DNA of 64,000 bases from Aestuariivirga litoralis (GTDB lineage Bacteria > Pseudomonadota > Alphaproteobacteria > Rhizobiales > Aestuariivirgaceae), in NCBI RefSeq assembly GCF_003234965.1, contig NZ_QKVK01000001.1, positions 310,001 through 374,000 of the forward strand, in the 5' to 3' direction. A program made the translations under genes and the position numbers. The notes below the pieces were generated by a model that ran no database searches, had not been told where the DNA came from, and was given only the letters and a program-made list of their open reading frames with translations. Positions 1-64,000 of this stretch are shown here, one piece after another (position 1 is the first letter of the stretch; every line of letters starts with the position of its first letter).

Positions 1-597
1 GGCATCGTGCACCGCCTCGACAAGGATACCAGCGGCCTCCTCGTCGTCGCCAAGAATGACAGGGCCCACCACGGCCTGTCCGACCAGTTCGCCGCCCATG
101 GCCGCGACGGGCGCCTGGAGCGGAGCTACCTCGCCCTCGTCTGGGGCGTGCCGGAGCGCCGCCAGGGCACGATTTCGGCGGCGATCGACCGATCCACCGC
201 CAACCGCCAGAAGATGGCAGTGTCGCGCAGCGCCAATGCCCGCGAGGCGGTGACCCATTATGAGGTTCTCGAGGTGCTGGGAACTCCGCCCGTGGCCAGC
301 CTCGTGCGCTGCGTGCTGGAAACCGGCCGCACCCACCAGATCCGCGTCCACATGGCCCATATCGGGCACCCGCTGCTGGGTGACGGGGTCTATGGATCCG
401 GCTTCCGGACCTCGGCGAAGAAGCTGTCGGACGACGCAAGGAACGCGCTTAATGCCTTGAATCGTCAGGCCCTTCACGCCACCACCCTGGGCTTCGAGCA
501 CCCCCGGACGGGCCGCCAGCTGCAGTTCGACAGCCCCGCACCGGAAGATTTTGCAATGCTGCTGGCCGCCCTGCGCTTGAACAACACGCAAGCGTGA
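1..597 (+). CDS. RluA-family rRNA pseudouridine synthase, 3' part (5' end outside window)
   Basis: The reading frame is open from the first base, so the gene starts upstream of the window. The visible 198 residues begin inside the catalytic motif HRLDKDTSGL, whose Asp is the nucleophile of RluA/RluC/RluD enzymes that isomerise uridine to pseudouridine in 23S rRNA. The later motif GRTHQIRVH and HPLLGD are also typical of the catalytic domain, and the length after the catalytic Asp fits the family. The N-terminal S4 domain, if present, is not visible, so RluD and RluC cannot be separated. The stop lies 80 bp before rpoH, a common alphaproteobacterial gene order. Confidence 0.93.
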   Translation, partial: GIVHRLDKDTSGLLVVAKNDRAHHGLSDQFAAHGRDGRLERSYLALVWGVPERRQGTISAAIDRSTANRQKMAVSRSANAREAVTHYEVLEVLGTPPVASLVRCVLETGRTHQIRVHMAHIGHPLLGDGVYGSGFRTSAKKLSDDARNALNALNRQALHATTLGFEHPRTGRQLQFDSPAPEDFAMLLAALRLNNTQA

Positions 598-603
598 CTA
601 TCT
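576..603 (+). promoter_or_regulatory. Candidate sigma-32 (RpoH) promoter for rpoH
   Basis: CTTG at 576-579 and ACTATCT at 597-603 are separated by 17 bp. This matches six of seven positions of the alphaproteobacterial heat-shock -10 pattern CYTATNT with a standard -35 CTTG. The site overlaps the end of the upstream gene and lies about 75 bp before the rpoH start. Autoregulation of rpoH by its own product is known in some alphaproteobacteria; here it is inferred from sequence only. Confidence 0.4.
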
Positions 604-677
604 GTAACTGCTCCAGTGTCGTATTTTCTGCGTAATTGTCCGTTAAGAACAGCACTCAGACAGGAAAGGCTTTGAAC

Positions 678-1583
678 ATGGCAAAGACCACGTCCCTCCC
701 CGCCATCGCCTCGGGTGAAGCCGGTCTGCAGCGCTATCTGCAGGAAATCCGCAACTTCCCGATGCTCCAGCCGGACGAGGAATACATGCTCGCCAAGCGC
801 TGGAAGGAACACGGCGACAGCCGCGCCGCCGAGAAGCTCATCACCTCGCACCTCCGCCTGGTGGCCAAGATCGCCATGGGCTACCGCGGCTATGGCCTGC
901 CCATCGGCGAGGTCATCTCCGAGGGCAATGTTGGCCTCATGCAGGCCGTGAAGAAGTTCGAGCCGGACAAGGGCTTCCGCCTTGCCACCTACGCCATGTG
1001 GTGGATCAAGGCGTCGATTCAAGAGTTTGTTTTGCGGTCCTGGTCGCTCGTGAAGATGGGTACCACGGCAAACCAGAAGAAGCTGTTCTTCAACCTGCGC
1101 AAGGTGAAGAGCCAGATCGAGGCCATGCAGGACGGCGACCTGCGCCCCGACCAGGTGGAACTGATTGCCAAGAAACTGGGCGTCACCGAAGAGGACGTCG
1201 TGTCGATGAACCGCCGCCTCGGCGGCGACACCTCGCTCAATGCCACCATCCGCGAGGATGGCGAGGGCGAATGGCAGGACTGGCTGGTGGATGAATCCGA
1301 CAACCAGGAGGAAATGCTCGTCCAGTCGGAGGAGCAGTCGATGCGCCATGGCCTGCTGCAGGATGCGATGGAGAAACTCACCGACCGCGAGCGCCGCGTC
1401 TTCGAGGCGCGCCGCCTGCAGGACGATCCGGCGACGCTGGAAGACCTGAGCCAGGAGTTCGGCGTCTCGCGCGAGCGCATCCGGCAGATCGAGGTGCGCG
1501 CCTTCGAGAAGGTTCAGAAGGCTGTGAAGAACGCCTCCCAGCGCCTGCTCGGACCCAAGACGCTTCCAGCCCCGACGGCGTGA
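678..1583 (+). CDS. rpoH: RNA polymerase heat-shock sigma factor RpoH (sigma-32)
   Basis: Encodes a 301-residue group-3 sigma factor that directs RNA polymerase to heat-shock promoters (chaperones, proteases). Region 2 is seen around the motif EVISEGNVGLMQAVKKF and the tryptophan-rich YAMWWIKASI segment. The RpoH-specific box QKKLFFNLRK lies between regions 2 and 3. Region 4.2 carries the helix-turn-helix FGVSRERIRQIEVRAFEKV. The ATG at 678 is preceded by AGGAAAGG about 8 bp upstream and yields the standard N-terminus, so the in-frame GTG at 636 is rejected. A candidate RpoH-type promoter lies upstream. The FtsH protease, which degrades RpoH in other bacteria, is encoded at 17225-19147. Confidence 0.97.
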   Translation: MAKTTSLPAIASGEAGLQRYLQEIRNFPMLQPDEEYMLAKRWKEHGDSRAAEKLITSHLRLVAKIAMGYRGYGLPIGEVISEGNVGLMQAVKKFEPDKGFRLATYAMWWIKASIQEFVLRSWSLVKMGTTANQKKLFFNLRKVKSQIEAMQDGDLRPDQVELIAKKLGVTEEDVVSMNRRLGGDTSLNATIREDGEGEWQDWLVDESDNQEEMLVQSEEQSMRHGLLQDAMEKLTDRERRVFEARRLQDDPATLEDLSQEFGVSRERIRQIEVRAFEKVQKAVKNASQRLLGPKTLPAPTA

Positions 1584-1746
1584 GCGCGCCCTCCGGCGCC
1601 CTCACCGCTGGACGTTCCAGACAGCGCATCACATTGATCGATGAGGCAGACGTACGCTTCGACGCCCGTGGTGCGTGGAATGTCGTCGCTGCCATCCGGA
1701 TGACGCATCCAGACTGGGGTCACACTATTTTTTTGCGGAAAACTTC

Positions 1747-1762
1747 TTCCATAAAAATGGAA
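1747..1762. promoter_or_regulatory. Perfect 16-bp palindrome upstream of the radical SAM cassette
   Basis: TTCCATAAAAATGGAA consists of two 6-bp arms (1747-1752 and 1757-1762) around AAAA. It lies in an unusually AT-rich stretch (about 1725-1800) in the 232-bp gap after rpoH, 53 bp before the start of the precursor-like gene. It could be an operator for a dimeric repressor or an mRNA hairpin. No neighbouring regulator gene is seen. Confidence 0.35.
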
Positions 1763-1815
1763 TGCATGTTAACGTAGCGTTATTCTCCAATTCAGTCTGA
1801 CATGAGGTGCCTGAA

Positions 1816-2403
1816 ATGAAGGTTCCGAATTCGACTGGTCCCGCGCTGACGATCAGCCGGGGGCAGATGCGCGAACGGCTGGCGTCTCTGATGAAGCGAA
1901 TCGAGGAGGTTCCCGACATGAGAGAGCAGTTCCTGCTCGATCCGGCGGGAACCCTCGCCGAGGAGGTCACGGGAGCTTGCGCGAGCCGGCATCAAATTTC
2001 GGAAGTCAACCGGCTCATGTTTGCCATTCTGGCGAATGATGACCTGGTGGAATGGATCGCCGAGTTCGAGCCCAGGCGGAAATCTGCGGCACGTGAGGTG
2101 TTCGTCGAGAACTTTGCAAAGAAGGTCGTGGAACTCGGGGATGCGACCGTGCTGGGAGCGATCATCAGCAATGCGGCGGTCGGCAATGGCTTTCCAGGTC
2201 TCGGGCAGATCGCCTACCAATGCGTCTCCAACGAAACAACGGGCAAGAGGACCTGCACCTGCACACCGGTCGCCAAGGCGTCGCTCGGCCGCGAATACGG
2301 CATCGATCCGGCCACGATCCGCTCCCTCTCCGAGGCGCTGGTGGAACGTGCACGAGAATTGGCGCGAACCGGGCAGCTTGAGCAATTGAACGCGATCATG
2401 TGA
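1816..2403 (+). CDS. RiPP-precursor-like protein with NHLP/Nif11-like leader (unknown function)
   Basis: A 195-residue protein of no family I can name with certainty. Residues 17-51 resemble the leader helix of NHLP/Nif11-type precursors: an amphipathic helix and then FLLDPAGTLAEEV (39-51), matching the usual LLADPxxxLxEEG pattern. A second helical part (60-115) follows, then a Gly-rich stretch, Cys136, and a TCTCT motif with Cys147 and Cys149. Another helix ends the protein; the only other Cys is 55. The start is ATG 1816 because TGAGGTG lies 6 bp upstream; a GTG at 1807 is possible. The stop overlaps the next start (TGATG), so translation is probably coupled to the radical SAM gene. It is longer than most precursors, so a protein substrate or partner is an alternative. 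Codons look more AT-rich than in the flanking genes, suggesting acquisition. Confidence 0.6.
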   Translation: MKVPNSTGPALTISRGQMRERLASLMKRIEEVPDMREQFLLDPAGTLAEEVTGACASRHQISEVNRLMFAILANDDLVEWIAEFEPRRKSAAREVFVENFAKKVVELGDATVLGAIISNAAVGNGFPGLGQIAYQCVSNETTGKRTCTCTPVAKASLGREYGIDPATIRSLSEALVERARELARTGQLEQLNAIM

Positions 2404-3476
2404 TGCCCGGTGGTCACACGGCGGGGATTGTCCGGCACAGGACGCTTTCGCTTTTGCCAACGCGGCGCTGCAATGCGAGTTGCCGGAATTGCGGTTCCTT
2501 CTCGGGACCTTCGGCACGTGATGCGCTCGATATCGACGACGTACGAAAGGTGATCGCCGAGGCGCATTCACTCGGGTTCGAATTGGTCGTCTTCACAGGG
2601 GGTGAGGCCACTCTGGCGCCGGATGTGCTGGCAGATGGTTTGCGCCTGGCCCGGGTGCTTGGCCTGCGGACGCGATTGGTGACCAATGGTCACTGGGCCC
2701 AATCCACGGAGGTCGCCATTGCTGAGGCAGAACGCCTCGCGGCCCTTGGTCTTGACGAGCTGAATGTCAGCACGGGCGACGAGCACGCGCGGTTCGTGCC
2801 TCTGTCTTCTGTCTGCCGGGCGGCGGCGGCCAGTTTCAAGGTCTTTGGCACCGCCGTCATCACGGTCGAACTCAGGTCGGCGCGCCCGATCACCCGCAAG
2901 ACGGTGCTGGATGCCTTGCGCGCCGAGGGGCTGAGCGTGGATGAGATCGCCGCACTCAAGATCATCGAGTCGCCGTGGATGCCCGTCAGTCCCTTCAGGA
3001 CCGAAATCTATGAAGCCGGCCATGCAGTTGATCGCACCAACCTCAGCATGAGGTCGGGATGCGAGAGCATCCTCGAGACCTATACTGTCGAGCCCGATGG
3101 CGTGGTCACGTCCTGCTGCGGCCTTGGCGCCAACATCATTCCGGAGCTTCACGTCGGGCAGGTGAGCGACCCTGACGCGCTTGCCACCGCGGTGGACCGC
3201 TCCGAGGGCGATCTCCTCAAGCTGGCAATCCGCTACATGGGGCCGGAGAAGATACTGGCCTGGGCCGCCTCGCTTGATCCGGCCATCGATTGGGAAGGCA
3301 TGTATGCGCATAACTGCCAGGCCTGTCACCGGCTCTATCGCGACGAGCGCGTCAGGAGCGTCATCGCCCGTCACCTGCAGGACATCGAGACAAACATCCT
3401 TGCCGCGGTGGTCTTCGATGAGGCGCTCTACCCGTCCGTCATTGCCGATGCAGCGAGAGTGTCGAAGAGCGGCTAG
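2403..3476 (+). CDS. Radical SAM protein with twitch/SPASM-like C-terminus, putative peptide maturase
   Basis: A 357-residue protein. Cys23, Cys27 and Cys30 form the CxxxCxxC motif that binds the SAM-cleaving [4Fe-4S] cluster, and GGE at 66-68 is the SAM-binding motif. The C-terminus has Cys220-x12-Gly-x4-Cys238, which fits the Cx9-15Gx4C signature opening twitch/SPASM domains, then Cys239 and a C305xxC308 pair. It therefore probably binds an auxiliary Fe-S cluster. Such enzymes typically modify peptides (RiPPs) or proteins by radical chemistry. The ATG at 2403 overlaps the stop of the precursor-like gene; an alternative GTG lies at 2400. No transporter, protease or immunity gene follows: the next gene is convergent, 9 bp away. 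The substrate is inferred only from the adjacent gene. Confidence 0.8.
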   Translation: MPGGHTAGIVRHRTLSLLPTRRCNASCRNCGSFSGPSARDALDIDDVRKVIAEAHSLGFELVVFTGGEATLAPDVLADGLRLARVLGLRTRLVTNGHWAQSTEVAIAEAERLAALGLDELNVSTGDEHARFVPLSSVCRAAAASFKVFGTAVITVELRSARPITRKTVLDALRAEGLSVDEIAALKIIESPWMPVSPFRTEIYEAGHAVDRTNLSMRSGCESILETYTVEPDGVVTSCCGLGANIIPELHVGQVSDPDALATAVDRSEGDLLKLAIRYMGPEKILAWAASLDPAIDWEGMYAHNCQACHRLYRDERVRSVIARHLQDIETNILAAVVFDEALYPSVIADAARVSKSG

Positions 3477-3485
3477 TCGTCCGGT

Positions 3486-4067
3486 CTACTGGAAAATCCC
3501 CTTGGCGCGGGGCGTGGCAAAGAAGATCTGCACCGCCCAGATATCGCCGTCCCGCTCGATGACGCCGGTGGACACGAAGGCGAAGCTGCGATTGACCATG
3601 TTCCTGCGGTGCGGGCCGCTGTCCACCCACTGCTGGAACAGCGCCCGCGTCTTCTGCGCGAGGGAGCCGTCACGCACGGTCTCGCGCGCGGCATTCTCCC
3701 CGATCGAGGGATATTTCGTGACGTCGCCGACGAAAGCGGCCATGCGGCCCTGGAAGCTCATGCCGGTGGAGGATGAGTGCCCCATGAAGCCATTGAGCAT
3801 CATATCTGCGGCATGTGCCCGCGCGGCCTGCTGGAAGGCCGCGTCGGCCTGCACCGGGGCCTTGCCCTTGCCGGCCCGATAGGCGTTCAGAAGGTCAACC
3901 AGTTCCGCTTCCAGGTCCGGCCGATAGCGCGAGCCCTTGGGCGGATGGGCGGCAAGTCCTTCGGCATAGGCAAGATAGGGGCCCGCGGCGGCCGGGTTCA
4001 CCCCGGCCACCAGGCCGAACAGCCCGAGGCAAAGACTGCGGCGGCTCAGGTGGCAGGGCTCCGTCAC
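3486..4067 (-). CDS. Secreted CAP-domain (SCP/PR1-like) protein, probable Tat substrate
   Basis: A 193-residue protein. The N-terminus has twin arginines in LSRRSLCLGLFG followed by a hydrophobic stretch and AAA, which points to Tat export. The rest is a bacterial CAP domain: LLNAYRAGKGKAPVQ near the start, a helix ending in HAADM, NGFMGHSS, PSIGENAA, and the C-terminal SGPHRRNMVNRSF and FVSTGVIERDG. These His/Glu positions normally line the CAP cavity. Bacterial CAP proteins act outside the cytoplasm but rarely have defined functions. It converges on the radical SAM gene with only 9 bp between stops and no evident terminator; functional linkage is not implied. Confidence 0.85.
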   Translation of the reverse strand: MTEPCHLSRRSLCLGLFGLVAGVNPAAAGPYLAYAEGLAAHPPKGSRYRPDLEAELVDLLNAYRAGKGKAPVQADAAFQQAARAHAADMMLNGFMGHSSSTGMSFQGRMAAFVGDVTKYPSIGENAARETVRDGSLAQKTRALFQQWVDSGPHRRNMVNRSFAFVSTGVIERDGDIWAVQIFFATPRAKGIFQ

Positions 4068-4173
4068 AGCAAGACTCCGTGAACCAAGATAATCAATTTA
4101 AAGTTGTTACCAGAGACAGAATACACGTTTTGCTACTCGCCTTCGGCAGAATGCTCCCACTCAGGAGGTGGGT

Positions 4174-5694
4174 ATGCGCAGAAATCTGCCCAGATTCGGA
4201 CGTCCGCGTCTGCCCGTGAATATGTCACAGCGGGGGCGGCTTCTGGCGTCCTCGGCGGTGGCTGGCCTCGCGGGCGGTGCCGTCATCGCATCGCAGGGCA
4301 TTTGGGCGGAAGCGGGGCCGGTGATCCAGTTTGCCCTCACCGCAATGCTCTGCGCGGCGGCAATCCTGGTGTCCAGCCATTCGCCACGCCGTGAGCAAGG
4401 CCGCAGTTCGCCCGGCCTTCTGCCCCGAAACGAACTGGTGGCGCGTGCCGGTGTCCTCGCTGGTGCCTCGCCTGCCGCCATTCTGTGCGAGCTCACCGGA
4501 CTTGGCTGGGTCAGCCGCAGCGACCGCAGCGATGCCGACGAACTGGCGCTGGCGGAAGCCCAGGGGCGGCTCATGGCGTTGCTGCCAGCCGGGGCCGTGG
4601 CGGCACGCTGGAGCGAGGAGCGCTTCCTGGTCTTCCTGCCGCATGCGGCCGACCCTATGGCAGTCCTGGCCCTGGCCCGCGACCTGACGCTGAACGTCGC
4701 CACCGGTCCGGAGTTCGGCAAGCTGTCGGCCCAGGTCCGCTGCCATGCCGGCATTGCGCTTGGCCCCGGCGACGGGCAGCGCCTGTGCGAGCTGGTGAAC
4801 AGCGCCGAACTGGCCCTAGCGGAAGCGCGCCGGCAGGGCGAGCCGGGCTATGGCTTCTATTCGGCCGACATGGCAGCCCAGGCGCAGCGCCGTCTTGGGC
4901 TGCAGCGGGCGGTGCGCGACGCGGTGAGCGGCGATGCATTGCGCCTCGACTTCCAGCCCGTCTACGCCATGGCGACAGGCGAACTCACCGGCTTCGAGGC
5001 CCTCATCCGACTGCACGATGCGGAACTCGGCCCCATCCCGCCCTCGGAGTTCATTCCCCTCGCCGAGCAGATGGGCCACATCGTCGAAATCGGTCAGTGG
5101 GCGGTGGAGGAGGCCTGCCGGGTTGCCGCCCAGTGGCCGCCGCATCTCGTGGTGGCGGTCAATCTCTCGCCCGCCGAATTCCATTCCGGCACGCTCATCA
5201 CCACCATACGCCGTGCCTTGCAGCGCCATGCCCTGCCGCCCTACCGCCTCGAACTCGAAATCACCGAAGGCACGCTGATGACGGACAGCGAGCTCGTGCT
5301 CAGCCAGCTCCGCCTGTTGCGCGACATGGGCATCGGCGTGGCGCTCGACGACTTCGGCACCGGCTATTCGAGCCTTGCCTATCTCTGCAGGTTTCCGTTT
5401 TCCAAGCTCAAGATCGACCGCAGCTTCGCCGCAGCACTCGATCATTCGGCCTCGGCACGAAGCGTTCTGCGCGCCATCGTCAAGCTCGGCCACGGTCTGG
5501 GGATGACGGTGACGGCAGAGGGGATCGAAACGCAGCGCCAGCTTTCGCTGCTGCGCGACATCGGCTGCGACCTCGCCCAGGGGTACCTGTTGGGAAGGCC
5601 GGCGGCGCTGGGCGATCTTGCGGCCATCATCCTCGGCAACTTCGCGCAAGGGCTCTCCCGCAGGCCGCGGGCGGCCCGGCGCAATGCCGCATGA
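4174..5694 (+). CDS. Membrane-anchored EAL-domain c-di-GMP phosphodiesterase with degenerate GGDEF
   Basis: A 506-residue protein. Two hydrophobic segments (about 22-42 and 48-68) anchor it. Residues 84-235 resemble a GGDEF domain, but the signature reads WSEERF (146-151), so diguanylate cyclase activity is unlikely. The EAL domain (about 243-490) looks active: Glu275 in FEALIRL, Asn330 in VNLS, Glu362 in LEITEG, Asp392-Asp393 in DDFGTGYSSL, Lys413 in KIDRSF, and Glu449 in AEGIET. It would hydrolyse cyclic di-GMP to pGpG, with the degenerate domain perhaps sensing GTP. ATG 4174 is chosen because AGGAGG at 4163-4168 is 5 bp upstream. Confidence 0.92.
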   Translation: MRRNLPRFGRPRLPVNMSQRGRLLASSAVAGLAGGAVIASQGIWAEAGPVIQFALTAMLCAAAILVSSHSPRREQGRSSPGLLPRNELVARAGVLAGASPAAILCELTGLGWVSRSDRSDADELALAEAQGRLMALLPAGAVAARWSEERFLVFLPHAADPMAVLALARDLTLNVATGPEFGKLSAQVRCHAGIALGPGDGQRLCELVNSAELALAEARRQGEPGYGFYSADMAAQAQRRLGLQRAVRDAVSGDALRLDFQPVYAMATGELTGFEALIRLHDAELGPIPPSEFIPLAEQMGHIVEIGQWAVEEACRVAAQWPPHLVVAVNLSPAEFHSGTLITTIRRALQRHALPPYRLELEITEGTLMTDSELVLSQLRLLRDMGIGVALDDFGTGYSSLAYLCRFPFSKLKIDRSFAAALDHSASARSVLRAIVKLGHGLGMTVTAEGIETQRQLSLLRDIGCDLAQGYLLGRPAALGDLAAIILGNFAQGLSRRPRAARRNAA

Positions 5695-5766
5695 TGCTGT
5701 GCTTTGGACTTTCCTTGCCGTGACCGGCAGTCTAGTTTGCGCCCGCATTCAACAGGCACGGGCCAC

Positions 5767-6510
5767 ATGCGCAAGCTCTCTCCCACCAAGGCGATCACCC
5801 ACGCGCTGAATTCCGTCTGGAACTATCGTGAGGTGGCCCTGCGCATTGCCCTGCCCTGGCTTCCGGTGCTGCTGCTCACCGGCCTCCTGGAGCTCTATTT
5901 CGCCCCGCCCGACGTGACGCCGGGGGAAGTTCCGGGTGTGGGGCCGATCCAGATCGCCACCTTCCTCGTCTCGCTCATCGCCACAAGCTCGCTGGCAGTG
6001 AGCTGGCAACGCTTCATCCTGCGTGACGAGGTCAGCCGCGGCCTGCGGCTCGATGCCAATGTCCTCTACTACGCGCTGTTCAGCTTCCTCCTCGTCATGC
6101 TGGCCGTGATCCCGACGGCCGTCCTGCTGACCATGGCGATCCTGGTTCCGGCGGTGGCGGTGCTTGCTGTTCCCGCCTTCGTGCTCATTGCCGGCGTCAT
6201 CACCAGGCTGTCGGTCAGGTTCCCGGCCATCGCCCTCGGTGACCGGACGTTCAGCTTCCGCGACGCCTGGGCGGCCAGCGCGGGCAACATGTGGCAGTGC
6301 ATCGCCGTGTTCCTGCTGAGCTGGGCCATCACGCTGGGTGGTCTCTTCGTACTGATTCTCATGGGCAGCGCGCTGGCACAGGTCAGCGGCACGCTCGGCC
6401 AGTTGCTCACCGCCATCGGGCTGATCGTGACGCAGCTGTTCTATGCGATCTTCAACGCCTCGGTCTTTACCTCGCTCTATGGCTTCTTCGTCGAGCGCCG
6501 AGAATTCTGA
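5767..6510 (+). CDS. Multi-spanning inner-membrane protein of unknown function
   Basis: A 247-residue hydrophobic protein with about six predicted membrane segments. They lie roughly at residues 27-45, 62-82, 100-125, 128-150, 175-205 and 210-240. The N-terminus before the first segment is short and basic. No enzymatic motif is visible. It resembles the uncharacterised YciC-like/DUF975-type membrane proteins in general layout only, and I do not assign it to a family. The ATG at 5767 gives a start just before the first membrane helix; longer in-frame versions overlap nothing useful. It precedes the PPK2 gene in the same direction. Confidence 0.7.
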   Translation: MRKLSPTKAITHALNSVWNYREVALRIALPWLPVLLLTGLLELYFAPPDVTPGEVPGVGPIQIATFLVSLIATSSLAVSWQRFILRDEVSRGLRLDANVLYYALFSFLLVMLAVIPTAVLLTMAILVPAVAVLAVPAFVLIAGVITRLSVRFPAIALGDRTFSFRDAWAASAGNMWQCIAVFLLSWAITLGGLFVLILMGSALAQVSGTLGQLLTAIGLIVTQLFYAIFNASVFTSLYGFFVERREF

Positions 6511-6585
6511 GGCTTGACCGAAATCAAGGGCAGCCCCCTGCGGGGGGCGCAGACTCCCCGCTTCATTCCGTATCGCGGGGGACCG

Positions 6586-7542
6586 ATGTCAGACACCACC
6601 ACCACCACACCACTGCCTGCCGAAACCGCCACGCCCGCTCCCCAGGAGGATGAGGCGCCGGCGCCCCGCCCCTCTCTGGCCCGGCTGCGCCACAATCCGG
6701 AGGCCATCCGCCACGCCTTCGAAACCGGTGAGTTCCCCTACAAGACCCGCATGGGCAACAAGCTCTACGAGGAGGAGATGTCGAAGCTCCAGGTCGAGCT
6801 CCTCAAGCTGCAGAACTGGGTGAAGGAGACGGGCGAACGCATCATCGTGCTGTTCGAGGGGCGCGATGCCGCCGGCAAGGGCGGCACCATCAAGCGCTTC
6901 ATGGAGCACCTGAACCCGCGCGGCGCACGCGTGGTGGCGCTTGAAAAGCCCAACGAGCGCGAGCGCACGCAATGGTATTTCCAGCGCTATATCGAGAACC
7001 TGCCGGCGGGTGGCGAGATCGTGTTCTTCGACCGCTCCTGGTACAACCGCGCCGGCGTCGAGCGCGTCATGGGCTTCTGTTCGCCCAATGACTATCTCGA
7101 ATTCATGCGCCAGTGCCCGGACCTCGAGCGCATGCTGGTGCGCTCCGGCATCCGGCTCTTCAAGTTCTGGTTCTCGGTAACCCGGGAAGAGCAGCTGCAC
7201 CGCTTCCAGTCACGCGAGAACGATCCGCTGAAGCAGTGGAAGCTCTCGCCCATCGACAAGGCCTCGCTCGACAAGTGGGACGACTACACCGAGGCGAAGG
7301 AGGCGATGTTCTTCTACACCGACACCGCCGACTCGCCCTGGACCATCATCAAGTCGGATGACAAGAAGCGCGCGCGGCTGAACTGCATGCAGTATTTCCT
7401 GTCATCGATCCCCTACCCCAACAAGAACACGAAAGTGGTGACGGGGCCTGACCCGCTGATCGTCGGCTCCACCGCGCACGTGATCGGGCGCGACGACCAC
7501 ATCCTGGGCAAGACGCTCAGGCCAGGCAAGGCGAAGCGCTGA
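6586..7542 (+). CDS. ppk2: Polyphosphate kinase 2 (PPK2 family)
   Basis: A 318-residue protein with a Thr/Pro/Glu-rich 40-residue leader and one PPK2 domain. The Walker A motif GRDAAGKGGT, the following KRFMEHLNPRGARVVAL, and the Walker B/lid segment FFDRSWYNRAGVERVMGF are hallmark PPK2 sequences. PPK2 enzymes transfer phosphate between polyphosphate and nucleotides; this single-domain class mainly phosphorylates NDPs or NMPs using polyphosphate. The nucleotide preference (class I, II or III) is not determined here, though a C-terminal part resembling class I is present. The ATG at 6586 follows a GGGGGA stretch; an upstream GTG/TTG start would add only a low-complexity tail. Confidence 0.93.
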   Translation: MSDTTTTTPLPAETATPAPQEDEAPAPRPSLARLRHNPEAIRHAFETGEFPYKTRMGNKLYEEEMSKLQVELLKLQNWVKETGERIIVLFEGRDAAGKGGTIKRFMEHLNPRGARVVALEKPNERERTQWYFQRYIENLPAGGEIVFFDRSWYNRAGVERVMGFCSPNDYLEFMRQCPDLERMLVRSGIRLFKFWFSVTREEQLHRFQSRENDPLKQWKLSPIDKASLDKWDDYTEAKEAMFFYTDTADSPWTIIKSDDKKRARLNCMQYFLSSIPYPNKNTKVVTGPDPLIVGSTAHVIGRDDHILGKTLRPGKAKR

Positions 7543-7590
7543 CGCACTCGCATCCTCGCTGATCACGCCAACCCAAGTTCGCCCTCATCA

Positions 7591-7659
7591 TCGCCGGGCG
7601 TGTCCCGGCGATCTTTTGCGGGCGCTTCGCGAAAAAAGATGGCCGGAACAAGCCCGGCC
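7591..7659. repeat. Intergenic three-hairpin repeat element, copy 1
   Basis: Three consecutive stem-loops lie between ppk2 and purA. Arms TCGCCGGG and CCCGGCGA are at 7591-7598 and 7604-7611. A CTTTTGCG/CGCGAAAAAAG hairpin follows, then GGCCGG and CCGGCC at 7641-7646 and 7654-7659. The same three-hairpin order, with similar linkers (CAAGCCCGGC), recurs at 30748-30816. It resembles dispersed REP-like elements. Lying between convergent genes, it may also act in termination. Confidence 0.65.
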
Positions 7660-7697
7660 ATGATGTTGCGTGCAGGTCAGCGTGGAGCGAATGGCCC

Positions 7698-8990
7698 TCA
7701 GTCCTCGAAGGGATCCTTCATCAGGATGGTGTCGTCACGCTCGGGGCTGGTGGACAGCAGCGCCACCGGGCACTCGATCAGCTCTTCCAGATACTTCACG
7801 TATTTGATCGCCTGGGCGGGAAGCTGCGCCCAGCTGCGCGCGCCGGCCGTCGTGCCTTTCCAGCCTTCGAAGCTCTCGTAGACCGGCACCACGCGCTTCT
7901 GCGCCTCTTCGGCCGCCGGGAAACGATCGAGGCGCTTGCCTTCCAGCTCATAGCCGATGCCGACCTTGATCTCGTCCAGGCCATCGAGAACATCGAGCTT
8001 GGTCAGCGCGATGCCATGGATACCCGAGGTCTTGATCGCCTGGCGCACCAGCACCGAGTCGAACCAGCCGCAGCGCCGCTTGCGGCCCGTCACCGTGCCG
8101 AATTCGCGGCCGCGCTGGCCGATGTATTCGCCCACCTCGTTCTCCTGCTCCGTCGGGAAGGGACCGGAGCCGACGCGCGTCGTATAGGCCTTGGCGATGC
8201 CCAGAACATAACCGATGGAGGACGGCCCAAGGCCCGAGCCCGCGGCAGCCTGGCCCGCCACCGTGTTGGAGGAGGTCACATAGGGATAGGTGCCATGGTC
8301 GATGTCGAGCAGGATGCCCTGGGCACCCTCGAACAGGATGCGCTTGCCCTCGCGCTTCATGTCGTCGAGCAGCGACCACACGGCATCCGAGAAGGGCAGG
8401 ATGCGCGGCGCGATCTCGGCCAGCTGCGCGATCAGGTCCTGCGCCTTCACCTCGGCCTCGCCCATGCCACGGCGCAGCGCATTGTGGTGCGCCAGCAGGC
8501 GCTGAACCTTGGGGCCGATGGTGGCGAGGTCAGCGAGGTCATTCACGCGGATAGCGCGGCGGCCCACCTTGTCTTCGTAAGCGGGGCCGATGCCGCGGCC
8601 GGTGGTGCCGATCTTGCCCGCACCGGCGGCCGCCTCGCGCAACTGGTCGAGCTCGCGGTGGAGTGGCAGGATCAGCGTGGCGTTGCCGGCAACGCGCAGG
8701 TTCTGGCGCGACACGTCCACGCCCTGTGAAGACAGCTTGTCGATCTCGGCGGCCAGCGCCCAGGGGTCGATCACCACGCCATTGCCGATGACCGAGAGCT
8801 TGCCGGGCCGGACGATGCCGGAGGGGAGCAGCGAGAGCTTGTAGGTGACGCCGTCGATGACGAGGGTGTGGCCGGCATTGTGCCCGCCCTGGAAGCGCAC
8901 CACCACATCGGCCCGCTCGGACAGCCAGTCCACCAGCTTGCCCTTGCCCTCGTCGCCCCATTGCGCGCCGACAACCGCCACATTCGCCAT
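7698..8990 (-). CDS. purA: Adenylosuccinate synthetase
   Basis: A 430-residue enzyme of the usual length. It joins IMP and aspartate using GTP to form adenylosuccinate, the first committed step of AMP synthesis, in the cytosol. The N-terminus carries the GTP-binding P-loop [11 protein letters not shown] with the catalytic Asp, then [10 protein letters not shown]. The signature [14 protein letters not shown] and the C-terminal RKRRCGWFD segment are also present. The ATG at 8990 is preceded by AAAGGAG at normal spacing. It is monocistronic: the next gene upstream diverges at 9181, and the downstream neighbour (ppk2) converges. Confidence 0.98.
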
Positions 8991-9180
8991 TTCAGGCTCC
9001 TTTCAGACACAGGAACGGCCCCGCGCGGGTGAGCCGCCGGAGCCGTTGCGGGCTCTTACACCATTGGGCGCAGAAGGCAAACCGGAGAAAGGGAGGGGGC
9101 GCCCTGCCACCGGCAGGCAGTTGACCTTGGGGCCTTGCGGTGCAAGCCTCCGCCATTCCACCAGCTGAGAGTGCAACGCC

Positions 9181-10632
9181 ATGAAGCCCGTGAACGCCCT
9201 CCTGACCCTCGGTTTCCTGCTGGGGGCCAGCAGCCCCGCCCTCGCGGCGGCCACGCCGGAAGGGGCCCAGCGCCTGACCACCCTGTTCCAGTCCTACCTC
9301 GGGCAGACGCCCGGCGTGGTGAGCGTCGCGCCGCAGGGCGACTCCTATGCCGCGAAGCTGGACCTCATGCCCCTCTTCGCCAAGGTGAAGGACCCCACCG
9401 TCAGCCTCTCGCTGTCACCGCTGGAATGGACGCTCACCGACCAGGGCGGCGGCAAGTGGAAGGTCGACCAGAGCCAGCCGCTGAGTTTTTCCTTCGGCAT
9501 CAAGGGCCAGGGCGAGACCCAGGGCACGATCGCATCGGTCGTCTCGACCGGCATCTTCGACGAGGCCCTGGGCGGGCTCGCGACCAGCACGGCAGAGCTC
9601 AAGACCATCGCCGCCAACCAGACAGTGACGGAGGGCGGAACGACCACCCGCGTCACCTATGCCATAGACGCCGTCAGCATGCAGAGCAGCATGCAGGGCT
9701 CGCCTGACAGTGCCGATGCAACGACCATGCACAGCTTCACGGGCCTCAAGGAAACCATCAGCATCCCGGCGGCGGGGGATGGTTCCACGCCCGCCATGGA
9801 CATCGTGGTCACCTCCCCCGGCGGCAAGCAGGACGGCACGGTGAAGGGCCTGAAGCTGAAGGAGGTCAGCGATCTCGTCACCTGGCTGGTGGCGCACCAG
9901 GACCCCAAGGAGATCGTCGCCGAACAGGCCATGCTCAAGGACAAGCTCCGCGCCGCCCTGCCGCTGTTCACCAGCATCACCGGCACCAGCACGATTGACA
10001 ATCTGGCCGTCGCGACACCTCTCGGGCAGTTCGCCGTGCAGCAGTTCGGCTTTGGCGCCGACATCAACGGCGTGGTCGCCGACGGAAAGCTGCGCGAGAC
10101 CTTCAGCTTCTCGGGCCTGCAGCTGCCTGCCGGGCTCGTGCCGCAATGGGCCGCGGGCCTCGTGCCCGAGAAGCTCAACATCGACGTCGGCGTGTCCGGC
10201 TTTGATCTTGCGGCTCCCGCGGCCCTGATGCTCGACAAGCTCGACCTCACCCAGCCCGAGCCACTGCCGAAGGACATCGATGGGCCCATGATGCAGGCGC
10301 TGATGCCGAAGGGCAGCGTCACCATCACGCTTGGCCCGAGCCAGATCCTCGCCAGGCTCTTCGATCTCACCGCGCAGGGCAGCATGACGGCCGGACCAGT
10401 GGCCATGCCGTCGGGCGAGGCGCTGGTGAAGATGAAGGGCCTCGACGAGACCATGAAGGCCCTCGAGTCCTCCCCGCCGGACGTGCAGCAGATGAGCGCC
10501 GCCCTTCTGCTGGTGAAGGGCCTCGGCAAGGCCGAGGCCGACGGCTCGCTGTCATGGCAGATCACCGGCACGGACACCGGTGCCATCATGGTCAATGGCG
10601 CCGACATCACCAAGATGCTGGGCGGGCAGTAA
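9181..10632 (+). CDS. Exported protein of unknown function
   Basis: A 483-residue protein. Residues 1-22 form a Sec signal peptide ending in ALA. The mature part is rich in Ser, Thr, Gly and alternating hydrophobic residues. It has several stretches likely to form beta strands and long helical spacers, suggesting a periplasmic or outer-membrane-associated protein. No catalytic motif, cysteine pair or repeat signature stands out. The layout recalls the DUF945/DUF2125-type exported proteins of Proteobacteria, but I cannot confirm membership. It diverges from purA (190-bp gap) and converges on serA, with 18 bp between stops. Function unknown. Confidence 0.75.
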   Translation: MKPVNALLTLGFLLGASSPALAAATPEGAQRLTTLFQSYLGQTPGVVSVAPQGDSYAAKLDLMPLFAKVKDPTVSLSLSPLEWTLTDQGGGKWKVDQSQPLSFSFGIKGQGETQGTIASVVSTGIFDEALGGLATSTAELKTIAANQTVTEGGTTTRVTYAIDAVSMQSSMQGSPDSADATTMHSFTGLKETISIPAAGDGSTPAMDIVVTSPGGKQDGTVKGLKLKEVSDLVTWLVAHQDPKEIVAEQAMLKDKLRAALPLFTSITGTSTIDNLAVATPLGQFAVQQFGFGADINGVVADGKLRETFSFSGLQLPAGLVPQWAAGLVPEKLNIDVGVSGFDLAAPAALMLDKLDLTQPEPLPKDIDGPMMQALMPKGSVTITLGPSQILARLFDLTAQGSMTAGPVAMPSGEALVKMKGLDETMKALESSPPDVQQMSAALLLVKGLGKAEADGSLSWQITGTDTGAIMVNGADITKMLGGQ

Positions 10633-10650
10633 CCGGCTGCCCGCGCCCTC

Positions 10651-12237
10651 TCAGAAGGCCAGCGGCTTCGCCTGCTTCACCTGCGGCAGCCTGGCGACGG
10701 CCTGCAGCACCTCGGCAGGCGGCGCCTCGTCGATCGACACGAGGCAGATCGCCTCGCCGCCCTGGGCGCGGCGGCCGAGATTGAAGGTTGCGATGTTGAC
10801 CCCGGCATTTCCGAGGATCGTTCCCAGCGCGCCGATGAAGCCAGGCTTGTCCTCGTTGGTCACATAGAGCATGTGCGGGCCGAACTCGGCCTCCATGTCG
10901 ATGCCCTTGATCTGGATGACGCGCGCCTTGCCGTCGGAGAACACCGTGCCCGCCACCGAGCGCTCGAGATGCGCCGTCCTCACCGTGAGGCGGATATAGG
11001 TTTCATAGGCGCCGCGCTGCGTCTGCTTCACCTCGTCGACCTTGATGCCGCGCTCGCGCGCCACGACCGGGGCCGAGACCATGTTCACCGTGCCGAGCAT
11101 CGGCTGCAGCACGCCGGAGAGCGCGGCGGAGGTCAGTGCCCGGGTGTTCATCTCGCCCACGTCGCCGGCATATTCGATGACGATGCCGGTGACCGGCTCT
11201 TCGGTGAGCTGACCCGCGAAGGAGCCGAGCTTCTCCGCCACCGCGATGAAGGGGCGCAGCCGCGGCGCCTCGTCCGCCGAGATCGAGGGCATGTTGAGCG
11301 CGTTGGAGACGGCCCCGGAGATCAGGTAATCGGCCATCTGCTCGGCCACCTGGAGGGCCACGTTCTCCTGCGCCTCGCCGGTGGAGGCGCCCAGATGCGG
11401 CGTTGCCACCACATTGTCGAGCTCGAACAGCTTGTGGCTGGTGGCGGGCTCCACCTCGAACACGTCGAGGGCGGCACCCGCCACATGGCCCGACTTCAGC
11501 GCATCATAGAGCGCATCCTCGACGACGAGGCCACCACGCGCGCAATTGATGATGCGAACACCCTTCTTGCATTTGGCCAGTGCCGCGGCATCGATGATGT
11601 TGCGCGTCTTCTCGGTCAGCGGCGTGTGCAGCGTGATGAAGTCGGAGCGGCGGAAGATCTCGTCGAGCTCCACCTTCTCGACGCCGATCTCGATGGCGCG
11701 CTCCGGGCTGAGGAAGGGGTCGAAGGCGATGACCTTCATCTTGAGGCCAAGCGCCCGGTCGGCCACGATCGACCCGATATTGCCACAGCCGATGACGCCC
11801 AGCGTCTTGTTGAAGAGCTCCACACCCATGAAGCGGTTCTTCTCCCACTTCCCCGCATGGGTCGAGGCGTTGGCCTCCGGAATCTGCCGGGCCAGCGCCA
11901 TCATCATCGAGATCGCGTGCTCGGCGGTGGTGATGGCATTGCCGAAGGGCGTGTTCATCACCACGATGCCACGCTGCGTGGCGGCCGGAATGTCGACATT
12001 GTCGACACCGATGCCGGCGCGGCCGATGACTTTCAGCTTCGTGGCCGCCGCGATGATCTTCGGCGTCACCTTGGTGGCAGAGCGGATGGCGAGGCCGTCA
12101 TAATTGGGGATCGCCGCCAGCAGCGCATCCTTGTCCTTGCCGAGATCGGGGAGGTAGTCGACCTCCACGCCACGGTCGCGGAAGATCTGCACGGCGGTTT
12201 CGGAAAGCTTGTCGGAAACGAGAACGCGGGGAGCCAT
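10651..12237 (-). CDS. serA: D-3-phosphoglycerate dehydrogenase
   Basis: A 528-residue enzyme of the long, ACT-domain-containing class. It oxidises 3-phosphoglycerate with NAD to 3-phosphohydroxypyruvate, the first step of serine synthesis. The N-terminal substrate domain surrounds a Rossmann domain with GCGNIGS. The catalytic Arg is in RGGLVVEDAL and the His in TPHLGASTGEAQ. The C-terminal half holds the intervening domain and an ACT domain (from about residue 455), where serine feedback may act. ATG 12237 is chosen because CAGGAG lies just upstream and it gives the canonical N-terminus MAPRVLVSD; a longer frame to 12300 would overlap serC. It is 40 bp downstream of serC and probably cotranscribed. 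Confidence 0.98.
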   Translation of the reverse strand: MAPRVLVSDKLSETAVQIFRDRGVEVDYLPDLGKDKDALLAAIPNYDGLAIRSATKVTPKIIAAATKLKVIGRAGIGVDNVDIPAATQRGIVVMNTPFGNAITTAEHAISMMMALARQIPEANASTHAGKWEKNRFMGVELFNKTLGVIGCGNIGSIVADRALGLKMKVIAFDPFLSPERAIEIGVEKVELDEIFRRSDFITLHTPLTEKTRNIIDAAALAKCKKGVRIINCARGGLVVEDALYDALKSGHVAGAALDVFEVEPATSHKLFELDNVVATPHLGASTGEAQENVALQVAEQMADYLISGAVSNALNMPSISADEAPRLRPFIAVAEKLGSFAGQLTEEPVTGIVIEYAGDVGEMNTRALTSAALSGVLQPMLGTVNMVSAPVVARERGIKVDEVKQTQRGAYETYIRLTVRTAHLERSVAGTVFSDGKARVIQIKGIDMEAEFGPHMLYVTNEDKPGFIGALGTILGNAGVNIATFNLGRRAQGGEAICLVSIDEAPPAEVLQAVARLPQVKQAKPLAF

Positions 12238-12277
12238 TGAAGACACTCCTGATGTGAGATGAGAATCGTTGGGAAAA

Positions 12278-13417
12278 TCAGGCAGCGGTCGCCTGGGCAT
12301 AGGCCCAGTCGAGCCACGGCATCAGCGCTTCGAGATCGGAGGTCTCGACGGTGGCCCCGCACCAGATGCGAAGCCCCGGCGGCGCATCGCGATAGGAGCC
12401 GATGTCGAAGGCGGTCTTCTCGGCCTCCAAGAGCTTCACCATCTTCTTCGGCACGCTCTCGTCGGCGTTGAGCGTCAGGCATACCGATGTGTTGGAGCGC
12501 GTTGCCGCCACCTTGGCAAGGTTCGCCGCGAAGTCACGCGAGTCGAGCCACGTCTGCACGACAGCCGCATTGGCATCGGCACGCGCCATCAGGGCCTTGA
12601 GGCCGCCAAGCTTCTCGGCCCATTCCAGCGCCACGATGTAATCCTCGACGCACAGCATGGAGGGGGTGTTGATGGTCTCGCCCTCGAAGATGCCGGCGAT
12701 CAGCTTGCCCCCGCTGGTGAGGCGGAAGATCTTGGGCAGCGGCCAGGAAGGCACATAGCTTTCGAGGCGTTCGACGGCGCGGGGGCCGAGGATCAGCACG
12801 CCATGCGCGCCCTCGCCGCCCAGTACCTTCTGCCAGGAGAAGGTGACGACATCGAGCTTGGTGAAGTCGAGCTTCTGCGCAAAGGCGGCAGAGGTCGCAT
12901 CGCAGATGGTCAGGCCCTTGCGGTCCGCCGCGATCCAGCCGGCATCGGGCACGCGCACGCCCGAGGTGGTGCCGTTCCAGGTGAACACCACGTCATGGTC
13001 GAAATTGACGGTCGAGAGGTCGGGAAGCTCGCCATAGCCCGCGGTGATCTTGCGCGCGTTCTTCAGCTTCAGCTGCTTCATCACGTCGGAGACCCAGCCG
13101 TCACCGAAGCTTTCCCAGGCCAGCATGTCGACGGGGCGTTGGCCCAGCAGCGACCACATGGCCATTTCGACGGCCCCCGTGTCGGAGGCCGGAACGATGC
13201 CGATCAAGTGGCTGGCGGGCACCTCCAGCACCGCGCGCGTCAGCTCGATCGCGCGCTTCAGGCGCGCCTTGCCGAGGCTCGAGCGGTGCGAGCGTCCCAG
13301 GACATCGGTGTTGAGGAGGCCGGGTGTCCAGCCCGGGATCTTGGCGCAGGGGCCGGACGAAAAATGCGCGCAGTCCGGGCGCGTAGCCGGTTTCGTGATC
13401 GTCATCTTGTGCTCCAT
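12278..13417 (-). CDS. serC: Phosphoserine aminotransferase
   Basis: A 379-residue PLP enzyme that converts 3-phosphohydroxypyruvate and glutamate to phosphoserine. It belongs to the longer alphaproteobacterial subtype: the PLP-binding lysine is in [13 protein letters not shown], and the early motif [12 protein letters not shown] is diagnostic. It lies directly upstream of serA, giving a serC-serA operon. Two starts are close: ATG 13417 (MEHKMT) and ATG 13405, the latter preceded by GGAG at good spacing. I keep 13417 because a serC-type RNA hairpin occludes exactly that codon. Confidence 0.97.
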
Positions 13418-13451
13418 CCTTGCAGATGGACCGGCCTTCGGTGGGGAAGGC
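13414..13451 (-). promoter_or_regulatory. serC-type leader RNA, two hairpins at the serC start
   Basis: On the minus strand, a 6-bp hairpin (arms at 13446-13451 and 13434-13439) is followed by a 5-bp hairpin. The second hairpin's arms, CCATC and GATGG at 13425-13429 and 13414-13418, bury the start codon of serC. Two short hairpins close to the start are the architecture of the serC RNA motif described upstream of serC in alphaproteobacteria. The ligand or mechanism is unknown; occlusion of the start suggests translational control. Confidence 0.5.
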
Positions 13452-13504
13452 TAGCCCGCGACCCATATCGCTCATTTTGCGACATTGCGCAAGTGCACAA
13501 ATGG

Positions 13505-13532
13505 AACGGCCCGCGCCGGGGCGCGGGCCGTT
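13505..13532 (-). terminator. Strong GC hairpin after the outer-membrane protein gene
   Basis: Arms of 13 bases at 13505-13517 and 13520-13532 are perfectly complementary around a tiny loop, 23 bases past the stop of the outer-membrane protein gene. No long U tract follows, so it may end transcription weakly or protect the 3' end of the mRNA. Confidence 0.5.
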
Positions 13533-13555
13533 GCCGTTCAGGTCACGTCGTCAGA

Positions 13556-14086
13556 TCAGAAGCCGTAGCGCAGGCCCACCAGGGCTTCGTTGGCATAGGT
13601 CTCCGAGTCGATGATCTGGCGGAAGCGATAGCCGACGTCGGCGCTCAGGTTGTCGGTGATGTTCACCTCGACACCGGCCATCAGCGCATAGGTCACGCCC
13701 GACTCGTTGTCGCCGTGATCATCCGACCAGCCATAGCCGATACCGGCGCCCACATAGGGCGTGATGACCGAGCCGGTGGGAATGTCGAAATAGACGTTGC
13801 CCAGGATCGACCCGAAGTCGTGGTGGTCATTGCCGATGCCGGCATAATCGCCGCGCAGGTCGGTGCGCAGGTGATCGTTGAACTTGTAGCCCACGCCGCC
13901 GCCGAGCAGGAACACGCTGTCGGCATTGTTTTCCGTGTCGAGCCAAGACCAGCCGAGATCGCCGCGGAGATAGAAGCTCGAAGCCGTGACGACAGGCTCC
14001 GGTGCATAGTCTGCCGCAAGCGCCGGCGCGCTGGTGATGCCGGCCAGCAGGCCGAGGCCGAGCAGCGCCTTGGTGATGAACTTCAT
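13556..14086 (-). CDS. Small outer-membrane beta-barrel protein (Omp25/OmpA-barrel-like)
   Basis: A 176-residue protein. Residues 1-24 form a Sec signal peptide ending in ALAAD. The rest alternates hydrophobic and polar residues as in an eight-stranded barrel, with strands such as FYLRGDLGWSWL, VFLLGGGVGYKF, PYVGAGIGYGW and the closing EALVGLRYGF. The C-terminal Phe is the usual signal for the outer-membrane assembly machinery. Similar proteins are abundant in Brucella and Rhizobium (Omp25/Omp31 family), where they tie the envelope together. A strong hairpin follows the stop. The gene is probably monocistronic and highly expressed. Confidence 0.88.
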   Translation of the reverse strand: MKFITKALLGLGLLAGITSAPALAADYAPEPVVTASSFYLRGDLGWSWLDTENNADSVFLLGGGVGYKFNDHLRTDLRGDYAGIGNDHHDFGSILGNVYFDIPTGSVITPYVGAGIGYGWSDDHGDNESGVTYALMAGVEVNITDNLSADVGYRFRQIIDSETYANEALVGLRYGF

Positions 14087-14331
14087 GATCCCTTACTCCC
14101 TTGCAAACAGAACTCACTTGATGAGTAGAAAGCTAGAAACCATCCGTGACTCAAGCCGGGCATGAATGCGGCGGAAAAAAGTCGGAGGCCGTCTGTTGCG
14201 TGAAAGCCACATGATTTTGTATCGCGCTGACAGTGGTGGTTTACTTGCCGGTTACCATGCTGGCCCGCAGCATTCCGGCGCTGCAGGCGGCCATCACCCG
14301 TGCTATCGTGCGGCGGAACATGGAGGGGCGC

Positions 14332-14844
14332 ATGAAGATTTTATTTACCACGTTGCTTATGTTTTTGGCCTGCGGCACTGCGCTGGCGGACTGCCCCGTC
14401 GGCGATATCGAGAAGGCGCTGGCCTCGCCGCTCGAAGGTCTGAAATCCGTTGAGCGCGAGGTGAGCGACGTACAGTCCACCGAGGGTGGCCTGTGGCGCA
14501 TCTATACCGCGGGGGACGGCAGCCTCCAGTCGCTGCTGCGCATCGATGGAGGCGAGTCCGGCATGAGCGAGCGGCGTCTGAGCGTGGCCGGTGCGAATGC
14601 CTATGGCATTGCCGTCACCCGGGTCGACTATCTCCGCCACGCCTTCATCGACGAAGGTGGCCCCAACGGCACCGCCAGGCGCACGACGGAATACTTCTAC
14701 TACTGTGACGGCAAGCTGCTCGAGCCGCCGCGCGAATATGCCACGCTGGACAGCACGGAATACGCGAAGGCAGGTGCCGCTGCCCGGAAGGCGATGCTGG
14801 ACGACAAGGACATAGTGGACGTGACGAAGGCGCTGAAGCGCTAG
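14332..14844 (+). CDS. Small periplasmic protein of unknown function
   Basis: A 170-residue protein with a Sec signal peptide (residues 1-19, cut near ALA-DC). Two cysteines (20 and about 124, in FYYCDGKLL) could form a disulfide. The middle contains WRIYTAGDGSLQSLLRIDGG and an FIDEGGPNGTARRTTEYFYYC strand pattern suggesting a small beta-rich fold. No known domain is recognised. The ATG at 14332 is preceded by GGAGGGG, so longer in-frame versions starting at 14233 are rejected. It converges on glmM with 7 bp between stops. The 245-bp gap upstream is a divergent promoter region shared with the outer-membrane barrel gene. Confidence 0.7.
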   Translation: MKILFTTLLMFLACGTALADCPVGDIEKALASPLEGLKSVEREVSDVQSTEGGLWRIYTAGDGSLQSLLRIDGGESGMSERRLSVAGANAYGIAVTRVDYLRHAFIDEGGPNGTARRTTEYFYYCDGKLLEPPREYATLDSTEYAKAGAAARKAMLDDKDIVDVTKALKR

Positions 14845-14851
14845 GCCGGCC

Positions 14852-16198
14852 TCAGGCTGCAGCCCTGGCGATGGCGCCGCAGAGTTCGTCGACGATCCGC
14901 ACCACGAGGCCCTCGTCATCTCCTTCCGCCATCACCCGGATGACGGGTTCGGTGCCTGAGGGGCGGATGACGAGACGGCCGGAATTGCCCAGGCGGGCTT
15001 CCGCGTCGGCGATCATCGCACGCACGGCATTGTCCTCGAGCGGTTGACCCTGCTTGAACTTCACGTTCTTCAGCACCTGCGGCAGCGGCGTGAACAGGTT
15101 GCACACCTCGCTCACCGGCTTGCCCTGGCGCTTCACCTCCGCCAGCACCTGAAGCGCCGCAAGCAGGCCATCGCCGGTCGTGGAGAAATCCGACAGCACG
15201 ATATGGCCGGACTGCTCGCCGCCCACATTGTGGCCGTGGGCGCGCATGTGCTCCACCACATAGCGGTCGCCCACCTTGGTGCGGGCCAGCGTCAGCTTCT
15301 GCCCGGCAAGATAGCGCTCGAGCCCGAGGTTCGACATGATGGTGGCGACGAGTCCGCCGCCGCGCAATTCGCCGCGCTTCGCCCATGAGGTGGCGATCAG
15401 CGCCATCAGCTGGTCGCCGTCCACCACCTGCCCCTTGTCATCGGCGATGATGACGCGGTCGGCATCGCCGTCCAGCGCGATGCCGATGTCGGCGCGCAGT
15501 TCCTTGACCTTCGCGCACATCGCTTCCGGATGCGTCGACCCGCAGCCGTCATTGATGTTGATGCCGTTGGGCTCGTTGCCGATCTGGATCACCTCGGCAC
15601 CCAGTTCCCACAGCGCCGTGGGCGCCACCTTGTAGGCAGCACCGTTCGCGGTATCGATGACGACGCGCAGCCCGTCGAGCGTCATGTCCTTCGGGTAGGT
15701 GCGCTTGGCGAATTCGATGTAGCGCGCCTGCGCATCCTCGATGCGCTTGGCCCGCCCGATGGTGTCGGGCTCGGCCACCGACATCAGCGAGGAATCGTCC
15801 AGCATGCGCTCGATCTCGAGTTCCTGCTCGTCCGAAAGCTTGAAGCCGTCCGGGCCGAAGATCTTGATGCCGTTGTCGGCGAAGGGGTTGTGCGAGGCGG
15901 AGATCATGATGCCGAGATCGGCGCGCATCGAGCGCGTCAGCATCGACACGGCGGGCGTCGGCACCGGGCCGAACAGGAACACGTCCATGCCGGCCGCGAG
16001 CAGCCCCGAGGTCAGCGCGTTCTCGATCATGTAGCCGGAGAGGCGGGTGTCCTTGCCGATGACCACGCGGTGGCGGTGGCTGCCGCGGCGATAGAGATTG
16101 CCGGCCGCCATGCCGATCTTCAGCACCATGTCGGCGGTCATTGCGCCGCTGTTGGCGCGGCCGCGCACGCCATCGGTTCCGAAATACTTCCGCGCCAT
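14852..16198 (-). CDS. glmM: Phosphoglucosamine mutase
   Basis: A 448-residue enzyme of the usual length. It converts glucosamine-6-phosphate to glucosamine-1-phosphate for UDP-GlcNAc, peptidoglycan and LPS synthesis. The active-site serine is in [12 protein letters not shown], the metal site in DGDADR, the sugar-binding loop in GEQSGH, and the phosphate-binding loop in RPSGTEP. ATG 16198 is preceded by GGGGA at good distance. It is the last gene of the minus-strand run tilS-ftsH-folP-glmM; folP ends 13 bp upstream. Activation requires phosphorylation of the active-site serine, which no gene here provides. Confidence 0.98.
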
Positions 16199-16211
16199 CT
16201 TGTCCCCTGCC

Positions 16212-17224
16212 CTAAAGCCCGCTCTGGTCCGGGTCGGCGGCAGCGCCTGCCACCGCCAGCGCCTCGACCGTCGCCTTCACATCATGCACGCGCAGGATAT
16301 GCGCTCCGTTAAGCGCCGACCAGACGGCACCGCCCACCGAACCGTTGACGCGGTTGCCCGCCTGTTTCTCGCCCGTCAGCGCACCGATGAAACCCTTGCG
16401 CGAAAGCCCCATCAGAAGCGGCACGCCGAGGCCATGATAGAGCGTGAACTGGCGCAGCACGTCGATGTTGTGGCGGAAGCTCTTGCCGAAGCCGATGCCC
16501 GGGTCGGCCACGATTCGCTCGCGCGCGATGCCAGCCGCCACGCAGGCCTCGACGCGCGCCTCGAGCCAGTCGAACACGTCGAGGGCCACGTCTTCATATT
16601 GCGGGCTCAGCTGCATGGTCTTGGGGTCGCCCTGGGCATGCATCAGGATGACGGGGCATGTGGCCTCGGCCATCGCCTCCATTGCCGCGGGCTCATAGGT
16701 GAGGGCCGCCACGTCGTTGACGATCTTCGCCCCGGCCTTCAGCGCCGCGCGCATCACATTGGCCTTGCGGGTATCGACCGAGACGGTGAAGCCCTGCCCC
16801 GCCAGCGCCTCGATGACGGGAAGGATGCGGCGAAGCTCCTCCTCTTCCGGAACACCCTCGGAGCCGGGCCGAGTCGACTCGCCGCCGACGTCGAGAATAT
16901 CCGCGCCCTCCCTGGCCAGCTGGGCGCCATGCGCGATGGCGCGCGCGCCTTCCGCATTGAGGCCACCATCGGAGAAGCTGTCGGGCGTCACGTTGACGAT
17001 GCCCATGATCAGCGGCCGCTCGCTGGAAAGGAAGGACGGCACCACCGTCTGCCGGGGCAATTTTCCCGGCGCGAAGCGCCGCGTGCCGTTCCGCTCGATC
17101 TCCTCCACCAGCGTATAGGCGATTGCGGAAAGGCCGCCGAGCGATGCTCCGCGGCCTTCCTTCATCAGCTGCCGGGCGTCGGACCCGTAGACGAGTCCGG
17201 CCGGCCTTGCGTAGGTCCTTTGCA

Positions 17225-17225
<1 letters not shown>
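16212..17225 (-). CDS. folP: Dihydropteroate synthase
   Basis: A 337-residue enzyme that condenses p-aminobenzoate with dihydropterin pyrophosphate in folate synthesis, and is the sulfonamide target. The TIM-barrel core starts around residue 73 with [18 protein letters not shown] and [15 protein letters not shown]; later motifs include SVDTRKANV and [11 protein letters not shown]. About 70 residues precede the core, more than in E. coli FolP. This extension is common in Rhizobiales. Its ATG overlaps the ftsH stop by one base (TGATG on the minus strand), so translation is probably coupled. Confidence 0.96.
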
Positions 17226-19147
<1,922 letters not shown>

Positions 19148-19266
19148 GTGATCCTCACAGATGGCCACCCGGCCCCTGGCGGGCGGGCGGCGGCACAGTC
19201 CTCTGAACGGCCCTTAACATAGGTTGCTGCCAAAGTATTTCCAAGAATGGCCTTTGCGTAAATCGC

Positions 19267-20502
19267 TCACCGTTGCGTGTTGAGCCGCAGGAAGCGGATT
19301 CGCGCCGGAGGGGCCCCGGGCGGCGGCTCGACCCAGGGGCCGGCGCGCTGGGCGTAAACCGGCACCCCGGCCAGCGGCGGAAGCTTCCGCGCCGCCACCG
19401 GCGCCACCGTCGAGCCAGGCACTGCCTCGACCAGAAAACGGTTATCCCACAAGAGCTTACCATCGCCGGGCACGCGCTGCGGCGAAGCCGCGATGCGCCC
19501 CGCCTCGCGCGTCACCCAGAAGCCGGTCTTGCGCCGGCCTAGCAATGCGCCGCCAAGCGTGCAGCGAACCGGCCCCTCGCCGCTGCAGGCCCAGCGGGCG
19601 ATGCGGCGCAACTCGTCGGCGTCCACCGCCCCCTGGCCGCCGCCATAATGCGCGATGACGATGGCGAGGATCCGCTCCTGCAGCGCAGCCGGAAGGTCCC
19701 GGAAATCGCCGGCGGCGATGTGGCAGATGCCGGCCTCATGCTCCTGCAGGGAGAAGGCAAGCCACTTTCGCGCCGTCCGTGCGAGAAGGTCCGTCGCCCT
19801 GGCAGCGGCCTCAGCCAGGGCCGCCAGCCGGGCCGTCGTTTCCGGCCCCATCGCGGCAAGGCTGCGGCGCGCCCGCACGCGCTCGAAGCGGGGATCCTCG
19901 TTCGAGGGGTCATCGATCCACGGCTGGCCGAGACTGGCGAGCCAGTCGCGCAGGGCTTGCCGTTTGACGCCCAGCAGGGGGCGCAGCAGCGGCAGGCCCT
20001 GCCAGCCTCCTGCCGGGCGGATGCCGGCAAGGCTGTCCGGGCTCGTCGTGCGGGCGAGGCGCATCAGCACGGTCTCGGCCTGGTCATCGAGCGTGTGGGC
20101 GGTGAGCAGCGCCGTGGCGCCCTGCGCCTGGCACCACTGCGCCATCAGGCCGTAGCGCGCTTCCCGCGCCCGGGCCTGCAGGCCGGTCGCCGGCTTCGGG
20201 TCCTCCGTCCAGCGCAGCACCTGGTGGCCGAGGCCCAGTGCTGTGGCCCACTGGCCCACCTGCCGCGCCTCCGCCGCCGCCGCCGGTCTCAGCCCGTGGT
20301 CGACGGTCAGGACGGAAAGCACAAGGCCCGGATGGTTGGTCCGGGCCCAGTCCGCCGCGAGGCGCATCAATGCAGTCGAATCGGAGCCGCCGGAAACCGC
20401 GAGCGCCACATGGCGCTCAGGCGTCAGGGCCGAAAAATCAGCCGGGATGTCAGGAGGCGCAGCCGGCACGCTTGGCTTCCGCCTGGGCGCGCCTGCGGGC
20501 AT
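19267..20502 (-). CDS. tilS: tRNA(Ile)-lysidine synthetase
   Basis: A 411-residue enzyme that attaches lysine to C34 of tRNA-Ile(CAU), changing its codon reading from AUG to AUA. The N-terminal PP-loop SGGSDSTAL binds ATP. Also visible are the family motifs VDHGLRP, GHQVLRW, ARxxRYGLM and TAHTLDDQAETVLMRL. The C-terminal tRNA-recognition part is more variable. The annotated start (20502) lies inside the last 53 bp of cpoB; no better start is found before the PP-loop. Placement between cpoB and ftsH is the usual alphaproteobacterial order. Confidence 0.95.
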   Translation of the reverse strand: MPAGAPRRKPSVPAAPPDIPADFSALTPERHVALAVSGGSDSTALMRLAADWARTNHPGLVLSVLTVDHGLRPAAAAEARQVGQWATALGLGHQVLRWTEDPKPATGLQARAREARYGLMAQWCQAQGATALLTAHTLDDQAETVLMRLARTTSPDSLAGIRPAGGWQGLPLLRPLLGVKRQALRDWLASLGQPWIDDPSNEDPRFERVRARRSLAAMGPETTARLAALAEAAARATDLLARTARKWLAFSLQEHEAGICHIAAGDFRDLPAALQERILAIVIAHYGGGQGAVDADELRRIARWACSGEGPVRCTLGGALLGRRKTGFWVTREAGRIAASPQRVPGDGKLLWDNRFLVEAVPGSTVAPVAARKLPPLAGVPVYAQRAGPWVEPPPGAPPARIRFLRLNTQR

Positions 20503-21463
20503 CCACCGCCTTGGGATATTCGGTGTTGACGGCGGCGAAGGCCGCGCAGGCCTGCTCGCCCTGACCGAGGCGGTTGAGCGAGATGCCGAGCTTCAGCAGG
20601 CTGTCGGGGGCGCGCCGGCTGGTGGGGTACTTCTTGTAACCCTGCAGGAAATTGGCTGCGGCCCGCTTGTAGTCGTTCTGGGCGTAATAGGTTTCGCCCA
20701 GCCAGTACTGCGCGCTGCCGGACAGGCTGTGCTCGGGATATTTCTGCAGGAAGGTGGAGAAGCCGGCCTCCGCATCGCCGAACTGGCGGCGCAGCAGGCT
20801 CTCGTTGGAGCGCTCGTAAAGCGATTCCGGGGTCTCGGTGGCGGCTTCGGGCTGCAGCGACACGGTTTCGATCGCGTTGTCGCCGGTTGCGGCGGAAGGC
20901 GCCATGCTGCCCTGCTGCACATAGTCGTCGCCCGGCTCCTGCTGCGAGGGCGGAACCAGCACCTGGCCCTGGAAGCCGCCGTCGTTCGGCTGGGCCGCGG
21001 CCGTATCGAGGGCGCCGAACACCTTGGCGGCGGGCGCGGCCCCCGGCACGTCCTGCTGCACGATCTCGCCGGCGGCCGGCGCCGGCGCCGGGGCCGGTGC
21101 GGCGATCGGCGCCTGCTCGATGGTCTCGATGCCGTTGCTGTCGGGGATGGGGGTTCCGGCGGAGGCGGCGGCCAGTCGCTTCTGCTGGCTCGGTTCCGCC
21201 GGCTGGGGTGCGGCAACCGCCACGGAGGCGGCGGGCTGCTGCGGCTGGGCTGCACCGCTCTGCTGCGGCGCGCCGCCCTGCGCCTTGAGCTGCTTCACCT
21301 GGAAGGAGAGTTCCTGGACCTGGCCGGTGAGCTGGCGAACCTGCTCCTCCAGCTGCTGCATGCGCACCGCCATCTCGGAGGCGCTCTGCGCCATGGCCGG
21401 CGTCATCAGGCCGAGGCCCAGCAGGGCGGCGGCGGCGACGGAGGATTTCACGTATTTCAGCAT
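20450..21463 (-). CDS. cpoB: Tol-Pal system coordinator CpoB (YbgF)
   Basis: A 337-residue periplasmic protein. A Sec signal peptide (about 1-26, AMAQ) is followed by a coiled-coil segment with heptads (MQQLEEQVRQLTGQVQEL), which trimerises in E. coli CpoB. A long Ala/Pro/Gln-rich linker follows. The C-terminal part (from about 215) has tetratricopeptide-like repeats such as YWLGETYYAQNDYKRAAANF. CpoB ties the Tol-Pal machine to peptidoglycan synthesis at the division site. ATG 21463 is preferred over a GTG nine bases upstream. The gene is the last of the tol-pal cluster and overlaps tilS. Confidence 0.93.
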   Translation of the reverse strand: MLKYVKSSVAAAALLGLGLMTPAMAQSASEMAVRMQQLEEQVRQLTGQVQELSFQVKQLKAQGGAPQQSGAAQPQQPAASVAVAAPQPAEPSQQKRLAAASAGTPIPDSNGIETIEQAPIAAPAPAPAPAAGEIVQQDVPGAAPAAKVFGALDTAAAQPNDGGFQGQVLVPPSQQEPGDDYVQQGSMAPSAATGDNAIETVSLQPEAATETPESLYERSNESLLRRQFGDAEAGFSTFLQKYPEHSLSGSAQYWLGETYYAQNDYKRAAANFLQGYKKYPTSRRAPDSLLKLGISLNRLGQGEQACAAFAAVNTEYPKAVDARRRAQAEAKRAGCAS

Positions 21464-21582
21464 GATCTGCACCCAGCGGCCCTCTGGAGGGGCGGATTGT
21501 TCTCGTCAGCCTCGCAACTGAACCGGAATCACGGTGAAATTGAGGCTTCGGACGGCACTCTCCGCAGCGCGATCAGCCACTG

Positions 21583-22080
21583 TTACTGGTTTGCACCACC
21601 GGTGATGACGGTGACCGCGCGGCGGTTCTGCGACCAGCACTGCTCGGCGTCGCACAAGGCCGCCGGGCGCTCCTTGCCATAGGCGATTGAGGAGATGCGC
21701 GAGCCCTTCACGCCCTGGGCGATCAGGTATTCGCGGGCCGCGGTGGCGCGGCGGGCGGAGAGCGCGATGTTGTATTCACGCGTGCCGCGCTCGTCGGCGT
21801 GGCCTTCGACCTGCACCGTCACGCGCGGATACTTCTGCAGCCACGCCCCCTGGCGGCGCAGCGTCTCCTGGGCTTCAGGCGACAGGGTGGACTGGTCCTC
21901 GGCGAAGAACACGCGGTCGCCCACATTCACAGTGAAGTCCTGTTCGGAACCCGGAACGGCGGCGGCACCCGGGCCAGTGCCGGCATTGAGGTCGGGGGTG
22001 TTCTTCTTCGAACAGGCGGCCAGCGCCAGGAAGCAGCCAAGAACGGCAACGAACTTGAGGCTCGCCAATCGAGAAATCAT
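21583..22080 (-). CDS. pal: Peptidoglycan-associated lipoprotein Pal, copy 1 (Sec-type)
   Basis: A 165-residue lipoprotein. The signal peptide has a standard Sec form with a lipobox LALAAC. The OmpA-like domain (from about residue 50) binds meso-diaminopimelate in peptidoglycan through the motif YNIALSARRA and the Asp in GHADERGTREYN. Pal anchors the outer membrane to the cell wall and works with TolQRAB. An almost identical gene lies just upstream in the same direction (22254-22748). The mature domains differ at about 8 of 128 residues, while the signal peptides are unrelated. The gene is followed by cpoB after a 119-bp gap. Confidence 0.95.
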   Translation of the reverse strand: MISRLASLKFVAVLGCFLALAACSKKNTPDLNAGTGPGAAAVPGSEQDFTVNVGDRVFFAEDQSTLSPEAQETLRRQGAWLQKYPRVTVQVEGHADERGTREYNIALSARRATAAREYLIAQGVKGSRISSIAYGKERPAALCDAEQCWSQNRRAVTVITGGANQ

Positions 22081-22253
22081 CTACCCACTCCTTGTACCGG
22101 GCCCGCTCCGCCGGCCGACATGAAACCTTGAAAGTCCCGGCTCAGGGACTTGCACAACCTGCACTCTGACGCAACAGGGTTAACATTCCCTCACCGGGCG
22201 GGCCGGACCCTGCCCCGGCCAGGGCCGGGGACGGGTGGACCTTGCCGCGGCGC

Positions 22254-22748
22254 TTACGACGTCTTGGCGCCGCCGGTGATGACGGTCACGGCGCGGCGGT
22301 TCTGCGACCAGCACTGCTCGGCGTCGCACAGCGCCGCCGGGCGCTCCTTGCCATAGGCGATGGAGGAGATGCGCGAGCCCTTCACACCCTGCGCAATGAG
22401 GAATTCCCGCGTCGCGGTGGCGCGGCGGGCGGACAGCGCGATGTTGTATTCGCGCGTGCCGCGCTCGTCGGCATGGCCTTCCACCTGCACGGTGACGGCG
22501 GGGTACTTCTGCAGCCAGGCGGCCTGGCGGCGCAGCGTCTCCTGGGCCTCGGGCGTCAGCGTCGACTGGTCCTCGAGGAAGAACACCCGGTCGCCCACGT
22601 TCACGGCGAAATCCTGCTCGGAGCCCGGAATGGCGGCAGCACCCGGGCCGGAATTGGCGTCGAGGTCGGTCTTCTTCTTCGAGCAGGCGGCGAGCGCCAG
22701 GAGTGCTCCGAGGCCGGCGGCCATCTTGAAACTGTCACGTCTGTTCAT
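22254..22748 (-). CDS. pal: Peptidoglycan-associated lipoprotein Pal, copy 2 (twin-arginine signal)
   Basis: A 164-residue lipoprotein, paralogous to the gene at 21583-22080. The start ATG 22748 gives MNRRDSFKMAAG followed by a hydrophobic run and the lipobox LALAAC. The RRDSFK segment resembles a Tat signal, unlike the Sec signal of the other copy. The OmpA-like domain with GHADERGTREYN and SARRATATREFL is intact. A longer frame to 22778 is possible but not supported. The 173-bp gap between the two pal genes has no other gene. Both copies keep the conserved C-terminal cysteine pair (ALCDAEQCW). Confidence 0.95.
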   Translation of the reverse strand: MNRRDSFKMAAGLGALLALAACSKKKTDLDANSGPGAAAIPGSEQDFAVNVGDRVFFLEDQSTLTPEAQETLRRQAAWLQKYPAVTVQVEGHADERGTREYNIALSARRATATREFLIAQGVKGSRISSIAYGKERPAALCDAEQCWSQNRRAVTVITGGAKTS

Positions 22749-22860
22749 TGTCTTCACTTCCCGTTTTGTCGTGGTCATCTGGCCGCCGCCCGCATCCCCT
22801 GCGAGTGGCCGCCGCTCATGCGGGCCCCCGAGCCCTGGTTCAGAATTTCGTCACACCCGA

Positions 22861-24225
22861 TCAGTTGAGTTTGGGCGACCAGGCCGGATCGGAGCCGAAG
22901 CCGTCGATCGGAAGGCGCTGCTCGTTGTAGCCGGTGATGTCCACCGACCACAGCTGCGGGCCGCCGTTCTCGCCCTGCGTGTCGCGGAAGAACATCAGCA
23001 CGCGGCTGTTCGGCGCCCAGGTCGGGCCCTCGTTGTGATAGCCCTCGGTGAGGATGCGCTCGCCCGAGCCGTCGGGCTTCATCACGCCGATGGCGAACTT
23101 GCCGCCGCCCTGCTTGGTGAAGGCGATCCACTGCCCGTCGGGCGACCACACCGGCGTCGAATAACGGCCATTGCCGAAGCTGATGCGGTTCTGGTTCGAA
23201 CCGTCGCTGCTCATCACATAGATCTGCTGCGTGCCGCCGCGGTCGGACTCGAAGGCGATCTGCGTGCCGTCCGGCGAATAGCTGGGCGCGGTGTTGATCG
23301 AGGCCTCGTTGGTCAGCTGGCGAACGTTGCGCGAGCGCAGGTCGAGCTCGAAGATGTTGGAGTTGCCGCCCTCCTGCAGGCTCATGATCACGCGCTGGCC
23401 ATCGGGCGAGAAGCGCGGCGCGAAGCTCATGTTGGGGAACTGGCCCACGATCTCGCGCTGCTTGGTGTCGATGTTCATCAGGTAGACGCGGGGCTCCGCG
23501 TTGCCGAAGGACATGTAGGTGATCTCGTTGGTCGAGGGCGAGAAGCGCGGGGTGAGCACCAGGTCCTTGCCATCGGTCAGCGCCCGGATGTTGAAGCCGT
23601 CCTGGTCCATGATCGCAAGCTTCTTGATGCGCTTGTCCTTCGGCCCTTCCTCGGTGACGAACACGATTCGCGTGTCGAAATAGCCGTCGATGCCGGTGAG
23701 CTGCTTGTAGATGATGTCGGCGATCATGTGGCCGATGCGGCGGTCGTTCTTGGGGCTGGTGGTGAACTGCTGGGCCGCGAGCTGCTGGCCGGTGTTCACG
23801 TCCCACAGCCGGAACTCGACGCGCATCTTGCCGCCATCCATGAAGGCCTGGCCCGACACCAGCGCCTTGGCCTGGATCTGCTTCCAGCTGGCGAAGTCCG
23901 GCGTCTGGTCGAAGCTCGCGATCTTCTCGATGAAGGTGGCTGGGTCGAGCGGCGCGAAATAGCCGGAGCGGCCAAGGTCGTTGGTGATCACGGCCGAGAT
24001 CGTCGCCGAGGCCTCCTCGGCCCCGCCACCCGCCAGGAAGGGCGAGATGGCGATCGGCAGCGGGTCGACGCGGCCGCCGGTGATGTCGATTTCGGTTTGC
24101 GCCACCGCAGCACTCTGGAGGCCGAACACGGCGAGCGCCACGAAAGCTGCCGCAGCGAGCCGGCGCAGGTGGTGAAGCGGGAAATCGATCGATATCATGC
24201 TGGTCGTGTTCCGTGTTCGCGTCAT
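22861..24225 (-). CDS. tolB: Tol-Pal system periplasmic protein TolB
   Basis: A 454-residue periplasmic protein. After the signal peptide (to about AVAQ, residue 40) comes the N-terminal domain with the [14 protein letters not shown] segment, then a six-bladed propeller whose repeats show [15 protein letters not shown]-type motifs (for example FSPDGQRV and [10 protein letters not shown]). TolB binds Pal and, through its N-terminus, TolA. ATG 24225 overlaps the tolA stop by four bases (ATGA), supporting this start over ATG 24198 and over a longer upstream frame. The gene sits between tolA and the two pal genes. Confidence 0.97.
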
Positions 24226-25145
24226 TGCGTGGCCATGTCGGCGAACATGTTGGGGTTGAAGTTGAGCACGAGGTCCTTCCACACGTCGTATTGTTCCTTG
24301 GGAAGGAAATCGTAATTCTGGCAGCCGAGGATGGCGGTCACCGTCGACTGCGCGGTGGTCGAGAACAGATAGTCGCCCGGCCCGTTCATCACCTCGGGCT
24401 GGCCGTTCACCGAGCCATCCTCGTTGAGCAGGATGTGCACCTTCACCGTGATGTTGCCCTCGCGCGCGCCGGGCGGAATGATCCAGCATTCGCGGATCTT
24501 CTGCACGAAGGCGGCGATGGCGGTGGCCGAAAGTCCCTGGTCCTTGCCCTGCAGCGTCTTCTCGCCCTGGGTGGGCGTGCCGTCGGTGGTCGCCTCGGAG
24601 GCATTGGTGGTCTTCTCGTCGTTCTCCTTGTTGAGGAGCGCTTCGAGCTTGTCGGTATCGAGCTTCACCACCTTCTTGGGCTTCTCCGGCGGCTTCTTCG
24701 ATGGCTTGGGCGGAGCGGGCTTCGGCGGCGCGGGCTTGGGCGGCGGCGGCGTGTCCTCGACCTCCTTCAGCAGGTCGGCCATGGCGCTGGAGTCGGGCGG
24801 CGGCGGCTCGGCCTTTGGCGGCTTCGGCGGGGTCGGCGTGGCTTCGGGCGGCGGCGGCGGCGGCTCGGGTGCGGCCTCCTTGGCGGCCGTCACTTCCTTT
24901 TCCGCCACCTTCAGCGTCTCGTCGGTCTTCTTGATGACCTCGGCCTTCTTCGGCGCCGGCTTCTCAACCTTCGCCGGCGCGTCGGGCGCCATGGCCATCA
25001 GCTTGTTGGCATCCGCGATGTTGGAGATGTCGACGTTGATCGCCTCCACCGGCGGCGTCTCGTACTTGGGCTTGGGCAGCACCACCAGCGCCGCGGCGAG
25101 GATCGCCGCGTGAAAGGTGATGGATGCTGCGAGGCTGCCCTTCAT
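24222..25145 (-). CDS. tolA: Tol-Pal system protein TolA (TonB-like)
   Basis: A 307-residue protein spanning the periplasm. It has an N-terminal membrane helix (about 5-22, beginning [14 protein letters not shown]). A long Pro/Lys/Glu-rich linker (about 50-170) replaces the longer helical domain II seen in E. coli. The C-terminal domain (from about 205) includes [24 protein letters not shown], cut here into shorter recognisable parts ECWIIPPGA and [15 protein letters not shown]. TolA carries energy from TolQR to TolB/Pal. It starts 2 bp after tolR and overlaps tolB by four bases. Confidence 0.92.
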
Positions 25146-25147
25146 CG

Positions 25148-25672
25148 TCAGTTCTGGCCCTCTGCGGGGGCATCCGTCTTGGGGGCGGAGGAATCGGCAG
25201 GGGCTGCGGGTGCTGCCGCACCGCCGGCACCCGGCAGCGTCTCGAGCCCGATCTTCTTGAAGCCCGCGGCATTGATGGCGCCCAGCACCTGGGCGATGGG
25301 GCCGTAGGTCGCGGCAAGGTCGCCGCGCACCCGGATTTCCTTCTCGGGATCGATGCCATAGAGCGCGGTGAGCTTCTGGGTCAGCTCCTCCATCGTCATC
25401 GGCTGTTCCATGAGATAGATCGTGCCGTCCGGCTTGATCGAGACGGAGAGCGGCTCCACCTGGCTGTTGAGCGGCTTTGCGTCGGTCTTGGGCAGGTCGA
25501 TGGGCACGCCCACCGTCATCAGCGGCGCTGCCACCATGAACACGATCAGCAGCACCAGCATCACGTCGACGAGCGGCGTGACGTTGATGTCGCTCATCAC
25601 GCCCTTGGACGACCGCCGCCTGGCGTTGCGCCGCTGGTAGCCGCCCTTTGCACCGCCTGCTGAAGCACCCAT
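25148..25672 (-). CDS. tolR: Tol-Pal system protein TolR (ExbD family)
   Basis: A 174-residue inner-membrane protein. A Gly/Arg-rich cytosolic start is followed by the single membrane helix containing the proton-conducting Asp in the motif NVTPLVDVMLVLLIVFMV. A periplasmic domain follows. TolR forms the stator with TolQ and uses the proton motive force to drive TolA. The last 30 residues form an Ala/Pro-rich tail. It lies between tolQ (3-bp gap) and tolA (2-bp gap), so the operon is tightly packed. Confidence 0.96.
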   Translation of the reverse strand: MGASAGGAKGGYQRRNARRRSSKGVMSDINVTPLVDVMLVLLIVFMVAAPLMTVGVPIDLPKTDAKPLNSQVEPLSVSIKPDGTIYLMEQPMTMEELTQKLTALYGIDPEKEIRVRGDLAATYGPIAQVLGAINAAGFKKIGLETLPGAGGAAAPAAPADSSAPKTDAPAEGQN

Positions 25673-25675
25673 CCG

Positions 25676-26380
25676 TTACACCCGTTCATCCAGCTGGCGG
25701 GAGATGATGGCGGAGAACTCATCCGCGAAATTCTCCAGCCTGGCGCCGATCTTCCCCGCGTCGGCGGTGTACATATTGTAGAAAATTGTCGCCGGAATGG
25801 CCGCAACGAGGCCGATCGCCGTGGCGAACAGCGCCTCGGCGATGCCGGGCGCCACCACGTTGAGCGAGGTGTTCTGCGAGTTGGCGATGGCCTGGAACGA
25901 CACCATGATGCCCCACACCGTGCCGAACAGGCCGATGAAGGGCGCAGCCGAACCGGTGGTGGCAAGGAACAGGAGGCGCGCCTCGACGTCATGCATCTCC
26001 TTCTGGATCTGCACGTCCATCACCTTCTCGATGCGCTTCTGCACGCCCTGGAAGCCGGCGCGCATGGCGGCGTCCTGGCTGCGCTTCCATTCGCGCATCG
26101 CCGACATGAAGATCGCGGCAAGCCCGATGTTGCTGCGGTTGCCCATGGAAAGATAGAGATCCTCGAGCGACTGGCCGGACCAGAAATACTGCTCGAAGCG
26201 GTCATTGGCGGCATTCATCTTCCGCACCGCGAGGAACTTCTCGATGATGATCGCCCAGCACCAAACGGAGGCCGCCGCGAGGCCGAGCATCACGAGCTTC
26301 ACCACCCAGCTCGCCTGCACAACAAGGTGCCAAAGCGAGAGTTCGCCCGCCGGTGCCGCCGTCACTGCAAAAGCTATCAT
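25676..26380 (-). CDS. tolQ: Tol-Pal system protein TolQ (MotA/TolQ/ExbB family)
   Basis: A 234-residue inner-membrane protein with three membrane segments (about 18-40, 135-160 and 175-195). Conserved motifs include [25 protein letters not shown] and the Ala-rich end of the last helix. With TolR it makes the proton-driven motor for outer-membrane constriction during division. AAGGACAGG precedes the ATG. It is the first gene of tolQRAB-pal-pal-cpoB. The 209-bp gap to ybgC on the same strand has no gene and may hold a promoter. Confidence 0.96.
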
Positions 26381-26589
26381 CCTGTCCTTCCAACTCCGCC
26401 GGAGGCCCCTGCCTGAGCTGGCCCGGCGTTCCGCACTGCCCCAATTCCGAGAAAGGCCCGTGCAAACATGCCAAATCTGTCGAAACTGCGGCGATTCGGG
26501 GCACTTCTCCGCAGGCCCATGCCGCGGCCCGCCCCAGGGGCGAAGCCTGGACCCACATGAATCAACTATGGTTAAGGGATTGTTACGAT

Positions 26590-27030
26590 TCAGGAATCAG
26601 CCATGCGCCGGAAGCGGTCTGCCATTGTTTCAGGCAGCCGTCTGGGCCGTCCCCGGCCATCGACCAGCGCAACGGTGACATCAGCCGTGAACAGGGTGTT
26701 GCCATTCAGCATCACCACCTGCCCGATCTCGACGCGCGCACCCCCCATTTCGACAAAACGGGTGTGGACCTCGACGAGGTCATCGAGCCGGGCCGGCCGC
26801 AGGAAGTCGCAGACCATGCGGCGGACGACGAAATTGCAATCCTCGAAGGTGGATTGGTGGATGCCCAGCAGCCTCAGGCAGTCGGACCGGGCGCGCTCGC
26901 AGAAGGCCACGTAGCGGGCGTGATAGACCACCCCGCCGGCATCCGTGTCCTCGTAATAGACGCGGATCGGCTTGATGTGGACGCCATCGGCGATGCGCCC
27001 CGCAAGGCCGGGCCAGGCCGCCTCAGTCAT
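26590..27030 (-). CDS. ybgC: Acyl-CoA thioesterase YbgC (Tol-Pal-associated)
   Basis: A 146-residue hot-dog-fold thioesterase. The motif [16 protein letters not shown] with the catalytic Asp is diagnostic of the YbgC family, which hydrolyses acyl-CoA or acyl-ACP esters near the membrane and is genetically linked to tol-pal. ATG 27030 (MTEAAWPG) is chosen because it overlaps the ruvB stop by eight bases; an ATG at 27039 is possible. The C-terminal end [15 protein letters not shown] is unusual but acceptable. It follows ruvB and precedes tolQ. Confidence 0.94.
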
Positions 27031-28066
27031 CGGAACCATCCAGCGGCAGCACGCCCTGGGTGATTTCCGGGCGCTGCGGAATGGCAAGCCCCAGGTGCCG
27101 GAAGGCATGCGGTGTCAGCAGCCGCCCGCGCGGCGTGCGGTTGAGGAACCCCAATTGCAGCAGATAGGGCTCGACGATGTCTTCCAGCGCATCGCGCGAT
27201 TCCGACAGGGAAGCAGCAATGGTATCGATCCCCACCGGGCCGCCGCCGAAATTGAGCGCAATGCAGGTGAGATAGCGGTGGTCGAGCGAATCGAGCCCGC
27301 GCGAGTCGACGTCGAGCGCCGAGAGCGCCTTGTCGGCCAGCTTCGCATCGATGATCGCGGCGCGGGCCACCGCCGCGAAGTCGCGCACCCGGCGCAGCAG
27401 GCGGCCGGCGATGCGCGGCGTGCCGCGGGCGCGGCGGGCGATTTCCAGGGCCCCTTCCTCGGCGATGCCGATCTGCATCACGCGGGCGCCGCGCTTGACG
27501 ATCTCGAGCAGCTCATCCTGGTTGTAGAAATCGAGCCGCACGGGAATGCCGAAGCGGTCGCGCAGCGGCGTCGTCAGGAGGCCCGTGCGCGTGGTGGCGC
27601 CGACGAGGGTGAACCTGGCAAGGTCGATCTTCACCGAGCGCGCCGCGGGGCCCTCGCCGATGATGAGATCGAGCTGGAAATCCTCCATCGCCGGATAGAG
27701 CACCTCCTCGACCGCGGGGTTGAGGCGGTGGATCTCGTCGATGAAGAGCACGTCGCGCTCCTCGAGGTTGGTGAGCAATGCGGCGAGGTCGCCCGCCTTG
27801 GCGATGATCGGGCCGGACGTGGCCTTGAAGTTGACGCCGAGCTCGCGTGACATGATCTGGGCGAGCGTGGTCTTGCCGAGCCCGGGAGGGCCGGCGAACA
27901 GCACATGGTCCAGTGCCTCGCCACGCGCCTTGGCCGCCTCGATGAAGATGCGCAGGTTCTGCTTGGCCTTGGACTGGCCGATGAATTCCTCCAGCCGCTG
28001 CGGGCGCAGATGCGTGTCGATCGCATCTTCCGGAGTCTTTTCGCGCTCGCGGATCGGGTTGCTCAT
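27023..28066 (-). CDS. ruvB: Holliday junction branch migration motor RuvB
   Basis: A 347-residue AAA ATPase. The Walker A motif is [12 protein letters not shown], Walker [10 protein letters not shown], and sensor 1 GATTRTG. The family signature [11 protein letters not shown] is near the N-terminus and a winged-helix DNA-binding domain ends the protein ([14 protein letters not shown]). RuvB hexamers pump DNA through the RuvA-bound Holliday junction. The ATG overlaps the ruvA stop by four bases (ATGA). Confidence 0.98.
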
Positions 28067-28680
28067 GCCAGCGCCAGCTCCTTCAGCGCCAGCCGGATCA
28101 GCTTCTCCGTGGGCTGATCATCGCCCGCCTTCTTCATCGCGGCGGAGACGGCCGCCCCGGCCTGCGCCTGGCCATAGCCGAGATTGACGAGAGCCGAAAC
28201 GGCATCGGCCGCCGCCGTGGGCCGCGGCGCATCGAGCTCGGCAGCGAGCCTGGACACATCCTGCGACAGCGGTGCGAAGGCCGGGGTCTTGTCCTTGAGT
28301 TCGAGCACGATGCGCTCGGCGAGTTTCTTGCCCACGCCATTGGCGCGCCCGATCATCGCCTTGTCCTGCAGCGCCACGGCATTGCCGATCTCCGCGGTGG
28401 AGAGCGTCGAGAGAATGGCCAGCGCCACCTTGGTGCCCACCCCCTGCACCGACTGCAGGAGGCGGAACCACTCGCGCTCGTTCACCGTGGCGAAGCCCAC
28501 GAGGCGGATCATGTCCTGGCTCACCAGCATCTCGGTGTGGATCTCGGCCAATTCACCCTGCCCCGCCAGCGCGGCAAGGGTCTTGGACGAACAGGCGACG
28601 TGGTAGCCCACGCCGTTGACGTCGATCACCAGCCAGTCGGCGCCGACGGCATCGATCCGGCCCTTGAGTTTTGCGATCAT
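28063..28680 (-). CDS. ruvA: Holliday junction branch migration protein RuvA
   Basis: A 205-residue junction-binding protein of the usual length. The N-terminal OB fold begins [13 protein letters not shown] and includes GVGYHVACS. The helix-hairpin-helix region has [16 protein letters not shown] and [17 protein letters not shown]. The C-terminal UBA-like domain (about 150-205) contacts RuvB. It overlaps ruvB by four bases. A 142-bp gap with an inverted repeat separates it from ruvC, so ruvC and ruvAB may be partly uncoupled. Confidence 0.97.
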
Positions 28681-28706
28681 GGCGCCGCCACCCTCCCCTC
28701 AGTGAC

Positions 28707-28790
28707 GTCATCCCGGCGAAGGCCGGGATCCAGCTTCCACCGTCCGCACGCGCTGACGCAAAGCGGGATCCCGGCCTTCGCCGGGATGAC
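28707..28790. repeat. Long inverted repeat between ruvC and ruvA (GTCATCCCGGCGAA family)
   Basis: Two perfectly complementary 25-base arms (28707-28731 and 28766-28790) flank a 34-base loop. The arm begins GTCATCCCGGCGAAGGCC. The same core recurs at 46133-46214 (31-base arms with a few mismatches) and as a compact hairpin at 53529-53554. It is a typical alphaproteobacterial dispersed intergenic repeat. Its position inside the ruv run may attenuate or stabilise the transcript. Confidence 0.8.
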
Positions 28791-28822
28791 GGTCAGGAGG
28801 GTAAGGGCTGCACCAGAACAAG

Positions 28823-29326
28823 TCAAGAACGCGCCAGCACGTCGGCCAGCCGCTGCGAGCCGCGGTAATGGGCATGGCAGATGGCCACCGCAAGTGCGTC
28901 GGTCGAATCCGCGGTGCGCATCCGGGCCTTGGGCAGCAGCAGCTTCACCATGTGCTTCACCTGGTCCTTCTCGGCATGGCCTGCCCCCACCACCGCCTTC
29001 TTCACCGTGTTGGGCGCATATTCGGCTACGGGAAGCTTCAGCATGGCCGGCGCCAGCATGAGCACGCCACGCGCCTGACCCAGCTTCAGCGTCGCCCGGG
29101 CGTCGGTATTGACGAATGTCTCTTCCACCGCCGCCTCGTCCGGATCGAATTCCCTGAGAATGTCTGCCAGCTGGGAATGCAGCTGGAGGAGACGCTCCGC
29201 CAGCGACGCATCGCCGTCCGAATGGATGGCGCCATCGGCGATATAGGTGAGCCGGGAGCCCTCCTGGGAGATGACGCCCCAGCCGGTATTGCGCAGGCCG
29301 GGGTCGATGCCGATGATTCTGACCAT
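28823..29326 (-). CDS. ruvC: Crossover junction endonuclease RuvC
   Basis: A 167-residue RNase H-fold nuclease that cuts Holliday junctions. Catalytic carboxylates are recognisable as Asp8 in [14 protein letters not shown], the Glu in AAVEETFVN, and the Asp in [15 protein letters not shown]. The DNA-binding segment includes [17 protein letters not shown]. It starts 183 bp from yebC, beyond a hairpin-rich gap, and is followed by an inverted repeat and ruvA. No clear Shine-Dalgarno sequence precedes the ATG. Confidence 0.97.
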
Positions 29327-29350
29327 GGCAGGAGACTAGCACGAAGGCGT

Positions 29351-29501
29351 CCTCTCCTGCGAAGCGGGAGAGGAAGGGGTCCCAACGACGTTGGGGGAAG
29401 TGAGGGGAAGCCGGCTTCGCAGCTTCAGTCCTGGCTTCCCCTCATCTCCCCGTTGCTTTCGCAACGGGTCCCTTCTTCTCCCGTCGAAGTGACGGGAGAA
29501 G
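29351..29501. repeat. Mosaic of five stem-loops between yebC and ruvC
   Basis: The gap is made of successive hairpins: CCTCTCC.GGGAGAGG (29351-29373), CCCAACgacGTTGGG (29381-29395), a TGAGGGGAAGCC pair (29401-29412 with 29433-29444), CCCGTTGC.GCAACGGG (29449-29468), and a perfect 11-bp stem at 29475-29485 with 29491-29501. The last follows the yebC stop closely and may end that transcript. Such mosaics are frequent in Rhizobiales intergenic DNA. Confidence 0.7.
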
Positions 29502-29509
29502 ACACGATC

Positions 29510-30259
29510 TCACTCGCCGCCGAGTTTCGCCATTACCTCGTCGGGAATGTCGGCGTTGGAAAAGACGACCTGCACGTCGTCATCCTCGTCCAGCGCATCG
29601 ACCAGCTTCATCAGGCTTTCGGCCTTTTCCTGGTCGACGGGCGCCATGGTCTGCGGCTTCCACACGATCTTGACGGAGGTGGCCTCGCCGAACTTGGCCG
29701 CAAGCGCCGAGGAAACCTCGCCGATCGACTCGAAGGCGCAGGTGATGGTGTGGCCCTGCTCGTCCGAGACCACGTCATCGGCACCCGCGTCGATCGCCGC
29801 TTCCAGCATCGCGTCGCCGCTGGCCTTGGCGGCCGGGTAGACGACCTCGCCGACGCGCGCGAACATGAAGGACACGGAGCCCGTTTCACCCATGTTGCCA
29901 CCATATTTCGCAAACAGCGAACGGACGTTGGAGGCAGTGCGGTTGCGGTTGTCGGTCAGCGCCTCGACGATCACGGCAACGCCGCCCGGGCCATAGCCCT
30001 CGTAGCGCACGTTGTCGTAGTTCTCGGCGTCCCCGCCCACGGCCTTCTTGATGGCGCGCTCGATATTGTCCTTGGGCATGCTTTCGGCCCGGGCGTTCTG
30101 GATCGCCAGGCGCAGGCGGGCATTGGCGTCGGGGTCAGGCAGGCCCGCCTTGGCGGCCACCGTGATTTCACGCGACAGCTTGGAAAAGGCCTTGGCGCGC
30201 ACCGCGTCCTGCTTGCCCTTGCGGTGCATGATGTTCTTGAATTGTGAATGGCCGGCCAT
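29510..30259 (-). CDS. yebC: YebC/PmpR family transcriptional regulator or translation factor
   Basis: A 249-residue protein of the family's usual length. The N-terminus [15 protein letters not shown] is the family hallmark, and the middle has [19 protein letters not shown]. YebC proteins were described as DNA-binding regulators; more recent work on this family shows roles in easing ribosome stalling at polyproline. ATG 30259 gives the canonical start; the longer frame to 30328 runs through a promoter and is rejected. It opens the yebC-ruvC-ruvA-ruvB-ybgC order. Confidence 0.96.
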
Positions 30260-30298
30260 GGAACCCTCGGTGCGGAACAGGATTGTGTTTCGGGCCGC

Positions 30299-30328
30299 CT
30301 TATAGACAAGCCACCCCTGTGGAAACAA
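30299..30328 (-). promoter_or_regulatory. Candidate sigma-70 promoter of yebC
   Basis: On the minus strand TTGTTT (30323-30328) and TATAAG (30299-30304) are separated by 18 bp, about 40 bp before the yebC start. The elements fit the vegetative consensus reasonably well and are correctly placed. Confidence 0.45.
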
Positions 30329-30397
30329 GGCCGCTTAACCTTCTCTTAAATCCACCCCGGCCAAGCTCGGCCCGTCAGTTGTGTGGAGTTCGTGCGA

Positions 30398-30721
30398 ATG
30401 AAGGCAGGACGCGGAATGCTGAGTGAACTTTGCTTTGCGGCGGAAGGCCTGTCGGGAACGGCGGCCGCCTCCTCGCTCCGGAAGCTCGGCTCGATCATGG
30501 AAACGGCACCCTCGGGCCGGCTCTTCGGCTCGATCTCGACCCTGTCCGACATGTCCGCCAAGGCCGCCCGGGCACTCGAGGAAGGCGCCCTCAGCATCGG
30601 CCGGAACGACGAAACCGCAGCGGCCCGCATCGGCGAGGCGCTCCTCCACATGGACGGGCTGGCCGAAATGTCCGAGGACGGCCACATCCCCGTGCCGGAA
30701 CAGCGCCGCGCGGCGCGGTAG
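30398..30721 (+). CDS. Small protein of unknown function
   Basis: A 107-residue soluble protein, rich in Ala, Glu and Ser, with several predicted helices and no membrane segment or signal peptide. The segment SIMETAPSGRLFGSISTLSDMSAKAARALEEGALSIG is helical with amphipathic spacing; I cut it for display. No domain is recognised. Two starts are near: ATG 30398 and ATG 30416, the latter with AGGA at good distance. Codon use fits the genome, and the frame is followed by a repeat element at 30748. It diverges from yebC. Confidence 0.55.
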   Translation: MKAGRGMLSELCFAAEGLSGTAAASSLRKLGSIMETAPSGRLFGSISTLSDMSAKAARALEEGALSIGRNDETAAARIGEALLHMDGLAEMSEDGHIPVPEQRRAAR

Positions 30722-30747
30722 AGGGCCCGCACCACCAAAGAGTTCAT

Positions 30748-30816
30748 CATGCCCGGGCCTGTCCCGGGCATGCTTTTTGCGGCCAGCAAAAAGATCGCCG
30801 GTTCAAGCCCGGCGAT
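30748..30816. repeat. Intergenic three-hairpin repeat element, copy 2
   Basis: Second copy of the element at 7591-7659. The three stem-loops are CATGCCCGGG with CCCGGGCATG (30748-30757 and 30763-30772), TTTTTGC with GCAAAAA (30774-30780 and 30786-30792), and ATCGCCGG with CCGGCGAT (30794-30801 and 30809-30816). It lies between the small unknown gene and the end of the ABC importer operon, thus between convergent transcripts. Confidence 0.65.
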
Positions 30817-30860
30817 GACGACGTGTGACGGTCACGAAACGTGGTGAATGAAGTCTGAAC

Positions 30861-31691
30861 TCAGCTCGGCGCCACACCGCGGAGCCGTTCGGACCGGCGC
30901 CGCAGCATTTCGAGCGTGATCAGCATCGCCGTCGAGATCAGCACCAGCACGGTGGCCGCCGCGGTGATCGTCGGCGAGATCATCTCGCGGATGCCGGAGA
31001 ACATCTGCAGCGGCAGCGTGCGGTCCTCCGGGCTTGCCAGGAACAGCACCACGATCACCTCGTCGAAGGAGGTGACGAAGGCGAAGAGCGCACCCGAGAT
31101 CATGCCCGGCAGGATGAGCGGCATGACCACGCGGAAGAACACCGTGTGGGGAGCCGCCCCGCAGGACGCCCCGGCCCGCATCAGCGTCTTGTCGAAGCTC
31201 GACAGTGTCGCCGTCACGGTGATCACCACGAAGGGCGTGGCCAGTGCCGTATGCGCCAGGATGATGCCGAGCCTGGTGCCGACGAGGTCCATCGCCGCAT
31301 AGAACTTGAACATGCCGACGGCCGAGATGATGACCGGCACGATCATCGGCGAGATGAGGATCGCCATGATCGTCGCCTTGGCCGGGAAATTGGCGCGCGA
31401 CAGGCCAAGCGCCGCCAGCGTGCCCAGCGCGGTTGCGAGGATCGTCGTCGCGATGGCGACGAGGAAGCTCATCTTCACCGCGCCCGACCAGCGCGGATTG
31501 AAGAAGAAGTCCTCATACCACTTCAGCGAAAAGCCCGGCATCGGATAGGTGAAGAAGCTCTCCGAGTTGAAGGAGAGCGGCATCACCGCGAGGATGGGCG
31601 AGATCAGGAACAGCAGCACCAGCGCCACGAAGACGCGCACCGCATAATACATGACGGTTTCGCCGCGGGTGTAATAGGCAGGAACGGCCAT
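30861..31691 (-). CDS. ABC transporter permease, PotC/PotI type
   Basis: A 276-residue inner-membrane permease with about six segments. The cytosolic coupling motif is recognisable in GASCGAAPHTVFFRVVMPLILPGM, shown here in part as ASCGAAPHTVFFRV, the loop that contacts the ATPase. It resembles the second permease of spermidine/putrescine and related amine importers. It is the last gene of a minus-strand operon with the other permease (3-bp gap) and a binding protein. The C-terminus is Arg-rich. Substrate is inferred from family only. Confidence 0.9.
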   Translation of the reverse strand: MAVPAYYTRGETVMYYAVRVFVALVLLFLISPILAVMPLSFNSESFFTYPMPGFSLKWYEDFFFNPRWSGAVKMSFLVAIATTILATALGTLAALGLSRANFPAKATIMAILISPMIVPVIISAVGMFKFYAAMDLVGTRLGIILAHTALATPFVVITVTATLSSFDKTLMRAGASCGAAPHTVFFRVVMPLILPGMISGALFAFVTSFDEVIVVLFLASPEDRTLPLQMFSGIREMISPTITAAATVLVLISTAMLITLEMLRRRSERLRGVAPS

Positions 31692-31694
31692 GGT

Positions 31695-32984
31695 TCAACC
31701 CAGCTTCATGCGGTCGATGCCGACCAGCTTGTTGTAGACGTAGTAGAGGATCAGCGTGGCGGTGAGCAGGATGACGCCCAGTGCGGAGGCCTTGCCCCAG
31801 TTGTTCTCTGAATTGATCGCGCGCTCGATGAAGCCGGAGATCATCTGGTCCGTCGGGCCGCCGACGATGGCCGGCGTGATGTAATAGCCGAGGCACAGGA
31901 TGAAGGTGAGCAGGCAGCCTGCCGCCACGCCCGGCAGCGTCTGCGGCACATAGACCCGCAGGAAGGAATAGAACGGCGTGCCGCCCAGCGACTTCGCCGC
32001 GCGCATGTAGTTGGGCGAGATGGTCTTCATCACCGAGTAGATCGGCAGCAGCGTGAAGGGCAGCTGGATGTGGGTCATCGCCACCACGGTGGCAAAGCGC
32101 GTCTTGAACAGTTCCGGCTCGCCGTTGAGAAGGCCGACGAGATTGAGGAACCAGGTGATGCCGGTGAAATGCATGAGCCCGGCGAAGACGCCGCCATCGG
32201 TCATCAGCACCATCCAGGCCGTGGTGCGCACCAGGAGCGATGTCCAGAACGGCAGCAGCACGAAGATCATCATGATCGAGGCGGTCTTCTGCGGCGAGGT
32301 GGCCAGCAGGTAGGCCACTGGATAGCCCAGCACCAGGGTCAGCAGCGTGACGAGCAGCGAGATGCCCAGCGTGCGCACCAGGATGCTCTTGTAGATCGCG
32401 CGATCCTCCGGCACGGCCTCGATCGAGCCGTCGGGGTTCTGCCGCAGGTCCAGCATGGAGAGCACGTAGAAGGGCGTATAGTCCGAGGACGAGCGCTTGA
32501 TGGTGGCCCAGGTGTCGGGCTGGCCCCACACCTTGTCGATGGCGATCACCTGGTCCTTGTAGGGGCCGGCCTCGATCGCGCCCACCTTGCGGCCCGTGGC
32601 CACCACCTTGGAGCGGATGCCGGAGATCTCGTAGTTCAGGCGCTTGCCGATCAGCGCCGTCTGCTTGTTCTTCTGGGCTTCCTTCATGTCGGCCACGAAG
32701 GCGGCGAACACCTCTTCCGAGGGCACGTCCTTGCCGTCCCACGCCTTCAGCGCCACCACCGTCTGCGGCATGTTCTCCGCCACGTCCGGGTCATAGACGG
32801 CGTTGTAGAGCATGATGATGATGGGCACGACGAAGGAGAAGATGATGAAGGCGAAAAGCGGCAGCACCAGCCCCATGGCCTTCAGCCGCTCGCGGCGCTC
32901 GGCGCGGCGCAGCGCCACCTTCAGCGGCGTGCCGTCCGCGGCGCGCATCACGCCATCATCGGGAAGTGCCTGTGCCATCGCCAT
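31695..32984 (-). CDS. ABC transporter permease, PotB/PotH type, with enlarged periplasmic loop
   Basis: A 429-residue permease, longer than the about 300 residues of typical PotB. The extra length is a roughly 130-residue periplasmic insert between the first and second membrane segments (about 65-185), rich in charged residues. The core has LGYPVAYLLAT and a coupling loop AAKSLGGTPFYSFLRVYVPQT. It should pair with the permease at 30861-31691. Separated by a terminator-like hairpin from the binding-protein gene, so lower expression is likely. Confidence 0.9.
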   Translation of the reverse strand: MAMAQALPDDGVMRAADGTPLKVALRRAERRERLKAMGLVLPLFAFIIFSFVVPIIIMLYNAVYDPDVAENMPQTVVALKAWDGKDVPSEEVFAAFVADMKEAQKNKQTALIGKRLNYEISGIRSKVVATGRKVGAIEAGPYKDQVIAIDKVWGQPDTWATIKRSSSDYTPFYVLSMLDLRQNPDGSIEAVPEDRAIYKSILVRTLGISLLVTLLTLVLGYPVAYLLATSPQKTASIMMIFVLLPFWTSLLVRTTAWMVLMTDGGVFAGLMHFTGITWFLNLVGLLNGEPELFKTRFATVVAMTHIQLPFTLLPIYSVMKTISPNYMRAAKSLGGTPFYSFLRVYVPQTLPGVAAGCLLTFILCLGYYITPAIVGGPTDQMISGFIERAINSENNWGKASALGVILLTATLILYYVYNKLVGIDRMKLG

Positions 32985-33005
32985 GTCGTCTTGCCTTCGA
33001 TTCGT

Positions 33006-33043
33006 CGAAAAAAGAACCGGGGAGGAGGAAGCCCCCTCCCCGG
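33006..33043 (-). terminator. Intrinsic terminator or attenuator between binding protein and permeases
   Basis: On the minus strand, arms at 33035-33043 and 33017-33025 form a perfect 9-bp GC stem, followed by TTC and a run of six T. It lies 12 bases past the binding-protein stop, within the operon. This is the expected place for a partial terminator that raises binding protein over permease. Confidence 0.7.
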
Positions 33044-33055
33044 CATGGTCAGTGC

Positions 33056-34105
33056 TTACTGGGCGAGCCAGGCGTTGAAGCGCTCGCGCAGCTCGTCGCC
33101 CTTGTCACCCCAGAACTGCGGGTCCGGATAGAACACGGTCTTGAGGTTGTCCGGAGCCGACGGCAGGTCGGGCAGGATGGCCGGGTCGATCAGCGGCGCG
33201 GCATCCTTGTTGGCCGGGCCGTAGGAGATGTACTTGGTCTGGTCGGCCATCAGCTGCGGCTGCGACGCGAAGGTGATGAAGCGGTAAGCGCCATCGAGCT
33301 TCGGCGTGCCCTTCGGGATCGCCCACCAGTCCCAGTCCGGAGCCTGGCGGTCCCAGATGATCTTGAAGGGCTTCTTGTCGGTCTTGATGGCGTTGTAGAA
33401 GCGGCCGTTCCACGAGGTGGCGAAGACCACCTGGCCGTCGGCGAGCAGCTGCGGGCCCTGGGCGCCCGATTCCCACCAGACGACGTCCTTCTTGATGGTG
33501 TCGAGCTTCTTGAAGGCGCGTTCCACGCCCTCGTCGGTGCCCAGCACCTTGTAGACGTCTTCCGGCGCCACGCCGTCAGCCATCAGAGCCCATTCGAGGT
33601 TCACGAAGGGGCTCTTCTGCAGCGCACGCTTGCCGGGGAACTTGGTGGTGTCGAACAGCGCCTCGAAGAGGTTGGCCGGATCCTTGGTCTTGGTCGTGTC
33701 ATAGGCGGCGACCGTCGAGTACAGGATGTTCGGCACGGCGCAGTCCGTCACGTCACCGCCGATGAACTTCGACTTGTCGAGGCCGAGCTTGCCCCAGTCG
33801 ATGGTCTCGAAGGTGCCTTCGGCGCAACCGGCCAGCGCCGTCTGCGTGTCGACGTCGACGACGTCCCAGGTCACGGCCTTGGCTTCGACCATGGCGCGGA
33901 TCTTGGCGATTTCGCCGTTGTATTCGGCTTCCGTCACCTTGTTGCCGGCGGCGATGAAGGGCTCGAAGAAGGCCTTGCGCTGGCTTTCCTGGTAGGCGCC
34001 GCCCCAGGAGGTGATGGTGAGGTCGTCGGCGGCATAGGCCTGGGCGGCGCAGAGCGCCGAGCCGGCCATCAGGGCCGCGCCGAACAGAGTAGCAAATTTC
34101 TTCAT
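33056..34105 (-). CDS. Periplasmic substrate-binding protein of polyamine-type ABC importer (PotD-like)
   Basis: A 349-residue protein with a Sec signal peptide cut after AQAYA. The mature start DDLTITSWGGAYQESQ and the later WNGRFYNAIKTD, APDWDWWAIPKG and FITFASQPQLMA are typical of family-1 solute-binding proteins for spermidine/putrescine and related compounds. Which amine it binds cannot be read from sequence. GGAGGA precedes the ATG. It is the first gene of the importer operon; no ATP-binding subunit is encoded in this cluster or elsewhere in the window. Confidence 0.9.
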   Translation of the reverse strand: MKKFATLFGAALMAGSALCAAQAYAADDLTITSWGGAYQESQRKAFFEPFIAAGNKVTEAEYNGEIAKIRAMVEAKAVTWDVVDVDTQTALAGCAEGTFETIDWGKLGLDKSKFIGGDVTDCAVPNILYSTVAAYDTTKTKDPANLFEALFDTTKFPGKRALQKSPFVNLEWALMADGVAPEDVYKVLGTDEGVERAFKKLDTIKKDVVWWESGAQGPQLLADGQVVFATSWNGRFYNAIKTDKKPFKIIWDRQAPDWDWWAIPKGTPKLDGAYRFITFASQPQLMADQTKYISYGPANKDAAPLIDPAILPDLPSAPDNLKTVFYPDPQFWGDKGDELRERFNAWLAQ

Positions 34106-34373
34106 ACGACAGCTTCCTCCAGTGTGCCGGTCAGCCCGGCGTTTTGAGATCGAGGGAGGATGCAGGCTCTTCGGCGCGCAAAAGCGTGGCGCGTGTCACA
34201 GCGACGGTTTCCTCCCCATTTTACGCTTTTTCTCGGTGAGGTGACGCTGCTCGCAACCCTGTGCGGAACGCCGGCCGGCCCGTTTTTTTATAAGCGCTGC
34301 AAAAGATACTAACGGCTTTTCGCCGCGCGTCACTAGAGTTTTTCTACTACCAACGGGGAAATTGCGTCATCCC

Positions 34374-35201
34374 TCAACCGTCCCATGCGGAAACCAGCGA
34401 CGGGGACAACCGGCCGCCGAGGCGGATCGGCGCGATCAGGGTGGCGAGGCCGGTGCGGTCGTCGGTCTCGACGGCGACGCCCGCCACGGTTGCAGGACCT
34501 TCGGCAGGCCGCATCCGCTCCACCGGCAGCTTGCGCAGAAAGCGCTGCAATGGTTCGGCCTTCTCCATGCCGATCACCGAATCATAGTCGCCGCACATTC
34601 CGGCATCGCTCTGGTAGGCGGTGCCGCCCGGCAGGATCTGGTGGTCGGCGGTGGGCACATGGGTGTGGGTGCCGACGACGAGGCTGGCCCTGCCATCGCA
34701 GAAATGGCCGAAGGCCATCTTCTCCGAGGTCGCCTCGGCATGGAAGTCGATCAGCACCGCATCACAGGCCATTCCCAGCGGGCAGGCCTCGAGTTCGCGG
34801 TCGACGGCGGGGAACGGGTCGTCCAGCATCGGCTCGATCATCACCCGGCCCATCGCCTGCATCACCAGCACGCGCTTGCCCGTCGCCGTGTCGATCAGCG
34901 CCGCGCCTCGCCCCGGGCAGCCCTTCGGCCAGTTCACCGGCCGCAGCAGGTTCGGGTAGCGCTCGATGAAGATCAGCGCCTCGCGCTGGTCGAAGGAATG
35001 GTTGCCGAGCGTCACCGCATCCGCCCCCGCGGCGAGAAAGCCCAGGAAGATGTCCTCGGTGATGCCGAAGCCATGCGCCGCGTTCTCGCCATTCACCACC
35101 ACGAGGTCGGGGCGGTAGCGCTCCCTCAGCAGCGGCAGTTCGCGGGCAATCGCATCGCGGCCCGACCGGCCGACCACGTCACCGAGGAAGATCAGGCGCA
35201 T
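34374..35201 (-). CDS. YmdB-family metallophosphoesterase
   Basis: A 275-residue phosphoesterase of the YmdB/TIGR00282 family, which includes 2',3'-cAMP phosphodiesterases. The dimetal site is recognisable: Asp in FLGDVVGRSGRDAI, Glu/Asn in VVNGENAAHGFGIT, Asn/His in TLGNHSFDQ, and His motifs in DFHAEATSEKMA and GTHTHVPTAD. It overlaps the following fau gene region: its start is 10 bp inside the fau coding end, so translation is likely coupled. The 268-bp gap beyond its stop holds no gene. Confidence 0.93.
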   Translation of the reverse strand: MRLIFLGDVVGRSGRDAIARELPLLRERYRPDLVVVNGENAAHGFGITEDIFLGFLAAGADAVTLGNHSFDQREALIFIERYPNLLRPVNWPKGCPGRGAALIDTATGKRVLVMQAMGRVMIEPMLDDPFPAVDRELEACPLGMACDAVLIDFHAEATSEKMAFGHFCDGRASLVVGTHTHVPTADHQILPGGTAYQSDAGMCGDYDSVIGMEKAEPLQRFLRKLPVERMRPAEGPATVAGVAVETDDRTGLATLIAPIRLGGRLSPSLVSAWDG

Positions 35202-35767
35202 CGGAACGTCTCCTGCTCGGTCATCACGTAGTCGAGGGGCGCATCGTGCAGGCCGGTCGGCACCTCGTCCACCATCTGCGCGTGATAGGCAACGCCGATC
35301 GCCACCACGCGCTTCACCGCGCGCAGCTTCTCCAGCGTGCGGTCATAGAAGCCGCCGCCATAGCCCAGCCGGTAGCCCTTGCGGTCGAAGGCCAGCATGG
35401 GGACCAGCAGCAGGTCGGGCACGGCTTCGGCAGCAGACTCCAGCGGCACCGGAATGTCGAAGGCCCCCGCCACCAGCGGCTCGCCCGGCACCCAGTCGCG
35501 GAACAGCAGGGGCTCATCCATGCCGATCACGATGGGCAGGGAGGTCCGCCAGCCATCGCGGCCAAGCCGCTCCAGCATCGGGATCGTCGTGATCTCGCTC
35601 TTGTAGGGAATGAAGCCGGAGACCGTGCCGGCGCTGATGCCGATATCCGGCGGAAGGCCGCGTTCGGCCATCTTCACGCCCGCCACGTCCTTCAGCAGCG
35701 CATGCGCCTCGGCCCGGCGCTTCGATGCGGCGGCGCGCGCCTGGCGCTTCACGTCGGCAATGTCCAT
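35192..35767 (-). CDS. fau: 5-formyltetrahydrofolate cyclo-ligase
   Basis: A 191-residue enzyme that uses ATP to convert 5-formyl-THF to 5,10-methenyl-THF, recovering a stored folate. The motif GYGGGFYDRTL is the family signature, with the ATP-binding region KRQARAAASKRRAEAH near the start and YHAQMVDEVPTGLHDAPLD near the end. ATG 35767 is preferred to TTG 35770. The gene lies downstream of 6S RNA, as ygfA does in other proteobacteria, and may be cotranscribed with it. Confidence 0.96.
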   Translation of the reverse strand: MDIADVKRQARAAASKRRAEAHALLKDVAGVKMAERGLPPDIGISAGTVSGFIPYKSEITTIPMLERLGRDGWRTSLPIVIGMDEPLLFRDWVPGEPLVAGAFDIPVPLESAAEAVPDLLLVPMLAFDRKGYRLGYGGGFYDRTLEKLRAVKRVVAIGVAYHAQMVDEVPTGLHDAPLDYVMTEQETFRCA

Positions 35768-35801
35768 CAAGTCCCCAGCCCGTCAGAAAGAAAGATCGAG
35801 T

Positions 35802-35964
35802 GGCGAGCCACCATGGGCCGTGAGTGACTAACGATCCCGGGTCCCTACAAGTGTAGGTGGGCGCCGTTTGGGCAAGGCCACGGCCAAGCCCAGGGACAGC
35901 TCCCATTCGGAAACGCATAGGCCCCAGGGAAAAAATGTCATCTCACGCACCGGGCAGCCCGCCG
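35802..35964 (-). ncRNA. ssrS: 6S RNA
   Basis: No protein fits this stretch. On the minus strand it folds as a long closing stem: a 10-bp helix CGTGAGaTGAC with GTCACTCACG (35937-35947 with 35819-35828), extended outward by GGCG pairing, and TCCCTGGG with CCCGGGA nearer the centre. A bubble follows, then an apical hairpin (TGGGCTTGGCC with GGCCTTGCCCA), and a CCTAC/GTAGG hairpin on the 3' side of the bubble. This is 6S architecture, and about 160 bases is the right size. 6S RNA sequesters RNA polymerase. The neighbours fau (downstream) and zapA (upstream) match the known order. Ends are inferred. Confidence 0.72.
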
Positions 35965-35970
35965 GCGACC

Positions 35971-35999
35971 TATTTAGGTGCGATGGCTGTGGATGTCCA
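35971..35999 (-). promoter_or_regulatory. Candidate promoter of the 6S RNA
   Basis: On the minus strand TGGACA (35994-35999) and TAAATA (35971-35976) are separated by 17 bp. The expected transcript start, about seven bases on, coincides with the 5' end of the predicted 6S closing stem. Confidence 0.5.
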
Positions 36000-36086
36000 T
36001 GGAAGAACCCCGGGCAGGCGTTTGCCAGCGCGGCTTTCCGCACGATAGAAGGGAGGCCGCTCGATACAGGACACCCAGCCCGCGCC

Positions 36087-37109
36087 ATGTCGGCACCTGT
36101 TCTCTTCGTCATCTTCAACCGCCCGCACACCACGACACGCGTGTTCGAAGCCATTCGCGCGGCGCGGCCCCGCCGCCTCTATGTCGCGGCGGACGGGCCG
36201 CGCAGGCACGCCGCCGGCGAGGGCGAGCGCTGCGATGAGGCGCGCCGCATCGCCACCGCGGTCGACTGGCCCTGCGAACTGAAGACGCTCTTCCGTGACG
36301 AGAACCTCGGCTGCCGGCAGGCCATCACCGAGGCGATCGACTGGTTCTTCGGGCAGGAGGAAGAAGGCATCATCCTCGAGGACGATACCGTTCCGCACGC
36401 CGATTTCTTCCGGTACTGCGAGGTCCTGCTCGCCCATCACCGGCATGACGACAAGGTCATGGCCATCTGTGGCGGAAGCTATTTCCGGAACAGGACGCGC
36501 GGCACCGGGGCCTATGCCTTCTGCCACACATTCGATCCGTGGGGCTGGGCAACATGGGCCTCGTCCTGGCGCAAGCGCCAGCTCAGCTTCGAAGGCCTGG
36601 ACGACGGCGTGCTCGAAGATCTGGCCGAACGTCTGGGCCCACCTGTGCTTGACGTGGCGGCCTACTGGAACCGCTGCTTCGGCGAGGCGCGCGATGGTTC
36701 CGTCGACTCGTGGTGTTACTATTGGATATGGTCCATCTTCCGGCACCGTGGCCTCGTCGCCTATCCGCTGCGCAACCTCGTCTCCAATATCGGTTTCGGG
36801 CCTGACGGGACGCATACCCAGGTCGACTATGGCGGCGTGCTGCCATGGATCGCCGACCTCCCCACCCATCCCCTGCCGCCCGACATCGCGCGGCGAACCG
36901 AACTCATCGCCGATGGCGATCTGGAGCGCAGGCTCTACAGGAACCGCTTCTCGGTCCATCCCACGACCTTCGCGTCATGCCTGATCCGGTCCTGCACACG
37001 GGCCATCAGGCGCGTCACGCCGCCTGCCTTGCTTCCCCATGTCGCGCAGCTGCTGGGCCGCAAGACCCTGAAGCGGGCAGCGCACCCGCCGGCATCTTCC
37101 GGCCGCTAG
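36087..37109 (+). CDS. Glycosyltransferase (GT-A fold, nucleotide-sugar type)
   Basis: A 340-residue protein beginning MSAPVLFVIFNRPHTT, typical of a GT-A Rossmann-like domain (GNT-I/GT2-like). Metal/nucleotide-sugar binding is seen in LEDDTVPHADFFRYCE, and the acceptor region in HTFDPWGWATWASSWRKRQ. No membrane segment is present. It probably transfers sugar in surface polysaccharide synthesis, but donor and acceptor are unknown. The gene lies on the plus strand between 6S RNA and zapA, which are usually adjacent, so it was probably inserted there. ATG 36087 is chosen; upstream in-frame sequence runs through the 6S region. Confidence 0.85.
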   Translation: MSAPVLFVIFNRPHTTTRVFEAIRAARPRRLYVAADGPRRHAAGEGERCDEARRIATAVDWPCELKTLFRDENLGCRQAITEAIDWFFGQEEEGIILEDDTVPHADFFRYCEVLLAHHRHDDKVMAICGGSYFRNRTRGTGAYAFCHTFDPWGWATWASSWRKRQLSFEGLDDGVLEDLAERLGPPVLDVAAYWNRCFGEARDGSVDSWCYYWIWSIFRHRGLVAYPLRNLVSNIGFGPDGTHTQVDYGGVLPWIADLPTHPLPPDIARRTELIADGDLERRLYRNRFSVHPTTFASCLIRSCTRAIRRVTPPALLPHVAQLLGRKTLKRAAHPPASSGR

Positions 37110-37155
37110 TTACCGATGATCATCCGCGCTGTCCTGGCAGCGCGGCGGATGATGC

Positions 37156-37512
37156 TCACTTCCCCAGGTGTTGCGCCAGCACCTCGAGGCGTTCGGACGC
37201 GACCATCAGCCGCTCGCCCAGCGAGGCCTGCACTTCGAGGGCCTCGAGCTGTGCCGCATTCTTCGCCTCGCGCAACCCGTTCACCTGCTCCTCGAGGGCC
37301 TGGATCTTGGTGATCGCTTCCGACAGCCGGTCCGCCACCATCAGCCCGGCCATCACCAGCATGCGGATGTCGCCGACGTTGCCGACACTCGTCTTCACCC
37401 GCTGCACTTCGCTGTCGAGGAGTTCGGCGAGGTCCCTTAGGTGAGCTTCCTCACCCTCGGGGCACTGCATGGTGTAGGGACGGCCATTCACCTGGACGAT
37501 CACATGCGCCAT
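37156..37512 (-). CDS. zapA: Cell division protein ZapA
   Basis: A 118-residue cytosolic protein. The N-terminal part MAHVIVQVNGRPYTMQCPEG matches the ZapA head domain, and the rest is a coiled coil with heptads (LSEAITKIQALEEQVNGL). ZapA bundles FtsZ filaments at the division site. ATG 37512 is chosen; the frame open to 37647 has no family resemblance before it. It follows a DUF4164 gene by 4 bp and precedes 6S RNA. Confidence 0.94.
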   Translation of the reverse strand: MAHVIVQVNGRPYTMQCPEGEEAHLRDLAELLDSEVQRVKTSVGNVGDIRMLVMAGLMVADRLSEAITKIQALEEQVNGLREAKNAAQLEALEVQASLGERLMVASERLEVLAQHLGK

Positions 37513-37516
37513 TCCA

Positions 37517-37801
37517 TCACTCCGGCGTGTTTGAGTGCAGAACTGCACGGATGCGCGACATCGCCGCATCGATCTTGCCGGCGGCGGTCTTCGAGGTGTC
37601 GGCCAGTTCGCCGGCCTTGCTGCGCACGAGGTCCAGTTCATGCGCAAGCCGGGCCCGCTCGCGCTTCAGGGATTCGGCCTCATGCTCCAGCGCGATGATG
37701 CGCTGGTGCCCGTCGGTCGACATGCCCACCGCCTGCTCGACCCGGCGCAGCGCCGCCTCGAACCGCAGGAATGCCTCATCCAGTTTCTGAATGTCTGCCA
37801 T
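37517..37801 (-). CDS. DUF4164 family coiled-coil protein
   Basis: A 94-residue, charged, almost wholly helical protein. The heptad pattern (LRFEAALRRVEQAVG, LEHEAESLKRERARLAHEL) suggests a coiled coil. In Rhizobiales, DUF4164 proteins are encoded immediately upstream of zapA, as here (4 bp), implying a shared role in the divisome. No biochemical function is known. ATG 37801 is preferred to the TTG three bases upstream. It diverges from tkt. Confidence 0.85.
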   Translation of the reverse strand: MADIQKLDEAFLRFEAALRRVEQAVGMSTDGHQRIIALEHEAESLKRERARLAHELDLVRSKAGELADTSKTAAGKIDAAMSRIRAVLHSNTPE

Positions 37802-37926
37802 CAAAGCCTCTGGTAAGATTGCAGAATTTCCCGCTAGCTACCGTAGTGCACCATAAGCTGATTGGGCGACTCACGCAACGGGTCCGAAATGCCGGGTGAG
37901 AAGCTTCGCACACGCTATGGTTTGAA

Positions 37927-37954
37927 TTGACTCATCAGGCCAAGGCGCTATCAC
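37927..37954 (+). promoter_or_regulatory. Candidate promoter of tkt
   Basis: TTGACT (37927-37932) and TATCAC (37949-37954) are separated by 16 bp, about 40 bp before the tkt start. The -10 is weak, so support is modest. The 193-bp gap contains the divergent starts of tkt and the DUF4164-zapA pair and no other gene. Confidence 0.35.
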
Positions 37955-37994
37955 GGCGGCCAGTTTTCAGCGCTGCAAGGGACCCGCCCAGGCC

Positions 37995-39968
37995 ATGACC
38001 CATTATTCCGCCGAACAGACCCGCCACATGGCCAATGCCATCCGTGCCCTCTCGATGGACGCGGTGCAAAAGGCCAATTCCGGCCACCCCGGCCTGCCCA
38101 TGGGTGCCGCGGACGTTGCAACCGTTCTGTTCACCCAGTTCCTGAAGTTCGACGCCTCGGACCCGCACTGGGCCGACCGTGACCGCTTCATCCTCTCCGC
38201 CGGCCATGGCTCGATGCTGCTCTATTCCCTCCTCCACCTGACCGGCTATGCCGACATGACGCTGGAGCAGATCCGGAACTTCCGCCAGATGGGCGCCAAG
38301 ACCGCGGGCCACCCGGAATATGGCCACGCCACCGGCATCGAGACGACGACGGGCCCGCTCGGCCAGGGCATCGCCAATGCCGTGGGCTTCGCCATCGCCG
38401 AGCGCCACCTCAACGCCGAATTCGGCGACGGCCTCGTCAACCACAAGACCTATGTGCTGGCCGGCGACGGCTGCCTGATGGAAGGCATCAGCCAGGAGGC
38501 GATCTCGCTCGCAGGGCACCTGAAGCTCAGGAACCTCATCGTGCTGTGGGACGACAACGGCATCTCGATCGACGGCAAGATCTCGCTCTCGGACTCGACC
38601 AACCAGACCGCTCGCTTCGCCGCGAGCGGCTGGGCGGTGTCGGCCTGTGACGGCCACAACCCCGGCGAGATCGCGGCCTGCCTCGCCGCCGCCCAGCATG
38701 CCGACCGCCCGGTGCTCATCGCCTGCAAGACGACGATCGGCTACGGCGCCCCTACCAAGGCCGGCACCTCGGGCTCGCATGGCTCGCCCTTGGGCCCGGA
38801 TGAAATCGCCGGCGCGCGCAAGGCGCTGGGCTGGGACTACGAGCCCTTCGTCATCCCCAACGACGTGATGGATGCGTGGCGCAAGGCCGGCTCCCGCGGT
38901 GCGGCCGACCGCGCCGCCTGGGCCGCGCGGCTTGCGGCGTCGCCCAAAAAGGAAGAGTTCACCCGCCGCATGTCCGGCAAGCTCCCCGCCAATTTCGATG
39001 CGGTGATCGCCGGCTACAAGCAGGACCTCGCCAAGAACCCGCCGGCACTCGCCACCCGCAACGCCTCGCAGAACGCCCTCGACGTCATCAACGCCGCGGT
39101 GCCGGAGACCATTGGCGGCTCGGCTGACCTCACGGGCTCCAACAACACCAAGTCGAAGGAACTGAAGCCGCTCGACGCCCACAACTACGCCGGCCGCTAT
39201 GTCTATTACGGCATCCGCGAGCACGGCATGGCGGCGGCCATGAACGGCATGGCGCTGCATGGCGGCGTCATTCCCTATGGCGGCACCTTCCTGGTCTTCA
39301 CCGATTACTGCCGCCCTTCGATCCGCCTCTCGGCGCTGATGGGCATCCGCGTCATCTACGTGATGACGCATGACTCGATCGGGCTTGGCGAGGATGGCCC
39401 CACCCACCAGCCGGTGGAGCATGTGGCGGCCCTCCGCGTCATCCCCAACCTCGCCGTCTATCGCCCCTGTGACGCGGTGGAGACCGCCGAGTGCTGGCAG
39501 CTGGCGCTGCAGGATGCGACGCGTCCGTCCGTGCTGGCCCTTACCCGCCAGAAGCTGAAGCCCGCCCGCCTCGCCTATTCGGCCGAGAACCTCTGCGCCC
39601 GCGGCGCCTATGAGATCGCGCCCGCCGACAAGAAGGCCGAGGTGGTGATCTTCGCCTCGGGCTCCGAGGTCGAGATCGCCATTGCCGCCAAGGCCAGGCT
39701 CGATGCCGCGGGCAAGCCCACCCGCGTCGTCTCCGTGCCGTCGATGGAAAACTTCGCCGCGCAGGACAAGGCCTACCAGGCCAAGGTCCTGGGCACCGAA
39801 AGGCACCGCATCGCCATCGAGGCCGGTGTGCGCACCGGCTGGGACCGCTTCATCGGCACCGACGGCACCTTCATCGGCATGACCGGCTTCGGGGCTTCCG
39901 CGCCGGCCGAACAGCTTTATGAACATTTCGGCATCACCGCCGAGGCGGCGGTGAAGGCCGCAGGTTAA
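37995..39968 (+). CDS. tkt: Transketolase
   Basis: A 657-residue thiamine-diphosphate enzyme of standard length. It moves two-carbon units among pentose, tetrose and hexose phosphates in the pentose phosphate pathway. Motifs are [32 protein letters not shown], the ThDP/Mg motif [13 protein letters not shown] with the NN-type continuation [11 protein letters not shown], and in the pyrimidine domain [12 protein letters not shown] and [12 protein letters not shown]. It is followed 12 bp later by pgk. In many alphaproteobacteria gap lies between tkt and pgk; it is missing here. Confidence 0.98.
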
Positions 39969-39980
39969 AGGGAGGGAACG

Positions 39981-41164
<1,184 letters not shown>

Positions 41165-41168
<4 letters not shown>

Positions 41169-41737
41169 CCGCGCCACGCCTCTTCCTCGTCGCCCCCGAA
41201 GGTGTGGCGGCAGCGCAACTCGTCAGCTGCATCAAGGCCGCTTGCGAGGCGGGCGACGTGGCGAGCCTGCTCGTGCCCTCCGCCGTGGCAAAGGACGTCA
41301 CGGCTGCGGCCCAGGAGCTTGGCGTCGCCGTGATGGTCTCCGGCGAAGCGCGGGACGCGGCACGTGCCGGTGCCGACGGCATCCAGGTCGAAGCCAACAC
41401 CGATGACGTGGCCGCCGCGCGCGGCTCCATCGGCAAGGACCGCTTCGTCGGCGCCTATGCCGGCGGCTCGCGCCACTTCGCCATGGAAGCTGCCGAGGCC
41501 GGCGCCGACTACATCGCCTTCGACCAGAAGGCCGCCAGCGTCGGCGGCGAGCCGATTATCCGCTGGTGGTCGGACATGATGGAAATCCCCTGCGTCGCCT
41601 TCACGCCCGTCGAGCCTGCCGACCTCGACATATTGCTGCCGCAGAAGCCGGACTTCATCCGCCCGTCCGATGCGATGTGGCAGGCCCCCGACCTGGCCCG
41701 CCTCGTCGTCTCGGCGCTGATGCAACGCCTCGGATGA
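41165..41737 (+). CDS. ThiE-like protein with degenerate active site
   Basis: A 190-residue TIM-barrel protein resembling thiamine-phosphate synthase (ThiE). Recognisable segments are GADGIQVEA (in place of GVHLGQ) and [11 protein letters not shown] (in place of GADYVGFGP). The N-terminal Arg-x-Lys and Asn-Asp motifs that bind the pyrimidine pyrophosphate, and the TPTK-type phosphate loop, are not seen. It may not make thiamine phosphate; a TenI-like or other role is possible. GTG 41165 overlaps the pgk stop and gives [12 protein letters not shown]. The Sel1-repeat gene follows after one base. Confidence 0.7.
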
Positions 41738-41738
41738 C

Positions 41739-42635
41739 ATGAAGCCCACGGCCGCCGCCCTCGCCCTGCTGCTCCTCGCTACCCCGGCGGGTGCCGCAAC
41801 CGTCGCCGAGGTGCAGCAGGCCTATGACGCGGCCGACTTCGCCACTGCCTTCACCGAGGTGCGGCCGCTGGCCGATGCGGGCGACGTGGCGGCCATGCGC
41901 CTCCTTGGCCTCATGTATCGCAACGGCCAGGGCGTGGCCGCCGACACGGACACCGCCATCGGCTGGCTCACCAGGGCCGCGGACCGGGAAGACGCCCAGG
42001 CGCAATATGCCCTCGCCATGATCTGGCTCGACCCGAAGGACTCGCGCTTCGACTTCACCAAGGGGCAGGCCCTGCTGCGCAAGGCGGCAGATGCGGGGAT
42101 CGCCGATGCCCAGTTCAACCTGGGCCTCATCTCCTCCGGCGCCTTCAGCAACCCGGTGGATTACGTCAATGCCGCAGGCTGGTTCCAGAAGGCGGCGGAC
42201 CAGGGCCACGTGGCCGCGCAATACAATCTCGGCGTCCTCTATCTCGAAGGCCAGGGCGTGGCCAGGGACCCGGTGAAGGCCGCCGCCCTCATCGGCGCCG
42301 CCGCCGACAAGGGCAACCCCGACGCCATGCTGGATTACGGCGTGCTCGTCTTCCGTGGCGAGGGCGTGCAGCAGGACGAGAAGATCGGCGCGCAGTGGCT
42401 GGTGCTGTCCGCCAGGCGCGGCAACCCGATCGCCCAGAACCGCGCGGCGCGCCTCTATCTCTTCGGCAAGGGGGTCGCGGCAGACCCCGTCGAAGCCATG
42501 AAATGGAATATCCTCGCAGCGAAGGGCGGCCGCGGCGACGCCGAGCTGGACTCGCTGCTGGCCAAGCTCACCGAAGCCCAGAAGCAGGAGGCCCAGGCGC
42601 GGGCCGATGCCTTCACCCCCGTCGCCACGAAGTAG
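41739..42635 (+). CDS. Periplasmic Sel1-like repeat protein
   Basis: A 298-residue protein with a Sec signal peptide (1-19, ending AGAA). The rest is built of about six or seven Sel1-like repeats of 36 residues, for example LGLMYRNGQGVAADTDTAIG, YNLGVLYLEGQGVARDPVKA and YGVLVFRGEGVQQDEKIG. Sel1 repeats are alpha-helical solenoids used for protein binding, often at the envelope. The gene follows the ThiE-like gene by one base, implying cotranscription with tkt-pgk, although functional linkage is unclear. The 173-bp gap after it contains nothing I recognise. Confidence 0.9.
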   Translation: MKPTAAALALLLLATPAGAATVAEVQQAYDAADFATAFTEVRPLADAGDVAAMRLLGLMYRNGQGVAADTDTAIGWLTRAADREDAQAQYALAMIWLDPKDSRFDFTKGQALLRKAADAGIADAQFNLGLISSGAFSNPVDYVNAAGWFQKAADQGHVAAQYNLGVLYLEGQGVARDPVKAAALIGAAADKGNPDAMLDYGVLVFRGEGVQQDEKIGAQWLVLSARRGNPIAQNRAARLYLFGKGVAADPVEAMKWNILAAKGGRGDAELDSLLAKLTEAQKQEAQARADAFTPVATK

Positions 42636-42808
42636 CGCCAACACGCCGCCGCCGCCTCCGGCCCCCGCCGGACGCCGGACCTTCGCGGACCGGGAAAAAT
42701 CGGATTCACCATGTCAATCAGCAGCAGGCACGTTCCGCCTGCCGTCTAGCACATCTAGGAATTAAAGTCAAGGATTATTTTCCGTAACCCGGACAGGCCC
42801 GGCAGTCC

Positions 42809-43900
42809 TCAGGCGAAGCGCTCCGGCGAGATCTCCGCCAGTACCAGCCCCTCGTCCATGATGTCGGCCGGCGGCGCCTCGCCGCGCACCAGCGCTGCCG
42901 CAAGGCGCGACAGCGCGGGCGAGGACTGGATGCCATAGCCGCCCTGCCCGATCAGCCAGAAGAAGCCGTCGTTCCTGTTGTCATAGCCCACCACCGGGCA
43001 GCCATCGGGCGCGAAGGAGCGCAAGCCCCCCCATGTGCGCTCAACCCGCGTCACCTCGTAGTTCACCGCCTCCTGGAAGCGCGCGATGCCCTCGGCCAGC
43101 GTCATGTCGTCGGCATAGGCGTCATGCGGGTCCACCGGCGTCGCCTCGGCGGGCGAGATCAGCAGCTTGCCCGATTGCGGTTTGCAGTACCATGTCTCGC
43201 CCACGTCGCCGACCATCGGCCACCTCATGAAGTCCTCGCCCTCGGGGCCGGGCACCACCGCCATGGAGCGGCGCTTGGGCTGCAGCCCGATCTTCTTCCG
43301 CCCCGCCATCTCCGCCACCACGTCACCCCAGGCGCCCGCGGCATCGACGATGATCCGTGCCCGGAGCGTTTCGGACTTGGTGCGCACCGTCCAGCCGCCG
43401 TTCTTCTCCAGCGCGGTCACCGCATGCTCGCAGTGCATCTCGCCGCCGTTCTGGCGGAACAGCTTCAGGTAGTGCTGGTGCAGGGCGTCGACGTCGATAT
43501 CGGCGGTGTGCGCGTCGAGCACCGCCCAGCGCGCATAGCCATCCTGCAGGAAGGGAAAGCGGCGCTTGGCCTCCGCCACCGAAATCTCCTCCATGCCCTT
43601 CTGCAGGCCCATCAGGCGCTGGAACTGCGCCTCCTGCTCCGGTGGCGCAAAGAAGATGGTGTCGCGCTTGGCGAGGAAGCCGCCAGCCCAGAACTCCGGC
43701 CCCGCGGCGCGCGTCAGCGCCAGCATGGGCGGCGAGCCGTAATTGGGCTCATACATGGCCGCCGAGCGCCCGGTGGTGTGGTAGCCCGGCCGGTCCTCCA
43801 TCTCGCAGATGGCCACACGGTGCGTGGCCGCCAGGTGTGCCGCGGCGGAGGCCCCGGCAATGCCGGCGCCGATGACGATGACGTCGAAATCCTTGCTCAT
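42809..43900 (-). CDS. FAD-dependent oxidoreductase (DAO/DadA-like)
   Basis: A 363-residue flavoprotein. The N-terminal FAD-binding motif is IVIGAGIAGASAAAHLA, and the middle has RIIVDAAGAWGDVVAEMAG; the C-terminal motif GQGGYGIQSSPALSRL is typical of DAO-fold amino acid and amine oxidases. Candidate substrates are D-amino acids, glycine derivatives or secondary amines; none is proven. ATG 43900 (MSKDFDV) is chosen and the longer frame to 44095 rejected, since it antisenses the next gene. It diverges, with 64 bp between starts, from the M24-peptidase and ureohydrolase genes. Confidence 0.88.
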   Translation of the reverse strand: MSKDFDVIVIGAGIAGASAAAHLAATHRVAICEMEDRPGYHTTGRSAAMYEPNYGSPPMLALTRAAGPEFWAGGFLAKRDTIFFAPPEQEAQFQRLMGLQKGMEEISVAEAKRRFPFLQDGYARWAVLDAHTADIDVDALHQHYLKLFRQNGGEMHCEHAVTALEKNGGWTVRTKSETLRARIIVDAAGAWGDVVAEMAGRKKIGLQPKRRSMAVVPGPEGEDFMRWPMVGDVGETWYCKPQSGKLLISPAEATPVDPHDAYADDMTLAEGIARFQEAVNYEVTRVERTWGGLRSFAPDGCPVVGYDNRNDGFFWLIGQGGYGIQSSPALSRLAAALVRGEAPPADIMDEGLVLAEISPERFA

Positions 43901-43964
43901 GGCTCCAGTTAAGCCGGGCGCTGGTACTTGCGCAAGAACGTCCCGCCGTATCATCATGCCAGCC

Positions 43965-45146
43965 ATGACGAACGTGACGCTGCATTTCCCCGAGGACGAG
44001 TATCGCCGGCGCATCGCCAAGGCGCGCAAGGCCATGGAGGCGAAGGGGCTGGACCTCATCCTCGTCTCCGACCCCTCCAACATGGCCTGGCTCACGGGCT
44101 ACGATGGCTGGTCCTTCTATGTCCACCAGGGCGTGCTCCTGTCGCTTGAGGGCGAACCTGTCTGGTGGGGCCGCGGCATGGACGCGCAAGGCGCCAAGCG
44201 CACCGTCTTCATGCACCACGACAACATCGTCGGTTACGACGACACCTACGTGCAGAACCCGCTGAAGCACCCGATGAAGCAGCTGGCGCAGGTGATCCGC
44301 GAGCGCGGCTGGGACCAGGGCCGCATCGGCGTCGAGATGGACAATTACTGGTTCTCGGCCTCGGCCTGGGAAACGCTGCGCAGCCAGCTCGATACCGCCT
44401 CCTTCGTCGACGCGACGGGCCTCGTCAACTGGCAGCGCATGGTCAAGTCGGACCACGAGGTGGCCTTCATCCGCCGCGCGGCGGCCATCGTCGACGCCAT
44501 GCATGCCAGGGTGATCGAGCTCGTCGAGCCCGGCCTGCCGAAGAACGTGCTGGTGGCCGAGATCCAGAAGCAGGCGGCACTCGGTGCCAATGGCCACTGG
44601 GGCGACTATTGCGCCATCGTGCCGATGCTGCCGTCGGGGCTTGATGCCACGGCGCCGCACCTCACCTGGGACGACCGGCCCTTCAACAACAACGAAGGCA
44701 CCTTCTTCGAGCTCGGCGGCTGCTATCGCCGCTACCACGCGCCGCTGTCGCGCACCGTCTATCTCGGCACCCCGCCGCAGAAGTTCCTCGATGCCGAAAG
44801 TGCCGTGTCGGAGGCAACCGAGGCGGGGCTCGAGAAGTGCCGGCCCGGCATCACCTGCGGCGAGGTGGCGGAGGCCTTCTTCGGCACGCTGCAGAAGCGC
44901 GGCTTCCACAAGGATTCGCGTGCCGGCTATTCGATCGGCCTGTCCTACCCGCCGGACTGGGGCGAGCGCACGCTGTCGATCCGCCGCGGCGACAGGACGG
45001 TGCTGGAGCCCAACATGACGCTGCATTTCATGCCCGCACTCTGGCTCGACGACGGCGGGCTGGAACTGTCGGAGTCCATTCTCATCACTCCCGGCGGCGT
45101 CGAATGCCTGTGCAGGACGCCGCGCAAGCTGGTCATCAAGAACTGA
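43965..45146 (+). CDS. M24-family peptidase, ectoine hydrolase (DoeA)-like
   Basis: A 393-residue creatinase/prolidase-fold protein. The sequence closely resembles ectoine hydrolase DoeA throughout: DPSNMAWLTGYDGWSFYVHQ, GRGMDAQGAKRTVFM, the catalytic-domain GDYCAIVPMLPSG, and the end SYPPDWGERT. DoeA opens the ectoine ring, but other DoeA operon members (DoeB, EutB/C) are absent here, so another cyclic amidine or amide is possible. The start is ambiguous between ATG 43965 and 43956. It is followed 9 bp later by a ureohydrolase, giving a two-gene operon opposite an FAD oxidoreductase. Confidence 0.85.
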   Translation: MTNVTLHFPEDEYRRRIAKARKAMEAKGLDLILVSDPSNMAWLTGYDGWSFYVHQGVLLSLEGEPVWWGRGMDAQGAKRTVFMHHDNIVGYDDTYVQNPLKHPMKQLAQVIRERGWDQGRIGVEMDNYWFSASAWETLRSQLDTASFVDATGLVNWQRMVKSDHEVAFIRRAAAIVDAMHARVIELVEPGLPKNVLVAEIQKQAALGANGHWGDYCAIVPMLPSGLDATAPHLTWDDRPFNNNEGTFFELGGCYRRYHAPLSRTVYLGTPPQKFLDAESAVSEATEAGLEKCRPGITCGEVAEAFFGTLQKRGFHKDSRAGYSIGLSYPPDWGERTLSIRRGDRTVLEPNMTLHFMPALWLDDGGLELSESILITPGGVECLCRTPRKLVIKN

Positions 45147-45155
45147 GGTCACACG

Positions 45156-46121
45156 ATGAATGAGTTCAACAAGCCCCTGTCCGGGCTGGTCACGCCGCGC
45201 TTCGGCGCCATCGCCACCTTCATGCGCATGCCGCATGTCGACCTCGACCAGGCGCAGGGCATCGACATCGGCATGGTCGGCATCCCGTGGGACGGCGGCA
45301 CCACCAACCGCCCGGGCCCGCGCCATGCGCCGCGCCAGATGCGCGATGCCTCCTCCATGGTGCGGCCCATGCACCAGACCTCGCATGTGGTGCCCTCGCA
45401 GCTCGCCAACATCGCCGATCTCGGCGACTGCCCGGTGAACCCGGCCGACGTGATGGACGGCCTGAAGCGGGTCGAGACCTATTTCAAGAAGCTCGTCGCC
45501 AAGGGCATCCGCCCGCTCTCGGCGGGGGGCGATCATCTCTGCTCGCTCCCCGTGCTGCGCGCCGTGGGCGAGAAGGAGCCGGTGGGCATGATCCATTTCG
45601 ATGCCCACACGGATCTCTATGACGGCTACTTCGGCGGCTTCAAATACACCCACGGCACGCCCTTCCGCCGCGCCATCGAGGAAGGCGTGCTCGACCCGAA
45701 GCGCACCATCCAGATCGGCCTGCGCGGCTCGATGTACGACCTCGATGATTTCGCATGGGGCGAGAAGATGGGTGTCCGCCTCGTGCGCATCGAGGAGGCG
45801 ATGGAGAAGGGCCCCAAGGCCATCATGGCCGAGGCCCGCAGGATCGTCGGCGATGGCCCAACCTATGTGAGCTTCGACATCGACTGCCTCGACCCGGCCT
45901 ATGCGCCGGGCACCGGCACGCCGGAGATCGGCGGCTTCACCACTTTCCAGGCGCAGCAGATGCTGCGCGAGATGCGGGGCCTGCACATCGTCGGTGGCGA
46001 CGTGGTGGAGGTGTCGCCGCCGTTTGATCCGTCAGGGGTGACGGCCCATGCGGGCGTGACCATGATGTTCGAGATCCTGTGCCCGATGGCGGAGGACGTG
46101 GCGAAGGGACGATCGAAATAA
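45156..46121 (+). CDS. Ureohydrolase of the agmatinase/guanidinobutyrase family
   Basis: A 321-residue manganese enzyme that releases urea from a guanidino compound. Metal ligands are recognisable in GGDHLCSLPV (His), HFDAHTDLYDG (Asp-x-His-x-Asp) and SFDIDCLDPAYAPGTG (Asp-x-Asp). The family includes agmatinase SpeB, guanidinobutyrase, guanidinopropionase and related enzymes; specificity cannot be read here. It lies 9 bp after the DoeA-like gene. Together with the FAD oxidoreductase and the polyamine-type importer elsewhere, an amine or guanidine catabolic role is plausible. Confidence 0.9.
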   Translation: MNEFNKPLSGLVTPRFGAIATFMRMPHVDLDQAQGIDIGMVGIPWDGGTTNRPGPRHAPRQMRDASSMVRPMHQTSHVVPSQLANIADLGDCPVNPADVMDGLKRVETYFKKLVAKGIRPLSAGGDHLCSLPVLRAVGEKEPVGMIHFDAHTDLYDGYFGGFKYTHGTPFRRAIEEGVLDPKRTIQIGLRGSMYDLDDFAWGEKMGVRLVRIEEAMEKGPKAIMAEARRIVGDGPTYVSFDIDCLDPAYAPGTGTPEIGGFTTFQAQQMLREMRGLHIVGGDVVEVSPPFDPSGVTAHAGVTMMFEILCPMAEDVAKGRSK

Positions 46122-46132
46122 TTCTCTATGCC

Positions 46133-46214
46133 GTCATCCCGGCGAAAGCCGGGACCCAGCTTTCTTTCCATGCATGCTGAACCAAAGCTGGGCCCCGGCT
46201 TTCGCCGGGGTGAC
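46133..46214. repeat. Inverted repeat of the GTCATCCCGGCGAA family, copy 2
   Basis: Arms at 46133-46163 and 46184-46214 are complementary with a few mismatches and G-T pairs, around a 20-base loop. The core matches the repeat between ruvC and ruvA. It separates the convergent ureohydrolase and rnhA genes and could terminate either transcript. Confidence 0.8.
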
Positions 46215-46219
46215 GGGAC

Positions 46220-46669
46220 TTAGGGGCGCCGCTTGAACGGCGCCATGCCCTCGCGCGCCAGTTCGTCGGCGCGCTCGTTCTCGTCATGGCCCGCGTGGCC
46301 CTTGACCCAGTGCCAGCTCACCTTGTGCAGCTTCAGCGCATCATCGAGGCGCTGCCAGAGTTCGGAATTCTTGACGGGCTTCTTGTCCGCAGTCTTCCAG
46401 CCGTTCTTCTTCCAGCCATGGATCCACTTGGTGATGCCGTCCTTCACGTACTGCGAATCGACATGCATCTCCACCTCGCAGGGGCGCTTCAGCGCCTCCA
46501 GCGCCGAGATGGCGCCCATCAGTTCCATGCGGTTGTTGGTGGTCTGGGCCTCGCCGCCGGAGAGTTCCTTGCGCGTGCCGTTGTAGTCGAGGATCACGCC
46601 CCAGCCGCCGGGGCCCGGATTGCCGGAGCAGGCTCCGTCCGTATGCACGATCACCTTGTTCGCGGTCAT
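46220..46669 (-). CDS. rnhA: Ribonuclease HI
   Basis: A 149-residue enzyme that degrades the RNA strand of RNA-DNA hybrids. The four catalytic carboxylates are recognisable in [43 protein letters not shown] and [14 protein letters not shown]. Its ATG overlaps the ispH stop by four bases (ATGA), an arrangement common in alphaproteobacteria. The length is normal for type 1 RNase H. Confidence 0.97.
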
Positions 46670-47628
46670 GGCGTGGCTGGTGCCTCGCGCAGTTCCCGCG
46701 GCAGCTTGAAGGAGACGTTCTCCTCGCGCAGCGTCACCGTCTCGACGGTGACGTCATAATGGGCGCGGAAGGCATCGATGATCTCGTTCACCAGCAGTTC
46801 CGGTGCGGAAGCCCCCGCCGTGATGCCGATGGTGGAGAGACCCTGAAGGGTCGGCCAGTCGAGTTCGGAGGCGCGCTGGACCAGCATCGAGCGCGGCGTG
46901 CCCTCGCGCTCGCCCACCTCGACGAGGCGGCGCGAGTTCGAGGAATTGGGAGCACCCACCACGAGAAGCAGGTCCACCTTGGGTGCAATGGCCTTCACCG
47001 CTTCCTGCCGGTTGGTGGTGGCGTAGCAGATGTCTTCCTTGTAGGGGCCCTTGATGGCGGGGAAGCGGGCCTGCAGGGCTGCGATCACGTCCCTGGTGTC
47101 GTCGACCGAAAGCGTGGTCTGGGTGACGTAGGCGAGCTTCTGCGGGTCCTTCACCTGAAGCTTCGCGACATCCTCCGCCGTTTCGATCAGCACCACGGCG
47201 CCCGGCGGCAATTGCCCCATGGTGCCGATCACCTCCGGGTGGCCCTTGTGGCCGATGAGGATGATCTCGAAGCCCTCGGCATGGTGGCGCTGCGCCTCCA
47301 TGTGCACCTTGGTGACGAGCGGGCAGGTGGCATCGAGCTGGAACATGTGGCGTGCCGTCGCGGCGGCGGGCACCGACTTCGGCACGCCATGGGCGGAGAA
47401 CACCACCGGCCGGTCGCCGTCGGGGATCTGGTCGAGCTCCTCGACGAAGATGGCGCCCTTGGCCTTCAGGTCATCGACCACGAACTTGTTGTGCACGATC
47501 TCGTGGCGCACATAGACCGGTGCACCGTAAAGCTGCAGCGCCCGTTCCACGATGTCGATCGCCCGCACCACGCCCGCACAGAAACCGCGCGGGGCCGCGA
47601 GCAGGACTTTGAGAGGGGGCTTCGTCAT
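46666..47628 (-). CDS. ispH: 4-hydroxy-3-methylbut-2-enyl diphosphate reductase
   Basis: A 320-residue [4Fe-4S] enzyme, the last step of the MEP pathway, giving IPP and DMAPP. The three cluster cysteines are recognisable in [24 protein letters not shown] and [10 protein letters not shown]; the substrate-binding motifs include [10 protein letters not shown] and [16 protein letters not shown] 47628 gives the standard start; the longer frame is rejected. It diverges from the cupin gene (80-bp gap) and is coupled to rnhA. Confidence 0.98.
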
Positions 47629-47708
47629 GGCCAACAGATGCGGGGGGAGGCGGGCGATGTCAACCATCTGTGCTTGACGCCCCCGCAGGCTCCCCCTCAA
47701 ATCGCCCC

Positions 47709-48794
47709 ATGACCGAAACCCGCGCCGAAATCCGCCTGCCCACGCATGAACTCCGCGACGACCTGCCCTTCTTCACGAAAACCCTGAAGATGCGGCTGGA
47801 CATGATCTACCCGGCCGACAACCCCGAGATCGCCGTGCTCTCCGGCCATGGCCTCAGGCTGCGGATCGAGAAGGGGGCGGCGGAGCCGCCCGGCACGATC
47901 CGGATTCTCACCGAGGATCCGGACGGCTTCGCGGGCGGCCAGCGCGTGCTCACCGCCCCCAACGGCACCCTGGTCGAGATCGACGAACTGAACCCGCGGC
48001 TGGTGCTGCCGAAGACCGAGCATGCCTTCGTGGTCCGCCGCCTGGCCGATCAGGCGCCCTGGGTGATCGGGCGGGCGGGCATGCTCTACCGCGACCTCGT
48101 GCCATCGCGGCTGGGCGGCGCGATGATTGCCTCGCATATCCGCATCCCGGATGGCGGGCCGGTGCCGGACATGGTGCACTTCCACAAGGTCGGCTTCCAG
48201 CTGATCTTCTGCATCAAGGGCTGGGTGGACGTGGTCTACGAGGACCAGGGCGGGCCGATCCGGCTCACGGCGGGCGACTGCTTCATCCAGCCCCCCGAGA
48301 TCCGCCACCGCGTGCTGGAGGCCAGCGACGGCATCGAGGTGATCGAGATCGGCGTCCCGGCGGAGCACGTCACCGAGATCGACCACCAGATGACACTGCC
48401 CACCGCACAGGTGAGGCCCGAGCGCGAATGGCAGGGCCAGCGCTTCGTCCACAATGTCGGGGCGAAGGGGGAATTCCGGACGTCGCGCCTGCCCGGCTTC
48501 CTGGCACGGGACACGACGATCAGCGAGAACACCAGGGGCGTCGCCTCGGTCCTCGTGCTCCGCCCCGATGGCGGCGAAACGCGCTGGACGCTGCACCACG
48601 GCGACATCCTGTTCACCTTCGTGATGAAGGGATCGATGGTGCTGGAGGGCGAGGGCAAGGAACCCTTCCCCCTGCAGGCAGGCGATGCCTTCGTCATCCC
48701 GCCCGGCCTCCGGACGCGCTATTCCGCAGCCTCCGGTGATCTCGAACTGCTGGAAGTCAGCCTGCCCGGTGTCTTTTCCACAGATCAGCTCTGA
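47709..48794 (+). CDS. Two-cupin-domain protein of unknown function
   Basis: A 361-residue protein with two cupin folds. The first (about 130-225) has [20 protein letters not shown] with candidate metal ligands His-x-His and a later RHRVLEA. The second (about 275-350) has [18 protein letters not shown] and [16 protein letters not shown]. Such bicupins act as dioxygenases, isomerases or binding proteins; no specific activity can be assigned. The gene ends 61 bp before the glycine riboswitch and is not part of the gcv operon. Confidence 0.8.
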
Positions 48795-48806
48795 CGTCAG
48801 GCCTGC

Positions 48807-48834
48807 TTGACTTGGGCGCGAATGAGCATAGGTT
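48807..48834 (+). promoter_or_regulatory. Candidate promoter of the glycine riboswitch-gcv operon
   Basis: TTGACT (48807-48812) and TAGGTT (48829-48834) are separated by 16 bp. The expected transcript start near 48841 lies just before aptamer 1. The -35 is near consensus; the -10 is weak. Confidence 0.45.
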
Positions 48835-48854
48835 GCAACGCGTTCAGCACAGTG

Positions 48855-49050
48855 CCCTGTGCGGAAGAGACCGGGCCCAGCCCCGGCGCCGAAGGAGCAA
48901 CCGCCCCGGAAACTCTCAGGCAAAAGGACCGGCAGGGCATAAGGTCGAACTCTGGAGAGCAGCGGGTTCACGACAGCGCCCGCTCACCGAAGGAGCAAGC
49001 ATCCGGTGTCGGAGTGACCGGATGTGAAATCTCTCAGGTCTCGTACAGAG
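48855..49050 (+). promoter_or_regulatory. Tandem glycine riboswitch (two aptamers)
   Basis: Two related aptamers lie before gcvT. Aptamer 1 (48855-48937) is closed by CCCTG with CAGGG; aptamer 2 (48950-49050) by CTCTG with CAGAG. Both contain GAAGGAGCAA (48891-48900 and 48989-48998) and CTCTCAGG (48913-48920 and 49031-49038), the conserved glycine-aptamer core. A 12-base linker joins them. A further hairpin (49056-49076) before the gcvT ribosome site is the likely expression platform. Glycine binding normally activates gcv expression, consistent with glycine breakdown. Confidence 0.95.
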
Positions 49051-49104
49051 GGGGCAGATCCGGTTTCGCCGGGTCTGGCCATTCCTTGTCCGGAGACTTG
49101 AAGC

Positions 49105-50223
49105 ATGAGCGAAGACGCTCCCAAACGAACATCCCTTTACGACGATCACGTGAGGCTGGGGGCCCGCATGGTGCCCTTCGCCGGCTATGACATGCCGGTG
49201 CAATACCCGTCCGGCATCCTCACCGAGCACAACTGGACGCGCGAGAATGCCGGCCTCTTCGACGTCTCCCACATGGGCCAGTGCCTGATCGAGGGCGCGG
49301 ATTTCGACACCGTGGCGAAGGCCATGGAGGCGCTGGTGCCGGCGGACGTCACGAGCCTCAAGCCGCGCCAGCAGCGCTACTCGCAGTTCCTGAACGATGA
49401 GGGCGGCACGCTGGATGACCTGATGATCACCCGCCATGCCAAGGACGGAACGCTCTATGTCGTCGTCAATGCCGGCCGCAAGGAACACGATTACGCCTGG
49501 ATGCAGAAGCACCTGCCATCCAACGTGACGCTCACGCGGCGCGACGATCTTTCGCTGGTGGCCCTGCAGGGCCCCAAGGCGGAGGAAGCACTGGCGAAGC
49601 TGGCGCCCGCGGTGACGGACATTCCCTTCATGCATTACGCCGATGTCGAGATCGGCGGCATCAGCGCCCAGGTCTCGCGCTCGGGCTATACCGGCGAGGA
49701 TGGTTTCGAAATCTCGGTGGCGAATGCCGACGCCTCGAAACTGTGGAACCTGCTGCTCTCCGACCCGCTGGCGAAGCCCGTCGGCCTCGGCGCGCGTGAT
49801 TCGCTCCGCCTGGAAGGCGGCCTCTGCCTCTATGGCCATGAGCTGGACGAGGCGACCTCGCCGGTCGAGGCCGATCTCGTCTGGTCGATCCAGAAGCGCC
49901 GCCGCAGCGAGGGCGGCTTCATCGGCGCAGCCCGCGTGCAGAAGGAGCTGGCCAGCGGCACGGCACGGAAGCGCGTCGGCATCCGGCCCGAGGGCCGTGC
50001 CCCGGCGCGTGACGGCACCGTCATTACCGATCAAGCCGGCCGCGAGATCGGCAAGGTCACGTCGGGCGGCTTCGGCCCCTCGGTCGGCGGGCCCATCGCC
50101 ATGGGCTATGTCGAAACGGCAAGCGCCGCGCCGGGTACGAAAATCAATCTCGTCGTGCGCGGGCAACCCATGCCCGCCGCGATCGTCTCGCTTCCCTTCA
50201 TCCCCAACCGCTTCAAACGCTAG
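49105..50223 (+). CDS. gcvT: Glycine cleavage system T protein (aminomethyltransferase)
   Basis: A 372-residue enzyme that releases ammonia from the aminomethyl-lipoyl arm of GcvH and passes the methylene to tetrahydrofolate. Folate-binding motifs include PFAGYDMPVQYPSGI, NAGLFDVSHMGQ and SRSGYTGEDGFEISV; the C-terminal barrel has GRAPARDGT and VTSGGFGPSVG. The start is ATG 49105, 28 bases past the riboswitch platform hairpin. gcvH follows after 12 bp. Confidence 0.98.
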   Translation: MSEDAPKRTSLYDDHVRLGARMVPFAGYDMPVQYPSGILTEHNWTRENAGLFDVSHMGQCLIEGADFDTVAKAMEALVPADVTSLKPRQQRYSQFLNDEGGTLDDLMITRHAKDGTLYVVVNAGRKEHDYAWMQKHLPSNVTLTRRDDLSLVALQGPKAEEALAKLAPAVTDIPFMHYADVEIGGISAQVSRSGYTGEDGFEISVANADASKLWNLLLSDPLAKPVGLGARDSLRLEGGLCLYGHELDEATSPVEADLVWSIQKRRRSEGGFIGAARVQKELASGTARKRVGIRPEGRAPARDGTVITDQAGREIGKVTSGGFGPSVGGPIAMGYVETASAAPGTKINLVVRGQPMPAAIVSLPFIPNRFKR

Positions 50224-50235
50224 GAGCCTCTCCAC

Positions 50236-50604
50236 ATGACCGCCAAGTACAGCAAGGACCATGAGTGGGTGATCGTCGAGAACGGCATCGCCACCATCGG
50301 CATCACCAACCACGCGCAGGAGCAGCTGGGTGACGTGGTGTTCATCGAACTCCCCGCCATCGGAAAGAAGGTCGCCGCCCACGAGCAGGCCGCCGTCGTC
50401 GAGAGCGTCAAGGCCGCGAGCGAGGTCTATGTGCCGGTCTCCGGCGAGGTCGTCGAGATCAACAAGGAGCTCGAAGGAGATCCCGCACTCGTCAACCGCG
50501 AGGCCGAGGGTAGTGCCTGGTTCATGAAGGTGAAGCTCTCCAACCCGTCCGAGCTCGACGAGCTGATGGACAAGGCCGCCTATGACAAGCTGGTGAACGG
50601 ATAA
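50236..50604 (+). CDS. gcvH: Glycine cleavage system H protein
   Basis: A 122-residue carrier protein. The lipoyl-attachment site is Lys59 in [18 protein letters not shown], within the family motif. The short length is normal. It shuttles the aminomethyl group between GcvP, GcvT and lipoamide dehydrogenase; the last (lpd) is not in the window. It lies 12 bp after gcvT and 5 bp before gcvP. Confidence 0.98.
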
Positions 50605-50609
50605 CGATC

Positions 50610-53513
50610 ATGGCCACCCGCCTCACCTTCGCCGAGCTCGAACCCGGCGCGAACTTCATCGCCCGCCACATCGGGCCGGATGACACCGACACCGCCGAGA
50701 TGCTGAGAAGCCTCGGCGCCAGGTCGCTCGAGGACTTCATCGCCAAGGTCGTGCCGGAGAATATCCGTGCCCGGCGTCCGCTGGCCCTGAAGAAGGCCAT
50801 GCCGGAGCGGACTGCCCTGTCCTATCTCCGCAAGATGGCCGATCGCAACGACGTCTTCGTCTCGATGATCGGCATGGGCTACTACGGCACCGTCACGCCC
50901 AAGGTGATCCTGCGCAACGTGCTGGAGAACCCCGGCTGGTACACGGCCTATACGCCCTACCAGGCGGAGGTGAGCCAGGGCCGCCTCGAGGCGCTGCTGA
51001 ACTACCAGCAGATGATCATCGACATGACGGGCCTCGAAATCGCCAATGCCTCGCTGCTCGACGAGAGCACGGCGGCGGCCGAGGCCATGAGCATGGCGAA
51101 GCGCGTGGTGAAGACCACGGCCAACGCCTTCTTCGTCGACAGGGACACGCACCCGCAGACCATCGGCGTGATCGAGACCCGGGCCCGCGCCTTCGGCTAT
51201 GACGTCGTCATCGGCGATCCGATGAAGGACCTGAAGCCGGAGACTGTCTTCGCCGCCCTTCTCTCCTACCCCGGCTCCTCGGGCGAGGTGCGCGACTTCC
51301 GCGGCGTGATTTCGAAGCTCCATGGCGCAGGCGCCTTGGCCATCATGGCCACCGACCTCCTGGCACTCGCACTGCTGACGCCGCCCGGTGAACTCGGCGC
51401 CGACATCGCCATCGGCTCGGCCCAGCGCTTCGGCGTGCCCATGGGCTATGGCGGCCCGCATGCCGCCTTCTTTGCGACGAGGGACGAATACAAGCGCTCG
51501 ATGCCGGGCCGCGTCATCGGCGTCTCGGTCGATGCCGAGGGCCACCGGGCGCTGCGCATGGCGCTGCAGACGCGCGAGCAGCACATCCGCCGCGAGAAGG
51601 CGACGAGCAACATCTGCACCGCGCAGGTACTGCTCGCCGTCATCGCCGCCATGTTCGCCATCTACAACGGCCCCAAGGGCATCCGGAAGATGGCCGAACG
51701 CACCCACCGCATGGCGGAAATCTTCGCCGCCGCGGTGACGAGCTACGGCTATGAGGTGGTGACCAGGAGCTACTTCGACACGGTGACCATCCATGCCCCG
51801 GGCCGGGCGCACGCGCTGTGGGCCAAGGCCAAGGAGAAGCGCATCAACCTGCGCTTCGTCGATGCCGATCACCTGGGGGTCTCCTTCGACCAGTCGGTGC
51901 GCCGGCAGGAACTCGAACGGCTCCTGACCGTGTTCAGGACCGATGCGCTGGAGAAGGCGTCGATCGACGAGATCGACAAGGGCGTGAAGGAAACGATCCC
52001 CGAGCCGCTGCGCCGCACGTCCAGCTATCTCACGCACCCGGTCTTCTCGATGTATCATTCGGAAACCGAGATGCTGCGCTACCTGCGCCACCTGCAGGTG
52101 AAGGACGTGGCGCTCGACCAGGCGATGATCCCGCTCGGCTCCTGCACCATGAAGCTCAATGCCACGACGGAGATGATCCCCGTCACCTGGCGCAGCTTCT
52201 CGATGCTGCATCCCTTCGCGCCCCTCGAGCAGGCGCAGGGCTACATGCAGCTCTTCGAAGAGCTGGAAGAGATGCTGGCGGAGATCACCGGCTTCGACGC
52301 CGTGTCGCTGCAGCCCAATGCCGGAAGCCAGGGCGAATATGCGGGGCTTCTCGCCATTCGCGGCTATCACCGGTCGCGCGGCGACACGCAGCGCGACGTC
52401 TGCCTGATCCCCGTCTCGGCGCACGGCACCAATCCGGCCTCGGCCGTGATGGCGGGCATGAAGGTGGTGGTCGTGGCCTGCGACGAGCATGGTAACGTCG
52501 ATGTCGCGGACCTGAAGAAGAAGGCCGAGGAGCACAAGGATCACCTCGCGGCGCTGATGATCACCTACCCGTCGACCCATGGCGTGTTCGAGACGGCGAT
52601 CAAGGAGATCACCGGGATCGTCCATGCCAATGGCGGCCAGGTCTATCTCGACGGCGCCAACCTCAATGCGCAGGTCGGCCTCGTCAGGCCGGCGGAGCTT
52701 GGGGCGGATGTCTGCCACATGAACCTGCACAAGACCTTCTGCATTCCGCATGGCGGCGGCGGGCCGGGCATGGGGCCGATAGGCGTCAAGGCGCACCTGG
52801 CGCCCTTCCTGCCGGGCCATGGCGTGGTCACGGGTGTGAACCCCGCGGCAGGCAAGGACCAGTCGCAGGGCGCGGTCTCTGCCGCACCCTGGGGCTCGGC
52901 CTCGATCCTGCCGATCTCCTGGACCTACATCGCCATGATGGGCGGCGAAGGGCTGACCCGGGCGACGATGATGGCGATCCTCAACGCCAACTACATCGCC
53001 AGGAGGCTCGATCCGCATTTCCCGGTGCTCTACAAGGGCCCCGGCGGCTTCGTGGCGCATGAGTGCATCATCGACCTGCGCTGGCTGAAGGAGCGCACGG
53101 GCCTGTCGGTCGAGGACGTGGCCAAGCGCCTCGTCGACTATGGCTTCCACGCCCCCACCATGTCCTTCCCCGTGCCGGACACGCTGATGATCGAGCCGAC
53201 GGAGTCCGAGTCGAAGCGCGAGCTCGACCGCTTCTGCGACGCAATGATCGAGATCAGGAAAGAGATCGCCGAGGTGGAAGAGGGGAAAGCCGACAAGCTC
53301 GACAACGTGCTGAAGAACGCGCCCCACACCCACCGCCTGCTGCTCGGCGACTGGAAGCACCCCTACTCGAAGGAGAAGGCCTTCTTCCCGCTGAAGGGGT
53401 ACCCGAACGACAAGTACTGGCCGCCGGTGGCGCGGGTGGACAATGTCTTCGGCGACCGCAACCTCGTCTGCACCTGCCCGCCCATGGCGAACTACATGGA
53501 GGCGGCGGAGTAG
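50610..53513 (+). CDS. gcvP: Glycine dehydrogenase (decarboxylating), single-chain P protein
   Basis: A 967-residue PLP enzyme, the fused form (in some bacteria it is split into GcvPA and GcvPB). It decarboxylates glycine and loads the aminomethyl group on GcvH. The PLP lysine is in [16 protein letters not shown], with the approach motif GCTMKLNAT-type [16 protein letters not shown] and the N-half motif [19 protein letters not shown]. The start ATG 50610 is 5 bp after gcvH. A hairpin repeat at 53529-53554 follows the stop and probably ends the operon. Confidence 0.98.
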
Positions 53514-53528
53514 GCTCCCTCAAGCTCC

Positions 53529-53554
53529 GTCATCCCGGCTTTCGCCGGGGTGAC
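53529..53554. terminator. Compact hairpin repeat between gcvP and the acyl-CoA synthetase
   Basis: GTCATCCCGGC and GCCGGGGTGAC (arms at 53529-53539 and 53544-53554) form an 11-bp stem with one G-T pair. It is a short version of the inverted repeats at 28707 and 46133, placed between convergent genes. No U tract follows, so its termination role is uncertain. Confidence 0.6.
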
Positions 53555-53607
53555 GGTCAGGGGGATGCACCATCTCGCCGCGGCCCGCGTGAGGACCAGC
53601 GCGCGCC

Positions 53608-55233
53608 TCACACGTCCTTGGCCATGTCGCGGAGCTTGAACTTCTGGATCTTGCCCGTGCTGGTCTTCGGCAGTTCGGTGAACACCACGTACTTCGGCGC
53701 CTTGAAATGGGCCAGTCCCTCGCGGCACCACGCGATGATCTCTTCCGTCGTGGCCTGCTTGCCGGGCCTCAGTTCGACGAAGGCGCAAGGTGTTTCGCCC
53801 CACTTCTCGTCGGGCCGCGCCACCACGGCGGCCGCCTGGATCGCCGGGTGCTTGTAGAGCACGTCCTCCACCTCGATCGAGGAGATGTTCTCGCCACCCG
53901 AGATGATGATGTCCTTCGAGCGGTCCTTCAGCTGGATATAGCCATCGGGGTGCAGCACGCCGAGGTCGCCCGAATGGAACCAGCCGCCGCGGAAGGCCTC
54001 GGCCGAAGCCTTCGGGTTCTTGAGGTAGCCCTTCATCACGATATTGCCGCGGAACATCACCTCGCCCATGGTCTCGCCATCGGCCGGCACGCGCTGCATG
54101 GTTTCGGGGTCCATCACGGTCAGGTCCTCGAGCGCGTGGTAGCGCACACCCTGCCGCGCCTTCTTCTGCGCGCGCTTCGGCCCATCGAGAAGGTTCCAGT
54201 CATCCTTCCAGTCATTGACCACGGCAGGGCCATAGGTCTCGGTGAGGCCATAGAGATGCGTGACGTTGAAGCCCTGTTCCGACATGGCCGCCAGCACCGC
54301 CTCCGGCGGCGGGGCCGCGGCGGTGAAGAACTCGACCTTCTGCGACAGCACCCGCTTGTCCTCCGCCGGTGCGTTGAGGATCGTCGACATCACGATGGGC
54401 GCCCCGCAGAGATGGGTGACCTTGTGTTCGGACAGCGCCTCCCAGATCAACTTCGGCCGCACCCAGCGCAGCGTCACATGCGTGCCGCCGACGACCGAGA
54501 GAGACCACGGGAAGCACCAGCCGTTGCAGTGGAACATCGGCAGCGTCCAGAGATAGACCGGATGCTTGGGCATCGACGCGGTGAGCACGTTGCCCTGTGC
54601 CAGGAGATAGGCGCCGCGGTGGTGATAGACCACGCCCTTCGGATTGCCCGTCGTGCCGGAGGTATAGTTGAGCGAGATCGCCTCCCACTCATCAGCCGGC
54701 CACAGCCACGCGAAGGAGGCGTCGCCGCTCGCCACGAACTGCTCGTAGTCGATCGCGCCCACGCGCTCGCCGTCGACCGGGAATTCGGGGTCGACATAGT
54801 CGATGACGATCGGGTGCTGGCCCTCCATCAGGGCCAGCGCATCCCTGGCGAGCTTCGAGAATTCCTTGTCGACGATCAGCACCTTCGCCTCGGCGTGGCC
54901 GAGCGAGAAGGCGATGGTGGGCGCATCGAGCCTAGTGTTCAGCGTGTTCAGCACCGCCCCCGTCATCGGCACGCCGTAATGGCATTCGAGCATGGCGGGC
55001 GTGTTGGCGAGCAGCACGGACACCGTCTCGCCCTTCCTGATACCCGCCTTGGCGAGCGACGAGGCCAGCTGGCGGCAGCGCGCATAGAACTGCGCATAGG
55101 TGGTGCGCTGGCGGCCATGGATGATTGCCGCCTGGTCCGGATAGACGGCGGCCGAGCGCGCGAGGAAGGTCAGCGGCGTCAGCGGCTGGTAATTGGCGGG
55201 GTTCTTGTCGAGGTCGGTCTCGTAGGCGGACAT
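53608..55233 (-). CDS. Acyl-CoA synthetase (AMP-forming; DmdB/medium-chain type)
   Basis: A 541-residue ligase. The AMP-binding motif is YTSGTTGNPKGV, with the later YGLTETYGPAV, GWFHSGDLGV and the catalytic lysine region STGKIQKFKLRD. It activates a carboxylic acid as an acyl-AMP and then an acyl-CoA. The sequence lies near the subgroup containing methylmercaptopropionyl-CoA ligase (DmdB) and medium-chain ligases; I infer no particular substrate. ATG 55233 (MSAYETDL) is chosen. It diverges from prpE (158-bp gap). Confidence 0.9.
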   Translation of the reverse strand: MSAYETDLDKNPANYQPLTPLTFLARSAAVYPDQAAIIHGRQRTTYAQFYARCRQLASSLAKAGIRKGETVSVLLANTPAMLECHYGVPMTGAVLNTLNTRLDAPTIAFSLGHAEAKVLIVDKEFSKLARDALALMEGQHPIVIDYVDPEFPVDGERVGAIDYEQFVASGDASFAWLWPADEWEAISLNYTSGTTGNPKGVVYHHRGAYLLAQGNVLTASMPKHPVYLWTLPMFHCNGWCFPWSLSVVGGTHVTLRWVRPKLIWEALSEHKVTHLCGAPIVMSTILNAPAEDKRVLSQKVEFFTAAAPPPEAVLAAMSEQGFNVTHLYGLTETYGPAVVNDWKDDWNLLDGPKRAQKKARQGVRYHALEDLTVMDPETMQRVPADGETMGEVMFRGNIVMKGYLKNPKASAEAFRGGWFHSGDLGVLHPDGYIQLKDRSKDIIISGGENISSIEVEDVLYKHPAIQAAAVVARPDEKWGETPCAFVELRPGKQATTEEIIAWCREGLAHFKAPKYVVFTELPKTSTGKIQKFKLRDMAKDV

Positions 55234-55391
55234 CCGGGCACCCTTCGGCTGGTTCGGCGACAGTTCTAACCCTTTCCAATCCGCCGTCAAAGCCGGGCGG
55301 GGCCACCCGGCACGCGACCAATTGCTAACTCGATTCCGCCCGCCCGGCGGCGGATAAAGACGCCAAATTCCGCCCCAGGGAGGGAGCCAGA

Positions 55392-57293
55392 ATGAGCCGC
55401 TATCACGAGACCTATGCCGCCTGGAAACAGGACCCCGCCGGCTTCTGGGCGGGCGCCGCCGGGGGCGTGGACTGGGTGAAGCCCTGGACCGACGTCTATG
55501 CCAGGGTCGATGGCCTCGACCGCTGGTTCGTGGGCGCCGAGCTCAACACCTGCTGGAACGCGGTGGACCGCCACGTGAAGGCGGGCAACGGCGAGCGCCT
55601 CGCCGTCATCTATGACAGCCCGATCACCGGTGCCAAGGCCACGTATACCTACAACCAGCTCCTCGACGAGGTGGCGACGCTGGCCGCAGCCCTGGAGGAT
55701 CTCGGTGTCCGCAAGGGTGACCGCATCATCCTCTACATGCCGATGATCCCGCAGGCGCTCTTCGCCATGCTTGCCTGCGCGCGCCTCGGCGCCATCCACT
55801 CCGTCGTCTTCGGCGGCTTCGCGCCGCCGGAGCTCGCCACCCGCATCAATGATTCGAAGCCCAAGGTGATCATGACCGCCTCCTGCGGCATCGAGCCGGG
55901 CCGCGTCATCGCCTACAAGCCCCTGCTCGACCAGGCCCTCGACATCGCGGCGCACAAGGTCGAGGCCTGCGTCGTCTTCCAGCGCGAGCAGGTGCAGGCC
56001 GAGCTCAAGACCGGCCGCGACCATGACTGGGACGGCATCTGCCATGTCGCCCGGGGCTTCGGCCGCAAGGCCGACTGCGTGCCCGTCAAGGCCACCGACC
56101 CGCTCTACATCCTCTACACCTCCGGCACCACCGGCCAGCCCAAGGGTGTGGTGCGCGACAATGGCGGCCACGCGGTGGCAATGAAATGGTCGATGGACAA
56201 TGTCTACGACATCAAGCCGGGCGAGGTGTTCTGGGCCGCGTCCGACGTGGGCTGGGTCGTCGGCCACAGCTACATCGTCTATGCGCCGCTGCTGCAGGGC
56301 GCCACCACCATCGTCTTCGAAGGGAAGCCCGTGGGCACGCCGGATGCCGGCACCTTCTGGCGCGTCATCGCGGACTATGGCGTCTCGGCGCTCTTCACCG
56401 CCCCCACCGCCTTCCGCGCCATCCGCAAGGAAGATCCGGATGGCAACTTCATTGGCAAATATGATCTGACGTCGCTCCGCACCCTGTTCCTCGCCGGCGA
56501 ACGCGCCGACCCGGACACGGTGAAGTGGGCGGAGGAGATGCTCAAGGTCCCGGTCATCGATCACTGGTGGCAGACCGAAACCGGCTGGGCCATCGCCGGC
56601 AATCCGGTCGGCCTCGGCATGCTTCCCGTCAAGCACGGCTCGCCCACCGTGGCGATGCCGGGTTACGACATCCAGGTTCTCGACGAAGGCGGCCATGAAG
56701 TGCCGCGTGGGACACTGGGCGCCATCTGCGTGAAGCTGCCGCTGCCGCCCTCCTGCCTGCCCACCCTGTGGAACAACGACGAGCGTTTCCGCAAGAGTTA
56801 CCTCTCGCACTTCCCCGGCTATTACGAGACGGCGGATGCGGGCTACATGGACGAGGACGGCTACCTCTACATCATGGCCCGCACCGACGACATCATCAAC
56901 GTCGCCGGCCACCGCCTGTCGACGGGCGGCATGGAGGAAGTGCTCGCCGGCCACCCCAATGTCGCCGAGACGGCGGTGATCGGCATTGCCGACCAGCTCA
57001 AGGGCCAGGTGCCGGTGGGCTTCGTGGTGCTGAAATCCGGCGTGGCGCGTCCAGCTGCGGAGATCGAATCCGAATGCGTGAAGCGCATCCGCGAGAAGAT
57101 CGGCGCGGTGGCGGCCTTGAAGACCGTTGTGGTCGTGCCGCGCCTTCCCAAGACGCGTTCCGGCAAGATCCTGCGCGCCACCATGCGCAAGATCGCCGAC
57201 AAGGAAGAGTTCAAGACGCCAGCCACCATCGATGATCCGGCAATCCTCGACGAGATCCGCGCCGCGCTGGGCTCGAAGGGGATCGGCGTCTAG
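55392..57293 (+). CDS. prpE: Propionyl-CoA synthetase
   Basis: A 633-residue AMP-forming ligase close to acetyl-CoA synthetase. It has the PrpE-type motif YTSGTTGQPKGVVRDNGGHA, where acetyl-CoA synthetases differ after the glycine loop. Others are HSVVFGGFAPPELATRI and the C-terminal lysine motif KTRSGKILRATMRKIAD (acetylation site that would silence the enzyme). It activates propionate. GGGAGG precedes the ATG. Nothing of the methylcitrate or methylmalonyl pathway is found in the window. Confidence 0.93.
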   Translation: MSRYHETYAAWKQDPAGFWAGAAGGVDWVKPWTDVYARVDGLDRWFVGAELNTCWNAVDRHVKAGNGERLAVIYDSPITGAKATYTYNQLLDEVATLAAALEDLGVRKGDRIILYMPMIPQALFAMLACARLGAIHSVVFGGFAPPELATRINDSKPKVIMTASCGIEPGRVIAYKPLLDQALDIAAHKVEACVVFQREQVQAELKTGRDHDWDGICHVARGFGRKADCVPVKATDPLYILYTSGTTGQPKGVVRDNGGHAVAMKWSMDNVYDIKPGEVFWAASDVGWVVGHSYIVYAPLLQGATTIVFEGKPVGTPDAGTFWRVIADYGVSALFTAPTAFRAIRKEDPDGNFIGKYDLTSLRTLFLAGERADPDTVKWAEEMLKVPVIDHWWQTETGWAIAGNPVGLGMLPVKHGSPTVAMPGYDIQVLDEGGHEVPRGTLGAICVKLPLPPSCLPTLWNNDERFRKSYLSHFPGYYETADAGYMDEDGYLYIMARTDDIINVAGHRLSTGGMEEVLAGHPNVAETAVIGIADQLKGQVPVGFVVLKSGVARPAAEIESECVKRIREKIGAVAALKTVVVVPRLPKTRSGKILRATMRKIADKEEFKTPATIDDPAILDEIRAALGSKGIGV

Positions 57294-57421
57294 GCGTCCC
57301 GCACGTGCCGCAGCCGGGGCGGCGGCGATTGCTCCCCCGGCGGAAGCAGTCTCCTTCCCGCCTGCCCGATGACCGGGCGGGCGGAGCGGCCTAGATTGAG
57401 CTCCATCAGAGGAGTTCATCC

Positions 57422-58204
57422 ATGACGCTTCCCGCCCTGTTCATCGCCCATGGCGCGCCGGACCTGCCGCTGTCCACCACCCCTGCCCGCGCCTTCACCC
57501 AGGATCTGGGCAAGCGCTTTCCGGGCGTGAGGGCGATCCTCGTCATCTCCGCCCATTGGGAAGCCCGCCTGCCAACCATCGGCACGGCAGCGGCACCCCC
57601 GACGATCCATGATTTCGGCGGCTTCGACGACCGGCTCTACAGCATGGCCTATCCAGCCCGCACATCGGCCGCGGTGGTGGCAGAGGTGGCGGATGCCCTG
57701 AAGGCGGCGGGCATCGCCTTCGCCGAGGACGCGCGGCGCGGCTATGACCATGGCGTGTGGATCCCGTTGATGCTGGCCTTCCCCAGGGCCGACGTGCCGG
57801 TCGTCCAGCTGTCGCTGCGCCATGGCGCGTCGGCGGCGGAGAACGTGGCGCTGGGCAAGGCGCTCGCGCCGTTGCGCGACAAGGGCGTGCTGATCGTCGG
57901 CTCCGGCGCCATCGTCCACAACCTGCGCGCCATCGCGCGGGAGGGCACGCCGGCGCCGGACTGGGCAAAGGCGGTCGATGATTACATCGTCACGGCCGTC
58001 GAGGCGGGCGACGAGGCGTCACTTCTGAGGGTCCTCGATACCCAGGGCGGGCGCATCGCGCATCCCACGCCCGAGCACCTGATGCCCCTCTTCGTGGCAC
58101 TGGGGGCCGGCGGCGGCTCGGGCCATGCCATCCACCGCAGTTTCACCTGGGGCTCGATCAGCATGACGAGCTTCGCCTTCGGTGAAGAGAAAAAGGCGGC
58201 CTAG
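57422..58204 (+). CDS. DODA-type extradiol dioxygenase family protein (YgiD-like)
   Basis: A 260-residue class III extradiol ring-cleavage dioxygenase-type protein. Predicted metal/catalytic histidines are His10 (IAHGAPDLPL), the His in VISAHWEAR, the His in GYDHGVWIPL, and the His in GSGAIVHNL. Family members cleave catechols (LigB/DODA types); the E. coli member YgiD acts on DOPA. The substrate here is unknown. AGGAG precedes the ATG. Its stop codon overlaps the stop of the convergent deacetylase gene (shared CTAG). Confidence 0.9.
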   Translation: MTLPALFIAHGAPDLPLSTTPARAFTQDLGKRFPGVRAILVISAHWEARLPTIGTAAAPPTIHDFGGFDDRLYSMAYPARTSAAVVAEVADALKAAGIAFAEDARRGYDHGVWIPLMLAFPRADVPVVQLSLRHGASAAENVALGKALAPLRDKGVLIVGSGAIVHNLRAIAREGTPAPDWAKAVDDYIVTAVEAGDEASLLRVLDTQGGRIAHPTPEHLMPLFVALGAGGGSGHAIHRSFTWGSISMTSFAFGEEKKAA

Positions 58205-58938
58205 CTGCCGTGCAGCGGAGCCGGGCTGGGCGGCGCGCCGAGCTTCACGAAGACAAAGCCCTTCGCCTTGAGCGCCAGGATGCCCGTCACCACCCCGGCA
58301 CCCGACGGGCGCTCCGGCTTGTTCACATGGGCGATGATCACGTCGCCGTCCTTCGCTGCGGCAAGGCGTTTCGCCACCGCTGCGGCCGGCAGCGTGGCCC
58401 CGTCATCGGCGCGGATCGTGTAGCCGGCGATGGCCTCGCCGAGGCCGCGGATCTCGGCCATGGCGGCCGTGTCATAGCGCCCCGTCGCGCCGCGGAACCA
58501 CCGCGGCGCATGGCCGGTCGCCGCCAGGATGGCGTCCCGGCCGCCCTCCACCTCGGCCTTCACCAGTGCCGGGGAGCCCGCCGTGGCAAGGCCATAGACC
58601 TTCATCGGCACGCTGATGGCCGGCACGTGGCGCGCCCCGTGATTTTCGATCTGGAACAGGTCCGGATGGGCGAGCATCAGTTTCAGCGAGTCGCCGTTGC
58701 GCCGCAGCCAGCGGGCGGTGACGAACACGGTGGCGGGAATCCGGTTGGCGACCAGGGCCTCGAAAATCCGCTGGTCGGCCTTGCCGCTGCAGGCATCCAG
58801 CGTCAGCGCCACCTGCGGCTGCTGGTGGGCAGCGCCATGGGCAAGCCGCAGCCGCGGCTCGCTCAGCGGCGTGGCCGCGCCCGCCGCCAGGGCGGAGAGC
58901 AGCAGAATCGTTGCGGCAAGGAGCGGAGCGCGCGTCAT
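58201..58938 (-). CDS. Secreted polysaccharide deacetylase-like protein with altered metal site
   Basis: A 245-residue protein with a Sec signal peptide (about 1-20, ALAAGAAT). The NodB-fold motifs are recognisable but altered: motif 1 reads TLDACSG, so Asp48 remains but the second Asp is Ala49; motif 2 has His100-x3-His104 (NHGARHV); motif 3 is WFRGATGRYD. Loss of the second Asp may change metal binding or activity. It could act on peptidoglycan or surface polysaccharide. ATG 58938 is chosen; a much longer open frame upstream is antisense to trcR and rejected. Confidence 0.82.
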   Translation of the reverse strand: MTRAPLLAATILLLSALAAGAATPLSEPRLRLAHGAAHQQPQVALTLDACSGKADQRIFEALVANRIPATVFVTARWLRRNGDSLKLMLAHPDLFQIENHGARHVPAISVPMKVYGLATAGSPALVKAEVEGGRDAILAATGHAPRWFRGATGRYDTAAMAEIRGLGEAIAGYTIRADDGATLPAAAVAKRLAAAKDGDVIIAHVNKPERPSGAGVVTGILALKAKGFVFVKLGAPPSPAPLHGS

Positions 58939-59100
58939 GGCCCCCCCTTTGCACCCTGGCCGCGCCCCCGGCAAGCTCCCGCAGGGCGTGAAATTCGGGG
59001 ATTGCGCCAGACGGCAGCCCCCTCTATATCTCACCCATCCCCAACAAGCTGTCGTAAAGACAGGGAACCTGAAACACCGGTTCTCAAGGAGTGAAGACCA

Positions 59101-59841
59101 ATGTCCCGCACACCGCTGATGCCGAAGGCCACCGCCGTGTGGCTGGTCGAGAACACCGGCCTCACCTTCCGCCAGATCGCCGATTTCTGCCATCTCCACG
59201 AGCTCGAGGTGAAGGGCATTGCCGACGGCGACGTGGCGGCCGGCATCAAGGGCATGGACCCGATCACCGGCGGCCAGCTGACCCGCGAGGAAATCGAGAA
59301 GGGCGAGAAGGATTCCGAGTATCGCCTCAAGATCCTCGAGTCGAAGGTCAACATCCAGGTGCAGAAGTCGACCTCGGGCCCGCGCTACACGCCGGTGTCG
59401 CGCCGCGGCGACCGCCCGGACGCCATCGCCTGGCTCTTGCGCTACCACCCGGAACTGCCGGATTCGGCGGTGATGAAGCTCGTCGGCACGACGAAGTCGA
59501 CCATCGCATCGGTGCGTGACCGCACCCATTGGAACGCCGGCAACATCAAGCCCGTCGACCCGGTGTCGCTCGGCATCTGCTCGCAGCTCGACCTCGACTT
59601 CGCGGTGCAGAAGGCGGCGCGCAAGGCGGGCAAGCCGGCAAATGAATCCGCGCCTGTCCGCACCCTCATTCCCGCCTCGGAAGTGGAAGGCACGGCGGCC
59701 CATGCCGCGGCTCACGCCGACGACGAGCCGACCTTCGCGCCCTCCGAGCCATCGCCGCGCGAGGCCGAGCCGCAGTATGACGCGGACTCGGTCTTCGCCA
59801 AGCTGAAGCCCCTGCGCCGCGGCCAGCAGGACGAGGAATAA
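59101..59841 (+). CDS. trcR: Cell cycle transcriptional regulator TrcR (DUF1013)
   Basis: A 246-residue protein of the TrcR/DUF1013 family, restricted to alphaproteobacteria. The N-terminal region has a helix-turn-helix-like LTFRQIADFCHLHELEVKG, and a second conserved block reads YHPELPDSAVMKLVGTTKST with a following RDRTHWN. It is associated with the cell-cycle and ribosome/polymerase functions; the details are only partly known. The C-terminal 60 residues are a low-complexity Ala/Asp/Glu tail. AAGGAG precedes the ATG. An SDR gene follows after one base. Confidence 0.93.
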   Translation: MSRTPLMPKATAVWLVENTGLTFRQIADFCHLHELEVKGIADGDVAAGIKGMDPITGGQLTREEIEKGEKDSEYRLKILESKVNIQVQKSTSGPRYTPVSRRGDRPDAIAWLLRYHPELPDSAVMKLVGTTKSTIASVRDRTHWNAGNIKPVDPVSLGICSQLDLDFAVQKAARKAGKPANESAPVRTLIPASEVEGTAAHAAAHADDEPTFAPSEPSPREAEPQYDADSVFAKLKPLRRGQQDEE

Positions 59842-59842
59842 G

Positions 59843-60442
59843 ATGCGCATCCTGATCGTCGGCGGCTCCGGCACGGTTGGCAAGGCGGCGGCAGCCGAAC
59901 TCGGCCGCCGCCACGACATCATCCGCGCTGGCCGCAGCTCGGGCGACCTCACCGTCGACGTGATGAGCGAGGCCTCGGTGAAGGCCATGTATGCGAAGCT
60001 CGGCAAGGTCGACGCGGTGGTCACCACCGTCGGCCACGTGCATTTCGGCCCCGTTGCGACGATGACGCCGGAGCAGTTCCGGAAAGGCCTCGACGACAAG
60101 CTGATGGGCCAGGTGAACATCGTGCTGCTCGGCATGGACCATGTGAACGACAATGGCTCCTTCACGCTGACCAGCGGCATCCTCGACCGTGACCCGGTGC
60201 GGCAGGGCGCCAATGCCGCCGCCGTCAATGGCGCCATCGGCGCCTTCGTCAGGGGTGCGGCGATCGAGATGCCGCGCGGCATCCGCATCAATGCCGTGAG
60301 CCCGGGCCTGCTCGAGGACTCGGCGGCGAAATATGACGGCTTCTTCCCCGGCCATGAGCCCGTGTCCAACGCCCGCGTGGGCCTTGCCTATGCGAAGAGC
60401 GTCGATGGCGCGCTCACCGGCCAGGTGATCTGCGTCGGCTGA
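59843..60442 (+). CDS. Short-chain dehydrogenase/reductase, atypical (no YxxxK)
   Basis: A 199-residue protein with an SDR Rossmann motif near the start (GGSGTVG) and later motifs LTSGILDRDPV and INAVSPGLLED. The catalytic Tyr-x3-Lys is not found: the expected position reads GANAAAVNGAI. A classical oxidoreductase reaction is therefore doubtful, although NAD(P) binding may be retained. Similar short SDR-like proteins are widespread and uncharacterised. It begins one base after trcR, so the pair is cotranscribed. A strong terminator-type hairpin follows, just before the next gene. Confidence 0.85.
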   Translation: MRILIVGGSGTVGKAAAAELGRRHDIIRAGRSSGDLTVDVMSEASVKAMYAKLGKVDAVVTTVGHVHFGPVATMTPEQFRKGLDDKLMGQVNIVLLGMDHVNDNGSFTLTSGILDRDPVRQGANAAAVNGAIGAFVRGAAIEMPRGIRINAVSPGLLEDSAAKYDGFFPGHEPVSNARVGLAYAKSVDGALTGQVICVG

Positions 60443-60468
60443 TTGCCGAAACACGCTGAACGCTGTTA

Positions 60469-60497
60469 GCCTCTCCCCATCAGGGAGAGGCTTTTTT
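60469..60497 (+). terminator. Intrinsic terminator abutting the next start codon
   Basis: GCCTCTCCC (60469-60477) and GGGAGAGGC (60483-60491) form a perfect 9-bp stem with a CATCA loop, followed by six T (60492-60497). This is a canonical intrinsic terminator for the trcR-SDR transcript. It ends one base before the ATG at 60499, so the ribosome site of the next gene (GGGAGAGG) lies inside the stem. The hairpin may therefore also control translation. Confidence 0.8.
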
Positions 60498-60498
60498 C

Positions 60499-62505
60499 AT
60501 GCCGCGTGACAGCCGTTTCGACATTCTCTTCGAGCCTGTGAAGATCGGGCCGGTGACCGCACCCAACCGCTTCTACCAGGTGCCGCATTGCACCGGCATG
60601 GGCTACCAGCTGCCGCAGACGCTTGCCACGATGCGCGGCATCAAGGCGGCGGGCGGCTGGGGCGTCGTCAACACCGAGTATTGCTCCATCCATCCGTCGT
60701 CTGACGATGTGCCGCATCCCTTCGCCAGCCTGTGGGACGAGGGTGACGTGCGCAACATGGCGGCGATGGCGGATGCCGTGCACGAGCACGGCAGCCTTGC
60801 GGGAACGGAGCTGTGGTATGGCGGCATCCGTTCCTCCAACAACCTCTCGCGCGAGGTGGCGCTGGCGCCCTCGAGCTTTCCCGCCGCCGAGTCGCCCTGG
60901 CAATGCGCGAAGATGGACCTCGACGACATCCGCCGTTTCCGCGGCTGGCACCGCGCGGCGGCACTGCGGGCCAGGCAGGCGGGGCTCGACGTGGTCTATG
61001 TCTATGCCGCGCACACCTATATCCTGAACCAGTTCCTCGACCGCGACATGAACACGCGGACCGATGAATATGGTGGCACCCTGATGCAGCGGGCGCGCCT
61101 GCTGCGCGAGGTGCTGGCCGAGACGCGCGACGCCATCGGCGACCGTTGCGCCGTGGCGCTGCGCATCGAGGTCGACAACGAGGATGGCGGCGGCCTCGAT
61201 GAGCGCGCGGAGCTGCTGGCCTCGCTGGCGCCGCTGGTCGACCTCTTCGACGTCACCATCGCGGACTACAGCCAGGAAATGGGCGGTTCGCGCTTCGTGA
61301 AGGAGGGCTCGCTCGAACCCCACATCGCCCATGTCCGCAAGGTCACGGGCAAGCCGGTGGTGAGTGTCGGGCGCTTCACCTCGCCCGAAACCATGCTGGG
61401 CCAGGTGAAGCGCGGCATCGTGGATTTCATCGGCGCGGCGCGGCCCTCGATCGCCGATCCGTTCCTGCCGCGGAAGATTTCGGAGGGCCGCGAGGACGAC
61501 ATCCGCGAATGCATCGGCTGCAACATCTGCTATGCGCACAACTCGAGTGCCGCGGCCATCCGCTGCACCCAGAACCCCACCATGGGCGAGGAGTGGCGGC
61601 GCGGCTGGCACCCGGAGCAGATCGCGGTGGCGAAGCAGCGTGAGCAGGTGCTCATCGTCGGCGCGGGGCCGGCCGGCCTCGAGGCCGGCCTGATGCTGGC
61701 CCGGCGCGGGCATGAGGTGAAGATCGCCGACGCGGGTCTGAGCGCCGGAGGCCGGCTGAACTGGGAGACGAAGCTGCCGGGCCTTGCCGAATGGGCCCGC
61801 GTGCGCGACTGGCGGCTGCACCAGATTTCCAAGCTTTCCAACATCGAGATCTTCCGCGACAGCCGCATGGCGCCCGAAGATGTGATGGATCTCGGCATCC
61901 CCCATGTCGTGGTGGCCACCGGCAGCCGCTGGCGGCTCGATGGGCGCGGGCGGAGCTTCCGGGCTCCGATCGCCTCCTATGCCGATGCCCGAATTCTTGC
62001 ACCGGAGCAGGTGCTGGCAACCCCGGTGACGGGCGCCGCCGTGGTGTTCGACGACGACCACTACTATCTCGCACCCGCCATCGCCGAGCATCTGGCCCGT
62101 CAGGGCGCCCAGGTCACCTACGTCACCAGCGCCGGCAAGGTGGCGGCCTGGTCGGAACTCACTGCCGAACAGCACCGCGCCCATGCGCGCCTGCTGGAGC
62201 TTGGCGTGACGGTGATCGTCAATGCGCTGGTGAGCGGACTGAGGCCGGGCGTGGCTGTCGTGAGCTGCGCCTATTCCGGCGCCACGCGCGAGATCGCGGC
62301 TGATCGCGTCGTGCCCGTCACATCGCGTGATGGCGACGACGCGCTCTGCCATGCGCTGAAGGGCAACGGCCTGGCCTCGCTCGCACTCATCGGCGATGCG
62401 CGTGCCCCGGGGCTGATCGTGCACGCCGTCTATGCCGGGCACAGGCTGGCGCGGGAATTCGGCGAGGCCGATGTGACGGTCAGGAGGGAGCGGCCCCTCT
62501 GCTGA
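60499..62505 (+). CDS. Trimethylamine-dehydrogenase-like flavin/Fe-S oxidoreductase (OYE family)
   Basis: A 668-residue protein of the old yellow enzyme/TMADH family. The N-terminal barrel binds FMN; YQVPHCTGMG places Cys31 where TMADH has the 6-S-cysteinyl-FMN cysteine. Also conserved are NTEYCSIHPSSDD and YAAHTYI. The [4Fe-4S] motif is CIGCNIC followed by 11 residues and Cys (ICTQN-like RCTQNPTMGEEW). The C-terminal part has a FAD/NAD-like GAGPAGLEAGLMLARRG. Substrates could be methylated amines such as trimethylamine, dimethylamine or dimethylglycine; not proven. Its ribosome site lies in a terminator hairpin. ATG 60499 is required to keep the FMN region. Confidence 0.88.
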   Translation: MPRDSRFDILFEPVKIGPVTAPNRFYQVPHCTGMGYQLPQTLATMRGIKAAGGWGVVNTEYCSIHPSSDDVPHPFASLWDEGDVRNMAAMADAVHEHGSLAGTELWYGGIRSSNNLSREVALAPSSFPAAESPWQCAKMDLDDIRRFRGWHRAAALRARQAGLDVVYVYAAHTYILNQFLDRDMNTRTDEYGGTLMQRARLLREVLAETRDAIGDRCAVALRIEVDNEDGGGLDERAELLASLAPLVDLFDVTIADYSQEMGGSRFVKEGSLEPHIAHVRKVTGKPVVSVGRFTSPETMLGQVKRGIVDFIGAARPSIADPFLPRKISEGREDDIRECIGCNICYAHNSSAAAIRCTQNPTMGEEWRRGWHPEQIAVAKQREQVLIVGAGPAGLEAGLMLARRGHEVKIADAGLSAGGRLNWETKLPGLAEWARVRDWRLHQISKLSNIEIFRDSRMAPEDVMDLGIPHVVVATGSRWRLDGRGRSFRAPIASYADARILAPEQVLATPVTGAAVVFDDDHYYLAPAIAEHLARQGAQVTYVTSAGKVAAWSELTAEQHRAHARLLELGVTVIVNALVSGLRPGVAVVSCAYSGATREIAADRVVPVTSRDGDDALCHALKGNGLASLALIGDARAPGLIVHAVYAGHRLAREFGEADVTVRRERPLC

Positions 62506-62514
62506 GGCACCCCC

Positions 62515-62826
62515 TCAATCGATGATGGACGCAATGGTCTTGCCGTCTCCTGCACAGCCCGCCGCCGGGGCGGGCAGTGTTGCCTGCGCACTGGCGAAGG
62601 TCTTCCCGGCATTGGTGACATCCGCATAGTTGTAGCGGAAGCGGTTGACCGGCCTGGCATTGGTGCCGACGGTGAGAAGGGCGGGGGCCTGCCCCTTGCC
62701 CGCCAGCGTGGCCGGGCAGTTTCCGGCGGCAAGCCTCACAGCCGGCGCGGTGTCGCTCATCGCGGCGACCGCGGAGAGGAGCAGCGTGGCGGAAACGGAT
62801 GCAATCACGAGCGTGATGGTCTTCAT
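62515..62826 (-). CDS. Small secreted protein of unknown function
   Basis: A 103-residue protein with a Sec signal peptide (about 1-22, ending VAA). The mature part is about 80 residues with two cysteines (in NCPATLAG and AGCAGDG), suggesting a disulfide. It includes RPVNRFRYNYADVTNAG and an Ala/Gly-rich end. No domain is recognised. It lies 9 bp from the convergent stop of the TMADH-like gene, with no hairpin between them. Function unknown. Confidence 0.65.
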   Translation of the reverse strand: MKTITLVIASVSATLLLSAVAAMSDTAPAVRLAAGNCPATLAGKGQAPALLTVGTNARPVNRFRYNYADVTNAGKTFASAQATLPAPAAGCAGDGKTIASIID

Positions 62827-62920
62827 CGGGGTTCTCCAGTGACAGCGATGGTCAATGGATAGGCGACCCGGCGCCCGCCCGCTGTGGCAATTCCCACGCG
62901 GGTGCTGCGGTCGTGTTGCG

Positions 62921-63361
62921 CTAGAGCTGCTTCACCAGCGCAGCGTCGTCTTGCGGCTGGCCAGGCTCCGCTGCCGCTTCCCGCCAGCCGCGGCGGCGGT
63001 AGAAGGCGAAGGCACGGCTGTCGCGTTCCGTCGAAAGCCGTGCCTCGGCATGGCCCTGCCGCTTCAGCCAGTGCTCGCAGGCCAGGAGCAGCGCGCTGCC
63101 ATGGCCCTTGCCCTCATGCGCAGCATCCATGAACAGCGCGAAGATCGAGCCGTCGCGCCGGTCGGCCATGGAGAAGCCGGCGATGGCATCGCCCTCCATC
63201 GCCACCCAGCAGGCGAGGTGCCCGTCGTTCAGCTCGGCAGCGATCGACTGATGCGTGATGCCGAGTGCGGCCATGCCCTCGACCGAGAGGTGGTTCTCCG
63301 TCACCGCCGTGCGGATGCGGGTGAGCGCGGGCAGATCGGCAACCTGCCCGGCGCGGATCAT
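62921..63361 (-). CDS. GNAT-family N-acetyltransferase
   Basis: A 146-residue acetyl-CoA-dependent transferase. The acetyl-CoA-binding motif is in AHEGKGHGSALLLACEHWL (Gly-x-Gly type), with strands WVAMEGDAIAGFSMADRRD before it and FYRRRGWRE near the end. The acceptor is unknown; such enzymes modify proteins, amino acids or drugs. Its ATG overlaps the stop of the SDR gene by four bases (ATGA), so the two are probably one operon. Confidence 0.9.
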   Translation of the reverse strand: MIRAGQVADLPALTRIRTAVTENHLSVEGMAALGITHQSIAAELNDGHLACWVAMEGDAIAGFSMADRRDGSIFALFMDAAHEGKGHGSALLLACEHWLKRQGHAEARLSTERDSRAFAFYRRRGWREAAAEPGQPQDDAALVKQL

Positions 63362-64000
63362 GCCTTCACCGGAACCGTGTAGTTCAGCGGCATGCGGCCG
63401 CCATCGACATAGATGGTCTCGCCGGTGACGTAGCTTGCATCCTCCGACACCAGGAAGGCAGCGATGGCGGCAACCTCGGCCGGCGTGCCGGCACGGCCCA
63501 GGGGCGTGCGCGACATGGCGCGGTCCATGGCCGCCTTGTCGGACAGCACGCCGCGCGCCATGTCGGTGTCGATGGTGCCGGGGCCGATGGCGTTGACGCG
63601 GATGCCATGGGGTGCCAGCGCGATGGAGGTGGCCCGCGTCATCTGCGAGACGCCGCCCTTCGACATGCAGTAGGTGACGATGCCGGGAATGGCCAGCGTG
63701 TCGTTGACCGACGACATGTTGACGATGGCCCCGGGCCTGCGGCCCGCGGCGGCCTGCTTCAGCATCTGCCGTGCCGAGGCCTGCAGCATGAGGAAGGACC
63801 CCTTGAGATTGATGCCGATGACGCGGTCGAACTCGGCTTCCGTCACATCGAGAAAGTCGGTGTTCGACGACACGGCGGCATTGTTGACGAGAATGTCGAG
63901 GGCGCCAAACTTCCTTACCGTGAAGGCGACGAGGGCCTTCACGTCGGCCGCCTTCGCCACGTCGCAATGCCTGTAGGCGGCACCCAGCCGCTTCGCGGCC
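63358..64000 (-). CDS. Short-chain dehydrogenase/reductase, 5' end outside window
   Basis: The frame runs off the right edge; at least 213 residues of the C-terminal part are visible. NNA in DILVNNAAVSS marks the cofactor-side motif, and the catalytic Ser and Tyr-x3-Lys are seen in NMSSVND and TYCMSKGG. The C-terminal end has TGETIYVDGGR, typical of the family. It resembles classical SDR oxidoreductases of glucose/3-oxoacyl types; the substrate cannot be stated. The N-terminal Gly-rich motif is outside the window. Coupled to the downstream GNAT gene (ATGA). Confidence 0.92.
   Translation of the reverse strand, partial: AAKRLGAAYRHCDVAKAADVKALVAFTVRKFGALDILVNNAAVSSNTDFLDVTEAEFDRVIGINLKGSFLMLQASARQMLKQAAAGRRPGAIVNMSSVNDTLAIPGIVTYCMSKGGVSQMTRATSIALAPHGIRVNAIGPGTIDTDMARGVLSDKAAMDRAMSRTPLGRAGTPAEVAAIAAFLVSEDASYVTGETIYVDGGRMPLNYTVPVKA

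Follow-up and report, generated by a model that had tools for sequence, protein, structure and literature searches.

A YydG-related radical SAM enzyme coupled to a long precursor in Aestuariivirga litoralis: a probable two-gene RiPP-type cassette

The known RiPP radical SAM epimerases are divided, in a 2021 review, into two unrelated sets: EpeE/YydG, which act on short peptides, and PoyD-type enzymes, which act on proteusin precursors. The same review names Cys223 of YydG as the proposed hydrogen donor (PMC8326336). Mutation of this residue is reported to abolish or disturb product formation by YydG. The epipeptide system YydFG (EpeXE) of Bacillus subtilis is described as having a 32-aa leader and a 17-aa product. 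Proteusins with PoyD-type epimerases (e.g. polytheonamide) have a long leader and D-residues introduced by a radical SAM enzyme, which carries the RS cluster only and a C-terminal RRE. Sactipeptides and ranthipeptides likewise depend on a radical SAM enzyme acting on a gene-encoded peptide. Among the matches listed, literature titles and abstract openings gave no description of the pair reported here or of a long-precursor YydG-like family.

The pair lies near the start of a 64,000-nucleotide stretch of the A. litoralis genome (the window). An earlier note on this DNA had proposed that a precursor with a leader is coupled here to a radical SAM maturase, and that proposal is supported. Judged from sequence comparison, the pair is probably a minimal RiPP-type cassette, in which a YydG/EpeE-related radical SAM peptide epimerase would act on a 195-aa substrate. 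Its features are as follows.

1585..3485, no strand: islet of about 1.9 kb, flanked by the sigma factor gene and by the convergent CAP-family gene, present in L002/L042 and missing from six congener sites (L105-L110); its edges are approximate, being taken from alignment ends
1816..2403, plus strand: precursor protein, 195 aa, with related ORFs beside the same enzyme type and a middle that is least conserved
1930..1968, plus strand: FLLDPAGTLAEEV leader motif, residues 39-51, with the F/Y-x-x-(D/N)P pattern common to the Sphaerisporangium, Streptomyces canus and Thermus precursors
2008..2037, plus strand: NRLMFAILAN leader motif, residues 65-74, inside the best conserved segment (residues 61-85)
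2179..2295, plus strand: variable core, about residues 122-160, with Cys136, Cys147 and Cys149 (TCTCT); conservation is lowest in segment 116-160
2403..3476, plus strand: YydG/EpeE-related radical SAM enzyme, 357 aa, assigned from family and PDB matches and the cysteine alignment

The open reading frames bear out the description given earlier, with its 195-residue protein, leader motif and TGATG coupling: the precursor starts with ATG at 1816 and its stop codon TGA (2401-2403) overlaps the enzyme ATG at 2403. The precursor has four cysteines (Cys55, Cys136, Cys147, Cys149), the last two within TCTCT. All of the motifs listed for the enzyme are present, namely C23xxxC27xxC30, GGE at 66-68, C220-x12-G-x4-C238 followed by C239, and C305xxC308. 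Upstream of the pair is a sigma-70 type gene (636-1583), which we take to be RpoH, and downstream, on the minus strand, is a convergent CAP-family gene (3486-4067). Five more neighbours were scanned: genes for a pseudouridine synthase, for an EAL/GGDEF protein, for PPK2 and for adenylosuccinate synthetase, and one whose 268-aa product had no match. Neither a protease, a transporter nor an immunity gene was found among these seven neighbouring genes, in line with the earlier remark that transporter and protease are lacking. Scanning the surroundings of the islet for repeats and promoters yielded nothing useful. The pair had also been said to have AT-richer codons than its neighbours; its GC3 (0.744 and 0.759) is indeed mildly lower than that of the six flanking genes measured (0.809-0.886) but lies inside the spread of 0.59-0.93 across the 43 non-overlapping ORFs of at least 200 aa in the window, a set unfiltered for real genes.

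The same pair was found in a second Aestuariivirga genome (G031), with identities of 85% for the precursor and 83-84% for the enzyme. Between these two carriers dN/dS is approximately 0.11 for both genes (0.083/0.770 for the precursor and 0.101/0.930 for the enzyme), which indicates purifying selection on both; the pair is a real unit under purifying selection. The precursor is single-copy in its own genome and was present in 2 of the 199 genomes searched, its own included; 37 genomes of the genus are inferred to fall within those 199. In the six congeners whose sites were fetched (L105-L110), the sigma factor and CAP-family genes adjoin, with protein matches that end 19-129 bases apart and sigma factor proteins 91-97% identical, whereas in the window and in G031 about 1.9 kb separates the two genes. 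In the enzyme tree both Aestuariivirga proteins were placed in a branch with eight actinobacterial members (support 99/100), from a Streptomyces canus plasmid, Sphaerisporangium and six genomes of its order. The fork that parts the Aestuariivirga enzymes from S. canus is weaker (90/88). This placement inside an actinobacterial branch and the empty site in congeners fit horizontal gain, which is the probable origin of the pair; loss in the congeners is a possible alternative.

Nothing beyond the pair was found in common with the actinobacterial loci. When the first 12 kb of the window were compared with the eight loci, every ORF match at E 1e-8 belonged to the pair or to its antisense shadows; both genes matched for L043 and L099-L102, and the enzyme alone for L033, L097 and L098. 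Apart from the near-identical locus pairs L097/L098 and L101/L102, one further ORF match exists among the actinobacterial loci themselves (L099/L100). The enzyme is rare. When it was used as a single query against 385 genomes of the class, the enzyme itself was the only full-length match. A nine-row enzyme profile matched, at E 1e-20, 5 of 299 genomes from the phylum, of which two apart from its own genome were strong (410 and 350 bits). It also found matches in 5 of 346 genomes of Sphaerisporangium's phylum, where only Sphaerisporangium itself was strong, and in 12 of 297 genomes of Sphaerisporangium's order, with seven strong, Sphaerisporangium included. A scan of genome contigs with two peptide patterns gave at least 13 loci. 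The window enzyme had no match in the phage collection, neither window protein alone had a confirmed match among viral contigs, and the precursor had no plasmid match; from the phage and viral-contig searches with single proteins, a phage origin of the window pair is unsupported. With an alignment of nine enzymes as query, 14 viral-contig loci were recovered, seven of them with long matches.

The assignment of the enzyme rests on its kinship to YydG. Pfam places it above cut-off for Radical_SAM only; SPASM, to which it had been likened as a family, reaches 10.2 bits against a cut-off of 21.5 (E 0.97), and a Nif11-class maturase model is touched by the radical SAM core only (32.2 bits against 725). 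A viperin-like defence function was rejected, the PADLOC matches spanning about 85 residues of the radical SAM core. In both NCBIfam and the PDB the nearest relative is YydG. The top-scoring NCBIfam model, TIGR04078 for the YydG peptide epimerase, gives 68.8 bits over residues 20-316, nearly the whole enzyme, and stays under its equivalog cut-off of 300. Eleven family enzymes were compared with this model; eight scored 68.8-99.8 bits, all far under the cut-off, and three, all members of the window's branch (L043, L099, L101), were not matched at E 1e-15. For several family enzymes the best stretch is the N-terminal half only. The PDB match to YydG was obtained at E 3e-11 with phmmer and at E 2.8e-26 over residues 11-313 with a profile of nine relatives.

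The cysteine set extends this kinship. C23, C27, C30, C220, C238, C239, C305 and C308 are kept in 25 of 25 aligned rows, which are 24 family enzymes of our selection and YydG itself. Weak or partial sequences were excluded (plasmid Allochromatium, Collinsella and Tropicibacter; L047-L054; L058, L059; L068-L071; L078-L082; L090-L096), as were near-copies (L042, L084-L086, L088, L089). In the profile alignment the second cysteine of C238-C239 falls on residue 248 of the YydG chain, which becomes Cys223 when chain Met26 is taken as residue 1. Counterparts of the RS-cluster cysteines (C23, C27, C30), of the auxiliary-cluster cysteines and of Cys223 are thus all present, and the profile alignment agrees except at C220. 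This residue is paired with a YydG cysteine by MAFFT but not in the HMMER profile alignment, where it lies beside a gap and the YydG cysteine is three residues off. Among 26 generic radical SAM proteins that served as a control (29 loci, 26 of which had a usable ORF), one had a CC pair 150-300 residues past the first RS cysteine. This cysteine set and the kinship to YydG together point to epimerisation as the chemistry. The low TIGR04078 score, the three branch members without a match and the long branches of the enzyme tree, in which YydG itself is a very long one, would also suit a different radical SAM reaction (C-C crosslinking, desaturation or decarboxylation) that evolved from the YydG scaffold in this branch. 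The invariant C239, the putative hydrogen donor, speaks against it, as a crosslinking or desaturating enzyme should not need this residue, and we regard such a reaction as unlikely.

Further searches examined the precursor, using 3,498 ORFs of 105 partly redundant sequences. With phmmer, the window precursor matched the two Sphaerisporangium copies and four other actinobacterial ORFs adjacent to the enzyme (E 1e-15 to 6e-11), and more weakly those of S. canus (4e-4) and Thermus (8e-4). A profile of eight close precursors strengthened these matches and added L097, L098, L061 and Rhizobium (E 5e-6 to 0.0085). The earlier note had let its proposal hang on adjacency in other genomes, and there too the pair is adjacent; the proposal stands. 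Up to E 10 the profile returned family precursors and a single place off any enzyme, L100:6155-6523 (E 0.0078). This place is downstream of an enzyme and is perhaps a second precursor, decayed or read in the wrong frame. The profile detects a precursor at 13 of the 24 tree loci, seven by construction and six more at L033, L034, L039, L061, L097 and L098, while at the other 11 a candidate was assigned from position and look alone. At L039 the precursor is about 3 kb upstream of the enzyme, with other genes between. The Calidithermus precursor ORF (L044, around 4318), missed by the profile, starts late relative to that of Thermus, and its leader may be in another frame.

The precursor can be divided into a leader (about residues 1-121), a variable core (about 122-160) and a conserved tail (about 161-190), with approximate borders. 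Mean pairwise identity, calculated over four lineages and segment borders of our choice, runs along the protein as 0.167, 0.233, 0.260, 0.393 (61-85), 0.206, 0.144 (116-160) and 0.311 (161-190). In a low-confidence AlphaFold model (mean pLDDT 45.8), helices lie within 15-121, strands at 129-138 and 145-153, and a further helix at 165-184. A lag-2 test gave p 0.02 for the best stretch of the window core, chosen afterwards, with no clear alternation, and p 0.002 or less in chosen stretches of L034, L039, L040 and L060; as p 0.004 was also obtained in the L101 leader, single low values are only suggestive. An alternating-residue core in the window precursor is not supported by this test.

Great length, purifying selection (dN/dS 0.11) and conserved N and C parts would also fit a partner subunit or regulator of the enzyme. 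This is very unlikely: conservation is lowest in the middle of the protein, length and core vary strongly among the related precursors, and distant relatives have Asn-repeat or hydrophobic stretches at the core position. Moreover, Sphaerisporangium corydalis (L043, 3246-4936) has two tandem precursors with slightly different cores ahead of one enzyme. We infer that the adjacent protein is the substrate. The two tandem precursors have twin-arginine-like N-termini.

Cys136, Cys147 and Cys149, or residues near them, had been singled out as the ones modified, and an enzyme forming thioether or other crosslinks through these cysteines, as in sactipeptides or ranthipeptides, was considered. All three cysteines are kept between the two Aestuariivirga precursors, and the low-confidence model sets them on two neighbouring strands. 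Within the branch, however, they occur only in these two proteins. Six precursors (L033, L098, L099, L100, L101, L102) have no cysteine, the two copies at L043 carry a single cysteine each, away from the core, and that of L097 has one at residue 128, missing in its near-twin L098; yet the enzymes paired with these cysteine-poor precursors are 45.8-48.8% identical to the window enzyme and keep the YydG-type set. Together with the sub-threshold SPASM score, this makes crosslinking through these cysteines improbable in the window pair. As a common chemistry of the branch it was rejected, the core cysteines not being kept.

Comparison with the described classes places the pair outside each of them, as the earlier note had anticipated. 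The enzyme is YydG-like, but the pair is not an epipeptide system: the enzyme is far under the equivalog cut-off, the precursor is 195 aa long with a conserved tail, in contrast to the short epipeptide precursor, and protease and ABC transporter genes are missing from the seven neighbours scanned. Nor is it a proteusin. The window precursor has no NHLP match (0 NCBIfam families), and the epimerase is of a different type, with five further conserved cysteines and YydG as best match rather than the RS cluster only of PoyD-type enzymes. An NHLP/Nif11 leader, as first suggested, is poorly backed: the window precursor passes no NCBIfam or Pfam cut-off (DUF7623 at E 0.051 is the only hit), has no Nif11 match in either collection, and the NHLP-related TIGR04509 is weakly matched by 3 of 23 family precursors (best E 0.00026), with two scores of 18.8 and 21 bits under the cut-off of 34. 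The pair is thus set apart from Nif11-leader peptides, and from sactipeptides and ranthipeptides by the lack of core cysteines conserved across the branch and by the SPASM result. The SdpC/SdpI system of toxin and immunity protein was also compared. Family precursors gave three weak matches to SdpC (TIGR04032; E 0.2, 0.19 and 0.027), none known to reach the cut-off, and SdpI-family proteins are found at the Thermus, Calidithermus and Klebsiella loci; the window has no such neighbour or match.

More distant relatives were found in Thermus, Klebsiella, Rhizobium, proviral contigs, lactic acid bacteria and a haloarchaeon. The precursor cores are Asn-alternating in Thermus, Calidithermus, Klebsiella and Rhizobium, where they resemble polytheonamide-type cores, and hydrophobic, as judged by eye, at the Eleftheria, Luteimonas, proviral, lactic acid bacterial and haloarchaeal loci. 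Several distant precursors have twin-arginine-like starts, seen by eye and under model cut-offs. Besides the SdpI-family proteins, a bPH_5 protein is encoded at five distant loci (above cut-off in three), and methyltransferases are neighbours at distant loci. The cores and the SdpI/bPH_5 neighbours suggest that the distant relatives are membrane toxins. The window's branch has neither Asn-alternating or hydrophobic cores nor SdpI/bPH_5 neighbours.

In Thermus aquaticus pTA14 (L034, 2599-7270) and Calidithermus roseus (L044, 4318-8695) the YydG-like enzyme adjoins a precursor with a long Asn-alternating core, and a methyltransferase is encoded nearby together with proteins of the SdpI and beta-lactamase families; these loci look like a polytheonamide-style pathway built on a YydG-type enzyme. 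Plasmids of Rhizobium leguminosarum (L039, 287-6174) and Klebsiella sp. (pmk4; L040, 2859-7785) combine the same enzyme type with Asn-alternating precursors and methyltransferases, the Rhizobium locus having a second radical SAM gene, whose B12-binding match is weak, and the Klebsiella locus an SdpI-family gene. Viral contigs L083, L088 and L087 have the enzyme, with a twin-arginine-like precursor downstream of it, and a bPH_5-like membrane protein; two of the contigs, L083 and L088, have these genes next to phage-tail-like genes, by eye, in a cargo-like way.

In the proposed mechanism, the leader would recruit the enzyme, and the 5'-deoxyadenosyl radical would take the alpha-hydrogen from residues of the variable middle segment, the predicted site of change. 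Cys239 would then give a hydrogen back from the opposite face, producing D-residues, while the auxiliary-type cysteines C220, C238, C305 and C308 may hold a cluster for redox turnover. By analogy with the relatives, a membrane-active or competitive role of the product is the leading guess; as a counterpoint, the core is polar in the window's branch, and the locus showed no gene for immunity or export. A more speculative possibility, on balance doubtful, is a new class of D-residue proteins: in this two-gene, self-sufficient cassette, a YydG-related epimerase would edit a polar, fast-evolving segment within a whole protein that keeps its leader and tail, without cleavage or export. Such a protein would possibly act inside the cell or at its surface and not as a secreted small peptide.

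The family would bridge the two sets of RiPP radical SAM epimerases, as it places YydG-type enzymes beside long precursors. It ranges over actinobacteria, proteobacteria, Deinococcota, lactic acid bacteria and a haloarchaeon, some members having Asn-alternating cores and candidate immunity genes. Within this range, the two-gene cassette of A. litoralis is a compact test case for how an epimerase chooses its residues.
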